Assembly (NCBI RefSeq): GCF_017094525.1 | Contig: NZ_CP064788.1 | Coordinates: 372,001 to 436,000 of the forward strand | Direction: 5' to 3' | Source of the DNA: Halapricum desulfuricans | GTDB lineage: Archaea > Halobacteriota > Halobacteria > Halobacteriales > Haloarculaceae | Length of the DNA stretch: 64,000 nt | Shown here: in pieces, positions 1-64,000 of the stretch | How positions within the stretch are numbered: position 1 is the first letter of the stretch | Layout of the letters: each line of letters starts with the position of its first letter | The notes under the pieces: generated by a model | The model's database searches: none | What the model saw: only the letters and a program-made list of their open reading frames with translations | Told to the model about the DNA's origin: nothing | Position numbers and translations under genes: made by a program

Positions 1-42
1 GATCCGCGCCCGGGCTGGCAACGACTCGCATTCGACATGCTG

Positions 43-123
43 ATACGGTCGGTTGTAAGTCTGTTCCAGATCGATCGCATCTGTTATGCGATCGTACCGG
101 TAAATCGTTACAACCGACCGTAT
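43..123. repeat. ~81-nt hairpin element, copy A1
   Basis: The outer arms ATACGGTCGGTTGTAA (43-58) and TTACAACCGACCGTAT (108-123) are perfectly complementary. A second short stem lies inside (CGCAT / ATGCG). Related copies lie at 1091-1172 and 4997-5078 and share the internal motif ATCGTACCGGTA. The copy sits at the point where the MoxR remnant starts, so it probably marks an insertion or recombination junction. No open reading frame of its own. Confidence 0.8.
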
Positions 124-573
124 GAAGCGACGGGGCCGAAACACCGGGCATTCCTCGAGACTGTCCTCCTGGGTGTGGTGGGACGGGGACACGTCCCGCT
201 CGAGGACGTGCCCGGGACGGGCAAGACCCTGACGGCCCGGAGTTTCGCGACGGCGCTCGGACTCTCCTTTTCGCGGATTCAGTTCACTCCCGACCTGCTG
301 CCTGCCGACGTGACGGGCACGCACGTGTTCAACGAGCGCGACGGAACCTCCGAGTTCAGCGAGGGCCCGATCTTCGCCAACGTCGTGCTGGCCGACGAGA
401 TCAACCGCGCGCCGCCGAAGACCCAATCGGCGCTGCTTGAGGCCACGGAAGAGGGCCAGGTCACCGTCGACGGCGATACCCACGACTTGCCGGACCCCTT
501 CTTCGTGATGGCGACCCAGAACCCCGTCGCGCCGCTCTCGAGACTGTCTCGCAGGTGTCACACTCCTGTCTGA
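124..573 (+). pseudogene. MoxR-family AAA ATPase, remnant truncated at both ends
   Basis: The reading frame contains a typical MoxR core: [17 protein letters not shown], Walker A PGTGKTLT, the family signature LLPADVTGT, and Walker B VVLADEIN followed by [13 protein letters not shown]. MoxR ATPases act as chaperone-like ATPases, usually beside VWA-domain or DUF58 genes. Here the first ~50-60 residues are missing, because the frame runs back into hairpin element A1. The protein ends just after ATQNPV, where the family normally continues for another ~150 residues (sensor 1/2 and lid). The frame then runs into about a dozen unrelated residues and a stop. No DUF58 or VWA partner is visible. I infer a decayed fragment; an upstream portion outside the window cannot be excluded. 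Confidence 0.8.
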
Positions 574-769
574 CACACATCAGAAAACATAAAGGTATAT
601 CCGCAAAATATAGCAGTTTGCGTATGTTTCACTCCGAAATTTCTATCAGATATTGTATTTTTATCGCAAGAGGGAAAGTCTGTTAGTCGCGATCCGCGTG
701 GAGTCGTAATACTCGTTGCCACCGCCAGAACGGCGCGGCGTCCGACCGCGATGGGGAGGGACTGCTCGA
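574..769. other. AT-rich spacer without recognisable gene
   Basis: Positions ~578-690 are clearly richer in A and T than the surroundings, with runs such as TATCCGCAAAATATAG and TGTATTTTTATCGC. This composition suggests foreign or decayed DNA downstream of the MoxR remnant. I see no coding sequence, tRNA or repeat in it. Confidence 0.4.
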
Positions 770-931
770 TCAGTCGTCGATCCACTTCGTCGCTCGAACG
801 TCGTAGCTCCCGCACTCGGGACAGGTGTGGTACTGGACCGGGAGGTCCGCGCCACAGGACATACACTGATACGGGTACGTCTCCTGCTGGTCGCCTCTGG
901 CGAGCCGCGCCGCGCGATCGAAGACACCCAT
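770..931 (-). CDS. small zinc-ribbon protein
   Basis: A 53-residue acidic protein beginning MGVFDRAARLARG. It carries one zinc ribbon made of CMSC and CPEC knuckles spaced 14 residues apart, with TYPYQ before the first pair. Such single-ribbon microproteins are abundant in haloarchaea; their function is mostly unknown. An in-frame GTG at 988 would add 19 residues including two cysteines. I prefer the ATG at 931 because MGVFD-type starts are common in similar small proteins, but no clear TATA box separates the two. It lies alone between the MoxR remnant and tRNA-Tyr, so context gives no role. Confidence 0.6.
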   Translation of the reverse strand: MGVFDRAARLARGDQQETYPYQCMSCGADLPVQYHTCPECGSYDVRATKWIDD

Positions 932-1090
932 TGCGACCTTCAGGTCGAACCACGCGTCACAGCGGCAAAAAAGGGGTCGACCGTTCACGACTGCCCCGTC
1001 TGTCGATTCGGACTTTCCGAGACGTCCGGGCGTGCGACCTCGCTTCGCTCGATCGTTCCGGGGCTGCGACTGTCGTGTTCAAATCGTGTC

Positions 1091-1172
1091 ATAGTGACCG
1101 TTGTACGTCCTTTCCGGATCGACTGCACGCAGTCGTGCGGTCGTATCGGTAAATCGTTACAACGGTCACTAT
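1091..1172. repeat. ~82-nt hairpin element, copy A2
   Basis: The outer arms ATAGTGACCGTTGTA and TACAACGGTCACTAT are perfectly complementary. An inner stem GCACG / CGTGC surrounds CAGT. The interior (ATCGGTAAATCGTTAC) matches copy A1. The copy lies 50 nt beyond the 3' end of the minus-strand tRNA-Tyr gene. Confidence 0.85.
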
Positions 1173-1221
1173 CATGCGTGAATCCGCACGCGGCGCTCGA
1201 ATGGATGCGCCGCGAGAAGTA

Positions 1222-1295
1222 TCCGCCCTCCCCGATTTGAACGGGGGACAAGTCGATCTACAGTCGACTGCTCTACCAGTCTGAGCTAAGGGCGG
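1222..1295 (-). tRNA. tRNA-Tyr (anticodon GTA)
   Basis: The reverse strand folds into a full cloverleaf. The acceptor is CCGCCCT / AGGGCGG, the D stem GCTC / GAGC, and the anticodon arm GTCGA-CTGTAGA-TCGAC with anticodon GTA. The T arm is CCCCG-TTCAAAT-CGGGG and the discriminator is A. The C1-G72 pair is the archaeal tRNA-Tyr identity element. CCA is not encoded and no intron is seen. A TATA-like GATAATCCTTAAG lies about 25-40 nt upstream of the 5' end. Confidence 0.96.
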
Positions 1296-1403
1296 TCGCA
1301 CCTGAACGTACTCCGTCTGGGAGACTTAAGGATTATCATTCGGATCAGGGCGGCGGCGTCCCGACGCCAATCGTTATACGACCGTAACGGCAATGTCCGC
1401 CCG

Positions 1404-1637
1404 ATGAAAGCGCTCGAGCCGTGTCGATACTGCGGCGAGAAACTCGCGACTGGCGGCCGCCCTGTCACCTGCGACGACTGTGAAACCGGCTTTCACCTTG
1501 ACTGTGCCGATCAGGCCGGTGAACTCACGATCGACGTCACCTCTCGGCTGCTGCGCTCGGACAGCTACGAGATCGAATGTCCGGCATGCGGCACCCGCTG
1601 GTCGCTCGATTTCGAACCGGACGAGTGGATCGAGTAG
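1404..1637 (+). CDS. small zinc-finger protein, two knuckle pairs
   Basis: A 77-residue protein with four zinc-knuckle motifs: CRYC (7-10), CDDC (24-27, followed by ETGFHLDC) and CPAC near 60. The CxxC...HxxC arrangement recalls a small PHD/RING-like treble-clef fold, but I cannot assign a family. A TATA-like GTTATACGACC lies ~25-30 nt before the ATG, supporting a leaderless or short-leader transcript. The gene lies directly upstream of the CdrL-like gene in the same direction with a 57-nt gap. Function unknown. Confidence 0.7.
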   Translation: MKALEPCRYCGEKLATGGRPVTCDDCETGFHLDCADQAGELTIDVTSRLLRSDSYEIECPACGTRWSLDFEPDEWIE

Positions 1638-1694
1638 CGGTGTGACGTCCGTCAGACGGTCGGGAAGATTGAAATAGTTCGGCTGACAACGTGT

Positions 1695-2252
1695 ATGACG
1701 AGCCGGATGAGCAAGATCACGTTCCGCGCGGACGACGACCTCATCGCCCAGCTCGAGGAGTTCGACGCCTCCAAGAGCGAGATTATGCGTGAGGCACTGC
1801 GTGCGTATCTCGACGAGCCGACGACCGCCGAGCGGTCCGAACGCGCGTCCGACGCTGGAGACAGCCTCGACGAACTCGTCGCCGAACGCGTCGACGCGCT
1901 CGTCGCGGAACGCCTCGAGCAGGCGTTTACGCCCCGTCAGCCCCAGGATATCAACGTCAACATCACTGTCGACGGGGCCGACGCCGACACGCAGTCAGAG
2001 TCGTCACACGCGGAGACGACGTCGGACTCGCCAGAGCGTAAGACAGACGCGCCTGCGGATAGCGAGCAGCGTAACACGTGTGCACAGTGTGGCGAAACCC
2101 TGTCGCCGTCCGACGTTTACTGTCCGAACTGTGGCGAGAAGGCGTCGCATCGAGTCTTCTGCGAGTGTGGCAACGAACTCCGGTCAGACTGGGCGTTCTG
2201 CCCCGACTGTGGCCGGCGAACCACCGCTGCCGACGTTCTCGACAACCCGTAA
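1695..2252 (+). CDS. cdrL: CdrL-like ribbon-helix-helix regulator with C-terminal zinc ribbons
   Basis: This 185-residue protein starts with a ribbon-helix-helix domain (residues ~5-42: KITFRADDDL...KSEIMREALRAYL). An acidic, probably disordered linker follows (~45-125). It ends with two zinc ribbons: C129/C132 with C143/C146, and C156/C158 with C169/C172. RHH-plus-zinc-ribbon proteins next to cdrS-ftsZ2 correspond to CdrL (cell division regulator, long), described in Halobacterium salinarum as a transcription factor acting on the cdrS-ftsZ2 promoter. The assignment rests on architecture and position: cdrS begins 226 nt downstream. The ATG at 1695 follows an AT-rich GAAATAGTT box at about -25. 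The second in-frame ATG at 1707 is an alternative start. Confidence 0.8.
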   Translation: MTSRMSKITFRADDDLIAQLEEFDASKSEIMREALRAYLDEPTTAERSERASDAGDSLDELVAERVDALVAERLEQAFTPRQPQDINVNITVDGADADTQSESSHAETTSDSPERKTDAPADSEQRNTCAQCGETLSPSDVYCPNCGEKASHRVFCECGNELRSDWAFCPDCGRRTTAADVLDNP

Positions 2253-2320
2253 GTCCCGAAAACACGTGGTAAACACTCTCTGCGGACGTAAACGTGGAAT
2301 TGTCATACGCTAACCCTAAC

Positions 2321-2371
2321 CTTTATTATCCCTTGGTCTGTGGTACTTTGTGCGTAAGACGGTCGTCTTAC
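2321..2371 (+). promoter_or_regulatory. cdrS-ftsZ2 promoter with palindrome at the expected start site
   Basis: The TATA-like CTTTATTATC lies at 2321-2330. About 25 nt downstream, at the predicted transcription start, is an 18-bp palindrome GTAAGACG-GT-CGTCTTAC (2354-2371). A half-site CGTCTTAC recurs near 2454. This would give a 5' leader of ~125 nt before cdrS. The palindrome is a candidate operator for CdrS or CdrL (inference). Confidence 0.55.
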
Positions 2372-2478
2372 ACAGCGGGACCGAATCCGAAGATAACGTC
2401 GCTGTCGCGCGATTTCGCTGTGTAAACGCCGGGTGGACACGCGTTCACCGCCGTCTTACCCAAAGGGGAACGACAACC

Positions 2479-2667
2479 ATGGAGCGTGTGACACTACGGA
2501 TTCCGAAACAGCAGATCGAGGAAGTCGAGCGAATGGTCGAAACGGGGGAGTACCCCAACCGGAGCGAGGCGATCCGGTCGGCCGTTCGCGAGATGATCAA
2601 CGAAGAGGGCACCGAGAAGGAGCGCCCCTCTGAAAAACGCAAGCGCCGGACCTGGGCGAAGGTGTAA
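2479..2667 (+). CDS. cdrS: CdrS ribbon-helix-helix regulator of cell division
   Basis: A 62-residue RHH protein. The beta strand [12 protein letters not shown] is followed by [15 protein letters not shown] and [13 protein letters not shown], then a basic tail ([10 protein letters not shown]). It matches the short CdrS regulators that precede ftsZ2 in haloarchaea and control ftsZ2 expression. The start is placed at the ATG at 2479, because the 43 preceding in-frame residues (from 2350) have no RHH character and lie in the untranslated leader. The stop is separated from the ftsZ2 ATG by only 2 nt, so the two genes are co-transcribed. Confidence 0.9.
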
Positions 2668-2669
2668 CG

Positions 2670-3860
2670 ATGCAGGACATCGTCAAAGAAGCCCTCGAAC
2701 ACGAAGAAGAAGAACAGCGGTCGATGGACGACGCGGACGGCGGCGAGTTCGGCGATCCCCGGATCGTCATCGTCGGTTGTGGCGGCGCTGGCAACAACAC
2801 GGTCAACCGGCTGTACAACATCGGCGTCGACGGGGCCGACACCATCGCGCTGAACACCGACAAGCAGCACCTGCAGATGATCGAGGCCGACACGAAGATC
2901 CTGGTCGGCAAGTCCCTGACCAACGGGCTCGGCGCTGGCGGCGATCCCGGGATGGGCGAGCGCGCCACCGAGATGGCCCAGGGGACGATCAAAGAGGTCC
3001 TCGGTGATGCGGACCTCGTATTCGTCACCGCCGGAATGGGCGGTGGCACGGGAACCGGTGCGGCGCCCGTCGTCTCGAAGATCGCCAAAGAGCAGGGTGC
3101 GATCGTCGTCGGCATGGTCTCGACGCCGTTCAACGTCGAGCGTGCTCGGACGGTCAAGGCCGAAGAGGGGCTAGAGAACCTCCGCAACGAGGCCGACTCG
3201 ATCATCGTCCTCGACAACAATCGGCTGCTGGATTACGTCCCGAACCTCCCGATCGGCAAGGCCTTCTCGGTGATGGACCAGATCATCGCCGAGACAGTGA
3301 AAGGCATCTCCGAGACCATCACCCAGCCGTCGTTGATCAACCTGGACTACGCCGACATGACGGCGATCATGAACCAGGGCGGCGTCGCCGTAATGTTGGT
3401 CGGCGAAACCCAGGACAAGAACAAGACCGACGAGGTCGTCAAGGACGCGATGAACCACCCGCTTTTGGACGTCGACTATCGCGGTGCCAGCGGCGGACTG
3501 GTCCACATCACCGGCGGTCCCGACCTCACGCTCAAGGAGGCGGAGGGCATCGCCGAGAAGATCACCGATCGGTTAGAGGCCGACGCCAACGTCATCTGGG
3601 GCGCGCGCATCCAGGAAGAGTACAAGGGCAAGGTCCGGGTCATGGCAATCATGACCGGGGTCCAGAGCGCCCAGGTGCTCGGTCCGACGACCCAGAAACA
3701 GGCCGACAAGTCACGGCAGGCCATCAGCGATCCCGACGAGGTCGACTTCGACGCGAGTCAGAACGTCGAGACTGGATCGGCAGGTTTCGGCGAGACTGAC
3801 GGCGGCCGAAGCGACCTCGAACGGAACAACGGCCTGGACGTCATCCGAACGGACGATTAG
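2670..3860 (+). CDS. ftsZ2: cell division GTPase FtsZ2
   Basis: Tubulin/FtsZ family GTPase of 396 residues. The N-terminal extension [10 protein letters not shown] is typical of haloarchaeal FtsZ2. The nucleotide-binding loop [10 protein letters not shown] lies at ~36-44 and the tubulin signature GGGTGTG at 124-130. The catalytic T7-loop region is [10 protein letters not shown] conserved C-terminal domain and an acidic tail follow. In haloarchaea FtsZ1 and FtsZ2 cooperate in the mid-cell ring, FtsZ2 being the constriction subunit. I call it FtsZ2 because of the cdrS partner immediately upstream and ncsA immediately downstream, an order I recall from Haloferax. Confidence 0.93.
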
Positions 3861-3955
3861 CGGTTCCGTCTCGACCGCGACGCGTGCGGTCGGTCCGGAG
3901 CTGACGATACGCGCACACGCCGTCCATCGAGGGGTGGTTCGGCGTGCCGGTTCCG

Positions 3956-3962
3956 TTTTTTT
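3956..3962 (+). terminator. T-run terminator candidate after ftsZ2
   Basis: Seven consecutive T residues lie ~95 nt past the ftsZ2 stop, in the convergent gap before the end of ncsA. Archaeal termination commonly uses U-tracts without a strong hairpin. Confidence 0.35.
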
Positions 3963-3967
3963 GCGGA

Positions 3968-4933
3968 CTACGCCGACTCTTCGAGCGCTTCGACCAGCGC
4001 ACACTTCCGACAGATGTCTCGGCCGGTCGGCGCGCCACAGCGTTCGCACTCCCCGTGTTCCTGTCGGCCGTCACCGTAGGCGTCGGCGGCCAGCGCGGCG
4101 AGTTCCTCGTAGCCGGCCATGATCGAGTGGCGCGTCCCGGGGTGGTCCTCCTCGAGGTCGAGCATCAGTCGCTGGATCTCGCCGCGAAACGCCTCTTCGG
4201 CGTGGGGACATTCGGTGATGTGCGCCGGCAGGTCCTCGAGCTGGGCGTACAGCGCGACCTCCTTTTCGGGCACGTCCCGGAGCGGCTTCGCGCGCGGGAC
4301 GTGGTGATCCTGCTCGGTCCGTTCCTCGAGCGGCCCGAGGCTGGCGTCGAAGTGCTTTGCGACCTGCTCGACGTCCCCCTCGAGGACGTTCATCAGCGCG
4401 GTCTCGGCCTCGTCGTCGAGGTTGTGCCCGGTGAGCATGAGATCGGCGTCGAACCGCTCGGCGTACCGCGAGAGGACGTCGCGTCGAAACACCCCGCAGT
4501 ACGCACAGGGGGCCATGTTCTCGGGGTCCTCCTCGGCGACCTCGTCCATTCGAACGCCGAACTCCTCGGCGTAGCTGACGGTCTCGTGCCGAACGCCCAG
4601 TTCGGCGGTCAGTTCCTCGCAGGCCTCCAGGCTCCTGTCGCGGTAGCCCTCGATGCCCTCGTGGATCGAGAGCGCGACCAGTTCGATCCGGGGGTCTTTC
4701 GCGAACGTGTCGTGGAGGATCTGCGTGAGGACGACGCTGTCTTTCCCGCCGGAGAGGCCGATCACCCACGTCACGGGATCCGCTGGCGTGGCGTCGTCGG
4801 GCACGAGACCGTCCTCGCGGATCCGCCGCCGAACTCGCTTCTCGACGCTCCGGGTGAAGTGATCCGCGCAGAGATGGAGCCCTGAATAGGCGGCGTGCAT
4901 CACCGCCTCGGCGTCGCACTTGTCACACTGCAT
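3968..4933 (-). CDS. ncsA: tRNA 2-thiolation enzyme NcsA (Ncs6/CTU1/TtuA family)
   Basis: ATP-dependent tRNA thiolase of 321 residues in the cytosol. It adenylates U34 of Lys/Glu/Gln tRNAs and transfers sulfur, supplied in archaea by SAMP ubiquitin-like proteins. The order is an N-terminal zinc finger (C3, C6, C22), a PP-loop SGGKDS (61-66), a central CAYC (C143, C146) implicated in catalysis or cluster binding, the GHNLDDEAET motif near 170, and a C-terminal zinc finger (CERC...CRKC). Length and motif order match the family exactly. It converges on ftsZ2, the same neighbourhood as in Haloferax. Confidence 0.92.
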   Translation of the reverse strand: MQCDKCDAEAVMHAAYSGLHLCADHFTRSVEKRVRRRIREDGLVPDDATPADPVTWVIGLSGGKDSVVLTQILHDTFAKDPRIELVALSIHEGIEGYRDRSLEACEELTAELGVRHETVSYAEEFGVRMDEVAEEDPENMAPCAYCGVFRRDVLSRYAERFDADLMLTGHNLDDEAETALMNVLEGDVEQVAKHFDASLGPLEERTEQDHHVPRAKPLRDVPEKEVALYAQLEDLPAHITECPHAEEAFRGEIQRLMLDLEEDHPGTRHSIMAGYEELAALAADAYGDGRQEHGECERCGAPTGRDICRKCALVEALEESA

Positions 4934-4996
4934 CTGGCCGTCCTTGCCGACGGGTTCGTATGACGGTTTCGGCTCCGGAAGCCGGAAATGAGGGTC

Positions 4997-5078
4997 ATAC
5001 TGACCGTTGTAAGTCCCTTCCGGACCGACCGCACGCAGTCGTGCGATCGTACCGGTACATCGGTACAGCGGTCACTAT
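4997..5078. repeat. ~82-nt hairpin element, copy A3
   Basis: The left arm ATACTGACCGTTGTAA and right arm GTACAGCGGTCACTAT are nearly complementary. The inner stem GCACG / CGTGC is identical to copy A2. The last base overlaps the purK stop codon, so the element forms the purK 3' end and separates it from ncsA. Confidence 0.85.
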
Positions 5079-6235
5079 CAGTCCGCCGAGAACGTCAGTT
5101 CGTCGCGGACGGCTCGCGCCGATTCGAGCAGTTCGGTCGGATCGGCGTCACTCGGGGCGGTCAGGGTGAGATGGCCCATTTTCCGGAGGTCGTACACCTC
5201 GTCTTTGCCGTAGTAGTGCAGGTGACAGCGGTCGGTCTCCAGCACCCGGTCGACGTTGTATAGCGTCGCTCGCTGGCGCTGATCGACGTCGCCGAGCATG
5301 TTCGCCGTCACCGTTGGACACCGTCGCTCGGTCGAACCCAGCGGCCAGCCCAGAACGGCCCGCACGTGCTGTTCGAACTGCGACGTCTCACACCCCTCGA
5401 TCGTCCAGTGGCCGGAGTTGTGCGGGCGGGGCGCGATCTCGTTGAGGAGGATCCGGCCGTCGGGGTCTTCGAAGAGTTCGATCCCGTAGACGCCTCGCCC
5501 GGACATCTCCTCGAGGACGTCACGAGCGACCGCCTCGGCGCGCTCGCGCACGGTCTCGTCCGTCCGTGCCGGCGCGACCGTCTCCCGGAGGATCTCCTCG
5601 CGGTGGATCGTCTCGGTGACGGGGAACGTGTCGGTCTCGCCGTCGCCCTTGACGCCCATGACCGCGAGTTCGCGGTCGTACTCGACGAACCCCTCGACCA
5701 TCGCCGGTCCGCCGATCGCTTCCAGTGCGGGTTCGACGTCGTCCTCGTCTTCGATAGCGACGTTGCCGCGCCCGTCGTAGCCGCCGGTCCGGGATTTGAG
5801 CATCAGGGGGTAGCCCAGCTGCTCGGCCGCGTCGTAGACGTCCGCGGCGTCCCCGACGGCGCGAAACGGCGGGACGGCGATTCCGGCCGATTCCATCCGT
5901 CGCTTCTGGACGAGTTTGTCCTCGATCAGCGACAGCGTCTCCGGGTGTGGGTGAACCGGCGTGTCGGTCTCCTCGCTGACTTCCTGGAGCACCTCGGGGT
6001 CGACGAGTTCGATCTCGAAGGTCAGGACGTCCACGCGTTCGGCGAGTCGGTAGAAGGTATCCGGATCGTCGAAGCCGCCGACGAGTTGCTCGCGCGCGAC
6101 CGGTGCGGCCGGCGCGTCGTCGGTCGGATCCGAGACGATCACGTCGACGCCGAGCGGCGCCGCGGCCTCCCCGAGCATCCGTCCGAGTTGACCGGCACCG
6201 ACGATCCCCAGCGTCGGGCCTGGAAGCGTCGTCAT
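5078..6235 (-). CDS. purK: 5-(carboxyamino)imidazole ribonucleotide synthase PurK
   Basis: ATP-grasp enzyme of 385 residues that carboxylates aminoimidazole ribonucleotide with ATP and bicarbonate, in de novo purine synthesis. It begins TLPGPTLGIVGAGQLGRML, the usual PurK dinucleotide-like start. It contains FRAVGDA...YPLMLKSRTGGYDGRGN and the metal-site region ELFEDPDGRILLNEIAPRPHNSGHWT near 260-285. Length matches the family. PurE, its usual partner, is not in the window upstream or downstream. The stop codon abuts hairpin element A3. Confidence 0.95.
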   Translation of the reverse strand: MTTLPGPTLGIVGAGQLGRMLGEAAAPLGVDVIVSDPTDDAPAAPVAREQLVGGFDDPDTFYRLAERVDVLTFEIELVDPEVLQEVSEETDTPVHPHPETLSLIEDKLVQKRRMESAGIAVPPFRAVGDAADVYDAAEQLGYPLMLKSRTGGYDGRGNVAIEDEDDVEPALEAIGGPAMVEGFVEYDRELAVMGVKGDGETDTFPVTETIHREEILRETVAPARTDETVRERAEAVARDVLEEMSGRGVYGIELFEDPDGRILLNEIAPRPHNSGHWTIEGCETSQFEQHVRAVLGWPLGSTERRCPTVTANMLGDVDQRQRATLYNVDRVLETDRCHLHYYGKDEVYDLRKMGHLTLTAPSDADPTELLESARAVRDELTFSAD

Positions 6236-6275
6236 GTACCTGCGGCTATCCTTCGGGTCGCTAAAAGCGTTGTCT

Positions 6276-8147
6276 TCACTTATCGATGGCCGCTGGATCG
6301 AACAGGATCACGGTCTCGGTGCCGTACGCCCGGAGTTCGTAGACCGTGTACTCGTAGCCCCCGATCCCGTCGAGTTGCTGGGAGAGGACGGACACTGACC
6401 GCTCGCGCGTGACGATGATCGGCGGCGGATCGCCGCTGACTGCGCCGAGATCCGGCGAGTTCTGGACGCACGTGACGTTCGCGTCGGCGGCGTAGAGATA
6501 CCACGACAGCGGCAACCCGTCGAACCAGTTCGAAGTGCCCATACAGGCTGGGTGGTAGTAGCCGCTCTCGCCGTTGCCGACGAAGTAGCTCTCGAACAGG
6601 AGGACGTCGGTCCCGTCGTTTTCCGCGGCGATCCGGTCCAGCTGCTGGAGGTCGTAGCGCATGTCGCCGGCCGGCTGTGCGTACTGGATCAGGCCGTTCG
6701 CCTCGCTGTCGGTGTCGTGGACGTAGGCCGCGCCGGCCGCCGTCGCGACGACGTGTCCGAGGACGACGAGCAGCACCAGTGCGGCGAGCGCGGTCGTGAC
6801 CGTGTCACCACTCGACAGCGCGTTTCGGCCCCACCGGTAGAGCACGCCGAGTCCGGCCGCCGCCGGCAGTGCCAGCACGACGATCGGGTGGGCCGCGTTC
6901 CACGGGCCGAAGATGTCCAGGCCGAGCGGGTAGCCGATCACCGAGGCGACCCCGGCGTAGGTGCCGAACAGGATCAGGTTCCGCGAGCGCTCCCGGCCGT
7001 AGCGCTCCCCCAGAAAGCCGATCGCCGCGAACAGCAGCGTCGGCAGGGCGTACTCCCGGAGGACCTGCACGTACTGGGGCGCGAACTCGAGATAGCGCTC
7101 CGACAGCGACGAGTCCTCGCCGCTTGCGAGCGCTTTGTCCGACCACGTCGGATACTCGCTGTACCAGTAGTTCCAGGTGTTCTCTATCAGTGCCGGCAAC
7201 CGAGTGGGATCGGCGATCGTGTCTCCGAACGTGATCGATCCGATCGCTGACGCCGAGACGGGATAGTATTCGGCCGCCCCGCCTCTGGGTGCGAACGTGT
7301 ACAGCCAGACGAGTCCGACGACAGCGCCGGCCCCGAACAGATGGAACGCGACCACCCCGACGCGCTTTCGCTTCGTGCCCCCTGCTTTCACCGCCGAAGC
7401 GTATCGTCGGACGGCGCGGGCCCGCTCTCGCAGGAGGTCCAGACCGGACCGACTCGACCTCGGGCGGAACAGGCCCGTATCGATCACCAGCGCCGTCGCG
7501 CCGATCCAGACCAGCAGGTATATCAGCGCGTTCTCCTTCGAGGCGATCCCGAAGCCGAGAAACAGCGCCGCCGGGTGGAGGTAGCGCGGGTTCCGGGTGT
7601 CGTAGGTCCGGACCAGAAAGCCCAGCGCGGTCATCATGAACGCTGCGACCAGCACGTCGCTTCGGAGAAACTGCGAGTAGTACAGCAGCACGGAATTGAA
7701 CGCGAACAGGAACGCCAGCAGGACCGTCTCGTGGCCGCGCAGGTGCTTCCGATAGAGCAACGCCGACACCGGGAACAGGCCGCCGACGACCGCGACCGGC
7801 AGTCGAGCCACGAAATCGCTCGGCCCGAACAGCGCGAACAGCGGCCGGGTCGCGTGGTGGACGAACGGCCCGTGGATGATCGACCGGTAGGCGAAGGCCC
7901 CGGTCTCCTCGTAACGGAGGATCCAGTAGGCGACGCGGGCCTCGTCCCAGTGGGCCGTCCGGTAGCCGAGCCAGAACAGCCGCGCGAAAAGCGCTGCGGC
8001 CGCGATCGCAAGCACTGCCAGGACCACAGGGTCCCGGAGCGCCCCGCTCGCTCGGTCTCGGACGCCACCTGTCAGGCCCCGGAGCGCATTGTCCGCTCGC
8101 GTGCGGAGGCGTGTGCGAGCGTTCGGCACGTCCCGACCCGCGTCCAT
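6276..8147 (-). CDS. Agl23-like GT-C membrane protein (TIGR03663 type), copy 1
   Basis: A 623-residue polytopic membrane protein. A short cytoplasmic N-terminus is followed by a first membrane segment at ~41-60. The conserved acidic loop HWDEARVAYW (67-75) and SIIHGPFVHHATRP come next, a layout shared with dolichyl-phosphate-mannose-type GT-C glycosyltransferases. About ten further hydrophobic segments include ASKENALIYLL. The C-terminal part is soluble. The family is annotated in haloarchaea as flippase-activity-associated Agl23, linked to dolichol-phosphate sugar translocation in S-layer N-glycosylation; the biochemistry is not firmly established. It lies 48 nt from a paralogue in the same direction. 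Confidence 0.8.
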   Translation of the reverse strand: MDAGRDVPNARTRLRTRADNALRGLTGGVRDRASGALRDPVVLAVLAIAAAALFARLFWLGYRTAHWDEARVAYWILRYEETGAFAYRSIIHGPFVHHATRPLFALFGPSDFVARLPVAVVGGLFPVSALLYRKHLRGHETVLLAFLFAFNSVLLYYSQFLRSDVLVAAFMMTALGFLVRTYDTRNPRYLHPAALFLGFGIASKENALIYLLVWIGATALVIDTGLFRPRSSRSGLDLLRERARAVRRYASAVKAGGTKRKRVGVVAFHLFGAGAVVGLVWLYTFAPRGGAAEYYPVSASAIGSITFGDTIADPTRLPALIENTWNYWYSEYPTWSDKALASGEDSSLSERYLEFAPQYVQVLREYALPTLLFAAIGFLGERYGRERSRNLILFGTYAGVASVIGYPLGLDIFGPWNAAHPIVVLALPAAAGLGVLYRWGRNALSSGDTVTTALAALVLLVVLGHVVATAAGAAYVHDTDSEANGLIQYAQPAGDMRYDLQQLDRIAAENDGTDVLLFESYFVGNGESGYYHPACMGTSNWFDGLPLSWYLYAADANVTCVQNSPDLGAVSGDPPPIIVTRERSVSVLSQQLDGIGGYEYTVYELRAYGTETVILFDPAAIDK

Positions 8148-8195
8148 ACCGGCCCCTGTCCGGCCGGGAATATATTGGTTGTCGTCGCGGTTCGA

Positions 8196-10028
8196 TCAGT
8201 CCCGGACGTAGACCTGGATCGTCGGTGTCGCGTCCGCGTAGTACCGCAGGCTGTAGGTCCCGCGGTCGTCGTAGCGGTCCTCGAGCCAGTCGGTCGGGAC
8301 GCTGTCGTCGCCGACGCGGGTGATCACGACCGAGGGCTGTTCGCGTTCGACGCGCTCGCGCAGTTCAGCGGGATCGCCAGCACAGCTCGCGTTCGCGCCG
8401 CTGGCGGCCAGGTACCACTGCATCGGCAGGAAGTTCCCGAAGTCGGTACAGACCGGCCGGACGTTCCAGGTTCGTTCCGGCTGGCCGGCGTCGACGATCG
8501 ACGCGTCCTCGCTGGCGTTGCCGTAGACGAGCACGTCGGGGTTTTCGTCCGGGGCGGCCGCCCGCAGCTCCTCGACGACCGGATCGAGATCGTCGGTGGG
8601 TTGTCCGAACTGGACGAGGTCGTTGCTCTCGTGGCTGGGGTTGAGATAGACGTGGCTCGCGCCGCTCCAGACTACCGTCGCGACGACCACCGCGAGGATC
8701 AGCGCCGTCAGGCCGACGTCGATCGGCTCGTCCTCGCGGTAGGCATCGCGGCCCCAGCGATAGATCGTCGCCAGCCCGACCGCGGCGGGGATCGATAGCG
8801 GCAACAGGACGTGGACGTTGTTCCACTTCCAGCCCCCGCCGATCGACAGCCCGAGCGGGTAGCCGACGATCGAGGCCGCACCGGCGTAGGTCAGGAAAAA
8901 GACCAGCACCCGTCCCTCGGCGACGGCGTAACGCTCGCGGATGAACCCCGCGATCGCGAAACACACCAGCGGGGCCGACGTGCCGATCAGGCCGTCCCTG
9001 ACCGCGCCGCCGAGTCGCGCCTGATAGTCCTCGAAGGTCAACCCGCCGGTCTTGCCGCCCCACGAGAGGTATTCGGCGCGGAACTGCTCGACGGTCGCGT
9101 CGAGTAGCGGCCCCCACTTCGCCGGGTCGCTCACTGCCTCGCCCAGCCCGACGGTCCCCGATCCGGCGGGCCCGGTGAGCAGCCCCTCGAGACCGTCCCC
9201 GCGCGGCGCGAACATGAACAGCCAGACGAGCGCGAACGCCGCCAGTGTTCCGAGTACGTGCAGCGCGTACACGCCCACGCGTCGTCGGGTTTCGAACCCC
9301 GTCTTCGTCCGCCGGACGTACAGGCGCGCCGTCGTCGCCCACGCTCCGAGCCGATCGAGTCCGGTCCGGTCCGATCCCGGTCGATCCAGCGCGCGGTCGG
9401 CCACGAGCGCGCCGGCACCGAGCCAGGTGAGGACGTACAGCACCGCGTTCTCCTTGGAAGCGACCGCGAGCGCCAGGAAGATCGCGGCCCCGTAGAGATA
9501 CCGCGCCCGCCGGCGTTCGAGCAGTCGGACGACCATGCCGAGCGCGACGAAGGCGAAGGCCCCGACCAGCACGTCGCTGCGCATGAACCGCGAGTAGTAC
9601 AGCAACACGGGGTTGAACGCAAGAAACAGCGAGAGCGCGACCGTCTCGGCCTTTCGGAGGTGATCCCGGAACAGCAGCGCCGAGAGGGGGAGCAGCCCAC
9701 CGACGATCGCGACCGGGAGCCGCATGACGAAGTCGCTCGGGCCGAGCGCTTCGAACAGCCAGCGATCGACGTGCTGGATAACGGGGCCGTGGACGATCGA
9801 TCGGTACGCGAAGTGGCCCTCCTCCTGGGCGTACAGCGCCCAGTAGGCGACGCGGGCCTCGTCCCAGTGGGCCGGGCGCGCGCCGAGCGCGACGAGCCGG
9901 GCGACCAGCGCGAGGACGGTGACAGCCGCGACTGCGAGGAGGACAGTGTCGCGCTCGCGGAGGCGAGCGACGAGCGGGTGCGAGCGACGCGCCGACGGCG
10001 GGGGGTGATCCGGCGAGGCGTCGGACAT
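8196..10028 (-). CDS. Agl23-like GT-C membrane protein (TIGR03663 type), copy 2
   Basis: A 610-residue paralogue of the adjacent gene with the same plan. A first membrane segment at ~29-50 is followed by AHWDEARVAYW (53-63), SIVHGPVIQHVDRW, LLYYSRFMRSDVLVGAF and ASKENAVLYVLTW, then multiple membrane spans and a soluble C-terminal domain of ~150 residues. The ATG at 10028 is chosen because the extra 149 in-frame residues upstream overlap ribH on the other strand and look non-native. The two copies are clearly homologous but diverged, so the duplication is old. Probable role: lipid-linked sugar handling at the membrane (family knowledge). Confidence 0.8.
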   Translation of the reverse strand: MSDASPDHPPPSARRSHPLVARLRERDTVLLAVAAVTVLALVARLVALGARPAHWDEARVAYWALYAQEEGHFAYRSIVHGPVIQHVDRWLFEALGPSDFVMRLPVAIVGGLLPLSALLFRDHLRKAETVALSLFLAFNPVLLYYSRFMRSDVLVGAFAFVALGMVVRLLERRRARYLYGAAIFLALAVASKENAVLYVLTWLGAGALVADRALDRPGSDRTGLDRLGAWATTARLYVRRTKTGFETRRRVGVYALHVLGTLAAFALVWLFMFAPRGDGLEGLLTGPAGSGTVGLGEAVSDPAKWGPLLDATVEQFRAEYLSWGGKTGGLTFEDYQARLGGAVRDGLIGTSAPLVCFAIAGFIRERYAVAEGRVLVFFLTYAGAASIVGYPLGLSIGGGWKWNNVHVLLPLSIPAAVGLATIYRWGRDAYREDEPIDVGLTALILAVVVATVVWSGASHVYLNPSHESNDLVQFGQPTDDLDPVVEELRAAAPDENPDVLVYGNASEDASIVDAGQPERTWNVRPVCTDFGNFLPMQWYLAASGANASCAGDPAELRERVEREQPSVVITRVGDDSVPTDWLEDRYDDRGTYSLRYYADATPTIQVYVRD

Positions 10029-10118
10029 GTCAGAACGCGCGGCGCGAACGGATAGAAACTTTCCGGTCCACCGAACCGGAACGGTACATCTTTCACCGAC
10101 GGCTCCGACCCCGCAGGT

Positions 10119-10526
10119 ATGGTCAGGCTCGGGCTGGTGATCGGTCAGTACGACAAGCACGGAGCGGTCCTCTCGAAGATGGAACAGTCGGCCCGCGCGG
10201 CAGCCGGCGACCGCGGCGCGGAGATCGTCGAGACGCTCGCGGTGCCGGGCGCCTACGACACGCCGCTTGCGGCCGACCGGCTCGCCCGCCGCGACGATAT
10301 CGACGCCGTGGTCACGCTCGGGGTCATCATCTCCGGAGACACCGATCACGATCAGGTCATCGGTCACGCCGCCGCACAGGGACTCACCGACGTGAGCCTC
10401 GATCGGGACACGCCCGTGACCCTCGGAATCATCGGCCCAGGCATGAGCCAGGACGAGGCCGCGGCCCGCACCCACAAGGGGCGCGAGGCCGTCGAGAGCG
10501 CCATCGATATCGTCGACGAACTATAA
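10119..10526 (+). CDS. ribH: 6,7-dimethyl-8-ribityllumazine synthase
   Basis: Riboflavin pathway enzyme of 135 residues. It condenses 5-amino-6-ribitylamino-uracil with 3,4-dihydroxy-2-butanone 4-phosphate. The archaeal-type motifs VPGAYDTPLAADRLA and GVIISGDTDHDQVIG (with the catalytic His) are present, and the compact length fits archaeal RibH icosahedral subunits. It is transcribed divergently from the Agl23-like genes, with a TATA-like GGTACATCTTTC ~28 nt before the ATG. Only 9 nt separate it from the aminotransferase gene, so they form an operon. Confidence 0.94.
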   Translation: MVRLGLVIGQYDKHGAVLSKMEQSARAAAGDRGAEIVETLAVPGAYDTPLAADRLARRDDIDAVVTLGVIISGDTDHDQVIGHAAAQGLTDVSLDRDTPVTLGIIGPGMSQDEAAARTHKGREAVESAIDIVDEL

Positions 10527-10535
10527 CACACACCC

Positions 10536-11696
10536 ATGAGCTACAAACCACCGTTCTCGGACCGAATCCAGCGCGTCGAACCGTCAGCGACGATCGCCAT
10601 CTCGAACCTCGCGGCCGAACTCGAGGCCGAGGGCAAGGACGTCGTCGACCTGAGCGTCGGCGAACCCGACTTCGACACGCCAGAGCCGATCAAACGGGCC
10701 GCAAAGGACGCGATGGACGCCGGCCACGTCGGCTACACCTCATCGAACGGGATCCCGCCGCTGAAGGAGGCGATCGTCGAGAAACTGCACGAGGACGGTC
10801 TCTCCCAGTACGGCACGGAGAACGTCATCGTCACGCCGGGCGGTAAGCAGGCCCTCTACGAGGTCTTCCAGACGATCATCGACGACGGCGACGAGGTCGC
10901 GCTGCTCGACCCGGCGTGGGTCTCCTACGAGGCGATGGCGAAACTCGCCGGCGGCTCGCTGGCCCGCGTCGACACCGCAGCCCACGGCTTCGATCTCGAA
11001 CCGGCGCTGGACGACCTGGCGGCGACGGTCAGCGACGACACCGAACTGCTGGTGGTCAACTCGCCGGGCAACCCCCACGGCTCGGTCTACTCCCAGGAAG
11101 CGCTTGAGGGCGTGCGCGATCTGGCCGTCGAGCACGACTTCGCCGTGATCTCCGACGAGATCTACAAGGAGATCACCTACGACGGGATCGAGCCGGTAAG
11201 TCTCGGAACCCTGGAGGGGATGGAAGACCGCACGATCACCCTGAATGGCTTCTCGAAGGCCTACGCGATGACGGGCTGGCGGCTGGGGTATTTCGCCGCC
11301 CCCGAGTCGATCGTCGAGCAGGCCGGGAAACTGCAATCGCACTCGGTGACCTGCGCGGTCAACTTCGTCCAGCACGCCGGCGTCACGGCGCTCGAAGAAG
11401 TGGACGAACAGATCGAGGAGATGCGCGACGCCTTCGAGGAGCGCCGGGACATGCTCGTTGACCTGTTCGCCGAGTATGACAAGGACGTCCCCGTCCCCGA
11501 AGGCGCGTTCTACATTATGCTCCCCGTTCGCGAAGACGACCAGGCCTGGGCCGAAGACGCCGTCGAACAGGCACAGGTCGCGACAGTACCGGGCAGTCCG
11601 TTCGGCACACCAGGCTACGTCCGCCTGTCGTATGCGGCGAGCACGGACCGACTCCGTGAGGGCGTCGAGCGACTGGCCGAGGCGGACCTGCTGTAA
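10536..11696 (+). CDS. aspC: class I/II PLP-dependent aminotransferase (aspartate type)
   Basis: Fold-type I aminotransferase of 386 residues. Visible features are the N-terminal substrate loop FDTPEPIKRA, VGYTSSNGIPPLKEAI, the PGGKQALYEVF segment, the PLP ring contact FAVISDEIYKEI and the Schiff-base lysine K241 in NGFSKAYAMTGWRLGY. The C-terminal arginine region is FGTPGYVRLSYA. Subfamily Igamma members use aspartate or aromatic substrates; the exact substrate cannot be read from the sequence. It follows ribH by 9 nt. A related 57-nt stretch recurs at 21242-21298. Confidence 0.88.
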   Translation: MSYKPPFSDRIQRVEPSATIAISNLAAELEAEGKDVVDLSVGEPDFDTPEPIKRAAKDAMDAGHVGYTSSNGIPPLKEAIVEKLHEDGLSQYGTENVIVTPGGKQALYEVFQTIIDDGDEVALLDPAWVSYEAMAKLAGGSLARVDTAAHGFDLEPALDDLAATVSDDTELLVVNSPGNPHGSVYSQEALEGVRDLAVEHDFAVISDEIYKEITYDGIEPVSLGTLEGMEDRTITLNGFSKAYAMTGWRLGYFAAPESIVEQAGKLQSHSVTCAVNFVQHAGVTALEEVDEQIEEMRDAFEERRDMLVDLFAEYDKDVPVPEGAFYIMLPVREDDQAWAEDAVEQAQVATVPGSPFGTPGYVRLSYAASTDRLREGVERLAEADLL

Positions 11697-11709
11697 CGAT
11701 GTACCGCTC

Positions 11710-11733
11710 CGACTGCCCGAATACGGGCGGTCG
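11710..11733 (+). terminator. hairpin 3' of aspC
   Basis: The sequence CGACTGCCCG-AATA-CGGGCGGTCG forms a GC-rich stem with one wobble or mismatch, 13 nt after the aspC stop, in the convergent gap before the methyltransferase. No T-run follows, so a role in termination or 3' protection is only likely. Confidence 0.35.
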
Positions 11734-11819
11734 ATGCGGAACAAACTGACAGCAGTCCGAACGAGTCGGGAGTTTACGGCTTGTCTTGCCCGTTTGTTTT
11801 GCCTGTCACGTGGCGACGA

Positions 11820-12671
11820 TCACGCGACAGGCGCGCGATACAGCAGATCGTACTGATGGGCGATGTAGGTCAGCCTTCCGTCGGCCAGCTGTCGGCGACG
11901 GGTCGCGAGCCAGTCGGCCCCTCCTTCGACGGTCCGATCCGAGAGGGCGTCTTCGACGAATTCGAGGATGGCGTCCAGAAAATACGCCTCGTCAGCGTGG
12001 TACTCGCCCTCGCTGGGGCGGAGAATCCAATCAGAACCGCCTATCGCAAGCAGGTCGCCGTCCCGGCGACGGCAGACCTCCGCCAGGTGTCGACCGGCGT
12101 GGACGTCCCGGCCAGGCTCGGCGTCGATTACGGCATGGTACGCGTCTTCGACGGCCCGGTCCGCCGGATGGTCGGGCTGGAATATCGTGGCGCCATCGAA
12201 CGTGATCGGGAGGTACGCGAGCCCACCGGGTGCAAGCGCCGACTCGATCCTGTCCAGCAGCTCCGCCACCGGGACGAGGTCGGCAAAGGCCTGCGCGACG
12301 ACCAGATCGGTGTCGTTCGCGCCGGTGAGTGTCGTCAGCGCGTCACCGACCTCGTAGGTGACAGAGAGATCCCCGACGACGAACCCCTGGTCGCGATCAA
12401 CGACGGAGCGACCCGCTCGCCGAAGCGCTGCCGGTCGAACCGTGCGGGCGAAGTCGATAACGCCTTCGTCGCTGTCGATGCCGCGATACGAGCCGGCGTC
12501 GACTCCCCATTCGAGCAGTCGTGGGACGGTCGTTCCGGTGCCACAGCCGATATCGAGAACCCGCGGTTCGGTCGGGACGGCAGCGAGTAACCGGTCACGA
12601 ACCCGACGCGAGTAGGCGCGATCGTCCAGCGACCGCTTGGCTTCCAGATACCGTGTCTCGGTGTGATTCAT
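11820..12671 (-). CDS. class I SAM-dependent methyltransferase
   Basis: A 283-residue Rossmann-fold methyltransferase. The SAM-binding glycine-rich loop is VLDIGCGTGTT (about residue 40), followed by YRGIDSDEGVIDFAR for the ribose-binding acidic residue. VVAQAFADLVPVAELLDRI is the motif IV-VI region. The C-terminus contributes YIAHQYDLLYRAP. The ATG at 12671 overlaps the stop of the PTPS-like gene (ATGA), which fixes the start and shows translational coupling. As the last gene of the cyclohydrolase-dehydrogenase-PTPS operon it may methylate the pathway product; the substrate is not known. Confidence 0.8.
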   Translation of the reverse strand: MNHTETRYLEAKRSLDDRAYSRRVRDRLLAAVPTEPRVLDIGCGTGTTVPRLLEWGVDAGSYRGIDSDEGVIDFARTVRPAALRRAGRSVVDRDQGFVVGDLSVTYEVGDALTTLTGANDTDLVVAQAFADLVPVAELLDRIESALAPGGLAYLPITFDGATIFQPDHPADRAVEDAYHAVIDAEPGRDVHAGRHLAEVCRRRDGDLLAIGGSDWILRPSEGEYHADEAYFLDAILEFVEDALSDRTVEGGADWLATRRRQLADGRLTYIAHQYDLLYRAPVA

Positions 12672-13063
12672 CCCTCGAGACGGCGTGCGTGACTCGCCCA
12701 GGACAGGTCGTCTTCCCACAGCCGAACGCGGAGATGCTCCGGATTGGGATCGTCCAGCGCTCGCTCGACGCGGTCACCGAACAGACGTGCGAAGTGCTCG
12801 ACGCTCGGATTCAGGCCCTCGAACTCCGGGAGGTCGTTGAGCAATGCGTCACGATAACGCTCCTCAAGATCATCGAGGATCGCGTTCACGTCGTCGATGT
12901 CCACGAGGTAGCCGAACTCCCCTAGTTCAGGCCCCCCAAAGCGCACCTCCACAGTGAAGTGATGGCTGTGTGGTGTCCCTTCGGGACCTGGGTCGGGAAC
13001 GGTGAGGAAATGCTGTGCGACGAACTCTCGCGTGACGGTCAGTTCGTACGTGTGGGTTGTCAT
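12668..13063 (-). CDS. 6-pyruvoyl-tetrahydropterin synthase family protein, PTPS-III-like active site
   Basis: A 131-residue T-fold enzyme. The zinc ligands are H18, H32 and H34 (AQHF and PHSH). The position four residues before H32, which holds the catalytic Cys in QueD and classical PTPS, is Glu (E28, in EGTPHSH). That replacement is the signature described for PTPS-III enzymes, which cleave dihydroneopterin triphosphate to 6-hydroxymethyl-dihydropterin. The C-terminal catalytic pair region is NPSVEHFARLF, then VRLWED. It sits between an MDR dehydrogenase upstream and the overlapping methyltransferase downstream. The family assignment is firm; the reaction is inferred from one residue and context. 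Confidence 0.85.
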   Translation of the reverse strand: MTTHTYELTVTREFVAQHFLTVPDPGPEGTPHSHHFTVEVRFGGPELGEFGYLVDIDDVNAILDDLEERYRDALLNDLPEFEGLNPSVEHFARLFGDRVERALDDPNPEHLRVRLWEDDLSWASHARRLEG

Positions 13064-13145
13064 AGGTTCGTATTCGTGTGTCTGTCTGTAACAGTGTGCG
13101 TTCGGTTCGATCGCGTAGCGGACCCTGAAGGCACTTGGATCGGCG

Positions 13146-14156
13146 TCATCGGTAGGTCAGCAACACCTGGAGCGCGTCTTCGGGCCGTTCGTCGATCAGT
13201 CGATACGCTTCGGGGGCGTCCTCGAACGGAAGTCGGTGCGTGACCAGCGACTCCACCGGCAGTGCCGTCAGGTTCTCGAGAGCCGTGTCGGTTCGACGGT
13301 CGAACGTCCAGCGACCGCGCAGTTCGGGGGCGAGTGTGCTGACCTGACTGGACTCGATCGAGACCCGGTCGCGATGGAAATCACCGCCCAGATCGAGTGT
13401 AGTCGGTTTCGTGCCGTACCAGGATCCGACGACGATCCGGCTATCGTAGCCTGCGACGGCGCGCGCGTCATCGAGTGCCGCAGGCTGACCCGACAGTTCG
13501 TACAGCAGGTCAGCGCCGTTCGATCCGGCATCGTCGTCCCAGCGGTCCGCCGAGAGTTCGTCCGGCGGCATCGCCATGTCGGCCCCCAGCTGGCGCGCGC
13601 GTTCGCGGCGCGAGTCTATCGGATCGACGACGAGCAGTTCCGACAGCGGGAACGACGCGAGCAATCCGATCGTACACAGTCCGATGACGCCCGCGCCGAA
13701 GACCACGACGCGTTCGCCGAGCCGCGGCCGCCCGTCGAGAACCAACGTGGTCGCCGTCTCGACAGTCGGGTACAGCGCCGCCTCCGCGGGTTCGACGCCG
13801 TCCGGGACTACAACGAGATCTGTGGGCTCTGCACTGAAGTGAGTCTCGTGTGGGTTAAACGCCATCACGGTCCGCCCGAGCCACTCGTCCTCGACAGTCG
13901 TCCCGGTCTCGACGACCTCGCCGACGGCGGCGTATCCGTATCGCAGCGGGTAGGACAGATCACCCTGGAGTGCCTCAAGCGTCTCGTCGGCCGGGAGATC
14001 ACTCGGGGCCTGGCCGTGATAGATGAGTCGTTCCGTGCCGGCGCTGATCGCGGAGACGCGCGTCTCGACGAGCACTTCGTCGGCCGAGGGCGTTGTCGAC
14101 GTCTCGCGCACCTTGACCGCCTGTGGTCCGGTGAAATAGAGCGAGCGTCGCTGCAT
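13146..14156 (-). CDS. MDR-family NAD(P)-dependent dehydrogenase
   Basis: A medium-chain dehydrogenase/reductase of 336 residues. An N-terminal GroES-like domain (GYAAVGEVVETG) precedes a Rossmann domain with VVVFGAGVIGLCTIGLLA and VDPIDSRRERARQLGA. The catalytic zinc site of alcohol dehydrogenases (C-G-S/T-D) is replaced by SAGTERLIYHG, as in BchC-like members. The enzyme is therefore probably zinc-independent or uses a different site. The start ATG at 14156 overlaps the stop of the GTP cyclohydrolase gene (ATGA overlap), so the two are translationally coupled. Confidence 0.8.
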   Translation of the reverse strand: MQRRSLYFTGPQAVKVRETSTTPSADEVLVETRVSAISAGTERLIYHGQAPSDLPADETLEALQGDLSYPLRYGYAAVGEVVETGTTVEDEWLGRTVMAFNPHETHFSAEPTDLVVVPDGVEPAEAALYPTVETATTLVLDGRPRLGERVVVFGAGVIGLCTIGLLASFPLSELLVVDPIDSRRERARQLGADMAMPPDELSADRWDDDAGSNGADLLYELSGQPAALDDARAVAGYDSRIVVGSWYGTKPTTLDLGGDFHRDRVSIESSQVSTLAPELRGRWTFDRRTDTALENLTALPVESLVTHRLPFEDAPEAYRLIDERPEDALQVLLTYR

Positions 14157-14941
14157 CAGTCGTCCGCCGGGAGCTTGTCGACGCCACGTATCCGAGCGCC
14201 GGTCGCTCGACACCGTTCGAGGGCCGCTTTGGCCTCGTCGCCGGCGACGTGGGCCGTCGGGCCGCGTCCGACCCCCACCTGGAGTTCGATCCCCGTCTCC
14301 GCGTTGACGTGCTCGATCGCATCGTCGAAGGCTCCCGGGCCGATATCGGGGCAGACCGCGATGATGTTGTCACCCCCGACGAAATGCGCAATGCTGTCGT
14401 ACTCCTGCCGGAGGTACGTCACGAGTTCGAGCGTGGCACGGCGAATCGCCAGCGTCACGTCGACGGCGTTTCGTCGATCCGTCAGCGAGCCGGTCACGTC
14501 CACGACGTCGAAGTGTCCGACTGTCACCGATCCGGCCTCGACTGGTTCGTCGCTCCCGACTGCGAGTACCTCGCGACGGTCCCCGTCCTGGGCGCTGCCT
14601 GCCGCCTGCAGGCGCTCGCTTGCGACATCCAGCGCTTCGACCGGCGTCGACGCGCGACCGACGCCGACGCTCACCGTCACTGGGTAGCTGTTTCTGACGC
14701 GGCGCTGGAACCGCTCGAACGCCGTCGGATCGATCTCGTTTACCACGGCGTACATGTTGTCGAATCGCCCGTAGAACGCGTAACCGTCGTACGCGCCGAC
14801 GAACTCGGCGAAGTCGGCGAACAGCGACGCCTGCAACGACTGCAGGTCAGTTTCGCGCCGCGGCTCGGGCGTGACGGTCCAGGGTCCGTAATCGTCGATC
14901 TGTATCAGCGCAACCTGCATCACTGTGGTCACTGCTTCCAT
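14156..14941 (-). CDS. gch3: GTP cyclohydrolase IIa (III, ArfA type)
   Basis: A 261-residue archaeal GTP cyclohydrolase. It converts GTP to 2-amino-5-formylamino-6-ribosylamino-pyrimidinone 5'-phosphate, the entry to archaeal riboflavin/F420 synthesis. It has two cyclase-like halves: VALIQIDDYGPWTVTPEPRR with YAFYGRFDNMY, and VTLAIRRATLELVTYLRQ with AHFVGGDNIIAV. The GRFDNMY and GGDNI turns carry the metal-binding acids. The ATG at 14941 has an AT-rich AGTAATTA box at about -25; a second ATG at 14920 would also give a family-like start. It heads the operon running to 11820. Confidence 0.9.
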   Translation of the reverse strand: MEAVTTVMQVALIQIDDYGPWTVTPEPRRETDLQSLQASLFADFAEFVGAYDGYAFYGRFDNMYAVVNEIDPTAFERFQRRVRNSYPVTVSVGVGRASTPVEALDVASERLQAAGSAQDGDRREVLAVGSDEPVEAGSVTVGHFDVVDVTGSLTDRRNAVDVTLAIRRATLELVTYLRQEYDSIAHFVGGDNIIAVCPDIGPGAFDDAIEHVNAETGIELQVGVGRGPTAHVAGDEAKAALERCRATGARIRGVDKLPADD

Positions 14942-14999
14942 ATGAGGAGTCGTCGGTAATTACTGTTTGGTCGATCCGAATCGTCGTCTTGCGGCCCGT

Positions 15000-15563
15000 T
15001 CACGCCTTTTCGTCCGGTAGGTATGGGATCGCAAAGCGATCGGAGTCCAGAAGCCGCTCGGCCACCAGCACGGTCCCGACTCCAATCAGGACGCCGACCA
15101 CCGTGTCCGAGAAGTAATGGGTGCCGAGATAGAACCGCGAAATCGCGATCGCCACGGCAAAGGCCGCTGTAATCACGAACGGGAGCACCTCCGACCGACG
15201 CGCGACCGTCGCGTAGACGGCGACTGCGGCCGCGTGGCCGGACGGAAACGAGTGCGCGACTGTCTCGGCACCGCCGGTTTGACAGACTGGCTGGGGCGGG
15301 TACGGTCGCTGCACTGCGACCATCAACGCGGCGACGATCACCCCGCTCAGCGCCAGCGCGACGAGGGTGACTCGAAACTCCTCTCGCCACCCGGCCAGGT
15401 AACAGAGGCCGATGAATACCAGCCCGGCCGAGGCCGACCCGAGACCGGTCACCGAGTTCATCACCTTGGTGAGCAGTGGGCTCCGCAGATCGACGACGAG
15501 TTCGACTACCTGCGTGTCGAGCCACTGGACGGCCTCGATACCCTCTTCGAGTAATTGTTCCAT
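15000..15563 (-). CDS. PAP2-family membrane phosphatase
   Basis: A 187-residue integral membrane phosphatase with about five hydrophobic segments. The PAP2 motif 2 is SFPSGHAAAVA (nucleophile-assisting His) and motif 3 is SRFYLGTHYFSD (catalytic His and Asp). Motif 1 is weaker, QRPYPPQ with no obvious preceding Lys. Family members dephosphorylate lipid phosphates or isoprenoid diphosphates at the membrane surface. It lies between gch3 (58-nt gap) and hairpin element B1, in the same direction. A role with the neighbouring CDP-alcohol phosphatidyltransferase in lipid metabolism is plausible. Confidence 0.85.
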   Translation of the reverse strand: MEQLLEEGIEAVQWLDTQVVELVVDLRSPLLTKVMNSVTGLGSASAGLVFIGLCYLAGWREEFRVTLVALALSGVIVAALMVAVQRPYPPQPVCQTGGAETVAHSFPSGHAAAVAVYATVARRSEVLPFVITAAFAVAIAISRFYLGTHYFSDTVVGVLIGVGTVLVAERLLDSDRFAIPYLPDEKA

Positions 15564-15575
15564 ACGTCTGTTTTC

Positions 15576-15655
15576 ATACTGGTGGCTATACGTTCCTAAA
15601 GGTATCTGTCACGACGGCGTGCCAGATCATTTCGAAATGGGATAGCCACCAGTAT
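15576..15655. repeat. ~80-nt hairpin element, copy B1
   Basis: The outer arms ATACTGGTGGCTATA (15576-15590) and TAGCCACCAGTAT (15643-15655) are complementary. The interior contains GTGCCAGATCATTTCGAAA, shared with copy B2 at 45871-45950. The copy lies between the stop of the phosphatidyltransferase gene and the start of the PAP2 gene. Confidence 0.85.
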
Positions 15656-15691
15656 CAGTACTGGCCGGGGCCATGTCACAGTGGCGCGCCG

Positions 15692-16465
15692 TTATCGCTC
15701 GCCGCCGGAGAGTCGGCCGGTGACGACCAGGAAGTCCCGGACGAACACCCCCAGCGAGGGCGCGAGGACGAAGGGTGCAGCAATCCAGACGAGTTCCGTC
15801 GGTACAGCCGGTGTGAGGGCGGCGGTGAGAAAGACCATCTGCACGCCAGCCAGGTACCTGCCGAGGTCGCTGTCGGGCGGGTCGTACAGCGGCCGGCCCC
15901 GGCGTCGCCGCCAGCCCAGGCCGCCACGGTAGACGTATCTGGCCGCCGAAAGCGAGAGATACCAGGCCGGGAGTAGCCCCCACACGACGGCGACCAGCGG
16001 CGCGGCGACGAACCCGAACGTATCGAACGCCATATCCAGGCGCTCTCCGAGCACGGTCTCCTGGCCGATGGTCCGTGCGACCGTCCCATCGAGTTTGTCC
16101 AGCACGATCCCGCTCCCGTAGGCCAGCGCCGGCACCCACGCGAGACGAGTATCGGGCGGGACGACGACGAAGCCGGCCACGACTGCGTACAGCGCGCCCC
16201 GTAGCAGCGTCAGCGTGTTCGCCAGCCCGAAGAGTCCACCCAGCGGCCGCCCGCCCGTTCGGGACGGGACGAGACGGTAGCTGACGTACCACAACAGGCC
16301 AGCCAGACAGAGACCGGCGACCACTGCCGGATCCAGGATCCGTGCGTCGACCCATTCGGGCGGATACAACCCTCGAAGGACGACCGCGAGCGCGAGCGCA
16401 CCCAGCAGCGGGAACGCTACTCGCGTCCCGACTGAGAGGGACGACCCGGTCGGTCGCTCGGTCAT
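15692..16465 (-). CDS. CDP-alcohol phosphatidyltransferase
   Basis: A 257-residue membrane enzyme with the family signature D-x2-D-G-x2-A-R-x8-G-x3-D-x3-D, seen here as LDKLDGTVARTIGQE...GERLDMAFD. About six to eight hydrophobic segments are present. The family moves a phospho-alcohol from a CDP-linked donor to another alcohol in polar lipid synthesis; in archaea the acceptors or donors are archaeol derivatives. The specific head group cannot be told. The gene is separated from PAP2 by hairpin element B1 and has the same direction as the pterin-like operon. Confidence 0.87.
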   Translation of the reverse strand: MTERPTGSSLSVGTRVAFPLLGALALAVVLRGLYPPEWVDARILDPAVVAGLCLAGLLWYVSYRLVPSRTGGRPLGGLFGLANTLTLLRGALYAVVAGFVVVPPDTRLAWVPALAYGSGIVLDKLDGTVARTIGQETVLGERLDMAFDTFGFVAAPLVAVVWGLLPAWYLSLSAARYVYRGGLGWRRRRGRPLYDPPDSDLGRYLAGVQMVFLTAALTPAVPTELVWIAAPFVLAPSLGVFVRDFLVVTGRLSGGER

Positions 16466-16612
16466 CGTCTCCTCCGGTCGTGACGCCGTCGCACTCGCAA
16501 GCGGCGCTCGCTCGGAGATGGTCGAGTCGCCCGGGTCGCGGCTGGCAGTTCCATACGAAGTGTCGTCGGTGAGTTCGGGCCAGACACACCTAAACGTACG
16601 ACCTGCGGTTTG

Positions 16613-16996
16613 TTATCGCAGGAGCACGATCAAGACGCCGAGCAAGACGAGTTGGGCGATCTTATCGATCGCGCCGAACGTCCCGATGTCACCGGGGAAG
16701 GCTTTCGACCCGTTCGCGAAATTGACGACGTACCACAGGACGATCTGGACGAGCACGAACGGGATTCCGACCGCGTACACCGTCCGGCGGCGGTACGCGA
16801 TCAGGACGAGCACGATCGCACCCAGAAAGCCCAGCCCCGCGAGGATGAAACTGATCCCCATTTCGGACGGGAACATCCTGACGCCGAGCAGAAGATGGAT
16901 CGCGGCACTCACCAGCGCCGCGATGATCCCCACCCAGTGGAGCGCGCCGAGCGACTCCGTCTGGAGCGTGAATCCGCCTGTTTCAGTTGTTGGCAT
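16613..16996 (-). CDS. small four-helix membrane protein of unknown function
   Basis: A 127-residue protein beginning MPTTETGGFTLQTESLGALH, with four hydrophobic segments (around 20-40, 50-70, 75-95 and 108-125) and little soluble sequence. The ATG at 16996 is preferred, because the upstream in-frame extension (Cys/His-rich, to 17071) reads like non-coding sequence. Similar unnamed four-helix proteins are widespread in haloarchaea. Nothing in the neighbourhood points to a specific role. Confidence 0.7.
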   Translation of the reverse strand: MPTTETGGFTLQTESLGALHWVGIIAALVSAAIHLLLGVRMFPSEMGISFILAGLGFLGAIVLVLIAYRRRTVYAVGIPFVLVQIVLWYVVNFANGSKAFPGDIGTFGAIDKIAQLVLLGVLIVLLR

Positions 16997-17084
16997 ATCA
17001 CATAATTCTGCAGTGTGTACATAACCGTGGTGTCGGCGGTCGCACTTACCGCAATATCGATCGGCAGTCACAGGTTTGGCCGTT

Positions 17085-19058
17085 CTATCGCTCGAAATCG
17101 GGTTGTCGAAGCGAGTCGATGCGCTCGATCTCTTCGGGGGAGAGTCGTTGCGTGGCCGCGGTCAGATTCGAGACGATATGTGTGTCTGTCGTACTCGATG
17201 GGATCGGGACGACTCCCCGGGTGACGTTCCACGCGAGGACGACGCCGGCCGGCGAGAGGTCGTGCTCCTCGCCGATCGCTCCGAGTATCGGCTCTTCCAG
17301 TAGTCCGGGCGCGGACAGCGGGGAGTGTGCGACGACGCGGATCCCTTCGTCGTGACAGAACGAGACGAGGTCGTTCCGGGGCAGGTACGGATGGCGTTCG
17401 ATCTGGATGATCGCGGGACGAATGCGCCCGGTCTCGAGTATCGTCTCCAGTTCGGACCGCGAGACGTTCGAGGCGGCGAGCGTGCGTGTCAGCCCTCGAT
17501 CGTACACCGCTTCGAGGTTTTCCCAGGCCGTTTCCAGCGAGACGTCGGCGGTCTCGATGTCGCCGTCGTCATCTTCGGGGAACGTCAGCGCCTCCTGTCT
17601 TTCGATGGGGTGGTCGGCCAGCCGCTCCAGCGGACCGCGGTGGGCCCAGGCGTCGGGCCAATGTAACCCGTAACTGTCGAAGGCGTCGATACCGAGTTCC
17701 GCAAGGCTCCCCTCGGCGGCTTCGAGCATATGCTTGCGGCGGTGGTTCGTCCGCCAGACCTTCCCGAGGACGAACACGGCCTCCCGGTCTGGCGAACCCG
17801 GAGCGGCCAGCAGCTCGCCGATCCGGTGTTCGTTCCCGTACAGTTCGGCGCTGTCGAGGAGCCGATAGCCCGCGTCCAGCGCCGTCGCGATCGAATCCCG
17901 TCGCTCGACGTACTCGCCGTCGCGGTACCGCGAGCAACCGAAGCCGATCGGCGGCAGCCGTATCCCGTGCTGGCCACTCGCTCGTGGGTCGGGATCGCTG
18001 GGCCGAACGTCCGGCTCGGGAAGCCGATCCCGCGTCGTCCCGTAAGCCGGTACGTCGATTGGCCCACCGCTGTCGGCGGCGTCCTCGATGGCGTTGCAGA
18101 CGGCCACGACGTGCGCGCCACGCCGTCCGCCCGCTCGGGCGGGTGTCCCGTCGGTGATGCTCTCAGCGAGGCGCTCGAGGGCGTCGGTGTACTCGACTGG
18201 TGACGTCGGCGATTGCGGCGGCACTGGAGTGTATTCACGACCGACCCGGCCGAACTGAACGTGATCGACGGCAGTCTCCATCGCGCCGGTGCCATGCAGG
18301 TACAGCGATCCGTCGTCGCCGTGGAGTTCGAGTCCGTAGAACTCCCGACTCCGGTGGGGCGCATAGAAGCTGGCCGTCAGGCGGACGACCGGTCCCGACT
18401 GGAAGGACAGCGTCGCCTCGACGTGGGTCGGCGCGGACGGTCGGCGCGACACACGGTCGGGCCAGCTGTCCAGCGCGTCGGCGACGCGCACCGTTTCGAC
18501 GGGCCCGAACCACGAGACGAGCAGCGTCAGCGGGTAGACCGCGCCGTCGTACAGCGGCCCGATCGCCAGAAACGAGTCCGGACGGTCGTGCCAATCGGTC
18601 ACGCGGCCGACGTGTGCGTGGGCGTAGCCGAGCCTGACGGTACCCGGACGACCGTCGGCGAGCACTCGCGCTGCGCGCCGCTGTGACGGCCCGTCCGGGT
18701 TCTCTGGCGCGACACCCAGTGCGAGATCACGTTCGCGCGCCATCGCCAGCAGTTCGCCGGCGACGTCGGCGTCCAGCGCGAGCGGTTTCTGTGAGTAGAC
18801 GTGTCGATCCGCTGCCAGCGCCGTCCGGGTCACTTCCGCGTGGGCAGCGTGGCTCGTCAGATTCACGACCAGTGGCGCGTCGACGCGTGCCAGGGCCGTC
18901 TCCAGGTCGGTGAACGACGGACAATCGTGTTCGCTTGCCAGCGCCGCGGCCCGTTCACCGTCGAGATCACAGACGCCGGCCAGCGAGAGCGCAGTCGAGG
19001 ACAGGCCGGCCGCGTACTCGGACGCGATCGCTCCTGCCCCCACGAACAGACAGTCCAT
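17085..19058 (-). CDS. Gfo/Idh/MocA oxidoreductase fused to aldo/keto reductase
   Basis: A 657-residue fusion. Residues 1-~330 form a Gfo/Idh/MocA dehydrogenase, with the NAD(P) loop VGAGAIASEYA, SQKP at ~89-92 (the EKP-motif lysine) and a mixed-sheet domain with WFGPVETV. After a linker rich in Pro and Asp (~335-365), residues ~365-657 form an aldo/keto reductase. Its full tetrad is visible: D402 and Y407 (LLDSAELYG), K433 (VLGKVW) and H466 (YGLHWPD). The AKR cofactor loop is IPSSTT. The ATG at 19058 fits the start of the Rossmann fold; earlier codons are Arg-rich and non-native. Both halves act on sugars or polyols in known families; the substrate is unknown. Confidence 0.87.
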   Translation of the reverse strand: MDCLFVGAGAIASEYAAGLSSTALSLAGVCDLDGERAAALASEHDCPSFTDLETALARVDAPLVVNLTSHAAHAEVTRTALAADRHVYSQKPLALDADVAGELLAMARERDLALGVAPENPDGPSQRRAARVLADGRPGTVRLGYAHAHVGRVTDWHDRPDSFLAIGPLYDGAVYPLTLLVSWFGPVETVRVADALDSWPDRVSRRPSAPTHVEATLSFQSGPVVRLTASFYAPHRSREFYGLELHGDDGSLYLHGTGAMETAVDHVQFGRVGREYTPVPPQSPTSPVEYTDALERLAESITDGTPARAGGRRGAHVVAVCNAIEDAADSGGPIDVPAYGTTRDRLPEPDVRPSDPDPRASGQHGIRLPPIGFGCSRYRDGEYVERRDSIATALDAGYRLLDSAELYGNEHRIGELLAAPGSPDREAVFVLGKVWRTNHRRKHMLEAAEGSLAELGIDAFDSYGLHWPDAWAHRGPLERLADHPIERQEALTFPEDDDGDIETADVSLETAWENLEAVYDRGLTRTLAASNVSRSELETILETGRIRPAIIQIERHPYLPRNDLVSFCHDEGIRVVAHSPLSAPGLLEEPILGAIGEEHDLSPAGVVLAWNVTRGVVPIPSSTTDTHIVSNLTAATQRLSPEEIERIDSLRQPDFER

Positions 19059-19168
19059 AGACGTACCCCGGCCGGCACGTACAAATGCCTCCCGGCGAGG
19101 GCGCACAGTCCCGGACGTGCGGGTAATCCAGTCGATGTCGTTTTGTCCGATCGGGACGAACAGCGAGC

Positions 19169-20053
19169 GTGACAGAACCGGGAATGAGCCGGCTCGGCAC
19201 CGCCTATCTCCGCGCGATCCAGGCGGCCGGCCGGCGTATCGACTACGGGACGAACGTCTTCGAACGCGAGTGGGACGTGCTCGTCGTCCTTGATGCCTGT
19301 CGCGTGGACCTGCTCCGCTCGGTCGCGCCCGACACCGACCTGATCGACGAAGTCGATGCGGTGCGGTCGGTCGGCAGTTCCTCCTCGGAGTGGCTCGAAA
19401 ACACGTTCCCGGGCCGCCCGGAGACGTCCCGGACCGTGATGGTAACTGGCAACACCTGGACCGACCGGTACGTCGACGCCGACGCCTTCGCCGCGCTGGA
19501 CGAAGTCTGGAAGTACGCCTGGAACGAGCAGTTGGGAACGGTCCCGGCGCGGGCCGTCACCGACCGGGCGATCGCGATGGCTCGTGACCGCGATCCCGAC
19601 CGGCTGGTCGTCCACTATATGCAACCCCATCACCCGTTCGTGCCGGACCCGCTGGCGGCCGACGACGGGATGGTTCGAAACAGCACTCACAGCAACCCGT
19701 CGAACCCGTGGGTCGCACTTCGGCGCGGCGAGATCACGACCGAGCGCGTGTGGGACGCCTACGAGGCAAATCTCCGGTACGTTCTCGAAGACGTCGAGAT
19801 CCTGGTCGAGCACGTCGCCGGCCGCGTCGCGATCACCGCAGACCACGGCAACCTCTTCGGGGAGTGGGGGCTGTACGGCCATCCAATGTACGTGCCCGCG
19901 CCGGCGGTGTTGACCGTCCCGTGGGCCGAGACGACGGGCGAAGACAGGCAGGACTACACGCCGGAACTGGAGCCGCCGGAGCCGTTGCCGGTGACTCGTG
20001 TCTACGGTGCCGAGGGCGATCAGGCCCGTCTCGACGCGCTCGGTTACCGGTGA
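19169..20053 (+). CDS. alkaline phosphatase/sulfatase superfamily protein
   Basis: A 294-residue protein of the alkaline-phosphatase-like fold. The N-terminal metal-site strand is WDVLVVLDACRVDLL. A Ser-rich stretch SVGSSSSEW may hold the nucleophile. The later metal ligands are HYMQPHHPFVP and ITADHGNLFGEWG. No signal peptide or membrane segment is seen, so it is probably cytoplasmic or peripheral. The start is GTG (19169); the ATG at 19184 is an equally possible start. It is divergent from the fusion gene and 40 nt before a GT4 glycosyltransferase, suggesting a shared role in surface polysaccharide or glycan modification. Confidence 0.75.
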   Translation: MTEPGMSRLGTAYLRAIQAAGRRIDYGTNVFEREWDVLVVLDACRVDLLRSVAPDTDLIDEVDAVRSVGSSSSEWLENTFPGRPETSRTVMVTGNTWTDRYVDADAFAALDEVWKYAWNEQLGTVPARAVTDRAIAMARDRDPDRLVVHYMQPHHPFVPDPLAADDGMVRNSTHSNPSNPWVALRRGEITTERVWDAYEANLRYVLEDVEILVEHVAGRVAITADHGNLFGEWGLYGHPMYVPAPAVLTVPWAETTGEDRQDYTPELEPPEPLPVTRVYGAEGDQARLDALGYR

Positions 20054-20093
20054 CTTCCCGACAGTTATTTCCCTTCGGTTCGAACAGCGGTCG

Positions 20094-21206
20094 ATGGCAC
20101 GGGTCGCAGTGGTCCACAACACGCTTGACTTCCAGGGCGGTGCGGACGCGGTCTGCCTGGCGACCTGTGAGGCACTGTTACCCGATCACGAGGTCGAACT
20201 GTTCACGCTCAGTGAGACCGACCCGTCCGATCTGGCCGATCGGTTCGACGCTGACGTGGCCGGTCTCGCGGTGCGGACGCCGCCGGCAAACTCGCCGATT
20301 GCGAGAGGTCTCGCCAGACTCTCGCCGGTTGCCGGGCCGCAACTGGCGTTCCGGAGTGTGCTTGTCGGCCGATACTTCGGCCGGCACGCCGACCGCTTCG
20401 ATATCGCTGTGAGCACCGCAAACGAGATGCGCCTCCCTATTCCGTCCGTCCAGTACATCCACTATCCGCAGTTCCATCACCGAGCGCTCGAAGCGACCGA
20501 CGGGGGGCGGCTGAACCCGCTGTGGAGCCGACTGGCCGGCCCCGATCGCGGGACAACGGACGGAGCGACGCTTCTGGCCAACTCCGCGTGGACCGCTGAC
20601 GTCGTCGAGCGGATTTACGGCGTCCGCCCTGCTGTCCTGCATCCGCCCGTCGACCCCATCGACGGGGGTCTCGACTGGGACCAGCGCGAGCGGGGCATCG
20701 TCGTCGTGGGACGGATTGCCCCTGACAAGCGCGTTCTGGACACGATGACGGTCGTCGACCGGCTCCGCGACCGGGGTCATGCCGTCCACCTGCATATCGT
20801 CGGTTCGGCCCCGCAGTCCTACCAGCCGTACGTCGATCGGGTCGTTTCGGAAGCCGACCGACGGGCGTACGTGACCCTCGAGCGGGACGTCTCTCGTGAC
20901 CGCCTCGAAACGCTGCTTCGAACCCACCGGTACGGACTGAACCTCAAGCGAGACGAACACTTCGGCATGTCCGTCGCGGAGTACGTCGCGGCGGGAATGA
21001 TCGCCTTTGCACCTGACGGCGGCGGGCAGCGAGACATCCTCAAGGGGCGCGCTGATCGCCTGTTTGCGTCCCTGTCCGGTGCCGTCGACTGTATCGAGAC
21101 GAGTCTCGAAACCGACGATCGACCGACACTCCCGCGTGATCGGTTTTCCCGTCGCCGGTTCAAATCGGCGATCGCGCGCCGCGTGAATCGAGCACTGGGA
21201 CAGTAG
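20094..21206 (+). CDS. GT4-family glycosyltransferase
   Basis: A 370-residue GT-B glycosyltransferase. The N-terminal acceptor domain starts MARVAVVHNTLDFQGGAD. The middle contains VQYIHYPQFHH. The C-terminal nucleotide-sugar domain contains VVVGRIAPDKR and the GT4 E-x7-E-like region KRDEHFGMSVAEYVAAG. A cytosolic enzyme acting on a lipid-linked or soluble acceptor is expected; the sugar is unknown. The ATG at 20094 is chosen because the Rossmann start follows at once. The upstream in-frame part overlaps the end of the preceding gene. Confidence 0.85.
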   Translation: MARVAVVHNTLDFQGGADAVCLATCEALLPDHEVELFTLSETDPSDLADRFDADVAGLAVRTPPANSPIARGLARLSPVAGPQLAFRSVLVGRYFGRHADRFDIAVSTANEMRLPIPSVQYIHYPQFHHRALEATDGGRLNPLWSRLAGPDRGTTDGATLLANSAWTADVVERIYGVRPAVLHPPVDPIDGGLDWDQRERGIVVVGRIAPDKRVLDTMTVVDRLRDRGHAVHLHIVGSAPQSYQPYVDRVVSEADRRAYVTLERDVSRDRLETLLRTHRYGLNLKRDEHFGMSVAEYVAAGMIAFAPDGGGQRDILKGRADRLFASLSGAVDCIETSLETDDRPTLPRDRFSRRRFKSAIARRVNRALGQ

Positions 21207-21241
21207 CCACAGACACTGCAACGAACCGGCCGTTCGCCGGC

Positions 21242-21313
21242 GAGGAGATGCGCGACGCTGTCGAGGAACACCGGGACGTGCTCGTGGACCTGTTCGCCTC
21301 GCTACCACTGTAA
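21242..21313 (+). pseudogene. fragment of an aspartate-type aminotransferase gene
   Basis: The 57 nt at 21242-21298 match aspC positions 11415-11471 with about six differences and encode EEMRDAVEEHRDVLVDLFA, then SLPL and a stop. The aspC counterpart reads EEMRDAFEERRDMLVDLFA. Upstream of 21242 there is no further similarity. This is a short remnant of a duplicated or transferred aminotransferase at the edge of the scarred tRNA-Asp region. Confidence 0.7.
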
Positions 21314-21329
21314 TGTCCGCGAGAGAATA

Positions 21330-21417
21330 CGCCCGGAGCGGGATTTGAACCGGATGAAGACGGTCGCCTCGCTTCGCTCGGCGCTGCGTCTTCCAGGGTT
21401 CAAATCCGCCTATAACG
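21330..21417. repeat. tRNA-Asp-derived inverted repeat unit 1
   Basis: The unit starts with a 22-nt exact copy (21330-21351) of the tRNA-Asp T-arm/acceptor 3' end. It ends with an inverted T-arm-like GGGTTCAAATCC (21396-21407) followed by TATAACG. GAAGACG / CGTCTTC pair inside, so the whole unit can form a long hairpin. It lies downstream of the real tRNA, as expected for att-site scars. Confidence 0.6.
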
Positions 21418-21452
21418 TATTTGCGGCTCGCGGTTTGCTCGCTGCAAAAGTA

Positions 21453-21541
21453 CGCCCGGAGCGGGATTTGAACCGAACCGAGAAATGCTCGCTCCCGATG
21501 GTCGCTGCGCGTTCCTCGTAGGGTCCAAATCCCTCATAACG
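21453..21541. repeat. tRNA-Asp-derived inverted repeat unit 2
   Basis: Second copy of the same plan. The same 22-nt tRNA 3'-end sequence lies at 21453-21474. The inverted T-arm-like GGGTCCAAATCC lies at 21521-21532, followed by CATAACG. Immediately after it, TCTCGCGGAC and GTCCGCGAGA form another inverted repeat leading up to the genuine tRNA-Asp. Confidence 0.6.
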
Positions 21542-21603
21542 ATTTCTCGCGGACGACTCACTCGTCGCTACGCTCCTCGGTCGTAGTGTCCGCGAGAGAA
21601 TAG

Positions 21604-21676
21604 CGCCCGGAGCGGGATTTGAACCCGCGTCACGACCGTGACAGGGTCGTATGATGGGCCACTACACCATCCGGGC
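21604..21676 (-). tRNA. tRNA-Asp (anticodon GTC)
   Basis: The reverse strand gives acceptor GCCCGGA / TCCGGGC with discriminator G. The D arm is GGTGTAGTGGCCCATC. The anticodon stem-loop CGACC-CTGTCAC-GGTCG carries anticodon GTC. The T arm is CGGG-TTCAAAT-CCCG. CCA is not encoded and no intron is seen. A TATA-like GCCTTAATAC lies ~30 nt upstream (21702-21712 on the minus strand). Confidence 0.96.
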
Positions 21677-22009
21677 TTGCTGCACTCCTTCGTACCGGGG
21701 TCCTAGTATTAAGGCTTTCCAAACGAGGGCGCAGTGAGTGGCGTTCACGCACGGCACTCCGACCGGGCTGTCGTGGCCCGCTTGCGATCGCTCTGATCCC
21801 GACTATCGCCCCGGCAACCGCTCCGAGACAACACTGCCCGTCGAAGACACCCCAACACCTTTGTCCGTGGTCCGCGTACACACGGGTACCGCCCGCAGGG
21901 GCCATCGATAGCCGTTGCCGGCGCTTTTGGCAAGCGTTAAATGCGTGCCGCCAATAGATGGCTGTAGTATCTCGAACAGCCTTCTCTAGCCGGTCAGACC
22001 ACACCACAC
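21677..22009. other. intergenic region with divergent tRNA-Asp and rpo-operon promoters
   Basis: This 333-nt stretch has no convincing gene. It holds the tRNA-Asp promoter near 21702-21712 (minus strand). Towards the right end, GCGTTAAATGCG (~21935) is the best TATA candidate for the rpoH-rpoB-rpoA operon and would leave a leader of ~45-50 nt. Nothing else was recognised. Confidence 0.5.
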
Positions 22010-22237
22010 ATGGTAGACGTAAGCCAACACGAACTCGTCCCGGATCACACCGTCCTCGACAGCGACGAACTCGAGGACGTACTCGCAGAGTACGACATCA
22101 AGAAAACCGACCTGCCGAAGATCAAACGCACCGACCCCGCGCTGCCAGACGAGGCCGAGGTCGGCGACGTGATCAAGGTCGAACGCGATTCACGAACGAC
22201 AGACCGAGCGGTCGTCTATCGACTCGTCATCGAATAA
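22010..22237 (+). CDS. rpoH: DNA-directed RNA polymerase subunit H (Rpb5 C-terminal domain)
   Basis: A 75-residue archaeal Rpo5/RpoH, the assembly domain homologous to the C-terminus of eukaryotic RPB5. Typical motifs are [24 protein letters not shown] and [10 protein letters not shown]...AVVYRLV. The length is normal. It is the first gene of the RNA polymerase operon, with 1 nt before rpoB2. It sits at the jaw of the enzyme near downstream DNA. Confidence 0.97.
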
Positions 22238-22238
22238 C

Positions 22239-23807
22239 ATGGATACAGAACAACGCCGAACGGTTTCACGGGCATACTTCTCGAAGGATCGACTCGCCGA
22301 ACACCACTTCCGGTCGTTCAACGCGTTCCTCGAACGCGGCATGCAGGAGGTCGTCGACGAAAAGGCGACCATCGAAACTGACATCGGAGACAAGGAAGGC
22401 CAGGAACCAGTCTGGGTCGAGCTTGGCGACGTCCGCGTCGTCACGCCCCGGGTGCGGGAGGCCGACGGCTCCGAAGAACTGCTCTACCCCCAGGAAGCGC
22501 GACTGCGCAACATCACCTACGCCGCGCCGGTCTTCATGGAGATGGCGATCGTCAGGGGCGGCGAGGAAGAGGAGGAACGCGTCGTCGACCAGACCGAGAC
22601 CAAGATCGGTCGCATGCCGATCATGGTCGGCTCCCAGAAGTGTAACATCGCCGGCTTCTCCGACGAAGAACTGATCGACATCGGGGAGGACCCCGCCGAC
22701 CCCGGCGGCTACTTCATCGTCAACGGGTCCGAGCGGGTGCTGATGACCAGCGAAGACCTCGCGCCGAACAAGATTCTCGCGGAGTACGACACCAAGTACG
22801 GCGACGAGGTGCAGGTCGCAAAGACCTTCTCCCAGCGCCGGGGGTACCGCGCGCTGGTGTTGACCGAGCGCACCCGCGACGGGTTGCTCGAGGTGTCGTT
22901 CCCTTCGGTTTCGGGTTCGGTCGATTTCGTCACGCTCGTGCGCGCGCTCGGACTGGAATCCGACGAGGAGATCGTCCACCGCGTCAGCGACGACCCCGAG
23001 ATCGTGAAGTTCATGCTGGAGAACCTGGAGGCCGCCGACGTCCAGACGACCGAAGAAGCCATCGAGAAACTCGGCAAGCGCGTCGCGTCCGGCCAGGGCA
23101 AAAACTACCAGCTCAAGCGCGCCAACTACGTCATCGACCGGTATCTGCTGCCCCACCTCCACGAGGAGGGTGTCGACGAGGAAGAGGTCCGGATCAACAA
23201 GGCCTACTACCTCTGTCGGATGGCCGAGGCCTGCTTCGAACTGGCGCTGGGTCGCCGCGAGGCCGACGACAAGGACCACTACGCCAACAAGCGCCTGAAG
23301 GTCTCCGGCGACCTGATGCGGGACCTGTTCCGGACGGCGCTGAACAAGCTGGCACGCGACGTGAAATATCAGCTCGAGCGCGCGAACATGCGCAACCGTC
23401 AACTGTCGGTTTCGACGGTCGTGCGCTCGGACGTACTGACCGAGCGGCTGGAACATCCGCTGGCCACGGGCAACTGGGTCGGCGGTCGCTCCGGCGTTTC
23501 CCAGCTGGTCGATCGGACGGACTTCATGGGTGTACTGAGCCACCTCCGGCGGCTCCGCTCGCCGCTGTCTCGCAGTCAGCCACACTTCGAGGCACGCGAT
23601 CTGCACGCGACCCAGTGGGGTCGTATCTGCCCCTCCGAGACGCCCGAGGGGCCGAACTGTGGGCTCGTGAAGAACTTCGCGCAGGCGATGGAACTCAGCC
23701 AGAACGTCGAGGACGAACAGAACCTGAAACAGTCGCTCGCCGATATGGGAGTCCAGGGCATCCCCGGCATCGAGAGCATCGAAACACAGCAGCCCGCAGA
23801 CGATTAA
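22239..23807 (+). CDS. rpoB2: DNA-directed RNA polymerase subunit B''
   Basis: A 522-residue N-terminal part of the split beta-like subunit (Rpo2N). It provides the protrusion, lobe and fork. Visible motifs include QKCNIAGFSDEELIDIGEDP, GGYFIVNGSERVLM and the fork/rifampicin-region equivalent RRLRSPLSRSQPHFEARDLH followed by WGRICPSETPEGPNCGLVKN. The split after this point is standard for haloarchaea and many euryarchaea. The stop is followed 3 nt later by rpoB1. Confidence 0.97.
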   Translation: MDTEQRRTVSRAYFSKDRLAEHHFRSFNAFLERGMQEVVDEKATIETDIGDKEGQEPVWVELGDVRVVTPRVREADGSEELLYPQEARLRNITYAAPVFMEMAIVRGGEEEEERVVDQTETKIGRMPIMVGSQKCNIAGFSDEELIDIGEDPADPGGYFIVNGSERVLMTSEDLAPNKILAEYDTKYGDEVQVAKTFSQRRGYRALVLTERTRDGLLEVSFPSVSGSVDFVTLVRALGLESDEEIVHRVSDDPEIVKFMLENLEAADVQTTEEAIEKLGKRVASGQGKNYQLKRANYVIDRYLLPHLHEEGVDEEEVRINKAYYLCRMAEACFELALGRREADDKDHYANKRLKVSGDLMRDLFRTALNKLARDVKYQLERANMRNRQLSVSTVVRSDVLTERLEHPLATGNWVGGRSGVSQLVDRTDFMGVLSHLRRLRSPLSRSQPHFEARDLHATQWGRICPSETPEGPNCGLVKNFAQAMELSQNVEDEQNLKQSLADMGVQGIPGIESIETQQPADD

Positions 23808-23810
23808 ACA

Positions 23811-25637
23811 ATGAGTCAGGGACGCGAAGCGAAAGTCTACGTCAACGGAAGTCTGGTCGGGACCCATCCCGACCCCGAACAGCTCGCCGAACAGATCCGT
23901 CAGGCTCGCCGACGGGGCGAGATCAGCGAGATGGTCAACGTCTCGGTCAAAGACCGGACCGACGAGGTCATCGTCAACGCCGACGCCGGCCGGGCGCGAC
24001 GCCCGCTGATCGTCGTCGAGGACGGCGAACCGCTGTTGACCGAGCGCGAGGTCGAACTACTCGAGGCGGACGAGATCGACTTTCAGGCCCTTGTCGATCG
24101 CGGCTACATCGAGTTCATCGACGCCGAGGAGGAAGAGGACATCCTCGTCGCCGTCGACCGCGAGGAGCTCACCGAGGACCACACCCACCTCGAGGTCGAT
24201 CCCCAGCTCATCTTCGGGATCGGTGCCGGGATGATCCCCTACCCCGAGCACAACGCCAGCCCGCGCATCACGATGGGGTCGGGGATGATCAAGCAGTCGC
24301 TGGGGCTGCCAAGCGCCAACTACCGGGTCCGCCCGGACACGCGCCAGCACCTGTTGCACTACCCGCAGTTGTCGATGGTCAAGACCCAGACGACCGAGCA
24401 GATCGGCTACGACGAGCGCCCGGCCGCCCAGAACTTCGTCGTCGCCGTCATGTCCTACGAGGGGTTCAACATCGAGGACGCGCTGGTCATGAACAAGGGC
24501 TCGGTCGACCGGGCGCTGGCCCGCTCGCACTTCTTCCGGACCTACGAGGGCGAAGAACGGCGCTACCCCGGCGGTCAGGAGGACCGCTTCGAGATCCCCG
24601 ACGACGAGGTCCGGGGCGCTCGCGGCGAGGACGCCTACACCCACCTCGACGAGGACGGACTGGTCAACCCCGAGACGCGCGTCGACGAGAACGCGGTCCT
24701 GCTCGGCAAGACCAGCCCGCCGAGGTTCCTTGAGGAGCCGGACGACATGGGCGGGCTTTCCCCCCAGAAGCGACGTGAAACGTCGGTAACGATGCGGTCC
24801 GGCGAGAGCGGGATCGTCGACACCGTCACTCTCATGGAAGGCGAGGACGGCTCGAAGCTCTCGAAGGTCAAGGTGCGAGACGAGCGCATCCCCGAACTCG
24901 GGGACAAGTTCGCGTCCCGACACGGCCAGAAGGGCGTCGTCGGACACATCGCTCCCCAGGAGGACATGCCCTTCACCGAGGAGGGCGTCGTGCCGGATCT
25001 CATCCTCAACCCCCACGCGCTGCCGTCGCGGATGACCGTCGGTCACATCCTCGAGATGATCGGTGGGAAGGTCGGCGCGCTGGAAGGCCGCCGGGTCGAC
25101 GGCACGGCCTTCACCGGCGAAGACGAGGACGAACTCCGCGAATCGCTCGAAGAACACGGCTTCGAATCGAGCGGCAAAGAGACCATGTACTCCGGTGTCA
25201 CCGGCGAGAAGATCGAGGCCGATATCTTCGTCGGCGATATCTTCTACCAGAAGCTGTATCACATGGTCTCGAACAAGATCCACGCCCGATCGCGCGGCCC
25301 GGTCCAGGTGCTGACCCGCCAGCCCACCGAGGGTCGCGCCCGCGAAGGCGGCCTGCGTATCGGGGAGATGGAACGGGACGTGTTCATCGGCCACGGGGCG
25401 GCCATGACGCTCAAAGAGCGCCTGCTCGATGAGTCCGACCGGGAGTACATCCACGTCTGCGCCGAATGCGGGATGACCGCCGTCGAGGACGTCGAGCAAC
25501 GCCGCGTCTACTGCCCCAACTGCGGCGAGGAGACCGACGTCCACGAGATCGAGATGAGCTACGCGTTCAAGCTCCTGCTCGACGAGATGAAGGCCCTGGG
25601 CATCGCCCCGCGGATCGAACTGGAGGACGCAGTCTAA
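23811..25637 (+). CDS. rpoB1: DNA-directed RNA polymerase subunit B'
   Basis: A 608-residue C-terminal part of the split beta-like subunit (Rpo2C). It carries the hybrid-binding and wall domains. Motifs are [37 protein letters not shown], the conserved [12 protein letters not shown] and [12 protein letters not shown] zinc-binding clamp C-terminus has CAEC and CPNC. The length is normal. It follows rpoB2 with a 3-nt gap and precedes rpoA1 by 3 nt. Confidence 0.97.
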
Positions 25638-25640
25638 ACC

Positions 25641-28556
25641 ATGTCAGGACACGCACCGAAATCGATCGGGAGTCTCAGCTTCGGGCTGATGGATCCCGAG
25701 GAGTATCGCGACATGAGCGCCACGAAGGTCATCACGGCCGACACCTACGACGACGACGGGTTCCCCATCGACATGGGATTGATGGACCCGCGCCTGGGCG
25801 TGATCGACCCCGGCCTGGAGTGCAAGACCTGTGGCAAACACAGCGGGTCGTGTAACGGCCATTTCGGTCATATCGAACTCGCCGCGCCGGTGATCCACGT
25901 CGGGTTCTCGAAGCTCATTCGCCGGCTGCTTCGCGGGACCTGCCGGGAGTGTTCGCGGCTGACGCTTGACGAGCGCGAGCGCGAGGAGTTCCGCGACCGA
26001 CTCGACCGGACGCGCGAACTCGGCGACGACCTCAACGACGTCACCAAGGCCGCGATCCGCCAGGCCCGCAAGAAGGACTACTGCCCGCACTGCGGCGCGG
26101 TCCAGTACGACATCAACCACGAGAAGCCGACGACCTACTACGAGGTCAAGCAGGTGCTCTCCTCGGAGTACCCCCAGCGGATCGCCGCCGCGATGGAACC
26201 CGACGAGGAGGACGCCGAACCGGTCTCTCCGCACGATCTGGCCGATGAAACCGGCATCGACGCCGGCCGGATCCAGGAGATCCTCTCCGGGGAGTTCCGT
26301 CCCCGCGAGGAGGATCGGCGCGCCATCGAGAAGGCGCTGGACGTCGATCTGACCGAGGAGGACATGGACAAGCTGATGCCCAGCGACATCCGGGACTGGT
26401 TCGAGGACATCCCGGACGAGGACCTGGAAGTGCTGGGGATCGATCCCGAGAGGTCACGGCCGGAGTGGATGATCCTCACTGTCCTGCCCGTGCCGCCGGT
26501 GACGGCGCGGCCGTCGATCACCCTCGACAACGGCCAGCGTAGCGAGGACGACCTCACGCACAAGCTTGTTGACATCATCCGGATCAACCAGCGGTTCATG
26601 GAGAACCGCGAGGCCGGCGCGCCACAGCTGATCATCGAGGACCTCTGGGAACTGCTCCAGTACCACGTCACCACGTTCATGGACAACGAGATCAGCGGGA
26701 CGCCGCCGGCCCGACACCGTTCCGGGCGACCGCTGAAGACGCTCTCTCAGCGCCTGAAGGGCAAGGAGGGGCGCTTCCGTGGCTCGCTGTCAGGCAAGCG
26801 CGTCAACTTCTCGGCGCGGACGGTCATCTCGCCGGACCCGACGCTCAGCCTCAACGAGGTCGGGGTCCCCGACCGGGTCGCGACGGAGATGACCCAGACG
26901 ATGAACGTCACCGAGCGCAACCTCGAGGAGGCCCGGCGGTACGTCCGCAACGGCCCCGAGAGTCATCCCGGCGCGAACTACGTTCGACGACCGGACAATC
27001 GCCGGCTGAAGGTGACCGAGAAGAACTGCGAGGAACTCGCGGAGAAGGTCGAGCCCGGCTGGGAGGTCTCCCGGCATCTCGTCGACGGCGACATCGTGAT
27101 CTTCAACCGCCAGCCGAGCCTCCACCGGATGTCCATCATGGCCCACGAGGTCGTGGTGATGCCCTACAAGACCTTCCGACTGAACACCGTCGTCTGTCCC
27201 CCCTATAACGCCGACTTCGACGGCGACGAGATGAACATGCACGCGCTGCAGAACGAGGAGGCCCGGGCGGAGGCTCGCGTGCTCATGCGCGTGCAGGAAC
27301 AGATGCTCAGCCCCCGATTCGGCGAGAACATCCTCGGCGCCATCCAGGACCACATCTCCGCGACGTACCTGCTGACACACACCAATCCCACGTTCAACGA
27401 GACGCAGGCGCTGGACTTGCTGCGGGCGACCAGCGTCGACGAGTTGCCCGAACCCGACGGTCACGAGGACGACGGGACGGAGTACTGGACCGGCCGCTCG
27501 ATCTTCTCGGAGCTGCTGCCGGACGGACTCGATCTGGAGTTTACCTCCAGCGCCGGCGACACGGTCGTCATCGAGGACGGCCAGCATCTGGAGGGGACGA
27601 TCGACGAGGACGCCGTCGGCGCGTTCGGCGGCGAGATCGTCGACACGATCGCCAAACAGTACGATAAGACCCGCGCCCGCATATTCATCAACGAGGTCGG
27701 GACGCTGGCGGTCCGGACGATCATGCACTTCGGGTTCTCGATCGGGATTGACGACGAATCGATCCCGCCGGAGGCCCAGGAGCAGGTCGACGAGGCCATC
27801 GGGAACGCCTACGAGCGCGTCGAGGAACTCATCGAGACCTACGAGCGGGGCGAACTCGAGTCCCTGCCGGGCCGGACCGTCGACGAGACCCTGGAGATGA
27901 AGATCATGCAGACGCTCGGCAAGGCCCGCGACTCTGCCGGTGACATCGCCGAAGACCACTTCGACGACGACAACCCCGCCGTGATCATGGCCGACTCCGG
28001 TGCGCGTGGATCGATGCTGAACCTCACGCAGATGGCCGGCGCGGTCGGCCAGCAGGCGGTCCGCGGCGAGCGGATCAACCGCGGCTACGAGGACCGCACC
28101 CTCTCCCATTACCGCCCGAACGACCTGAGTGCGGACGCACACGGGTTCGTCGAGCACTCCTACCGGGAGGGGCTGGAGCCCAAGGAGTTCTTCTTCCACG
28201 CGATGGGTGGCCGCGAGGGCCTGGTCGACACGGCCGTCCGGACCTCCAAGTCCGGGTACCTCCAGCGGCGGCTGATCAACGCCCTCTCTGAACTGGAGAC
28301 TCAGTACGACGGGACTGTCCGGGACACCTCGGACACGATCGTCCAGTTCGAGTTCGGCGAGGACGGCACCTCGCCGGTCGAGGTCTCCTCGGGCCAGGAC
28401 GAGGCGGCCGTCGACGTCGAGGAAGTCACCGACCGGATCCTCGAGGAGGAGTTCAAAGACGAGACGGAGAAACAGCAGTTCCTCGGCACCGAGAAGCGCC
28501 CGACAAACCTCTCGGAACACGCCGACGACTGGTGGTACGCGGAGGGTGATGACTGA
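25641..28556 (+). CDS. rpoA1: DNA-directed RNA polymerase subunit A'
   Basis: A 971-residue N-terminal part of the split beta'-like subunit (Rpo1N). Two zinc motifs near the N-terminus (CKTC...C and CRECS...CPHC) form the clamp zinc sites. The active-site loop [12 protein letters not shown] binds the catalytic magnesium. [15 protein letters not shown] and the bridge-helix-proximal segment [16 protein letters not shown] follow. An acidic insertion (~185-260) is typical of haloarchaeal A'. The TGA stop overlaps the rpoA2 ATG by one base. Confidence 0.97.
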
Positions 28557-29785
28557 TGAGCGAGACACAATACGACGCCACGGACCGATTCGAGTACGTC
28601 GACGAGGACGTCGAACTCCTCGTCGAGGACACCGAGTTGCCGCGACGACTGAAGAACGAACTGTACGAGACGATCGACGACCGCGGCGGGATGGACCTCG
28701 ACGCGGTCGAGGAGATCGCCTCCGCGGTCGAATCCCGGTATATCGACACGCGCGTCGACCCGCTCGACCCGGTCGGGACCGTCTCCGCCCAGTCGATTGG
28801 GGAACCCGGCACGCAGATGACGATGAACACGTTCCACTACGCGGGCGTCGCAGAGATCGACGTCACGCAGGGGCTGCCGCGGCTCATCGAGCTGGTGGAC
28901 GCCCGCAAGACCCCGGACACCCCGATGATGACGGTCTACCTTGAAGACGAGTACGCGACCGAGCGCGAGCGCGCCCACGAGGTCGTCTGGAAGATCGAGG
29001 CGACGAAGATCCTCGCGCTGGGGGACATCTCCACGAACGTCGCGGACATGCTCGTCCAGATCGACCTCAACCCCGACACGCTGGCCGAGCGGTGGCCGAC
29101 CGTCGAACACGTCGAGGACGTCGTCGACGAGATCGCCTCGACGATCGAGTCCGCGCTGGGCGTCAAGACCCGCCAGTCGGGCACTGTCATCGAGTTCGGT
29201 CCCGAGGAACCGTCCTACCGGGACCTGTTGCAGCTGGTCGAGGACCTGCGCGAGATCGTCTTCAAGGGGATCGAGGACGTCTCCCGGGTCGTCATCCGCA
29301 AGGAGGACACGGACGCGGGCGAGGAGTTCGTCCTCTACACCGAGGGGTCGGCCCTGGGCGACGTGCTTGATATCGAGGGCGTCGACGCCTCCCGGACGAC
29401 GTGTAACAACATCCACGAGATCTACCGACAGCTGGGCGTCGAGGCCGCCCGCGAGGCGATCATCGACGAGACGATGAACACCCTCGAGGAACAGGGGCTG
29501 GACGACGTGAACGTCCGGCACCTGATGCTGGTCGCGGACATCATGACCAACGACGGCGAGATCGAGTCCATCGGTCGACACGGCATCTCCGGGAGCAAGG
29601 ACAGCGTGCTTGCCCGGGCAGCCTTCGAGGTGACCGTCTCGCACCTGCTCGACGCCGCGATTCACGGCGAGATCGACGCCCTCGACGGCGTCACCGAGAA
29701 CGTCATCGTCGGCAAGCCGATCAAACTCGGCACCGGCGACGTCGACCTGCGGATGAACCCCGGCAAGGGCGGTTCCGCGGACTGA
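28556..29785 (+). CDS. rpoA2: DNA-directed RNA polymerase subunit A''
   Basis: A 409-residue C-terminal part of the beta'-like subunit (Rpo1C). It contains the trigger-loop region [19 protein letters not shown] followed by [16 protein letters not shown]. The C-terminal motifs are [15 protein letters not shown] and [19 protein letters not shown]. The length is normal. The start codon overlaps the rpoA1 stop, so the subunits are translationally coupled. The next gene, nusA, starts 1 nt after its stop. Confidence 0.97.
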
Positions 29786-29786
29786 C

Positions 29787-30212
29787 ATGAGGGTCACGCT
29801 CAGCGACGAGGCGCGCCAGCTCATCCCGATCATCGAGGACGAGACCGGCGCGACCGTCCGCGATTGCGTGATCGACGAGGAGTACGATCGCCTGCTCGTG
29901 CTCGTCAAGGCCGGCCAGATGGCGAAGGCGATCGGCTCCGGCGGCGAGACCGTCCGCGAACTCGAAGACCGGCTTGACCGGTCGATCAAGTTCGTCGAAG
30001 ACGGACCCACGCCCGAGGATGTCATCGCCAGCGCGCTCGCGCCGGCGGCGGTGTACAACGTCACGATCAGCGAGAACGACGATACCGTCGCCTACGCCGA
30101 AGTCGACCAGCAGGACACCGGCGTCGCGATCGGTGCGGACGGTCGCAACATCGACGCCGCGCGAACGCTGGCGAAACGGCACTTCGATATCGACGACGTG
30201 GAGATCGCCTGA
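29787..30212 (+). CDS. nusA: NusA-like KH-domain transcription factor
   Basis: A 141-residue protein made of two KH domains. The first has IKFVEDG and the GxxG loop AIGSGGETVRELE. The second has GVAIGADGRNIDAARTLAKRHF. It corresponds to the archaeal NusA, which lacks the bacterial N-terminal RNA-polymerase-binding and S1 domains, and it probably binds nascent RNA. The position directly after rpoA2 is the standard archaeal arrangement. Confidence 0.94.
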   Translation: MRVTLSDEARQLIPIIEDETGATVRDCVIDEEYDRLLVLVKAGQMAKAIGSGGETVRELEDRLDRSIKFVEDGPTPEDVIASALAPAAVYNVTISENDDTVAYAEVDQQDTGVAIGADGRNIDAARTLAKRHFDIDDVEIA

Positions 30213-30227
30213 TCGACGCCTCTCGTT

Positions 30228-30749
30228 TCACTCGTCCGGACAGGGCGGTTCGCTCCTGTTGTGGATCGTGATCGGCCGCGTTTCGCTCGCGACGCGCTCG
30301 CCGCCGTGTGATACCGTCAGGTTCGCCGTCGCCGTCGATTCCGGTTCGAGCGCCCCGTCCCACTCGCCGGCGTCGACGAACAGGAGCCGTTCGGACCCGT
30401 AGCGATCGATGGTTTTCGTCCCGTTCGACAGTCGCTGACCGTCGACGGTCAGCGTCCAGGAAAGAGTCCGCTGGCCGCTTGCGTTCCCCCGGCGTTCGAG
30501 ACGCGCACTCCCCGCGAGTTGCCAGCCGTCGGGCATCGGGACAGTGCTGACACAGCTCGTCGTCCCGTTGCCGGCGAGTGCCTGCTCGAGTGAGAGCGTG
30601 TTGACCGACACGCGTGGCTCGAACTCGGTGACGGTCGCGTTTACCTCTGCCGTACCGCCGTCCGTCGAGGCGGCCCACAGAACGCTGTAGCTGAGCAGTC
30701 CGATCAGAAGAATCAGGCCGATCCCGGCGATCAGGGCGATCCGGCGCAT
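30228..30749 (-). CDS. membrane-anchored or secreted protein of unknown function
   Basis: A 173-residue protein with a single N-terminal hydrophobic segment (RRIALIAGIGLILLIGLLSYS), then an extracellular-type domain rich in Thr, Asn and N-glycosylation-like sequons (NAT, NGT, NAS, NLT, NRS). A Cys pair (SCVST and PPCPDE) may form a disulfide. I do not recognise the fold; the predicted beta-rich pattern resembles small immunoglobulin-like secreted domains. It lies in the minus direction, 15 nt from the end of nusA, and so interrupts the RNA polymerase-ribosomal block. Confidence 0.7.
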   Translation of the reverse strand: MRRIALIAGIGLILLIGLLSYSVLWAASTDGGTAEVNATVTEFEPRVSVNTLSLEQALAGNGTTSCVSTVPMPDGWQLAGSARLERRGNASGQRTLSWTLTVDGQRLSNGTKTIDRYGSERLLFVDAGEWDGALEPESTATANLTVSHGGERVASETRPITIHNRSEPPCPDE

Positions 30750-30923
30750 ATCTCTTCGAAGTCACACTCGCGGAATATGTCTTTCCCCGTCGAGGAACAC
30801 AGCCGGGACGAGTAAGAGGATTCGATCGCCGAGAATCCGCCGGACGGGTGCCTGCGAACCAGCCACACGCCGGGGATCCAAAAGAAGACGCTTAAGTGCC
30901 TCGGCAGGGTACGGGCTTGTACT

Positions 30924-31352
30924 ATGGCGAACGGCAAATACGCCGCACGCAAACTCAAGAAGGACCGCCAGAAACACCGGTGGTCCGACTCTGATTACGC
31001 GCGCCGCGAGCGTGGGCTGGGCGAGCAGTCCGACCCACTCGAGGGCGCTCCCCAGGGTCGAGGTATCGTACTCGAGAAGGTCGGCATCGAGGCCAAACAG
31101 CCCAACTCCGCGATCCGGAAGTGCGTTCGGGTTCAGCTGATCAAAAACGGCAAACAGGTCACCGCGTTCGCGCCGGGCGACGGGGCGATTTCCTTCATCG
31201 ACGAGCACGACGAAGTCACCATCGCCGGGATCGGCGGCGCGAAGGGCCGCGCCATGGGTGACCTCTCGGGTGTCAACTACAAGGTCGAGAAGGTCAACGG
31301 CGTCTCGCTGATCGAACTGGTCCGTGGCAACGCCGAAAAGCCGGTGCGATAA
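30924..31352 (+). CDS. rpsL: 30S ribosomal protein uS12
   Basis: A 142-residue archaeal/eukaryotic-type uS12 in the decoding centre. Conserved segments are [56 protein letters not shown] and [15 protein letters not shown]-like (here [14 protein letters not shown]). A TATA-like GCTTAAGTG lies ~30 nt before the ATG, so the gene has its own promoter although it lies downstream of the RNA polymerase genes. rpsG follows after 2 nt. Confidence 0.97.
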
Positions 31353-31354
31353 CC

Positions 31355-31954
31355 ATGTCCGAGGCAGAACCCTCCGAATCCGAGTCCGAAACCGAAACCG
31401 GGGCGCAGCTGTTCGGCGTCTGGTCGGTCGAGGACATCGAGTTTCGCGATCCCTCGACCGAGCGCTACATCACGGTCACGCCGATCGCGCACACGATGGG
31501 TCGCCACGCCGAAAAGCAGTTCAAGAAAAGCGAGATCTCGATCGTCGAGCGGCTGGTCAACCGCCTGATGCAGACCGACGAGAACACGGGCAAGAAACAG
31601 CAGACGACACGGATCGTCCGCGAGGCCTTCGAGATCGTTCACGACCGCACCGAGGACAACCCTGTCCAGATCCTCGTCCGTGCCGTCGAGAACAGCGCTC
31701 CCCGAGAGGAGACCGTCCGCCTGAAGTACGGTGGCATCTCCGTCCCGAAGGCCGTCGACGTCGCACCGCAGCGCCGGGTCGATCAGGCCCTGAAGTTCAT
31801 CGCCGAGGGCGTCTACAACAGCTCGTTCAAGACGACGACCGACGCCGCCGAGGCACTGGCCCAGCAGCTCGTCGGCGCGGCGAACAACGACGTTCAGACC
31901 TACTCCGTCTCCCAGAAAGAGGAGAAAGAGCGCGTCGCGGCCGCCGCACGGTAA
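31355..31954 (+). CDS. rpsG: 30S ribosomal protein uS7
   Basis: A 199-residue archaeal uS7 that nucleates assembly of the small-subunit head. An acidic N-terminal extension (SEAEPSESESETETG) is a haloarchaeal feature. Conserved motifs are ERLVNRLMQT, IVREAFEIVHDRTEDNP, QILVRAVENSAPREET and GGISVPKAVDVAPQRRVDQA. It pairs with rpsL in one transcript. Confidence 0.97.
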   Translation: MSEAEPSESESETETGAQLFGVWSVEDIEFRDPSTERYITVTPIAHTMGRHAEKQFKKSEISIVERLVNRLMQTDENTGKKQQTTRIVREAFEIVHDRTEDNPVQILVRAVENSAPREETVRLKYGGISVPKAVDVAPQRRVDQALKFIAEGVYNSSFKTTTDAAEALAQQLVGAANNDVQTYSVSQKEEKERVAAAAR

Positions 31955-32000
31955 CTTCTCTGTCTTTTCGTCTCGCGCGGGTGCTCCGATCCGACGGCAG

Positions 32001-32753
32001 CTAGTCGGCGGCTCGAGACTCCTCGAGGGCGTATTCGCGGGTCAACGCCACCATCGACTTGCGATACGCGCTCGCGTCGGGTTCGGGATCGAGCGTCCGG
32101 AACCGTCGTCTGAACCCATCGAGGCTGACGTTCGGTGCATCCAGACCCGCGGCGTGCGCGAGGTCGTACAGCCGGTGGTCCGATTCGAGCAGGTCGTGCC
32201 GTTCCAGCAGCGCCAGCGCGAAGGCGGCGTTGACGGCGGTGATGTCGGGGTCTGACGCCGGCGTCCGTCGCGTCCAGGCCGGCGCAGGATCGATCGGGCG
32301 GTCGGCGACCGCGGCGGCGAGCGTCGACTCGAAAAACCGGACCAGCTTCCCGCCCGGGGCGAGCCCGACCCACAGGTCGTCGGCGTAGATGTCCTTGACG
32401 TGGTTGGCGATCTGATAGCAGTGCGTGACTTTCCGGCGTTCGACACTCCGTCCGGCAAGCGCCAGAAAGAGCACCTCGTCGGTCGACTGGACGTGCGAGG
32501 GATGCTCGCGTTCGTGCTGGCGCATGTGTGCGAACTCGTGCAAGGCGAGTTCGCGAGCCATCGCGCTCGTCGCGGCCTGTTTCGAGATGATCAGTCGGTG
32601 CACGCCGTCGTCGTGGCTGACCCGCGTCCGCTCGTCGGGGTCGGCCCTGATCTCGACGCGGACCGGCCACTGGAGTTCGTGCTCGGTCTCGAAGAGACTC
32701 GCCGCCCCGAGGAACGGTGCTGCCGGGCCGCCACCCCGGACCCGTATCTCCAT
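32001..32753 (-). CDS. DUF5781-like protein with HExxH motif
   Basis: A 250-residue soluble protein. HEFAH (H72, E73, H76), followed by HEREH, resembles a zincin-type metal site. A C-terminal helical region ends [14 protein letters not shown] associate it with the haloarchaeal DUF5781 family, which I recall next to translation genes; no biochemical role is known to me. The ATG at 32753 is preferred because the ~76 extra upstream in-frame residues overlap the fusA promoter. It is divergent from fusA and convergent with rpsG. Confidence 0.7.
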
Positions 32754-32904
32754 GTGTGGTATTCTCAGGGTATGCAGACGTATCACTGTTGCGGGGCTGG
32801 GAAGCGCGTTCGCATCTCTCGAACATCCGACCGGGTGTCCCACTGTCTCGCACCCGGCTGGAAACACTACCCTTTTGACCCTCCTGCCGGTAGAGTCGCG
32901 CATA

Positions 32905-35091
32905 ATGGGCCGACGCAAGAAAATTGTCCAGGAATGTGAGACGCTGATGGACAAACCGGAGAACATCCGGAACATCGCCATCGCTGCTCACGTCGACCAC
33001 GGCAAGACGACGCTGACAGACAACCTGCTGGCCGGTGCCGGCATGATCGCCGACGAGGGCGAGGCGACGAAGCTGATGATGGACACCGAGGAGGACGAAC
33101 AGGAACGCGGGATCACCATCGACGCGGCCAACGTCTCGATGACCCACGAGTACGAGGATACCAACCACCTCATCAACCTCATCGACACGCCGGGCCACGT
33201 CGACTTCGGCGGGGACGTCACCCGCGCGATGCGTGCCGTCGACGGTGCGCTGGTGGTCGTCGACGCCGTCGAAGGCGCGATGCCCCAGACCGAGACCGTG
33301 CTGCGGCAGGCACTCCGGGAGGGTGTCAAGCCCGCACTGTTCATCAACAAGGTCGACCGCCTCATCTCGGAACTCCAGGAAGGTCCCGAAGAGATGCAGG
33401 AACGGCTCCTGTCCGTGATCCACGACGTCAACGAACTCATCCGCGGGATGACCGAAGACATGGACGACGTCGAGGATTGGACAGTCTCTGTCGAAGGCGG
33501 GACTGTTGCATTCGGATCCGCGCTCTACAAGTGGGGCGTCTCGATGCCCTCGATGCAGCGGACGGGCATGGACTTCGGCGACATCATGGAACTGGAGCGC
33601 GCGGACAAGCGCCAGGAACTTCACGAGCGTACGCCGCTGTCGAACGTCGTGCTCGACATGGTCTGTGAACACTTCCCGAACCCGGTAGACGCTCAGCCCC
33701 GTCGTATCCCGCGCATTTGGCGCGGCGACGCCGACTCGGATCTCGCCGAAGAGATGCGGGTCGTCAACGAGGACGGCGAGGTCGTGTTCATGGTCACGGA
33801 CATCTCGATGGACCCCCACGCCGGCGAAATCGCCACTGGACGGGTCTTCTCCGGAACCCTCGAGAAGGGCCAGGAGCTGTACGTTTCCGGGACGGCCGGC
33901 AAAAACCGCCTGCAGTCTGTCGGGCTGTTCATGGGCGGGGAACGCGAGGAAGTCGAGCACGTCCCTGCCGGAAATATCGCCGCTGTGACCGGGTTGAAGG
34001 ACGCGATCGCCGGCTCGACGGTCTCCAGCGTGGAGATGACGCCGTTCGAGTCGATCGAGCACATCTCGGAGCCGGTCATCACCAAGTCCGTCGAGGCCCA
34101 GTCGATGGACGACCTGCCCAAACTCATCGAGACGCTCCAGCAGGTCGCCAAGGAGGACCCGACCATCAACGTCGAGATCAACGAGGACACCGGCGAGCAC
34201 CTCATCTCCGGACAGGGTGAACTTCACCTCGAAGTCGTCACCCAGCGGATCGAGCGCAACCAGGGGATCCCGGTCAACACGGGCGAACCGATCGTCGTCT
34301 ACCGCGAGGCCCCGCAGAGCGAGAGTCGCGAGGTCGAGGGTATCTCGCCGAACCGTCACAACCGGTTTTACATCACGGTCGAGCCTCTCGATGAGGACAT
34401 CGTCGAGTCGATCAAGATGGGCGAAGCCTCGATGGACATGCCGGAACTCGAACGCCGCGAGGCCCTCCAAGAGGCGGGACTGGACAAAGACACCTCTCAG
34501 AACGTCGAGCACATCCACGGCAGTAACGTCTTCATCGACGACACGAAAGGGATCCAGCACCTCAACGAGACGATGGAGCTGGTCATCGAAGGGCTCGAAG
34601 AGGCCCTCAACGACGGCCCGCTGGCCGCCGAACCGGTCCAGGGGTCGCTCATCCGCCTCCACGACGCTCGTCTGCACGAGGACGCCATCCACCGCGGTCC
34701 GGCACAGGTCATCCCGGCCGTGCGACGAGCCGTCCACAACGCCCTGATCGACGCCGATATCAAGCTGCTCGAACCGATCCAGGACGTCCGTATCGACGTG
34801 CCCAACGACCACATGGGTGCCGCGAGCGGTGAGATCCAGGGTCGCCGTGGCCGCGTCGACGACATGTATCAGGAAGGTGACCTCATGGTTGTCGAGGGTA
34901 TCGCACCGGTCGACGAGATGATCGGCTTCTCCAGCGACATCCGAAGCGCGACCGAGGGTCGTGCCTCCTGGAACACCGAGAACGCCGGCTTCCGCGTGAT
35001 GGCCGACAACCTCCAGCCCGAGAAGATCACCGAGATCCGCGAGCGCAAGGGCATGAAGACCGAACTGCCCGAAGCCGTCGACTACTTCTAG
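32905..35091 (+). CDS. fusA: translation elongation factor aEF-2
   Basis: A 728-residue translocase GTPase. The G1 loop AHVDHGKTT starts at 29, with G3 DTPGHVDF and G4 NKVD. Domains II-V follow, and the domain IV tip [11 protein letters not shown] carries the histidine modified to diphthamide. Length is exact for archaeal EF-2. The ATG at 32905 follows a TATA-like CCCTTTTGACC ~30 nt upstream; the longer in-frame extension reads over the divergent gene and is excluded. Together with rpsL-rpsG it forms the archaeal str region without tuf, which is not seen here. Confidence 0.97.
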
Positions 35092-35133
35092 ATCGCGGCG
35101 CTGTCTCTCTCGTTTCGACGCCACGGAACCGTG

Positions 35134-36102
35134 TCAGCCGAACCGATCGAGTCCCACCTGTCGTCGCTGGTGGCCGTCCGGGTCGCGCCGCCAGGCACTG
35201 CTGGCCGCGCGTTCCCGCTCGCGGTCGAACGCGGGCGGCTCGGCGGACTGATAGCCCGGACAGTCCGGTCCACACTCCACGGCCGGCTCGACGATCCGGT
35301 CGTGAAACGTACAGAACGGGACAGTCGCCGCCCGCGAGTCCGCCGACGGATCGCAGTTCGCACACCCCGGGAGTTCGGTCGGTCGCCACCCCTTGCCGTA
35401 CGCCCGCTCGGCCAGCCGTCTGCGGGCACGCCGCTTTTGCTCGGGGTCGACCGGCCGAATCTCGGTCCGCCCGGGGTGTTCGGCGATGATCTCGGTCCCG
35501 TCCGTCGCGGGATCGAGCGTCTCCGGCTCGCGGATTACCTCCCGGCTGCCGGTGTCGGGATCGAACCGCCAGACGCCGACCGCCTCGGGAACCCGATTGA
35601 GGTGCGCGCCAGTAACGTACGATTCCGTCGCGAGGACCACCCTGTCGAACAGCCCCAGCGCCACGTCCTGTCGGAGCTGGCGCTGGAGGTCGCCCGGCCG
35701 GGCCAGGTCGGGCTTGTTCTCGATGCCGACGAGCCGATCGAACCACTCCTCGGGATAGCGGGCCGTCTGTCGCACGTGCAGGGTTCTGTTCCGCCGTTCG
35801 CGCTCGAAGAACCCGATCTCGATGCCGTGTTCGATCAGCGACTTCGCTCGGTCCGGCTTGCGATCGGGGAAGACTTCCCGCCAGTCGCGGGCCCGACCGA
35901 CGCCGACCGCCGCCTCGATGGCCGGCTGCGGGATCGTCCGATCGGTGATCTCCGCCCGTCGATCGAACCCGGGTCCGGGTTCGAGCACGACCGTATCGAC
36001 GATCCGCCGGCCGTGGACGCTCGCGCCGATCTGGCGGCCGAGCACGCGCTGGTCGGTTTCGAGTGTGGCACACAGCGCCAGTTCGAACCCGTACTCGCGC
36101 AC
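35134..36102 (-). CDS. DUF5787-like protein
   Basis: A 322-residue soluble protein that starts (from GTG 36102) with MREYGFELALCATLE, the beginning I associate with the haloarchaeal DUF5787 family. Highlights are RQIGASVHGRRIVDTVVLEPG, a GIENKPDLARPGDLQRQL segment and a possible zinc cluster near the end (CANC, CTFH, CGPDC). PEEWFDRLVGIENKPD and QRQLRQDVALGLFDRVVLATES give a PD-(D/E)xK nuclease-like pattern (D, E-N-K), which is an inference. The GTG start is supported by CTTTTG at about -25; an upstream ATG at 36207 would lie in the AT-rich palindrome region. Confidence 0.7.
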   Translation of the reverse strand: MREYGFELALCATLETDQRVLGRQIGASVHGRRIVDTVVLEPGPGFDRRAEITDRTIPQPAIEAAVGVGRARDWREVFPDRKPDRAKSLIEHGIEIGFFERERRNRTLHVRQTARYPEEWFDRLVGIENKPDLARPGDLQRQLRQDVALGLFDRVVLATESYVTGAHLNRVPEAVGVWRFDPDTGSREVIREPETLDPATDGTEIIAEHPGRTEIRPVDPEQKRRARRRLAERAYGKGWRPTELPGCANCDPSADSRAATVPFCTFHDRIVEPAVECGPDCPGYQSAEPPAFDRERERAASSAWRRDPDGHQRRQVGLDRFG

Positions 36103-36176
36103 GTCGAGAGATTCGTCCCGACGAGCAAAAGCGTCTCGCCGGGACTCGCTGTCACCCCCACTATACTCGATTCTGT

Positions 36177-36208
36177 AACCCCGTATATATGGGGTTGCAT
36201 ATTGCAAC
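36177..36208. promoter_or_regulatory. paired palindromes between DUF5787-like gene and etf operon
   Basis: Two overlapping palindromes lie in the divergent gap. The first is AACCCC-GTATATAT-GGGGTT (36177-36196). The second is GTTGCA-TAT-TGCAAC (36194-36208). A partial copy of the first lies at the etfB promoter (36357-36372). They look like operator sites for a dimeric regulator. Confidence 0.5.
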
Positions 36209-36356
36209 GGACACGTCGGCGAATCGAACGGTCGAGGCCGTGCGCTCTCTCATATACTTGAATCTACCGCTGCGTGTGTGGCTTCTCACGCGCTGGGAAT
36301 ATGGCGTTTGTTTACTAAGATAAGGCGCTGTTTTTCCGAGTGAAGAGTTACCCCAC

Positions 36357-36372
36357 ACCCGATATATGGGGG
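36357..36372 (+). promoter_or_regulatory. etf operon promoter/operator box
   Basis: ACCCGATATATGGGGG resembles the palindrome at 36177-36196 (same CCC-TATAT-GGGG layout) and contains a TATA-like core, ending 7 nt before the etfB ATG at 36380. The position suggests that a repressor could block promoter access; the true transcription start is unknown. Confidence 0.45.
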
Positions 36373-36379
36373 TCTTACA

Positions 36380-37159
36380 ATGACAGATGGATGGAACATA
36401 GTCGTCTGCGTCAAGCAGGTACCGGACGCGGACGACGTCTCGATAGATCCGGAGACGGGACGGTTGAATCGCTCCGACGCCGAGGCCGTGATGAACGCAC
36501 CGGATTACAACGCGGTTGAGGCGGCGCTGGAACTGCGCGACGAGGTCGGCGGAACGGTGACGGCCCTCTCGATGGGGCCGCCCAACGCCGACGCAGTGTT
36601 GCGCATGGCCGTCGGGATGGGGGCCGACGACGGCGTGCTCCTGTCGGATCCGGCCTTCGGCGGCAGCGACACCTGGCCGACGAGCCTCGCACTCGCCCGC
36701 GCGGTCGACGAACTGGACGCCGACGTGGTCTTCGGCGGCGAGGAGACGACAGACTCCTCGACCGGGCAGGTCCCGCCGGGGATCGCCGCGCACAACGGTT
36801 GGGCACAACTCACCTACGTCGAGGAACTCGAAGCGCGGCCCGATGAGAAGCGGCTGGCCGCCAGACGCGACATCGAAGGGGGGTACGAGCGCGTCGCCGC
36901 CGACCTCCCCGTCGTCGTCGCGATGGGCTTCGGCGAGAACGATCCCCGTCCGGCGGGCCTGCACCGCAAGATCTACGCCGAGACCGACTTCGAACCCGAG
37001 ACCTGGACGGCCGAGGACCTGGGCGTCGAGGACGAGGTCGGATTGGCCGTTTCCCCGACGCAGGTCGGCGGGATGGACACGGCCGATCCGGTCCCGCGCG
37101 AACAGGAGGTCGTCGAGGACAGCGAGGAACTGGCCGAGCAGATCGCGGAGGTGATCTAG
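36380..37159 (+). CDS. etfB: electron transfer flavoprotein beta subunit (FixA type)
   Basis: A 259-residue EtfB/FixA. The start NIVVCVKQVPDADDVSIDPETG is family-typical. The nucleotide-binding motifs VTALSMGPPNADAVLRMAVGMGAD and VVFGGEETTDSSTGQVPPGIAA are present. In FixAB the beta subunit carries the second FAD that supports electron bifurcation. It is the first gene of etfB-etfA-fixC-fixX, with no gap to etfA. Confidence 0.94.
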   Translation: MTDGWNIVVCVKQVPDADDVSIDPETGRLNRSDAEAVMNAPDYNAVEAALELRDEVGGTVTALSMGPPNADAVLRMAVGMGADDGVLLSDPAFGGSDTWPTSLALARAVDELDADVVFGGEETTDSSTGQVPPGIAAHNGWAQLTYVEELEARPDEKRLAARRDIEGGYERVAADLPVVVAMGFGENDPRPAGLHRKIYAETDFEPETWTAEDLGVEDEVGLAVSPTQVGGMDTADPVPREQEVVEDSEELAEQIAEVI

Positions 37160-38188
37160 ATGGCGGCAACGAGCGACAGCGGCGTCGACATCGAGGAGTA
37201 CGACGACGTCTGGGTGTTCGTCGAACAGCACGACGGCGAGGTCGCGAGCGTCACCTGGGAACTGCTGAGCAAGGGCCGTGACCTGGCCGACGAGCGCGGC
37301 GAGGACCTCGTCGCGCTGGTGATGGGCGAAGACGTTGCGGAGACGGACATCCCCCAGCAGTGTATCGCTCGCGGTGCGGACAGGGTGCTCGTCGCCGACG
37401 ATCCGGTATTCGAACCGTATCGATCCGATCCCTACGGCGAGCAGTTCCGTCACCTCGTCGAGACTCGCAAGCCCGCGGTCGCACTGATCGGCGGGACTCA
37501 CACCGGTCGGGACTTCGCCGGCCGGGTCGCGGTGCCGACCCACGCCGGACTGACCGCCGACTGTACCGAACTGGAGATGGAAGACGGTCGCTACGAGATG
37601 CGCCGGCCCGCCTTCGGCGGGGACGCGCTCGCGACGATCATCTGTCCCGAGCACCGCCCGCAGATGTCGACCGTCCGGCCGGGCGTGTTCCCGGCCGCCG
37701 AACCCGACGAGGACCGCGACGGCGAACTCGAGGACGTCGAAGTCGTCGTCGACGAGTCGGAGACGATGACCGAGGTACTCGACCGCGAGGTCGGCGACGT
37801 CGCCGACATCACTGACGCGGACGTCGTCGTCGCCGGCGGGATGGGCACTGAGGGCGACTTCGAACCACTGTGGGAACTGGCCGATCTGCTGGACGGCGAG
37901 GTCGCCGCGAGCCGCGACGCCGTCGAGGAAGGCTGGATCGAACCCGCCCGGCAGGTCGGCCAGACCGGCAAGACAGTCCGGCCGAAGCTGTACATCGCGG
38001 CCGGGATCTCCGGTGCGATCCAGCACCTCGAAGGGATGGACGACAGCGAGACGGTGGTCGCGATCAACACCGATCCCAACGCACCGATCTTCGACAACGC
38101 CGACTACGGTATCGTCGGGGACCTCCACGAGGTCGTCCCCGAGCTGATCGAGTACTTCGAGGAGCATGAGGAGGCGATTCCGGCATGA
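37160..38188 (+). CDS. etfA: electron transfer flavoprotein alpha subunit (FixB type)
   Basis: A 342-residue EtfA/FixB. An N-terminal Rossmann domain (VWVFVEQHDGEVASVTWELL) precedes the FAD domain with the conserved VVVAGGMGTEGDFEPLWELADLL, GQTGKTVRPKLYIAAGISGAIQHLEGM and INTDPNAPIFDNADYGIVGD. Subunit alpha binds the FAD that passes electrons to FixC. Its end overlaps the fixC start by 4 nt (ATGA). Confidence 0.95.
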   Translation: MAATSDSGVDIEEYDDVWVFVEQHDGEVASVTWELLSKGRDLADERGEDLVALVMGEDVAETDIPQQCIARGADRVLVADDPVFEPYRSDPYGEQFRHLVETRKPAVALIGGTHTGRDFAGRVAVPTHAGLTADCTELEMEDGRYEMRRPAFGGDALATIICPEHRPQMSTVRPGVFPAAEPDEDRDGELEDVEVVVDESETMTEVLDREVGDVADITDADVVVAGGMGTEGDFEPLWELADLLDGEVAASRDAVEEGWIEPARQVGQTGKTVRPKLYIAAGISGAIQHLEGMDDSETVVAINTDPNAPIFDNADYGIVGDLHEVVPELIEYFEEHEEAIPA

Positions 38189-39513
38189 GTGAGACTCCGA
38201 ACTACGATAACATGTACGACGCAATCGTCGTCGGCGCGGGACTGGCCGGGTCGACGGCCGCACTGACGATGGCTCGCGACGGGCTAGACGTGATCATGAT
38301 CGAGCGCGGTCCGTCGCCGGGGACGAAAAACGTCTTCGGCGGCGTGCTGTACACGCCCCGGATCCGCGAACTGACGGACTTCGAGGACGCCCCGAAGGAA
38401 CGGTACGTCGCGAAAAAGACCTACAGTATGCTCAGCGAGGAGGGCGACGAGACCTCGATGTCGATCGCGCCCTCCTCCTGGCGCGAGGAGCCGCACAACG
38501 ACTCCTGGATGGTCCTGCGCCGGGACTTCGACGAGTGGTTCGCCGAGCAGGCCGTCGACGCGGGCGCGACGCTGATCACCGAGACGACGGTCACTGACTT
38601 GATCAAAGAAAACGGGGAGATCGTCGGCGTCGAGACCGATCGGCCGGACGGCGAGTTGCGGGCGCCCGTGGTTGTTCTCGCAGAGGGTGCCAACTCGCTG
38701 GTCAGCGAGGCCGCCGACCTCAAACAGCAGGACGACCGGGACAACGTCGCCGTCTCGGTCAAGGAGGTCCGCAAGTACGACCGCGAGAAGATCGAAGACC
38801 GCTTCCACCTTGACGGCGATGCCGGGCTGGCCGCCCACTACTTCGGCGACGGTGCCTGTGGCGACGCCGTCGGCGGCGGGTTCCTGTACACCAACAAGCG
38901 GACCGTCTCGATCGGCGTCGTCTACTCGATCGAGGACGCCGCCCGTACCGATCAGACGCCCGACGAGGTGCTCGAGGAGTTCAAACAGCACCCCGCGGTC
39001 GCGCCGCTGGTCCGCGGCGGCCGGATGGTCGAGTATTCGGCTCACGCGATCCCGGAAGGCGGGCCGGACTCGATGCCCGAACTGGTCCACGACGGCGCGG
39101 TCATCGTCGGCGACGCCGCCGGGCTGGTATTGAACAGCGGGATCCACCTCGAAGGGACGAACATGGCCGTCGAGAGCGGTTATCACGCCGGTCGGGCCGT
39201 CGCCGACGCGCTCGCACAGGGCCGGACCGACGCGGCCGCGCTGGCCAGCTACGAGACCGATCTCCGCGACTCGTACGTCGTCGAGAACCTCGATCACTAC
39301 GGCTGGTTCATGGACACCGCGGCCGAGGAGAAGGAGTTCCTGTTCGATGACCTGCCGCGGGCGCTCGGCGAGGCCGGCGACGCCTACTTCAAGATGGACA
39401 ACACACCGAAAGACGAGCACGTCTCGGAGGCCAAGAGCCGTATCCTCGATGCGACCGGCGGCTGGCTCGGTGCCGCCAAAAAGGCCTGGAAGTTCCGCAA
39501 AATGCTATCGTAA
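38185..39513 (+). CDS. fixC: FixC-type FAD-dependent quinone oxidoreductase
   Basis: A 442-residue membrane-peripheral flavoprotein of the ETF:quinone oxidoreductase/FixC family. The dinucleotide fold is DAIVVGAGLAGSTAALTMARDGLDVIM. GGVLYTPR follows, and the C-terminal FAD motif is VIVGDAAGLVLNSGIHLEGTNMAVESG. It takes electrons from EtfAB towards menaquinone, with FixX as the iron-sulfur partner. The overlap with etfA and a 2-nt gap to fixX show a single operon. Confidence 0.94.
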   Translation: MSETPNYDNMYDAIVVGAGLAGSTAALTMARDGLDVIMIERGPSPGTKNVFGGVLYTPRIRELTDFEDAPKERYVAKKTYSMLSEEGDETSMSIAPSSWREEPHNDSWMVLRRDFDEWFAEQAVDAGATLITETTVTDLIKENGEIVGVETDRPDGELRAPVVVLAEGANSLVSEAADLKQQDDRDNVAVSVKEVRKYDREKIEDRFHLDGDAGLAAHYFGDGACGDAVGGGFLYTNKRTVSIGVVYSIEDAARTDQTPDEVLEEFKQHPAVAPLVRGGRMVEYSAHAIPEGGPDSMPELVHDGAVIVGDAAGLVLNSGIHLEGTNMAVESGYHAGRAVADALAQGRTDAAALASYETDLRDSYVVENLDHYGWFMDTAAEEKEFLFDDLPRALGEAGDAYFKMDNTPKDEHVSEAKSRILDATGGWLGAAKKAWKFRKMLS

Positions 39514-39515
39514 CA

Positions 39516-39842
39516 ATGAGTATCAAAACCCCATCCGTTCCGGACACCCCAGAGGTAGAGCGCGAGACCATCGAAGACCGCCTGTACACGGTCAAGTACA
39601 GCGACAGCGGCGAGTCCCACCTCGACGTCAAGGTCGAGGGGATCTGCGAGGAGAAGTGTACGAACTACGAGTGTGTCAACGCCTGTCCCGCCGACGTCTG
39701 GCGGGCCGAGGAGGGCGGCGTGCCGACGATCGCCTACGAGAACTGCCTCGAGTGTGGCACCTGCCGGTTCGCCTGCCCGCACGGTAACGTCGAGTGGGAG
39801 TACCCCGAAAACGGGAACGGGGTTTCCTACAAGTTCGGGTAG
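39516..39842 (+). CDS. fixX: FixX ferredoxin-like protein
   Basis: A 108-residue iron-sulfur protein. Its cysteine pattern matches FixX/ETF-QO C-terminal ferredoxin domains: C46, C50, C55 and C59 region (CEEKCTNYECVNACP), then CLECGTCRFACPHG. It would hold one 4Fe-4S cluster plus a degenerate second site. In FixABCX it is the electron outlet next to FixC. This completes a full fixABCX set, consistent with flavin-based electron bifurcation or quinone-linked beta-oxidation electrons. Confidence 0.93.
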   Translation: MSIKTPSVPDTPEVERETIEDRLYTVKYSDSGESHLDVKVEGICEEKCTNYECVNACPADVWRAEEGGVPTIAYENCLECGTCRFACPHGNVEWEYPENGNGVSYKFG

Positions 39843-39850
39843 TGCGAGGA

Positions 39851-39936
39851 CGAGCGAAGCGAGTCCTCGAACGGAGCGAGCGGCAACGGCGCGAGCAGCG
39901 AGACGCCGAGCGAAGCGAGTCCTCGAACGGAGCGAG
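39851..39936. repeat. 30-bp direct repeat pair after fixX
   Basis: The 30 bp at 39851-39880 recur exactly at 39907-39936 and contain GAGCGAAGCGAGTCCTCG followed by AACGGAGCGAG. The copies are separated by 26 bp of similar composition (GCGAGCAGCGAG). These are the familiar low-complexity GAGCGAAGCGAG-type intergenic repeats of haloarchaea. They lie in the convergent gap between fixX and the acetyltransferase and may form 3' hairpins. Confidence 0.6.
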
Positions 39937-39960
39937 ACACTCCTTTCGTCGCGTCCCGCC

Positions 39961-40422
39961 CTACAGCGATTTCTCGAAGCTGATCAGTTCGTACTCGCCG
40001 AACGACCGTCGGCCCCGTTCTTCGAAGCCGTGGGCCGGGTAAAACTCCGTGGCCGCCTGCTGACGGCGAGCCGTCTCCGCGAGCAGTTGCGTCGCACCGC
40101 GTTCGCGGGCGCCCTGCTCCAGCCGATCGAGCAGCGCCGAGCCGATGCCGCGGTGCTGATAGGCGGGATCGACGCGCATCCGGAACACCTCGGCAACCTC
40201 GTCGTCGATCGTGAGCCCGCCCATCCCGACAACATCGCCGTCGAGATCGGCGACCAGGAACTCGCCGCCCGAATCGAGATATTCGGACTCGATCCGACGG
40301 AGGTCGTCGATCCCGGGCACGTCCTCGGGGTCGGTCCCCTCGGCGGCCATCGCTCGCTCGTTCAGCGCCAGCACGGCGTCGCCATCGGCGGGCTCGAACC
40401 GGCGGATCGTGGCGTCGATCAT
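39961..40422 (-). CDS. GNAT-family N-acetyltransferase
   Basis: A 153-residue acetyltransferase. The acetyl-CoA-binding motif A is VFRMRVDPAYQHRGIGSALLDRLEQGARERG, with the typical Q/R-x2-G-x-G/A turn QHRGIG. Motif B follows (ATQLLAETARRQQAATEFYPAHGFEE). The substrate is unknown. The ATG at 40422 matches the usual start of the fold (IDATIRRFEPADGDAV). It precedes the hydrolase gene on the same strand by 68 nt. Confidence 0.85.
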   Translation of the reverse strand: MIDATIRRFEPADGDAVLALNERAMAAEGTDPEDVPGIDDLRRIESEYLDSGGEFLVADLDGDVVGMGGLTIDDEVAEVFRMRVDPAYQHRGIGSALLDRLEQGARERGATQLLAETARRQQAATEFYPAHGFEERGRRSFGEYELISFEKSL

Positions 40423-40489
40423 CGCGATGGCTGTCCCCGTATGCCGAGACGCCCACTCACGCTCGGGGATCGACTGACAACCATCGCGA

Positions 40490-41062
40490 TCACGCGAACT
40501 CGACGTCCTCGCGGGTGGTGACCTCGCCGAACAGGAAATCGGCGTGTTCCAGGGCGTACTCGCGGTGGTCGTCCTCGATCGCGCCGACGGCGTCCTCGAG
40601 CAGGATCGGCCGGTAGTCGCGCAACCCAGCGCTGGAAGCTGTATGCAGGACGCAGACGTTCGCCAGCGTGCCGACGATCACCAGATCGTCGATACCGCGA
40701 GCGTTCAGCCATCCCTCCAGTTCAGTCCGGTAGAAGGCGTCGTAAGTGTGTTTCTCGACGATCAGGTCCGCGTCGTCGGGGTCGAGTTCGTCGACGAGTT
40801 CGGCCTCCCAGGAGCCTTCCAGCACGTGCTCGCCCCACCGCTCGAACTCGTCGTAGTAGTGGGCGTCCTCGAACTGCTCGGGCGGGTGGACGTCTCGGGT
40901 GAACACGACGGTCGCGCCCGCCTCGCTGGCTCGGTCGACCAGTTCGGCACAGGGCTCGATCGCCTCCTCGCTGCCGGGCGCATAGAGACTTCCGTCAGGG
41001 TGGCAGAACCCGTTCTGCATGTCGATCACGACGACTGCGGTCGCGTTTGGGTCCAGTCGCAT
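40490..41062 (-). CDS. cysteine hydrolase, nicotinamidase/isochorismatase family
   Basis: A 190-residue isochorismatase-fold hydrolase. The triad is visible as Asp in VVVIDMQNGFCHPDG, Lys in IVEKHTYDAFYRTEL and the nucleophilic Cys in GTLANVCVLHTASSA, preceded by the cis-peptide region VIVGTLA. VFTRDVHPP supplies a candidate metal or oxyanion region as in nicotinamidases. It may be PncA, making nicotinate from nicotinamide, because a nicotinate phosphoribosyltransferase is coded 5.8 kb away. That substrate is an inference. Confidence 0.82.
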   Translation of the reverse strand: MRLDPNATAVVVIDMQNGFCHPDGSLYAPGSEEAIEPCAELVDRASEAGATVVFTRDVHPPEQFEDAHYYDEFERWGEHVLEGSWEAELVDELDPDDADLIVEKHTYDAFYRTELEGWLNARGIDDLVIVGTLANVCVLHTASSAGLRDYRPILLEDAVGAIEDDHREYALEHADFLFGEVTTREDVEFA

Positions 41063-41143
41063 ACGCGCGTCTACGGGTTTCTGCCCGAAGACAATTGTGC
41101 CGTATCGCGTGCGTTTTTATACGATCAGCTCGTTGGCGAACGC

Positions 41144-42793
41144 ATGCGCATGCGACTTGCCGTGGTGGCGGTGCTACTGTTGGCCGTTGCCGTCGTTTCG
41201 ATCGGTGCGGTCGGCGGGACTGCCCCGGCGTCCGAGAGCCCGCTCGCACAGTCGTCGAACGATACCGCCAACGAGGCACCGCCCGATCCCGAGGCGGACC
41301 GGCTGGGCTGGGAGGACGGCCGCTGGTACAACGAGTCGATCGACGTGACGCCCGAGGACGGCCTCAACGACACCGAACTCGACCTCGTGGTCGCCCGGGG
41401 GATGGCCCGCGTCGAGCACGTCCGGGGTCTGGAGTTCGAGGAGACGCCGCCGGTTGAGGTTATCAGCCGTGACGAGTTCCGCGAGGAGACCGGCAGTCGC
41501 TACGGGAACGTCACCGAGAGTCAGCGGCTCGCCGAGAACGTCTACTACGAGGCGCTGCTGATGGTCGACGAGTCGACCGATGCCGTCGGCGCCCAGCAGT
41601 CGAACACCGCCGGCGGCGTCGGGGGGTACTACGATCCAGCGAGCGGCGAGATCAAGATCGTCTCCGAGAACACGGACACGCCCCAGATGAACGAGATCAC
41701 CCTCTCACAGGAGCTGTTCCACGCGTTGCAGGACCAGAAATTCAACATCTCGTCGTTCAACCAGTCGACACAGGAGCTGCACAACGCCAGAGACGGCATC
41801 ATCGAGGGCGACGGCAACTACGTCGACTACCTGTATCAGCAGTCCTGTGAGAACGAGTGGGACGGGGAGTGCATCATGCCCGAAGACGGCGGCACGCCGT
41901 CCGATTTCGACCCCCACTTCGGACTGTATCAGATCCAGCTCCAGCCCTACAGTGACGGTCCCGCGTTCGTTAGCGACCTCCACGAAGAGGAGGGCTGGGA
42001 GGCAGTGAACGAGGTCTACGAGAACCCGCCCGCCTCGACCGAACAGACGATCCATCCCGACAAATACGGTGCGGACGCCCCGACGAACGTGACCGTCGAG
42101 GACACCTCCAGCGAGGACTGGCGGCCGCTGGATGTCGCGAACGGAACCGACTACGAGTCCTTCGGCGAGGCCGGACTGTACGTGACGCTGTGGTATCCGG
42201 GCTACGAGAGCCGGGGAGATACGATCATTATACGGCCCACAAACCACATTGCAGGTGGTGAACTCGACCCGTACAACTACAACCACCCCTACACTGCGGG
42301 CTGGGACGGTGACAGACTCGTCCCGTACGTGACCGACGACAGCTTCGAGACCAACGAAACCGGCTACGTCTACGAGATGGTATGGGACTCGGAGGACGAC
42401 GCTACCGAGTTCCTCGACGGGTACGAACAACTACTCGAGTACCGCGGGGCCGAGCCAATCCAGGCCAACGAGAGTACCTACCGGATCGCCGACAGCGAGC
42501 GCTTCGATGACGCCTTCTACGTCGAACAGGACGGGGCGAACGTGACGATCGTCAACGCACCGACTGTCGAGGCTCTCTCGGATATCCGTGCCGGTGCCGC
42601 GCCGGCGAACGAGACCGATCCCGGTGACGACACGCCCGCGGACGAACCGACTGACACGCAGACAGACGAACCCACGGATTCGCCAAGCGAGACCACGACC
42701 GAGACTGGCGACGGGTTCGGCCCCGGCTTCGGCGTACTCGCCGCGGCGCTCGCGACGATCGCGGTCGCGCTGGTAGCGGCCCGCCGGCTGTAG
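41144..42793 (+). CDS. Hvo_1808-type surface protein with PGF-CTERM anchor
   Basis: A 549-residue exported protein. A signal peptide (MRMRLAVVAVLLLAVAVVSIG) is followed by a long extracellular domain and a Thr/Asp/Pro-rich stalk (TDTQTDEPTDSPSETTTE). The C-terminal PGF-CTERM signal GPGFGVLAAALATIAVALVAARRL is recognised by archaeosortase ArtA. The domain is homologous to the next gene. At the position of its HELVH zincin motif this copy has QELFH (189-193), losing the first metal ligand while keeping EGDG (221-224). Many N-glycosylation sequons are present. A TATA box TTTTTATACG lies at -27, supporting the ATG at 41144. Confidence 0.85.
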   Translation: MRMRLAVVAVLLLAVAVVSIGAVGGTAPASESPLAQSSNDTANEAPPDPEADRLGWEDGRWYNESIDVTPEDGLNDTELDLVVARGMARVEHVRGLEFEETPPVEVISRDEFREETGSRYGNVTESQRLAENVYYEALLMVDESTDAVGAQQSNTAGGVGGYYDPASGEIKIVSENTDTPQMNEITLSQELFHALQDQKFNISSFNQSTQELHNARDGIIEGDGNYVDYLYQQSCENEWDGECIMPEDGGTPSDFDPHFGLYQIQLQPYSDGPAFVSDLHEEEGWEAVNEVYENPPASTEQTIHPDKYGADAPTNVTVEDTSSEDWRPLDVANGTDYESFGEAGLYVTLWYPGYESRGDTIIIRPTNHIAGGELDPYNYNHPYTAGWDGDRLVPYVTDDSFETNETGYVYEMVWDSEDDATEFLDGYEQLLEYRGAEPIQANESTYRIADSERFDDAFYVEQDGANVTIVNAPTVEALSDIRAGAAPANETDPGDDTPADEPTDTQTDEPTDSPSETTTETGDGFGPGFGVLAAALATIAVALVAARRL

Positions 42794-42835
42794 CGAGCGG
42801 AATCGCTTTCCCGTTCGAACCCTGTTTTCCTGCCG

Positions 42836-44143
42836 ATGCGGCGGTTGCTCGCGATCGCGGCGCTGCTGGCAGTCGTACTCGGAGCCAGCTGTCTCGCGCC
42901 GGGCGGTCCGGGCGAACTCGGCGTCGAGAACGGGTATCACTACGACGACGCCATCGCCGTCACGGTCGAGGACGGACTGAACGAGAGCGAGCGCGAGGCG
43001 CTACTCGGGCGGACGATGGCCCGGATCGAAGTCATCCGCGAACTGGAATTCGAGCGGACGACGAACGTGACGGTCATCTCCCGCGAGGAGTACCGAAATC
43101 GGACCGGCAACTCGGGCGATCCGACGAACCTGACCGACCGACAGCTGTGGAACGAACAGGTGTGGGAGGCCCTGCACATCGTCGGTGAGAACGAAACCTA
43201 TCCCGATGCGCGGTCGAGCAACCGCGGCTCGTCGGTCGTCGGCTACTACTCATCGGGGAAATCCGGGATCGTCCTCGTCAGTGATTCGTCGACGCCACAG
43301 GTGACCCGCGGGACGCTCGTCCACGAACTCGTCCACGCGCTGCAGGACCAGCAGCTGAATCTCGGCGAAACGCGCGACCTGCAGGACGCACAGCTCGCCG
43401 TCCGGAGCGTCATCGAGGGCGACGCCAACTACGTCGAGGCGCGCTACGAGAACCGCTGTGGAGCCTCGTGGGACTGCATCGAGACGCCCCGGGCGACCGG
43501 CCAGCGGTCGGACTCGTTCAATGCCGGGCTGTTTCTGGTGAGCTATCTCCCCTACGCCGAGGGGCCGCAGTTCGTCGAGTCGCTTCGCGAACGCGACGGC
43601 TGGGGGGCCGTCGACGGGAGCTACGAGGCCTTCCCCGCGAGCAGCGAGCAGGTCATCCACCCCGAGCGCTATCCCGATGACGAGCCGACGAACGTGACGG
43701 TTCCCGATCGCTCGAGCGACGAGTGGAGTCGGTTCGACGACCTCGACCGGCCCGTCTACGACACCGTCGGCGAAGGGTCGATCTACGCGATGTTCACCGC
43801 CGTCGGCGTGATCGACCGGAGCGGAGCAGCGCGCTACGACTACGAGCACCCGCTCTCGACCGGCTGGGCGGGCGATCGGCTCGTCCCCTACCGTAACGAC
43901 AGCGGCGGCTACGGCTACGTCTGGCGACTCGCCTGGGAGACGCCCGAGGAGGCCGGCGAGTTCGCCGACGGCTATCGCGCGTTGCTCGAGGGATACGAGG
44001 CCGAACGCCTCGACGGCGGTCGGTACGTTGTCGAGGGCGGCGCGTTCGCCGACGCGTTCCGGCTCTCGCGGGACGGCAGGACGGTCACGGTCGTCAACGC
44101 GCCGACAGTGGAGGGACTCGAGGGCATCGACGGTCCGGGGTGA
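42836..44143 (+). CDS. Hvo_1808-type secreted lipoprotein, candidate metalloprotease
   Basis: A 435-residue paralogue of the preceding gene without the C-terminal anchor. The N-terminus has twin arginine, a hydrophobic core and Cys19 (MRRLLAIAALLAVVLGASC), suggesting a Tat-type lipoprotein. The putative zinc motif is HELVHALQDQ (163-172), followed by a glutamate ligand candidate in VIEGDANYVE (E194). This is the HExxH...E arrangement of gluzincins. Target proteins are unknown. It lies 43 nt after the first copy, so the two are likely co-expressed. Confidence 0.8.
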   Translation: MRRLLAIAALLAVVLGASCLAPGGPGELGVENGYHYDDAIAVTVEDGLNESEREALLGRTMARIEVIRELEFERTTNVTVISREEYRNRTGNSGDPTNLTDRQLWNEQVWEALHIVGENETYPDARSSNRGSSVVGYYSSGKSGIVLVSDSSTPQVTRGTLVHELVHALQDQQLNLGETRDLQDAQLAVRSVIEGDANYVEARYENRCGASWDCIETPRATGQRSDSFNAGLFLVSYLPYAEGPQFVESLRERDGWGAVDGSYEAFPASSEQVIHPERYPDDEPTNVTVPDRSSDEWSRFDDLDRPVYDTVGEGSIYAMFTAVGVIDRSGAARYDYEHPLSTGWAGDRLVPYRNDSGGYGYVWRLAWETPEEAGEFADGYRALLEGYEAERLDGGRYVVEGGAFADAFRLSRDGRTVTVVNAPTVEGLEGIDGPG

Positions 44144-44180
44144 CTGATCGAGAGCGCCGACAGCCAGTACTATGACATCC

Positions 44181-44345
44181 TCCGCGCCGTGAACAGAGAG
44201 GGACTACGTCCCTCAAGCAGTCGGGCGAAGCCCGACGACGGCGCGGTTTCCTCCGTGGGAGTCTCAGCCGGTCTAAGACTCGCCGGAGGCAACATTCCCG
44301 TTGTGGTGGACGGTACTCGGGTCTGTGCGCTGTTCTTTGGGACTT
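44181..44345 (-). ncRNA. candidate TnpB guide (omega) RNA region / right end of IS1341-type element
   Basis: Downstream of tnpB (minus strand) lie two perfect hairpins: GAGGGAC-TAC-GTCCCTC (44198-44214) and TCGGGC-GAA-GCCCGA (44221-44235). In IS200/IS605-type elements the RNA that guides TnpB covers the 3' end of tnpB and the right end. The hairpins and position fit this, but RNA limits and guide are not determined. Confidence 0.35.
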
Positions 44346-45671
44346 TCATGAGAGCGTGGTGACTCCGACCAGGTGTGGTCGTCCCACTCGAACCGCACGG
44401 GCCGTGCCATCGGCCTGACTGCCCGTTCTGTCTGCCGTCTCAGGAACGTTTCTGACGTCCCGAGAACCGAAGGTTCTCGTGGGCACGCAAGACGCGTCGC
44501 GTCTTGCGAACGCTGTAAGGTCGGCGTGCCCTTCAAACCCACACGGACAGGTGAGCGTGTCCTGATGCCGTGTCGTTCGGTCCGTGCCGCCACACTGCGG
44601 GCACTCTTGGCTGGTCCATGCTTCCGACCGGACTTCCACCGAGATGCCGTATTCCTCGGCGGTACACGCTAGTCGCTCGGTGAATTGCTTGAACGCCCAG
44701 AAGTTGTGGGTCTTTGCGTTCACCCTGACCGACCAGTGCGTTTCGAGTACGTCGGTCAACCCACCGATATACACCGTGTCCACGCCCTCGGCGTACAGCC
44801 GTTCCAGCAGGTCACGACACAGTGCTTCTTGGGCGTGGTCGCGGCGACGAGTCCGTTTCCGGTACAACCGCCGGATACGCTTGCTACTGTACCTGCCTTC
44901 TTCGAGTTTCGACTGCAACCGGGCGATTTCTCGTGTCGTCTCACGGAAGCGGTCGAACAACTCCCGGCCTTCGTACAGATATTGCTCGCCGGTCGTTGTG
45001 GTACAAGCGACGAGATTGTTCGCACCAATATCCAGAGCGGCTGTTTCGGAAGCCAGTGGAGTATCCCGTGCATCATCAGAAACAGTCACGGGTTGCGAAG
45101 CTCGGAAGGTGCTGTCTGTCTCGTCGTACCACAGTTCTAGTCGGCCTTGGTCCTCGTAGTCAGGCCAGTTCGGATCGCCAACGATTTCCAGCCGGAGACG
45201 ACTTTTCGGGCTGTTGTGCCTGTCACGGAGTTGTTTGCCGACAACCATCTCCAGTCGAGAGCGGTCGCCCCATTCGACGGTGTAGGCATCCTTTCGGACG
45301 ACGCCTTTGAGAATGCGCCCGTCGTCCTTGTTCCCACGGAAGCCCGGCGGTTCGGGGTGTTCCGTGACTGACGTATTCGACTCGTCGTGATACGCTTTCT
45401 TGTTCTTGAAGAATGACCGCCACGCTTCGGTGTTTGCCCGCCGGACAGTTTGAGCGGTGGACGCGCCGAGAACGCCCTTGTATTTGCCTTCGAGTCGGCC
45501 TGTATCGGCATCCCACACGTCGCCCTCAAAACCGTCTTCGTCGTTGTAGCGCATGAGGCGTTGGTAGTTAATCTCGTTCCAGAGAGCAGCGGAAGCGTCC
45601 AACAGGTCGCGTAGCACCTGCTCATCGTCGTCGGTGAGCGGTCGCACGGCGAACGTGTTGGTACGCTTCAC
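44273..45671 (-). pseudogene. tnpB: TnpB of an IS1341-type element, frameshifted near the 3' end
   Basis: RNA-guided nuclease family protein of the IS200/IS605 group. An N-terminal helix-turn-helix-like part precedes RuvC-I LDIGANN, the region [13 protein letters not shown], the zinc finger CPQC...CPCG and Ruv[12 protein letters not shown]. The frame then breaks: a 55-nt insertion at 44456-44510 shifts it. The normal tail (SETFLRRQ...VASGES, ending at 44273) continues in another frame, while the unbroken frame ends at 44346 with unrelated residues. In the RuvC-II strand the usual acidic residue appears as Gly (IGGLTDVL). No tnpA partner is present. The element is likely inactive or decaying. 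Confidence 0.85.
44456..44510. repeat. 55-nt double-hairpin insertion inside tnpB
   Basis: On the minus strand the inserted sequence contains the perfect palindrome CGCAAGACGC-GAC-GCGTCTTGCG, then CGAGAACC-TTC-GGTTCTCG. Removing it joins ACAGCG directly to TCAGAAACG and restores the conserved reading DLTASETFLRR. The length (55 nt, not a multiple of three) explains the frameshift. It resembles a tiny palindrome-associated mobile element rather than coding sequence. Confidence 0.7.
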
Positions 45672-45712
45672 GACAACAGATTATTATACTTTTAGTCTTA
45701 AAGTCTTTTCGT
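45672..45712. promoter_or_regulatory. divergent promoter between tnpB and RHH-like gene
   Basis: A 41-nt AT-rich gap contains ATTATTATACTTTTAGTC, which can serve as a TATA element in both directions for leaderless transcripts of tnpB (minus) and the small gene at 45713 (plus). Confidence 0.5.
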
Positions 45713-45856
45713 ATGCGCCCAAATATCGACATTTCACACACCCTCGGTGGCCGAGTCAAAGACTACGCAGGAGCGAACGATTTGGACCTCTCAGAAGCCT
45801 ATGCAGAGGTGTTAGAAGCAGGACTCGACACGTTGGAGACTCAAGACCAGCAGTAA
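45713..45856 (+). CDS. 47-residue RHH/antitoxin-like protein linked to tnpB
   Basis: A small acidic protein starting MRPNIDISHTLGGRVKDYAG and continuing with NDLDLSEAYAEVLEAGL. The strand-helix-helix pattern suggests a ribbon-helix-helix DNA-binding fold. Its composition and codon use are coding-like. It is divergently paired with tnpB across a 41-nt promoter. I recall similar small genes beside haloarchaeal IS1341-type tnpB genes, so it may be a passenger or regulator of the element. No toxin is coded next to it. Confidence 0.65.
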   Translation: MRPNIDISHTLGGRVKDYAGANDLDLSEAYAEVLEAGLDTLETQDQQ

Positions 45857-45870
45857 CACGGCGGTTTCTC

Positions 45871-45950
45871 ATACTGCCGGCTGTAACAAACTGAAGGAAT
45901 TCGCCACCCCGGGGTGCCGAATCATTTCGAAAAGTTACAGCCACCAGTAT
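45871..45950. repeat. ~80-nt hairpin element, copy B2
   Basis: The left arm ATACTGCCGGCTGTAAC pairs with the right arm GTTACAGCCACCAGTAT, with mismatches in the middle. The interior GTGCCGAATCATTTCGAAA matches copy B1. The end overlaps the stop codon of the next minus-strand gene by one base, as copy A3 does for purK. Confidence 0.85.
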
Positions 45951-46678
45951 CACTCGCCGTCGGCCAGACGACCCCCCGCAAAGCCGCCCAGCGCGCCGAG
46001 CCCGGCACCGTAGGCACTGACCACCAGCAACCCGAAGAGCATCCCCGCGACGACGACGAGGCCGAGTCCCGCCTCCTGTATCGTGGCGAATCCCGCGTAC
46101 AGGCCGACAGTGACGAAGCCGAGCAGGACCAGCGCCGGAGCCATCGACAGGAACCCGGAGAGCGCACCGACGCTGACTGACCGTCCGGACGCCGGCTGTT
46201 CGAGGTAGCCCGCCAGCCCACCGCCGAGGATCGGCGAGAAGGGGACGAACGAGAGCACTGCCGTCGCGACTGCACCGAGCACCGCCGACGATTGATACGA
46301 GTCGACTGGAGCCCCCTCCCCGACGTTTTGATGGGCACGGTGTCGGAACACGACGTACCCGATCGCGAACAGGACGAGCCCGATGCCCGTCACGAGGAGA
46401 CCGAGCCCCGTCCAGTTGACGACCTCCAGGGAGAACTCAAGCGTCTCCGCCTCCGTGAGGTCTCGCTCCAGAACGACGACCGTGATCTGCCCGCTCTCGA
46501 TATCTTCCGCGAGCAACTCCCTGTCGACGACGAAACGCACAGCGGTACCCCCGACGAGCAGTGCCATCCCGCCGAGCGCGATGACCACCCCGACGAGCCA
46601 GTCGACGTACTCTGGTATCGGCCGAGCCAACACGGGATCGTCTGGCTCACTACTGGCTGTGCTGTCTGTTGTCTCCAT
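45950..46678 (-). CDS. DUF5518-like multi-spanning membrane protein
   Basis: A 242-residue protein. An N-terminal pair of transmembrane segments (WLVGVVIALGGMALLVGG and a second at ~95-115) flanks a soluble loop. A C-terminal glycine-rich membrane domain contains AVATAVLSFVPFSPILGGGLAGYL and SVGALSGFLSMAPALVLL. The latter pattern is that of the DUF5518 family common in haloarchaea; its function is unknown. It ends directly in hairpin element B2, next to the tnpB element. The gene is divergent from the nicotinate phosphoribosyltransferase gene. Confidence 0.75.
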   Translation of the reverse strand: METTDSTASSEPDDPVLARPIPEYVDWLVGVVIALGGMALLVGGTAVRFVVDRELLAEDIESGQITVVVLERDLTEAETLEFSLEVVNWTGLGLLVTGIGLVLFAIGYVVFRHRAHQNVGEGAPVDSYQSSAVLGAVATAVLSFVPFSPILGGGLAGYLEQPASGRSVSVGALSGFLSMAPALVLLGFVTVGLYAGFATIQEAGLGLVVVAGMLFGLLVVSAYGAGLGALGGFAGGRLADGE

Positions 46679-46842
46679 ACGTCAGTGATACGACGTGCAC
46701 CGGCTTAATTGTTGTTCAAAGTACAATTTCTGCCCGCTCGGGTGGCGAACTCGCCGGTGACCACACAGTCCATGTCTCGAAGTGGCGACTTGCGCTTCGC
46801 ACAAAGGATACGCTTTTTTCGCCGCTGGACCGTAAGACAGAC

Positions 46843-48000
46843 ATGACCGACTCAGGGCCGTTCGATTTTCTCGGCAGCGAGGCGATACAGGACGGGCGGG
46901 CGAGTGACGCGTACTTCGACCGCACCGTCGAGGCGCTCGAACACGCGGGCAAGAACCCCCACGTCGTCGCGGAGGTGACCGCAGACCAGTTCCCGACCGG
47001 CGAGTTCGAGGTGCTGGCCGGAGTGAAAGACCTCGCACACCTCTTCGAGGATCTCCCGGTCGACGTCGACGCGCTGCCGGAGGGACAGCTGTTCGACGGC
47101 GGACCCGTCGCTCGCGTCGAGGGGGAGTACCTGGACTTCTGTCGGTTCGAGACGGCACTCCTGGGCTTTCTCTCGCATGCCAGCGGGGTCGCGACCAACG
47201 CGTTGCGCGCTCGACTCGCCGCGCCGGACTCGACGGTGTTGAGCTTCGGCTCGCGACACGTCCACCCCGCGATCGCGCCCGTCGTCGAGCGAAGCGCCCT
47301 GATCGGCGACCTCGACGGCATCTCCAACGTCGCCGCCGGCGAGATGATCGGCCGGGAAGCCGGCGGAACGATGCCCCACGCGTTGCTTCTGTGTTTCGGA
47401 CGGGGCGAACAGGAGGCGGCCTGGCGTGCCTTCGACGAGGCCGTCGCCGAGGACGTCCCGCGGGTCGCGCTCTGTGACACCTTCTCCGACGAGGTCGACG
47501 AGACGCTCCGGGCGGTCGAGACAATCGAGGGCCTCGACAGCGTCCGACTCGACACGACGAGTTCCCGACGCGGCGACTTCCGGCACATCGTTCGGGAGGT
47601 CACGTGGGAACTGGACGCCCGTGGGCACGACGACGTGGGCGTGTTCGTCAGCGGCGGGCTCGGGCCCGCGGAACTTCTCCACCTTCGGGACGTCGTCGAC
47701 GGGTTCGGCGTCGGCGGGTACGTCAGCAACGCCGATCCGATCGACTTCGCGCTGGACATCGTCGAGATCGACGGCGAGGCGACGTCCAAGCGAGGCAAAC
47801 TGGCCGGCGTCAAGGACGTCTACCGGACGCCGGACGGCGGCCACCACGTCGCGCTGGCCGACCAGCCGGGCCCCGTCGACGGGGACTCGCTCATGGAGCC
47901 GCTGGTCCGTGACGGCGAGATCGTCCGGGCGTTCGACGTCGACGAGGCCGCCCGGCGGGCACGTCAGGACGCCGACGCCGTCGGCTTCGGTACCGAGTGA
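46843..48000 (+). CDS. pncB: nicotinate phosphoribosyltransferase (archaeal PncB)
   Basis: A 385-residue type II phosphoribosyltransferase. It converts nicotinate and PRPP to nicotinate mononucleotide in NAD salvage. Motifs include HLFEDLPVDVDALPEGQLF, FLSHASGVATNALRARLAA, FGSRHVHPAIAPVVERSALIGDLDGISN, VALCDTFSDEVDE, SVRLDTTSSRRGDF and the phosphate-binding VGVFVSGGLG. The ATG at 46843 has CGCTTTTTT at about -28; the preceding in-frame 58 residues lack similarity. A nicotinamidase-like gene lies at 40490-41062, so both salvage steps may be locally encoded. Confidence 0.92.
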   Translation: MTDSGPFDFLGSEAIQDGRASDAYFDRTVEALEHAGKNPHVVAEVTADQFPTGEFEVLAGVKDLAHLFEDLPVDVDALPEGQLFDGGPVARVEGEYLDFCRFETALLGFLSHASGVATNALRARLAAPDSTVLSFGSRHVHPAIAPVVERSALIGDLDGISNVAAGEMIGREAGGTMPHALLLCFGRGEQEAAWRAFDEAVAEDVPRVALCDTFSDEVDETLRAVETIEGLDSVRLDTTSSRRGDFRHIVREVTWELDARGHDDVGVFVSGGLGPAELLHLRDVVDGFGVGGYVSNADPIDFALDIVEIDGEATSKRGKLAGVKDVYRTPDGGHHVALADQPGPVDGDSLMEPLVRDGEIVRAFDVDEAARRARQDADAVGFGTE

Positions 48001-48021
48001 TTCGAGAACGAAACGACGCGA

Positions 48022-48582
48022 TCAGTGGTGGGAGTGGCCGACCGGCTCGCCCGGGTACGCCTTTTCACCGGCTCTGACCGGGATGTCGAGCCAGTTCTCC
48101 ATCGGGATCAGCGGGCACTCGTAGGCCTCGTTGTACGCACAGGTGGGGTTGTACGCCTCGTTGAGGTCGAGAATCCACGTCCCCTCGTCCGTCCTGTCGT
48201 GTTCCGGTTCGAGGTCGATGTACCGGCCCGCGCCGTAGGTCTCCTCGTCGTTGGTCTCGTCGCGGAACGGCACCCATAGCCGGTCCTCGCCGCCGACCGG
48301 CTGGTAGGCCTGCAGCGTCACGTCCTCGCCGTCGACCTCGAAGCGGAACTCGCCGTCGCGGACGTACTGCTGGCTCCCGTCGGCGGTCGTCTCGACGGTG
48401 ATCTGCTCTTTGTCGTCGTGTTCGTGGAGTTCGAGTTCGAACCGGTAGTCCGGATCGATCGGGTAGTAGTCGAGTCCCGCGAAATCCGCGTGGTTCGGGA
48501 TCGGCGACCGCGGGTGCGAGGCGAAATACTGCTCTTTCTGCTCGCGCTGCTGTTCGAGTTCGCTCTGCCAGTCGGCGCTCAT
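48022..48582 (-). CDS. DUF1684-domain protein
   Basis: A 186-residue soluble protein. An N-terminal helix (SADWQSELEQQREQKEQYFA) is followed by a beta-rich body with LDYYPIDPDYRFELEL, a Trp-containing LWVPFRDETNDEETYGAGRYID and the family hallmark LDLNEAYNPTCAYNEAYECPLIP. DUF1684 proteins occur in bacteria and archaea without a defined activity. The ATG at 48582 matches the family start; 38 upstream in-frame residues are excluded. It is convergent with pncB (21-nt gap). Confidence 0.88.
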   Translation of the reverse strand: MSADWQSELEQQREQKEQYFASHPRSPIPNHADFAGLDYYPIDPDYRFELELHEHDDKEQITVETTADGSQQYVRDGEFRFEVDGEDVTLQAYQPVGGEDRLWVPFRDETNDEETYGAGRYIDLEPEHDRTDEGTWILDLNEAYNPTCAYNEAYECPLIPMENWLDIPVRAGEKAYPGEPVGHSHH

Positions 48583-48700
48583 GTCCACCGATACGGTGAC
48601 CAGCCAGTTTATTCTTCCGACTGTTGTGCACGTGATGGACAAGACCGCCTGTCGATCTCCGAAACCGTGGCGGCGGGGGAGTTGCAGCGTCCTCACTCGA

Positions 48701-50032
48701 TCACTCGTCCCACGCGTCGGGCCAGACGCCGGCGGCCCGCATGCTGGGCTCGGCGTCCGACAGCTCGGCTTTCAGTCGGTCGGGATCGATCCGCTCGAGA
48801 TCTGCACCGGCCAGTTCACGGACGAGCAACGCCGCGAGCATCGCGTGTTCGCGCAGCGTCCGCCGATCGACCTTGTCTCTGGTGTCCGCGCGGGTGTGCG
48901 TCCACCCTCGTTCCCAGGGGCCGGTCTCCCCGCCCGCCTGACTGTGGACCTGCAGCGTCGGGATACCCCGGCGGAGGGACGGCCAGTGATCGCTGTAGGG
49001 ATGGGGGCGATCCCCGATCTCGACGGGGTGACCGACCGTCTCGAAGACCTCTTCGACCAGCGTTTCGATCTCGTCGCTGGCGTGAGTCAGCGCCTGGATC
49101 GTCCGCTCGCGGCCGACGCCGTCGAGGTTGACAACGGCGTGTACGTCATCGGTGTCGATATTCGCCGCCAGCGTCTCGCTGCCCTGCAGTCCGAGCTCCT
49201 CACAGCCGACCAGCGCGACCTCGACCGACCGGTCCAGATCGAGTCCCGAAAGCGCCTCGACGACCGACAGCAGGACCGCGACGCCACAGCCGTTGTCAAG
49301 CGCCCCCTCACCGACGTCGTGGGCGTCGTAGTGGGCGAGTAGGAGCACGCGCTCGTCGGTTTCGGGGCCGAACCGGCCCCGGACGTTCTGGCTCGTCCCC
49401 GGTTCGACCGACGCGGTGACGTTCAGCCGTGCGGCCGCCCCTTCCCGGGCGTACTCGCGGAGCCACTCGCCGGTCTCGTAGCTGACACCGACCGCCGGGA
49501 GCGTGTCTCCGACCCGGAGCGATCCGGTCGGCGGGAGCTGGCCGGGGCGATGGTTCGCGAAGATGAACCCCGTCGCTCCCCGCTCGGCCGCGTGACCGAT
49601 CTTTTCGGTTCGGTGGACGAATCGGTCGGCTGAGGGCGGCGTGGCCCCGCTCGCGACGACGATCGCGTCCTCGACCTCGCTGTCGTCGAGTTCCGCCGGC
49701 GTGCCGTACCCGACGTCCACCAGCGGCGCTTCGACGGTCGATTCCGGGCAGTAGGGCAGCGCTCGCGCCTCGAAGGTTCGCTCGCGGTCGCGACTGTGGA
49801 CGTGGACCAGCAGCGACGTCTCCCCGCGGGTCCACTCCGGGATCGCGAACGACTTCTCTCGGACGTTATCGAGACCGAGGGCCTCGAGTTCGTCGCGCAG
49901 GAACTCCGCCGCGCGTTTCTCGCCCGGATGCCCCCCGAGCCGGTCCTCGAACTCCGCCAGCGTGCTCAACACGCGCCAGGGGCGGTCGGACTGCCAGATC
50001 GTGCCGAGACGACGCGCCACCCGTTCGTCCAT
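48701..50032 (-). CDS. M28-family aminopeptidase-like metallopeptidase
   Basis: A dizinc peptidase of about 443 residues. The metal-site motifs are LLLAHYDAHDVGEGALDNGCG (His and bridging Asp), VGCEELGLQGS (catalytic Glu and Glu ligand), VNLDGVG (Asp) and a final SQAGGETGPWERGWTHTRAD (His). A PA-like insert lies at ~100-190 (IVVASGATPP, GATGFIFAN). No clear signal peptide is seen, so it is probably cytoplasmic. The ATG at 50032 is chosen for the TATA-like GTTTTTGAT at about -27; the ATG at 50056 would add eight residues. It is divergent from pepF. Confidence 0.85.
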   Translation of the reverse strand: MDERVARRLGTIWQSDRPWRVLSTLAEFEDRLGGHPGEKRAAEFLRDELEALGLDNVREKSFAIPEWTRGETSLLVHVHSRDRERTFEARALPYCPESTVEAPLVDVGYGTPAELDDSEVEDAIVVASGATPPSADRFVHRTEKIGHAAERGATGFIFANHRPGQLPPTGSLRVGDTLPAVGVSYETGEWLREYAREGAAARLNVTASVEPGTSQNVRGRFGPETDERVLLLAHYDAHDVGEGALDNGCGVAVLLSVVEALSGLDLDRSVEVALVGCEELGLQGSETLAANIDTDDVHAVVNLDGVGRERTIQALTHASDEIETLVEEVFETVGHPVEIGDRPHPYSDHWPSLRRGIPTLQVHSQAGGETGPWERGWTHTRADTRDKVDRRTLREHAMLAALLVRELAGADLERIDPDRLKAELSDAEPSMRAAGVWPDAWDE

Positions 50033-50129
50033 GGAGGGTGCGTCGAGCGGGGACATCAAAAACCCCGTGGCGGACCGTCCGGTCGGCACAGTCGGCAGTA
50101 TTAGGGGCCCGCCGCCCTAAGCCGAGGTC

Positions 50130-51923
50130 ATGAGTTCAGTACCGGAGCGGAGCGACGTCGAGACCGAGTACACGTGGGAACTCGAGGCCCTGTACGCCGA
50201 CGACGACGAGTGGGAGACGGCCTTCGAGCAGGTGAGCGAGCGGATCGACGACCTGGCGGCGTTCGAGGGACGGGCGACCGACGACGCCGAGACGCTGCTT
50301 GCGACGCTGGAGACCTTCGAGGACGTGATGCGGCAGGTCGAGAACGTCGTCGCCTACGCCCGGATGCGCCGTGACGAGGACACCCGCGACAGCGACTATC
50401 AGGCGCTTTTCGCCCGCGCACAGTCGCTGCACTCACGGGCCAGCTCCGCGGCGAGTTTCCTCGACCCGGAGATCCAGTCCTGCACGCGCGAGGAGATCGA
50501 CGCGATGATCGACGCTGCACCGGCCCTCGAGGAGTACGAGCACTACTTCGACGACGTGCTCCGGATGAAAGACCACACCCGCTCGGCGGAGGTCGAGGAG
50601 CTGCTGGCGGACCTGGGCGAGGTCCTGGGCGCGCCCTCCGAGGTGTACAACATGCTGACCAACGCGGACATGACCTTCCCGAGCGTGGAGGACCCGGAGG
50701 GCGAACCGATCGAGATCACGCTCAACAACTTCACGACTCTGCAGAAACGCCAGGATCGGGCGTTCCGCCGGGAGGTCTACGAACAGTTCTACGACGAGTG
50801 GGAGACGCTTCGCAACGCCGTCGGCGCGGCACACAAAAACAGCGTCAAGACCGACGTCAAGACCGCACGAGCGCGAAACTACGAGACTGCCCGCGAGGCC
50901 GCACTTGACGGGCCGAACGTCCCGACCGAGGTCTACGACACGCTCGTCGAGACCGTCCACGACAACCTCGACGCGCTGCACCGCCACGCCGATCTCAAAC
51001 GGCAGATTATCGACGGTGACGAACTCCGGATGTGGGACCTGTACGTTCCGCTGACCGAGACTGAGAGCCCCGAGATCGACTACGAGCAGGCTTGCGAGTA
51101 CGTTACCGAGGCCGTCGCGCCGCTGGGCGAGGACTACCAATCCCGGCTCGCGGAGGGGCTGGACTCGCGGTGGGTCGACGTCTACGAGACTCGCGGCAAG
51201 CAGTCCGGTGCCTACTCCGGGGGGACCTACGAGTCCCAGCCGTACATCCTGCTGAACTACCAGGACGACGTCGAGTCGATGTACACCCTCGCCCACGAAC
51301 TGGGCCACTCGCTACATAGCGAGTACACCAGCGACGAGCAGCCCTACGTCTACGCCGACTACGAGATCTTCGTCGCCGAGGTGGCTTCGACGGTCAACGA
51401 GACGCTGCTGACCCACCACCTGCTGGAGACCGTCGAGGACGAACGGTTGCGCCGACACGTCCTCAACGAGTACCTCGAACGGTTCCGCTCGACGCTGTAC
51501 CGACAGACGATGTTCGCGGAGTTCGAGCAGCAGACCCACGAACTCGCAGAGGCCGGCGAGGCGCTGACCGCCGAGCAACTGGACGAACTCTACGCCGACC
51601 TCAAAGGCGAGTACTACGAGCCAGCCGAACTCGACGACCGGATCGCTCGCGAGTGGATGCGGATCCCGCACTTCTACCGGGCCTTCTACGTCTACCAGTA
51701 CGCCACGGGTATCTCGGCGGCGGTCGCGCTGGTCGAGTCGATCCTCGACGAGGACGACCCCGGTGCGGCGGATCGCTACCTCGAGTTCCTCTCCCGTGGC
51801 TCGCGCGCGTACCCGCTGGAACTGCTCCGTGACGCCGGTGTGGACATGGCCGAACCCGACCCGGTCGAGGCCGCGACTGGCGTCTATACCGAGTACCTCG
51901 ACGAGATGGCATCGTTGCTCTGA
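50130..51923 (+). CDS. pepF: oligoendopeptidase F
   Basis: A cytosolic M3 metallopeptidase of 597 residues that degrades short oligopeptides. The zinc motif is LAHELGHSLHSEY (H389, E390, H393) with the downstream glutamate in VAEVASTVNE. The N-terminal helical region begins RSDVETEYTWELEALY, typical of PepF. A TATA-like CAGTATTAGG lies ~30 nt before the ATG. The length matches the family. It is followed by PAN, so this segment combines peptide breakdown with the proteasome ATPase. Confidence 0.95.
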   Translation: MSSVPERSDVETEYTWELEALYADDDEWETAFEQVSERIDDLAAFEGRATDDAETLLATLETFEDVMRQVENVVAYARMRRDEDTRDSDYQALFARAQSLHSRASSAASFLDPEIQSCTREEIDAMIDAAPALEEYEHYFDDVLRMKDHTRSAEVEELLADLGEVLGAPSEVYNMLTNADMTFPSVEDPEGEPIEITLNNFTTLQKRQDRAFRREVYEQFYDEWETLRNAVGAAHKNSVKTDVKTARARNYETAREAALDGPNVPTEVYDTLVETVHDNLDALHRHADLKRQIIDGDELRMWDLYVPLTETESPEIDYEQACEYVTEAVAPLGEDYQSRLAEGLDSRWVDVYETRGKQSGAYSGGTYESQPYILLNYQDDVESMYTLAHELGHSLHSEYTSDEQPYVYADYEIFVAEVASTVNETLLTHHLLETVEDERLRRHVLNEYLERFRSTLYRQTMFAEFEQQTHELAEAGEALTAEQLDELYADLKGEYYEPAELDDRIAREWMRIPHFYRAFYVYQYATGISAAVALVESILDEDDPGAADRYLEFLSRGSRAYPLELLRDAGVDMAEPDPVEAATGVYTEYLDEMASLL

Positions 51924-51989
51924 TCGCCGCCCGATCTCCGACCGCGACCCAAAGGCACTTTTCTCTGTATCGAATAGATCCACTACCAG

Positions 51990-53210
51990 ATGTCTCGCAG
52001 TCCTTCGCTCCCGGACCGACCTACTCTGGACCTCGATCCCGATATGTCGCCGTCAGAACGGCTGGCGGCGCTGAAAGAACACTTCGCAGAGGTCCAGCGG
52101 GTGAACCGTGAACTGCAACAGCAACTGACCGCGGCCCACAATCGCCAGGACGACCTGGTCGAGGAGGTCGACAAACTCGAACGCCAGAACGAGACGCTCA
52201 AGACCTCCTCGCTGTACATCGCGACGGCAGAGGAGTTGCTCGACGACGGGGTCGTCATCAAGCAACACGGCAACAACCAGGAAGTGCTGACCGAGGTGTC
52301 GCCGCAGTTGCGTTCGGAGATCGAGGCCGGTGACCGGGTCGCGATCAACGACTCGTTTACCGTCAAGCAGACCCTGGACAGCGAGAAGGACGCTCGCACG
52401 CAGGCGATGCAGATCGACGGCTCGCCGGACGTGACCTACGACGACATCGGCGGGCTCGAGAGTCAGATCCGCGAGGTTCGGGAAGCCGTCGAGGAGCCGC
52501 TGCTCAACGCAGAACAGTTCCGCGAGGTCGGGATCGACCCGCCCAGCGGCGTCCTGCTGCACGGTCCGCCCGGGACGGGCAAGACGATGCTCGCGAAGGC
52601 CGTGGCCAACGAGACCGACGCCACGTTCATCAAGATGGCCGGCTCGGAACTGGTCCAGAAGTTCATCGGCGAGGGTGCGAAACTCGTCCGTGACCTGTTC
52701 GAACTGGCCGGCGAGCGCGAGCCGGCGATCGTCTTCATCGACGAGATCGACGCGATCGCGAGCAAGCGAACCGAATCGAAGACGTCCGGCGACGCGGAGG
52801 TCCAGCGGACGATGATGCAACTGCTCAGCGAGATGGACGGTTTCGAGGACCGCGGGGAGATCCGGATCATCGCCGCGACCAACCGCTTCGACATGCTCGA
52901 CCGGGCGATCCTCCGGCCCGGCCGCTTCGACCGCCTCATCGAGGTGCCAAAGCCCGACAAGGAGGGGCGCGAACGGATCCTCGAGATCCACACCCAGGAG
53001 ATGAACCTCGCCGACGGCGTCGATCTCGGTGCCTGGGCCGAGGAGACAGCGGGATTCACCGGCGCGGAACTGGCAAGTCTCGCAACCGAGGCGGGCATGT
53101 TCGCCATCCGTGACGGCCGTACCGAGGTCGGACCAGCGGACTTCGAAGACGCCGTCGAAAAGGTCGAATCGGCCGCCGATGACGTCGGAACGCCGGTCGC
53201 GTTCTACTAA
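51990..53210 (+). CDS. pan: proteasome-activating nucleotidase PAN
   Basis: An AAA+ unfoldase of 406 residues that feeds proteins to the 20S proteasome. An N-terminal coiled coil (~25-75) and OB domain (~76-130) precede the ATPase. Walker A is GPPGTGKT (192-199), Walker [14 protein letters not shown] and the arginine fingers are in RPGRFDR. The C-terminus ends VAFY. Haloarchaea usually encode two PANs (A and B); which one this is cannot be decided from sequence alone. It follows pepF by 66 nt. Confidence 0.95.
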
Positions 53211-53363
53211 TTGTCCACCTTCCGTATCGACTCTTCTCTATCGGCCAGCCGGCGTGGAACGGCGTCTGATCCGCCTGCCGCAGGTGGCTTCCGCGCCGCA
53301 TTTATGATGATTTACTTATGCTTTTCCCGAAGGTTAACGTTCGGTCCGTGTGAACACTCATCT

Positions 53364-53792
53364 ATGGGCAAGCATATCCTGATCCCGGTCGATGGATCCG
53401 AACAGGCCCACGGGGCGTGTGCGTTCGTCGCTGAGGACTACCCCGACGCCGACGTGACGCTGTTGCACGTGATCAACCCCGCCGAGGCGGGCTACAGCGT
53501 CCAGGCGGGACTGCCGACGTTCTCCGAGGAGTGGTACGAGCGCCAGAAGGAGCGCGCCGAGGAGATCTTCGAGGAGGTCGAACCCGATCTGGAAGACGGT
53601 GACGGGACGGTCAACCGGGAGACCGAGATCGGCAAGCCGACCAACACGATCGTCGAGTTCGCCGAGGCGAACGACGTCGATCAGATCGTGATGGGCAGTC
53701 ACGGCCGGTCGGGCGTCTCGCGGATCCTGCTGGGGAGCGTCGCCGAGACCGTCATCCGGCGCTCGCCCGCCCCGGTGACGGTCGTGCGGTAA
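53364..53792 (+). CDS. UspA-family universal stress protein
   Basis: A 142-residue single-domain Usp. It begins [19 protein letters not shown]. The ATP-binding motif G-x2-G-x9-G-S/T is present as [18 protein letters not shown] near the C-terminus, so it belongs to the ATP-binding subgroup. The ATG at 53364 fits the first beta strand. It stands alone between pan and argS. The role in stress is family knowledge. Confidence 0.92.
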
Positions 53793-53848
53793 CGTTTGGT
53801 CTGGCCCGAACCGAACCCCTAATACCCGATGCCGGAGAACGGGGAGAC

Positions 53849-55603
53849 ATGTTGCTCTCCCTTCGCGCGGAGGTCGAGGACGCCCTCACGACTGCTTTAG
53901 AGGCGCTTGATCTCCCGACCGACGACCTGGGTATCGAGACGCCGCCCGAGGACGTTCCGGCCGTGCTGGCTTCAAGCGCTGCCTACCGTCTCGCCAGCGA
54001 GGCCGGCGCGCCGCCGCCCGAGATCGCCGCGGACCTCGTCGAGGCGATCGACGCCGACGACTACGAGTACATCGGCTCGGTCAGCCAGCAGGGGCCGTAC
54101 GTCAACGTCTTGCCCAGCGACAGGTATCTCGAAGCCGCCGTCGAGGCCGCCCAGACGGAGTCGTTCGGAACCCTCCCCGATCGGGAGACGAGCGTGGTCG
54201 TCGAGCATACCTCGGCCAATCCCACGGGACCGGTCCACGTGGGCCGCGCCCGGAACCCGATCGTCGGCGACGCGCTCGCTCGCGTCCTCGAATACGCCGG
54301 CTACGACGTCGAACGCCACTACTACGTCAACGACGCCGGCCGCCAGATAGCCCTGTTCACCTGGGCCTACGAGACCTTCGACGAGTCGGATCTCCCCGAG
54401 CCGGCACGGGACTCCCCCGAATACGAGATGGTCCGCTACTACCGCAAGGGCAATGCCTACCTCGAGGAGGCGGACGACGACGCCGTCGAGGCGGCCGAAG
54501 CCGAGATCCAGGCGATCCTGCAGGGGCTGGAAGACGGCGACGAGGAGACCTACGAGCGGGTCTCGGAGGTGGTCGACACCGTCCTCGCGGGGATGACTGC
54601 CACGCTGGAGCGACTTCCCGCCGAGTTCGACGAGTTCGTCAAGGAGACGCGGTTCATGCGCGACGGCTCGACCGACGACGTGATCGAGCGCCTGCGAGCC
54701 CTCGAGGCGGCCGTCTACGAGGAGGACGCCTGGCAGCTGGATCTGCCCGACATCGAGAAGAACCTGGTCTTCCTGCGTGCGGACGACACGTCGCTGTACA
54801 CGACGCGGGACCTCGCTCACCACGAGTGGAAGTTCGATACCTTCGACCGTGCCGTGACGGTTCTGGGCGAGGATCACAAGCTCCAGGCCGACCAGCTTGA
54901 GACGACCCTCGAGTTGCTGGGTCACGACACCGACCGGCTCGAGCAGGTGTTCTACTCGTGGGTCAACCTCCCGGAGGGCGGGATGAGCACGCGCGAGGGG
55001 ACCGGTGTCGATCTCGACGACCTGCTGGACGAGGCGATCGACCGCGCCCGTCAGGAGGTCGAGGACCGGCTCGACGATCGCCTGCGGGACGATGACCTCG
55101 ACGAGGCGGACGTCGAGCGGATCGCCCATCAGGTCGGGATCGGTGCCGTCCGGTACGACATCGTCGCCAAACAGCCCACGAAGGGGATCACCTTCGAGTG
55201 GGAGCGCGCGCTTGACTTCGAGGCCCAGTCGGCTCCCTACGTCCAGTACGTCCACGCGCGCTGCTGTGGGATCCTCGATGAAGCTGCATCGGCCAGCCAC
55301 GAGGTACCCGACGAGATCGACGTCGACGCACTCGAAACGGAGGCGGCTCGCGATCTCGTCAGAGAGATCGCCCGCTTCCCGGCCGTGATCGAGGAGGCCG
55401 CCGACGATCTGCGTCCACACGTCGTCGCGACGTACACGCGGGACCTCGCCGAGGCGTTCAACACCTTCTATCGGGAGTGTCCGGTGCTGACGGCCGACGA
55501 CCCCGAGACGCGGGCCGCGCGGCTGGCCGTCGTCGCCGGCGCGCGAAACGCGGTCGCCAACGCGCTGGACGCGCTCGGCGTTGCCGCCCCCGATTCGATG
55601 TAG
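53849..55603 (+). CDS. argS: arginyl-tRNA synthetase
   Basis: Class I synthetase of 584 residues charging tRNA-Arg. The N-terminal tRNA-binding domain precedes the HIGH-like [20 protein letters not shown]. The Rossmann core contains [32 protein letters not shown] and the KMSKS-like loop MSTREGTGV follow. The C-terminal anticodon-binding DALR domain has [16 protein letters not shown] and ends [19 protein letters not shown]-like CCCTAATACCC lies ~30 nt upstream. Length and motifs are normal. Confidence 0.96.
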
Positions 55604-55842
55604 GCGTCGACTGTCGGGTCGTCCGTCGCGTTCGCTGTGGTCGTCCCGTTGCTCATCGGCGGATCGTCGGCTGAGACCTCGCTCAGCAGTATCGGGGGCC
55701 CGCACTCGGTACAGGCGTCGAAATCCAGCGGCTCGGCCGACGGCTGGGCGGCGGGCGCGACTGTCGCCGGCGTCAGTCCCAGCGCGAACAGCGCGAGCAC
55801 CGAGAGCGCGACGACGTGGCCCTGATCCGGACCGACATCCAT
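55468..55842 (-). CDS. possible small secreted protein overlapping argS
   Basis: A 124-residue reading frame starting [20 protein letters not shown], with a convincing signal peptide, then [13 protein letters not shown] and a Ser/Thr/Asn-rich part. Its last ~45 residues run antisense over the 3' end of argS. That is unusual for a real gene and may reflect the open antisense frame of GC-rich DNA. The part outside argS (55604-55842) is the more credible portion. Function unknown. Confidence 0.35.
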
Positions 55843-56098
55843 ACTCGTCGATACTCGCTCGCTGTCGGTAGGTTTCCAGCCTCGATATAGGGGGCCATAG
55901 TGTCCGGCCTGCGTGTCTCACCACGTCGGCCTTCGAGCCGATTCGTTCGGCCCGTGCGAGACGTGGCGATAGTCTTGCACAGATGTCCCAAAAACGTTAT
56001 CAGAGCCACCGGCCTAGCGGGAGCAGGTAGTCGGACTGACATCGAGACGGACAGTCGACGGACAACGACGGAGCGGACACCCGACACAGTTTAGACAC
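55843..56098. other. intergenic region upstream of TauE/SafE gene
   Basis: No coding sequence is convincing here. A GATATAGGGGGCC stretch near 55884 and AACGTTATCAG near 55994 are the only AT-richer spots and might be promoter parts. No inverted repeat of the families described elsewhere in this window is seen. Confidence 0.4.
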
Positions 56099-57112
56099 GT
56101 GGTACTACTTGCATTCGACGCCGGCCTGCTCGCGCTGTTCGTGAGCTTCGGCTTCATGGTCGGCGTCTTCTTCGGCTTTTTCGGTATGGGTGGGTCGTTT
56201 CTTGTCACGCCGGTGCTGCTGTTGCTGGGCTATCCCGCGCCGGTCGCGATCGGGTCGAGCATGGCGTTCGTGTTCGGGACCGCCGTGATCGCGACGCTCA
56301 AGCACCACGACGTGGGGCAGGTCGACTACACGCTCGGGGCGCTGATGTTCGTCGGCATCGCGCTCGGCATCGAACTGGGAAAGCGACTGGTGTTCGGACT
56401 CGAAGCGCTCGGCTACGCCGAGATCGTCGTCGGGACCAGTTACGTCCTGTTGCTCGCCGTGATCGGCCTGCTGTTCACCCGGAACGCGCTACAGGACGAC
56501 AGACGGAGCGACACGGCGGGCCAGTCGGACGACGACGCGGGTACCGACGACATCCCCGACATCGCAAAGGTCATCAAGTCGTACAATATCCCGCCGATGG
56601 TGACACTCACCGACGGGAGCCGCGCCTCGCTGTGGACGATCTCCGGCGTCGGCGGCGGCGTCGGTGTCGTCTCGGGGTTCCTCGGCGTCGGGGGCGGGTT
56701 CATCCGGATGCCGGCGATCCACTACGTCATCGGCGTTCCGATCGCCGCGGCCGTCGGCACGAGCCTGTTCGGGGCACTGATGTCCGGTGCCGTCGGCGCG
56801 TTCACCTACGGGCTCTCGGGTGCGATCGATTTCGGTGTCGTCACGGCCCTGCTGGTGGGAAGCGCACTCGGAGCCAGAATCGGCTCGGCGGCGACAGTCT
56901 ACATCGACGAAGACGACGTCACGATCTACTTCGGGATCATGCTGTTGCTCGCGAGCGTCGCCGTCGGACTCGGCGAACTCGCCGCGTGGTTCGAGGTCGC
57001 GCTCCTCGATACGCTCAGCCTCGTGTTGCTGCTCGGAGCGGCGGTCTTCGTCACGGGAATCATCCTCGCGTACGCGCTCGCTGGCGTCCGCGCCGACGCC
57101 GCCTACTCGTGA
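56099..57112 (+). CDS. TauE/SafE-family (sulfite exporter) membrane transporter
   Basis: A 337-residue membrane protein of the TauE/SafE family, built of two inverted halves of ~4 segments each. The half-repeat signatures are FFGFFGMGGSFLVTPVLLLLG near the N-terminus and FLGVGGGFIRMPAIHYVIG near 200. A hydrophilic loop (~140-160) holds acidic residues. The family exports sulfite, sulfoacetate or other organic anions; the substrate is not determinable. The start is GTG at 56099. Confidence 0.85.
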   Translation: MVLLAFDAGLLALFVSFGFMVGVFFGFFGMGGSFLVTPVLLLLGYPAPVAIGSSMAFVFGTAVIATLKHHDVGQVDYTLGALMFVGIALGIELGKRLVFGLEALGYAEIVVGTSYVLLLAVIGLLFTRNALQDDRRSDTAGQSDDDAGTDDIPDIAKVIKSYNIPPMVTLTDGSRASLWTISGVGGGVGVVSGFLGVGGGFIRMPAIHYVIGVPIAAAVGTSLFGALMSGAVGAFTYGLSGAIDFGVVTALLVGSALGARIGSAATVYIDEDDVTIYFGIMLLLASVAVGLGELAAWFEVALLDTLSLVLLLGAAVFVTGIILAYALAGVRADAAYS

Positions 57113-57157
57113 CGGCAGTAGCGATGTCGACTGCCCTTCGATCACGTCTTGCGGTCG

Positions 57158-57538
57158 TCAAAACGGTGTGTCGGCGTCCGGCGACGTGTCGGCGTCCGAG
57201 CGCTCGCTCCCGTCGGCGTCGCTATCGCCGACCGAGATCCCCATCGCCGCGAGTTGCATCCGTCCCTCGTCGGTCGCCATCTCCGGGGACCACGGTGGGT
57301 CCCAGACGAGTTCGACGGTCGCCGTCTCGACGCCCTCGACTGCCTCGACGGCGGCTTCGGCACGGTTGACCATCTGGCCCGCGATCGGACAGGTCGGACT
57401 CGTCAGAGTCATCTCGACCTCGACAGCGCTGTCTTCCAGGTCGATCTCGTAGACGAGACCGAGATCGTAGACGTTGACCGGGATCTCCGGGTCGTGAACC
57501 TCCCGCAGTGCCTCGACGATGGCGTCTCTCTCGACCAT
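57158..57538 (-). CDS. MIP18/DUF59-type metal-sulfur cluster assembly factor
   Basis: A 126-residue protein. The fold begins RDAIVEALREVHDPEIPVNVYDLGLVYEI and contains the conserved Cys motif LTSPTCPIAGQM. A second domain half VELVWDPPWSPEMATDEGR follows, then an acidic tail. Related proteins (PaaD, SufT, MIP18) help iron-sulfur cluster maturation or ring-hydroxylation complexes. With no paa genes nearby a SufT-like role is more likely (inference). The ATG at 57538 is chosen as the fold start; 48 upstream in-frame residues are excluded. Confidence 0.85.
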   Translation of the reverse strand: MVERDAIVEALREVHDPEIPVNVYDLGLVYEIDLEDSAVEVEMTLTSPTCPIAGQMVNRAEAAVEAVEGVETATVELVWDPPWSPEMATDEGRMQLAAMGISVGDSDADGSERSDADTSPDADTPF

Positions 57539-57655
57539 ACCTATTCTTGATTGCCCAGCCCCTTCAGCCTTGTACACCTCGCACAATCCGGGTCGGATCA
57601 GTCGAGTGTCCACGCATCGAAACCGGATCGGGGGATACGCACCAGGAATCATCAT

Positions 57656-57670
57656 CGTAAAAACATTACG
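57656..57670. promoter_or_regulatory. 15-bp palindrome upstream of the SDR gene
   Basis: CGTAA-AAACA-TTACG lies 48 nt before the SDR start and ~20 nt upstream of its TATA-like CCAAATACG (at about -28). The position is suitable for an activator or repressor dimer. Confidence 0.4.
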
Positions 57671-57717
57671 TTGAATGACCAAAGATCCAAATACGACGCC
57701 TGTCTGTTCTAGACTGC

Positions 57718-58488
57718 ATGACGAGCTATGATTTCAGCGGCCGCGTGGCCGCCGTCACGGGTGGCGCTTCAGGTATCGGTCGGGAAGTAGCCGTGCAGTT
57801 CGCCGACAGCGGCGCGTCGGTGGTCGTCGCGGACGTCGACGACGAGGGCGGACAGGCCACGGTCGAACAGATCGAGAGCGACGGCGGCGAGGCCGTCTAC
57901 GTCTCGACGGACGTCACGGACATGGACGACGTGGAAGCGATGGTCGAGACGGCCGTCGAGGAGTTCGGTCGGCTGGACTACGCGGTCAACAACGCCGGGA
58001 TCAGCGGCGGAGAGGACCCGGCGGGCGACGTTCCCGAGGAGGACTGGGAACAGACGATCGACATCAACCTGAACGGCGTCTGGCGTTCGCTGAAGGCCGA
58101 ACTCGGGCAGATGACCGACCAGGACGACGGCGGCGTCGTCATTAACATGGCGTCGATCCTCGGGAAGGTCGGCTTCGAGAACTCCTCGGCGTACGTCTCG
58201 GCCAAGCACGGCGTGCTCGGACTCACCAAGACCGCCGCCTGGGAGTACGCCGATCAGGACATCCGCGTCAACGCCGTCTGTCCCGGCTTCATCGAGACGC
58301 AAATGCTCGAAGAGGCCGGTATCAGTACCAACGAGAACGTCCGGGAGTGGATCGAGGGGATGCACTCCCAGGACCGGCTGGGCAAACCCGAAGAGATCGC
58401 CGACGCCGTCCTGTGGCTCTGTTCCGATGGCGCGTCGTTCACGAACGGCGAAGCGTTGACCGTCGACAGCGGATTCACGGCGAAATAA
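57718..58488 (+). CDS. short-chain dehydrogenase/reductase
   Basis: A classical SDR of 256 residues. The cofactor motif is TGGASGIG, the structural NNAG is present (YAVNNAGISG), the catalytic Ser lies in INMASILG, and Tyr/Lys in SAYVSAKHG. The C-terminus GEALTVDSGFTAK is typical. An Asp after the second beta strand (VVVADVDDE) favours NAD over NADP. In PHA producers an SDR (PhaB/FabG type) reduces acetoacetyl-CoA; the phaRPEC cluster starts 2 kb away. The function is only suggested by this distance. Confidence 0.85.
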   Translation: MTSYDFSGRVAAVTGGASGIGREVAVQFADSGASVVVADVDDEGGQATVEQIESDGGEAVYVSTDVTDMDDVEAMVETAVEEFGRLDYAVNNAGISGGEDPAGDVPEEDWEQTIDINLNGVWRSLKAELGQMTDQDDGGVVINMASILGKVGFENSSAYVSAKHGVLGLTKTAAWEYADQDIRVNAVCPGFIETQMLEEAGISTNENVREWIEGMHSQDRLGKPEEIADAVLWLCSDGASFTNGEALTVDSGFTAK

Positions 58489-58542
58489 CTCCGTCGGCCA
58501 AATACGGCTCGCGTTTTTTCGAGTGTTGGTGTCGAACAGCGA

Positions 58543-60300
58543 CTACTGCGCCGAATCGTCGCCGGCGTCACGATAGAGCATGGCCTTCTCTGCGTCGAGC
58601 GTGACGACGGTTCCGTCTTCGAGTTCGTCGGGGACTTCGACGTCAGCGATCATCGGGATCCCGTGTTCGCGGGCGAAGACGGCGGCGTGACTCGTCGAAC
58701 CCGGTTTCATGCCGCGCTCCCCGCCCACGATACCGCGGACGTGCTCGGCGTCGCCGGCCAGTTCGCCGCTGTACTCCGAGACCACTGCGATCGCCCCCTC
58801 AGGCACGGTCGAGAGGTCGCCGTCCTCGACGCGGTGGAGTTCGCCCGTGACGAGACCGCCGACGACGGCGTCGCCGCGGACGGTCGTCTCGGCCGCGACG
58901 TGGATTTTGAGTATGTTCGAACTATCTATCCCCTCGAGTTCGGTCATCATGCCCGACATGACGACGAGCCTGTCGCCGTCCCTGACGATCCCGGTGTCGA
59001 GCGCTGACTCGGCAGCGTTCTGGATGATGGCGTCCGCGCCTTCAGTCGTGCGGGGGATGGTGGTCGGGTGGATGCCCCAGGAGAGGGCGAGTCGCCGTCG
59101 GACGCGATCGTTGGGCGTCGAGGCGATGATGGGGACGCAGGGGCGGAACTTGGCCATTTTCAGCGCGGAGTGGCCCGACTCGCTGGCGGCGACAATCGCG
59201 GCGGCGTCGACGTCCTCGGCGAGGAAGCGCGCGGCGTGGGCCAGCGCGTCGGCACGGGTCCCTTCTGCTTCGGGAATCCGCTGTTGGCGGACGGTTTCGT
59301 ACTCCTCGCTGTGTTCGACTTCTTCGACGATGCTGGCCATGGTGTCGACGACGCGAGCGGGGTGGTCGCCGATGGCGGTTTCGCCCGAGAGCATGACCGC
59401 GTCGGTGCCGTCGAGGACGGCGTTGGCGACGTCGGAGGCTTCGGCGCGGGTGGGGCGGCGGGCCTCGACCATCGAGTCGAGCATTTCGGTGGCGGTGATG
59501 ACGGGCACGCCCGCCTCGTTGCACTTGCGGATGATCCGCTTTTGATAGAGTGGAACGACCTCAAGGGGAAGTTCGACGCCGAGGTCGCCGCGGGCGACCA
59601 TGATGCCGTAGGCTTCGTCGATGATGCTGTCGAGGTTTTGGACGGCGCCGGCGCGTTCGATCTTGGCGACGATGGGGATGTCGGCGCCGAACTCGTTGAG
59701 GGTGTCGGCGATTTCGCGGATGTCGGCGCCGTCCCGGACGAACGAGGCGGCGACAAGATCGACTTGTTCTTCGGCGGCGACTTTGAGTTCCTGGCGGTCC
59801 TTTTCGGTGACGGTGGGGAGGCCGAGTTCGACGCCGGGGATGTTGACGCCCTTGCGGGCTTGCAGGTCGCCGCCGTTTTCGACGCGGGCGTAGACGTCCG
59901 AGCCGTCGACGTCCTCGACGGTGGTTTCGATGCGGCCGTCGTCGAGCAGGACGCGGTCGCCCGGTTCGACGGCGGAGATGTCGAGCGAGAGCCCGACCGC
60001 GTCGGGGGTGGCGTCGTCGCCCTGGTAGAAGCGGACGCGGGAATCGGCTGCCAGGTGGATGGGTTCGTCGATGTCGGCGGTCCGGACTTCGGGGCCGGGG
60101 ATGTCGTGCATGACGGCGACGGGGTGGTCGACCTGCTGGTCGACCTCGCGAACCCGGGCGATGGTCTCCCGGCGTTCCTCGGGCGAGCCGTGGCTGGCGT
60201 TGAGTCGGGCGACCGACATGCCGGCCTCTGCGAGGTCTGTGATCCCCGCCAGCGAATCCGAGGCCGGGCCGAGCGTACAGACGATCTTGGCGTTACGCAT
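58543..60300 (-). CDS. pyk: pyruvate kinase with extra C-terminal phosphohistidine-like domain
   Basis: Glycolytic enzyme making ATP and pyruvate from phosphoenolpyruvate. It has 585 residues, ~110 more than a minimal pyruvate kinase. The TIM barrel starts NAKIVCTLGPASDS. The signature MVARGDLGVELP and the substrate lysine region IPIVAKIERAGAV are present. After the allosteric domain, residues ~500-585 (VVSEYSGELAG, GSTSHAAVFAREHGIP) resemble the PEP-utilising swivelling domain, as in some Bacillus enzymes. The TSH motif is retained, but no partner phosphotransferase domain is present. Confidence 0.94.
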   Translation of the reverse strand: MRNAKIVCTLGPASDSLAGITDLAEAGMSVARLNASHGSPEERRETIARVREVDQQVDHPVAVMHDIPGPEVRTADIDEPIHLAADSRVRFYQGDDATPDAVGLSLDISAVEPGDRVLLDDGRIETTVEDVDGSDVYARVENGGDLQARKGVNIPGVELGLPTVTEKDRQELKVAAEEQVDLVAASFVRDGADIREIADTLNEFGADIPIVAKIERAGAVQNLDSIIDEAYGIMVARGDLGVELPLEVVPLYQKRIIRKCNEAGVPVITATEMLDSMVEARRPTRAEASDVANAVLDGTDAVMLSGETAIGDHPARVVDTMASIVEEVEHSEEYETVRQQRIPEAEGTRADALAHAARFLAEDVDAAAIVAASESGHSALKMAKFRPCVPIIASTPNDRVRRRLALSWGIHPTTIPRTTEGADAIIQNAAESALDTGIVRDGDRLVVMSGMMTELEGIDSSNILKIHVAAETTVRGDAVVGGLVTGELHRVEDGDLSTVPEGAIAVVSEYSGELAGDAEHVRGIVGGERGMKPGSTSHAAVFAREHGIPMIADVEVPDELEDGTVVTLDAEKAMLYRDAGDDSAQ

Positions 60301-60470
60301 CGCTGTTCCCCTCCAGGGCTGCCGGAAAGTCGCTGCCGTGTCCGTTGGGCATACTAGACTATCGACGCGCCTGCGACATGAAACCCGCCCGTGATTCTCA
60401 GGGGACTACAAGTAGAGTCGAACGACCCGCGTCACGACATGTGGAAGCGAAGATCGACTTGATCCGTTAG

Positions 60471-60520
60471 ATGGTATAGGATGGTATCAAAAGGAAGATT
60501 TATGTATTCGGAAGGTATAG
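60471..60520 (+). promoter_or_regulatory. phaR-phaPEC promoter with short repeats
   Basis: The TATA-like ATTTATGTATT (60498-60508) lies ~30 nt before the phaR ATG. Directly upstream is the tandem ATGGTATAGG-ATGGTATC (60471-60488), and AAGGTATAG follows the box. These repeats flank the TATA element and could be binding sites for the AbrB-like PhaR (inference). Confidence 0.45.
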
Positions 60521-60533
60521 AAAGGGATGACAG

Positions 60534-60824
60534 ATGACAGACGAGGACGACGGCTTCCCGTGGCCGCCGACGATGTTTCAGGAGGCGGGCGAGCAGGCGA
60601 TCGAACAGCAACAGGAGTTCCTTCGCTCGATGATGGGCGCTGGGGCGTCTGGGATGGACATGAACCAGCTCAGTGCGATGAGCCAGCTGGCGACGTTCAA
60701 GACCCGCGTCCAGAGCGGCGGCCGGATATCCATTCCGGACGCCGAGCGCGAGGCGCTGGACATCGAGGAAGGCGACATCGTTCAGGCCGTCGTTCTCCCG
60801 GTCAAACGCAACCGAAGTGAGTAA
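60534..60824 (+). CDS. phaR: PhaR-like AbrB-family regulator of PHA genes
   Basis: A 96-residue protein. An N-terminal helical part (PWPPTMFQEAGEQAIEQQQEF...) resembles phasin-type amphipathic helices. The C-terminal swapped-hairpin AbrB/SpoVT domain is TRVQSGGRISIPDAEREALDIEEGDIVQAVVLPV. In Haloferax mediterranei a PhaR of this kind represses the phaRP promoter and binds PHA granules. It is the first gene of the cluster here; 2 nt separate it from phaP. The assignment combines domain and context. Confidence 0.82.
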   Translation: MTDEDDGFPWPPTMFQEAGEQAIEQQQEFLRSMMGAGASGMDMNQLSAMSQLATFKTRVQSGGRISIPDAEREALDIEEGDIVQAVVLPVKRNRSE

Positions 60825-60826
60825 TC

Positions 60827-61381
60827 ATGACAGACTACACGACCCCCGTCACGACCGCATTCGAACTGCAGCGCGCATCGATCGAACAGACACAGACCGC
60901 TCTCGAACAGGGCGTAGCGCTCCAGCAGCGGATGGGCCAGGCGATGCTCGACAGCATGGAGAGCCAGCAGTCGGCCCAGCGCCGCGGCGTCGAGCTGAGC
61001 CAGACGGCGATCCACGGCTATCTCGACGCCATCGAGTCGTCGGTTCCCGGCATGGACGTCCCCGTCGAGGAGATCCGCACGACAGTCGACGAGCAGTTCG
61101 AGTTCCTGCTGGAGAACCACGACGAGGCGTTCGACACGCTGCAGGCAGAGGCCGGCGACGGCTACGAGAGCTACGACGAAATGACCGAGGAAACGCTCGA
61201 GGCGCTGGACGAGCAGCTGTCAATGCTCATCGAGGCCCATGAGGAACTCCAGTCCCAGTCCGCCGACGCCGTCGAGGAGCTGGCATCCCAGGCCGAAACG
61301 GTTCAGGAGCAGATCCAGGACGTTCAGGAGCAGACCGCCGAGACGGTTCAGGACGTTCAGGAGCAGGCCAGCGACGCCTGA
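60827..61381 (+). CDS. phaP: phasin PhaP
   Basis: A 184-residue, almost entirely helical, very acidic protein expected to coat PHA granules. Amphipathic Gln-rich helices (ELQRASIEQTQTALEQGVALQQRM) are followed by a C-terminal heptad region with repeated VQEQ/VQD units (TVQEQIQDVQEQTAETVQDV). No cysteine or enzymatic motif is visible. The position between phaR and phaE, in the order known from haloarchaeal PHA clusters, supports the name. Confidence 0.82.
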   Translation: MTDYTTPVTTAFELQRASIEQTQTALEQGVALQQRMGQAMLDSMESQQSAQRRGVELSQTAIHGYLDAIESSVPGMDVPVEEIRTTVDEQFEFLLENHDEAFDTLQAEAGDGYESYDEMTEETLEALDEQLSMLIEAHEELQSQSADAVEELASQAETVQEQIQDVQEQTAETVQDVQEQASDA

Positions 61382-61424
61382 TAGGGCGGCAGTTATTTCT
61401 TTCGTGCGAAGCGATATAATACAC

Positions 61425-61979
61425 ATGAGCGACGATAGCGACACGACGGACAGTATGGACGAGTGGAACCAGATGGTCGACGAGATGAACGAGGCGCTTG
61501 CCGAGTCGTTCGACCAGAGTATGCAGGCACAGACCGCATTCATGGAGTCCTGGAACGACGTGTTCGCCGACTCCACGCCCGACGACGAGACGCTCTCAGA
61601 GGGAATCGAAGGCTACAACGAGGCCTACGAGGTCTGGATGGACGCCGCCGAGCAGATGTTTGAGCGATCGGTCGACGCGGCCCAGGGCGAAGAGGTCGAA
61701 GCCACGGAGTTCCGCGACATCTGGCTGCAGTCGGCGAACAAGGCGTTCAAGGAGGTAATGGAGACGAGCGCGTTCGCGGCCGCGAACGGACAGCTCGTCG
61801 AGTCGATGCTCGAGCTCCGACAGGAAGCCGACGACGTCACCCAGGAGTCGCTGGGCGAACTCGGGTTCGCCACGCGCGAGGACGTCGTCGAGGTCGGCGA
61901 GCGCCTCGTCGAACTCGAGCGACGCCAGCAGGACCTCGAAGACAAACTCGACCGCGTCCTCGACGCACTCGAGGAGTGA
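61425..61979 (+). CDS. phaE: PHA synthase subunit PhaE (haloarchaeal class III)
   Basis: A 184-residue helical acidic protein. The conserved block [20 protein letters not shown], with [18 protein letters not shown] and [16 protein letters not shown]-like (here [17 protein letters not shown]), identifies haloarchaeal PhaE, which activates PhaC. A leucine-zipper-like C-terminus ([28 protein letters not shown]) follows. A TATA-like GATATAATAC lies only ~10 nt before the ATG at 61425, so either it is not used for this start or translation begins at the ATG at 61455. The stop overlaps the GTG alternative start of phaC. Confidence 0.88.
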
Positions 61980-61984
61980 GCGTC

Positions 61985-63394
61985 ATGTTCAACCCGATGC
62001 GTCCAGTGATCGACGCGCAACGGCAAGGAGTCGAGAAGCTGGCCGAGACAGTCGAACTCGCCGGCGTACTCGACGACCGTCTCGAGACGATGCAGGAAGT
62101 CGAAGTCGGCGGGACGCCTGCTGACGTCGTCTACGAGGAGAACAAGCTCGAACTCCTCCACTACGATCCCGAAGCGGCGGGTATCGATGTCCCCGAAGAA
62201 GAGCGCGAGGACGTTCCGATCCTCGTCGTCTACGCGCTCATCAACAAGCCTTACATCCTCGATTTGCAGCCCGATCGGTCGGTCGTCCGGCGGTTGCTCG
62301 AGGCTGGACACGATGTCTACCTGATCGACTGGAACGAACCCTCGCGTCTCGACCAGCATCTGACTCTCGACGACTACGTCAACCGCTACATCGACAACTG
62401 CGTCGACGTCGTGCGCGAGCGCTCCGAACAGGAGCAGATCAACGTCCTCGGCTACTGCATGGGCGGGACGATGAGCACGATGTACACGGCGCTGCACGCC
62501 GAGAAGGTCAACGCCCTCGGGTTGATGGCCACCGGGCTGTACTTCGAGGAGACCGGCGGCGTCCTCGAGCGCTGGGGCGACGAGGAGTACTACGACCCCT
62601 CGACCGTGATCGAGGCGTTCGGCAACGTCCCGGCGGAGTTCCTCGACGAGGGGTTCGCGCTGATGGACCCCGTCCAGAACTACGTTACGAAGTACGTCCA
62701 GTTCTTCGAGAACCTCGACAACGAGGCGTTCGTCAAGAACTTCAGCCGGATGGAGCAGTGGCTCGAAGAAGGGGTCGACGTCGCCGGCGCGACCTACGAG
62801 CAGTTCCTTGAGGACATCTATCAGGGTAACAAGCTCTACAACAACGAGCTCGAACTCGACGGCACGCACGTCGACATCGAGAACATCGACATGCCCGTCC
62901 TCCAGATCCTGGGCGAATACGATCACCTCGTCCCGCCGTCGGCGAGCAAGCCGTTCAACGACGTGATTCCGAGCGAGGACACCCGCATCATCGAGTACTC
63001 GACGGGACACGTCGGCCTCGCCGTCTCCTCGAGCACCCACGAGGACGTCTGGCCCGAGGTCGCCGACTGGTTCATCGAGCGCTCCCGCGAGCAGGAAGCC
63101 GTGGAAACCGCGGCTGGGGAAGAGAATGCAGACGAGACGGCCGACGAGGCGGCTGCAGACGAAACGACCGACGAGGTAACTGCAGACGAAACGACTGCCG
63201 AGGAGAGTGCAGACGGGGCGGCTGGCTCCGACGTCGAGACTGTCGAGGGCATCGGCCCGACCTACGCCGACCGTCTTCGCGCGGCCGGCATCGAGACCGT
63301 CGGAGACCTGGCTGGATCGGATCCCGAGGCGGTCGCCGAGGCCGCCGACGCGCCGCTCGGTCGCGTCGAAGACTGGTTCGAACAGGTCGCCTGA
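61985..63394 (+). CDS. phaC: poly(3-hydroxyalkanoate) synthase catalytic subunit PhaC
   Basis: A class III PHA synthase of 469 residues that polymerises 3-hydroxyacyl-CoA on granules. The lipase-like box is GYCMGG with nucleophile C158, Asp D313 in GEYDHLVPP and His H342 in STGHVGLAV. Residues ~371-415 form an Ala/Asp/Glu/Thr-rich linker with ADET repeats. Residues ~416-469 form a helix-hairpin-helix domain ([23 protein letters not shown]) not needed for the alpha/beta-hydrolase core. The ATG at 61985 lies 5 nt after the phaE stop; an in-frame GTG at 61976 overlaps it. Confidence 0.93.
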
Positions 63395-63468
63395 TCCGGG
63401 CCGTCTTCTACACGTCTCGTTGCTACCGAGTCGGAACCGTGAAGGTACCGACAGGAGAGTGCAAAACC

Positions 63469-63750
63469 ATGAGTCCGACTGTCCACGAGGTTCGGAACGC
63501 GATTCGAGTAGCGACAGGTCGCTTCGAACGGGAGGTCGAGGCGTCGTTCACGAAGGAGGAGTTGCAGGCGATCTGTCAGGCGCTCGAGATAGGTACCGGG
63601 ACGGAGCGGCCGTCGACAACGCGTATGCGCCGACTGATTCGAGCGCAGGTCGGCATCGCGGAGTCGCCGGAGACAGCGGACGACTCCACGTTCCGAAAGG
63701 CCGACCTCCAAGCGATTGCGGCGGCGATCGGGGCGTCGTTCGAATCGTAG
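63469..63750 (+). CDS. small two-repeat helical protein downstream of phaC
   Basis: A 93-residue protein starting MSPTVHEVRNAIRVATGR. Two similar halves are visible: SFTKEELQAICQALEIG and TFRKADLQAIAAAIGAS, each an F-x-K-x2-L-Q-A-I helix followed by a small-residue turn. The start at the ATG 63469 is preferred over the upstream GTG (63439). It follows phaC by 75 nt and may belong to the PHA cluster, but I do not recognise a family. Confidence 0.65.
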   Translation: MSPTVHEVRNAIRVATGRFEREVEASFTKEELQAICQALEIGTGTERPSTTRMRRLIRAQVGIAESPETADDSTFRKADLQAIAAAIGASFES

Positions 63751-64000
63751 CCGCCAGTTGCCCGAGCAGTTTACCTGCTATGATTCCCGATCCGATACTC
63801 TCGAAGGAGCGGATTTCCTGCCGACCGACTTGCGCCGTGTCCGCAACCGTTTTTCCACCTACGTTCCGTTCTTTGTCAGAATCGGCGGTAGATGCAATCG
63901 GTTGGCCGATCCTAGACAGCTGGTGTATCTCCCTGCGGAGCCATGTTGAGATAACCCGACTGGAGTCGTGAGGGGTTAGACTTTCTACTCGCCTGTCGTG
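63751..64000. other. window end without recognised gene
   Basis: I see no convincing coding sequence, tRNA or repeat in these last 250 nt. GTTTACCTGCTATGATTCC near 63769 is slightly AT-rich and might belong to a promoter of a gene outside the window. Confidence 0.4.

Follow-up and report, generated by a model that had tools for sequence, protein, structure and literature searches.

The window, a stretch of 64,000 nucleotides of Halapricum desulfuricans DNA, contains a conserved cluster of ten genes (11820-21206), which in our judgement probably, though far from certainly, specifies a side route of its own that leaves the riboflavin pathway and leads to a glycosylated, methylated pyrimidine or pteridine. 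The extent of the cluster was established by comparing its neighbourhood with those of relatives. Its genes and the repeats next to it are as follows.

11820-12671, minus strand: class I SAM methyltransferase (MT; PF13649, E 1e-8)
12668-13063, minus strand: PTPS/QueD-fold protein (PF01242, E 7e-27)
13146-14156, minus strand: MDR oxidoreductase (PF00107; NAD(P)-binding GxGxxG)
14156-14941, minus strand: GTP cyclohydrolase III (GCH III, ArfA-type; PF05165, E 2e-88)
15000-15563, minus strand: PAP2 phosphatase (PF01569, E 1e-15)
15692-16465, minus strand: CDP-alcohol phosphatidyltransferase (PF01066, E 7e-16)
16613-17071, minus strand: DUF7475 protein (PF24287, E 4e-16)
17085-19058, minus strand: fusion of Gfo/Idh/MocA and aldo/keto reductase (AKR) domains (PF01408 and PF00248)
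19169-20053, plus strand: sulfatase-like protein (PF00884, E 2.5e-4, below the cut-off)
20094-21206, plus strand: GT4 glycosyltransferase (its homolog at L033:15348-16460 is a PF00534 protein)
21330-21474, minus strand: two exact 22-nt copies of the tRNA-Asp 3' end (0 expected by chance)

The GCH III, MDR, PTPS and MT genes are co-directional on the minus strand, as described in an earlier note on this DNA. That note also reported two ATGA junctions. The one between PTPS and MT is of this type, with the MT start ATG inside the PTPS stop (overlap 12671-12668), but the GCH III/MDR junction is TGATG with a 1-base overlap at 14156. The MDR and PTPS genes are separated by 82 bp. The lipid genes (PAP2 and CDP-alcohol transferase) are indeed found upstream in the same orientation, but they form part of the conserved cluster itself, which continues to 21206. 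Their membership in it, as well as that of the fused oxidoreductase and of the glycosyltransferase, was absent from the earlier reading.

The tRNA-Asp to which the 22-nt repeats correspond lies at 21603-21676, beyond the GT4 end of the cluster, and the repeats resemble att-like scars bordering the cluster. Further out, the translation of an ORF at 22239 looks to us like that of an RNA polymerase B subunit, and the other flank carries an aminotransferase and ribH (10119-10526). A recent acquisition of the cluster, as judged on base composition, was rejected because its GC content of 64-70% is unremarkable. Promoter and terminator scans yielded nothing useful.

The conservation of the operon across haloarchaea, which the earlier note had proposed to check, is pronounced. 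The PTPS gene is present in 30 of 59 haloarchaeal genomes, and the MDR gene was found in 29 of these 30 and in none of the other 29, with the MT gene behaving likewise (Fisher p=5e-16, genome kinship ignored). The three genes thus co-occur far above chance, which is the opposite of the scattered genes named in that note as grounds for abandoning its proposal. The genus of the window organism is split, with the cassette present in two members and absent from four, and Halobellus, Haloarcula and Natronorubrum also have plasmid-borne copies. Hence, the cassette is accessory and has undergone repeated gain or loss. Neighbourhoods were counted in 37 haloarchaeal stretches, two of which are halves of one genome. 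The core is nearly constant (PTPS 35, MDR 34, MT 32), the CDP-alcohol transferase is found in 28, DUF7475 in 22, the Gfo-AKR fusion in 20, the sulfatase-like gene in 15, GCH III in 14, PAP2 in 6, creatininase in 4 and FolE in 0 of the 37. A GT4 gene is present in 33 of the 37 stretches, and its two types never share a locus: the GT4 of the window stands in for the one that other loci carry between their PTPS and MT genes.

The cyclohydrolase of the cassette is the archaeal riboflavin enzyme ArfA, an identity that the earlier reading did not give. It scores above the cut-off of NF002587, matches PDB 2qv6 with E 3e-58, and its RFDN and GGDN motifs align with those of the 2qv6 enzyme, as befits the ArfA-type family. 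The window protein is only 51.6% identical to the second copy in its own genome, but shares 60-94% identity with its cassette counterparts in five relatives. GCH III adjoins the cassette (within ~10 kb) in 14 of the 30 cassette genomes, and a second GCH III copy accompanies the cassette in 12 of 14 cases (p=0.003, kinship ignored). The cassette copies of GCH III do not form one clade in the tree. They are located in several parts of it; the best count gives 8 linkage changes, subject to long-branch warnings, and at least 5 are forced by supported branches. Such scattered positions indicate that the linkage does not stem from one inheritance, and even a count of no more than five events leaves it far above chance.

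The second key component is the PTPS-fold protein, the active site of which was tabulated for 30 haloarchaeal and 22 bacterial cassette proteins in E. coli QueD numbering. In the haloarchaeal proteins, Cys27 is replaced by Glu (30/30), His71 by Asp (29/30) and Asp70 is lost, whereas zinc histidines 16, 31 and 33 are kept (His31 is Asn once; His33, 30/30). The bacterial proteins have Ala in place of Cys27 (21/22) and His33 (22/22) and Tyr in place of His71. Glu110, which anchors the pterin, is kept in all 52. In agreement with this, the QueD score of the window protein is below the NCBIfam cut-off, and the protein has neither the CxxxHGH motif and Cys/Asp/His triad of PTPS-I nor the ExxHGH motif of PTPS-III. 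The motif is instead EGxxHSH, in which the Glu stands one residue earlier, at the Cys position, and Ser replaces Gly. The best PDB match of the AlphaFold model (pLDDT 87) is 3d7j, the structure of SCO6650 (TM 0.84). With Glu110 kept, the triad lost and SCO6650 as the closest structure, the cassette protein should, as far as its residues can tell, bind a 2-amino-4-oxopyrimidine and not run the QueD/PTPS reaction. The haloarchaeal and bacterial cassette proteins share only ~25% identity and have different zinc sites (HxH and HGA, respectively), so the two groups may differ in the reaction. An archaeosine/queuosine role was rejected, as the canonical folE-queC-queE-queD set lies elsewhere in the genome; its queD has the CxxxHGH motif, and the names of these genes are our reading of the translations.

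The MDR protein has no PF08240 match. At the positions that we take, from knowledge of the family, to be those of the zinc-ligand motifs, these motifs are missing in all 13 aligned members, and SAISAGTE and YGYAAVG occupy the places where the Cys and the GHE His of a zinc-dependent alcohol dehydrogenase are expected. This casts doubt on the public annotation of the protein as a 'zinc-binding alcohol dehydrogenase'.

The cassette also exists in bacteria, which the earlier reading did not include. A tblastn search located it on bacterial plasmids, including those of Methylosinus, Streptomyces, Thiodictyon, Neorhizobium, Microbacterium, Palleronia and Rhizobium; an MDR-PTPS-glycosyltransferase-MT cassette is present in both Actinobacteria and Proteobacteria. 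The gene order, MDR-PTPS-(GT4)-MT, is that of haloarchaea, and the CDP-alcohol transferase is found in the Streptomyces, Thiodictyon, Microbacterium and Rhizobium loci too. The window MDR is 33-36% identical to the bacterial cassette MDRs in the alignment, and in the MDR tree one branch with an SH-aLRT of 100 parts haloarchaeal from actinobacterial rows (proteobacterial rows were not grouped in this count). When genomes were scanned with a profile of the bacterial PTPS proteins, at least 589 relatives were confirmed, of which the best 80, all bacterial, were analysed. These 80 loci, some of which end at contig ends, contain MDR in 72 cases, GT4 in 76, MT in 70, an MdoH-type glycosyltransferase in 64, a RibD-family reductase in 47 and GTP cyclohydrolase II (GCH II, RibA) in 27, while neither FolE nor GCH III was found in any of them. 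In two Streptomyces clusters, the cassette RibA has Met at the position of E. coli Tyr105 and a creatininase gene beside it. The proteobacterial cassette RibAs have Tyr at this position (with the exception of L151) and creatininase is rare there, which is consistent with enzymes that need no partner for deformylation.

Taken together, these findings support a single conserved pathway with GTP as its starting point and a pterin-like 2-amino-4-oxopyrimidine as the compound handled, which is in line with the pterin reading of the earlier note. That note was also correct in stating that GCH III does not yield the substrate of a classical PTPS, and the puzzle it saw there is answered by a PTPS protein that lacks the PTPS/QueD triad and by bacterial versions that pair with riboflavin-type enzymes. 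GCH II and GCH III are unrelated enzymes that both lead to the 6-ribosylamino-pyrimidinone series. Since the enzymes linked in the 80 bacterial loci are GCH II and RibD, and never FolE, and haloarchaea use GCH III, the product of which is FAPy (2-amino-5-formylamino-6-ribosylamino-pyrimidinone 5'-phosphate), the input of the cassette is most likely a riboflavin-branch pyrimidine and not the classical PTPS substrate. GCH III would thus convert GTP into FAPy, on which a creatininase-type deformylase, ArfB, is predicted to act (the enzyme being encoded in the cluster in some cases and by a housekeeping copy otherwise), and an ArfC/RibD_C reductase would then give 2,5-diamino-6-ribitylamino-pyrimidinone phosphate. 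All three steps are established for the enzyme families, and we infer them for this cluster. Creatininase is present in all haloarchaea examined and cassette-linked in few, and RibD_C is single and unlinked in nearly all of them and not duplicated with the cassette. Since GCH III itself adjoins no more than about half of the haloarchaeal cassettes, housekeeping enzymes would have to supply these steps, which counts against the proposal.

Beyond the diaminopyrimidine, the core enzymes would act on an undeaminated, pterin-like ring. The PTPS-fold protein presumably grips this ring via the conserved Glu and may catalyze a non-PTPS reaction, perhaps a ring closure or a condensation; the MDR enzyme would oxidise or reduce the ring, GT4 would attach a sugar and the methyltransferase a methyl group. 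Gene proximity weakly hints that the CDP-alcohol transferase and PAP2 may attach a lipid to the polyol side chain.

Several other explanations of the cluster have to be considered. It is quite unlikely that it serves membrane lipid head groups by means of the CDP-alcohol transferase, PAP2, Gfo-AKR and GT4, with the pterin-like genes as chance neighbours. The frequent presence of the CDP-alcohol transferase (28/37) and of Gfo-AKR (20/37) speaks in favour of such a role, but MDR-PTPS-MT persists without lipid genes in two loci (L072 and L081), and in bacteria it is found with RibA/RibD. A classical pterin route, in which GCH I and PTPS act via dihydroneopterin triphosphate towards a biopterin-like glycoside and GCH III is present by chance, is very unlikely. 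Pterin glycoside routes with a PTPS, a dehydrogenase and a glycosyltransferase are known and resemble this gene set. However, FolE is missing from both the haloarchaeal and the bacterial loci counted above, the triad is lost in all cassette PTPS proteins, the linkage to GCH III is a repeated one, and the GCH I of this genome adjoins the canonical queD, queE and queC elsewhere.

The deazaflavin (F420) role that the earlier note had suggested does not agree with the distribution of the genes, and we find it highly improbable. GCH III also feeds F420, and an involvement of PTPS-IV in F420 has been stated as an unpublished result (PMC5041015). On the other hand, cofG is near universal, scoring above the cut-off in 57 of the 59 haloarchaeal genomes, while the cassette is found in 30 of 59, so the two are not co-distributed, and the listed cofG loci are not at the cassette. 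Furthermore, the cassette is present in many alphaproteobacteria, most of which, to our knowledge, are not known for F420. We attach the least probability of all to a mere extra supply of riboflavin by a second arfA near ribH. The ribH gene does lie nearby in the window, and deletion of arfA in Haloferax results in riboflavin auxotrophy (PMC8305020). Nevertheless, the proximity of ribH to the cassette is limited to the window and one congener, the cassette GCH III and the housekeeping copy belong to different clades, and MDR, PTPS, GT4 and MT would be left unexplained.

Returning to the branch off the riboflavin pathway, it is conceivable, if unlikely, that its product is a membrane-anchored pteridine bearing sugar and methyl groups, which would serve haloarchaea and bacteria alike as a lipid-linked redox cofactor or a pigment and might be akin to the sulfo- and phosphohalopterins. 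These compounds were once isolated from haloarchaea, and we are aware of no genes identified for them. If this reading were true, haloarchaea and bacteria would reach the product via unrelated GTP cyclohydrolases.

Among known systems, the closest is the SCO6650 cluster of Streptomyces coelicolor. SCO6650 (PDB 3D7J) shares the triad-less PTPS fold with the retained substrate Glu, and the homologous Streptomyces clusters contain MDR, GT4, MT, the CDP-alcohol transferase, a creatininase and the Met-containing RibA. In contrast, haloarchaea have the unrelated GCH III, the additional Gfo-AKR, DUF7475 and sulfatase-like genes, and a PTPS protein with Glu where the SCO6650 type has Ala and with all three zinc histidines, the third of which is replaced in that type. 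The S. coelicolor GCH II, SCO6655, reportedly makes FAPy, the GCH III product (Spoonamore and Bandarian). The arfA-arfB-arfC pathway of archaeal riboflavin synthesis has the same ArfA family and the same expected first product, whereas the cassette GCH III is a paralog tied to MDR-PTPS-MT. QueD (PTPS-I) shares the fold and the pterin-anchoring Glu, but its Cys27, Asp70 and His71 are replaced here. PTPS-IV has been described as having GTP cyclohydrolase II (PF00925) and RibD_C (PF01872) in its neighbourhood (PMC5445326). The bacterial cassettes agree with PTPS-IV both in these neighbours and in the FGPAQ motif (PMC5041015, PMC5445326), whereas the haloarchaeal proteins mostly have PGPEG at this site, and their loci have GCH III as the cyclohydrolase and an unlinked RibD_C.

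Hence, the bacterial PTPS-IV neighbourhood is published and the SCO6650 structure solved, whereas in the literature searched, the coverage of which was incomplete, we found no description of the cluster, its product or the haloarchaeal form, which is marked by GCH III, an exchanged GT4, Gfo-AKR, DUF7475 and an EGxxHSH motif alongside intact zinc histidines. In summary, the pathway is conserved from haloarchaea to Streptomyces and Proteobacteria, unrelated cyclohydrolases appear to converge on one intermediate series, and the haloarchaeal version would give the orphan PTPS-IV-like branch a defined input.

Two exact 22-nt repeats of the tRNA-Asp 3' end are located between the tRNA-Asp gene and the GT4 glycosyltransferase gene, and a lumazine synthase gene (ribH) is found near the cluster:

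10119-10526, lumazine synthase (ribH)
21330-21351, exact 22-nt repeat of the tRNA-Asp 3' end
21453-21474, exact 22-nt repeat of the tRNA-Asp 3' end
21603-21676, tRNA-Asp

The repeats adjoining the cluster look like integrative-element scars. Among the haloarchaeal loci compared, ribH is close to the cluster only in the window and in one congener. In the haloarchaeal genome G006, the cassette copy is the only GCH III of the whole genome, and it presumably also supplies riboflavin and F420 synthesis.

The Natrarchaeobaculum plasmid pAArc1-02 locus is a decayed cassette, in which the GCH III-MDR pair is still present (8249-11467 of L073), but the PTPS and methyltransferase genes are absent and an IS5 transposase comes next. 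In Haloarcula marismortui pNG700 (L082), the PTPS match is split into two pieces near 9001-9359, where no gene is annotated, whereas the PTPS of its close relative L074 is intact. Hence, a frameshift is probable in the former.

The bacterial loci compared (L083-L162) represent the best 80 of at least 589 bacterial-profile PTPS relatives. An MdoH-type glucan glucosyltransferase (for example at 7073-8875 of L066) adjoins the cassette in 64 of these 80, and a small cytochrome b gene does so in 35.
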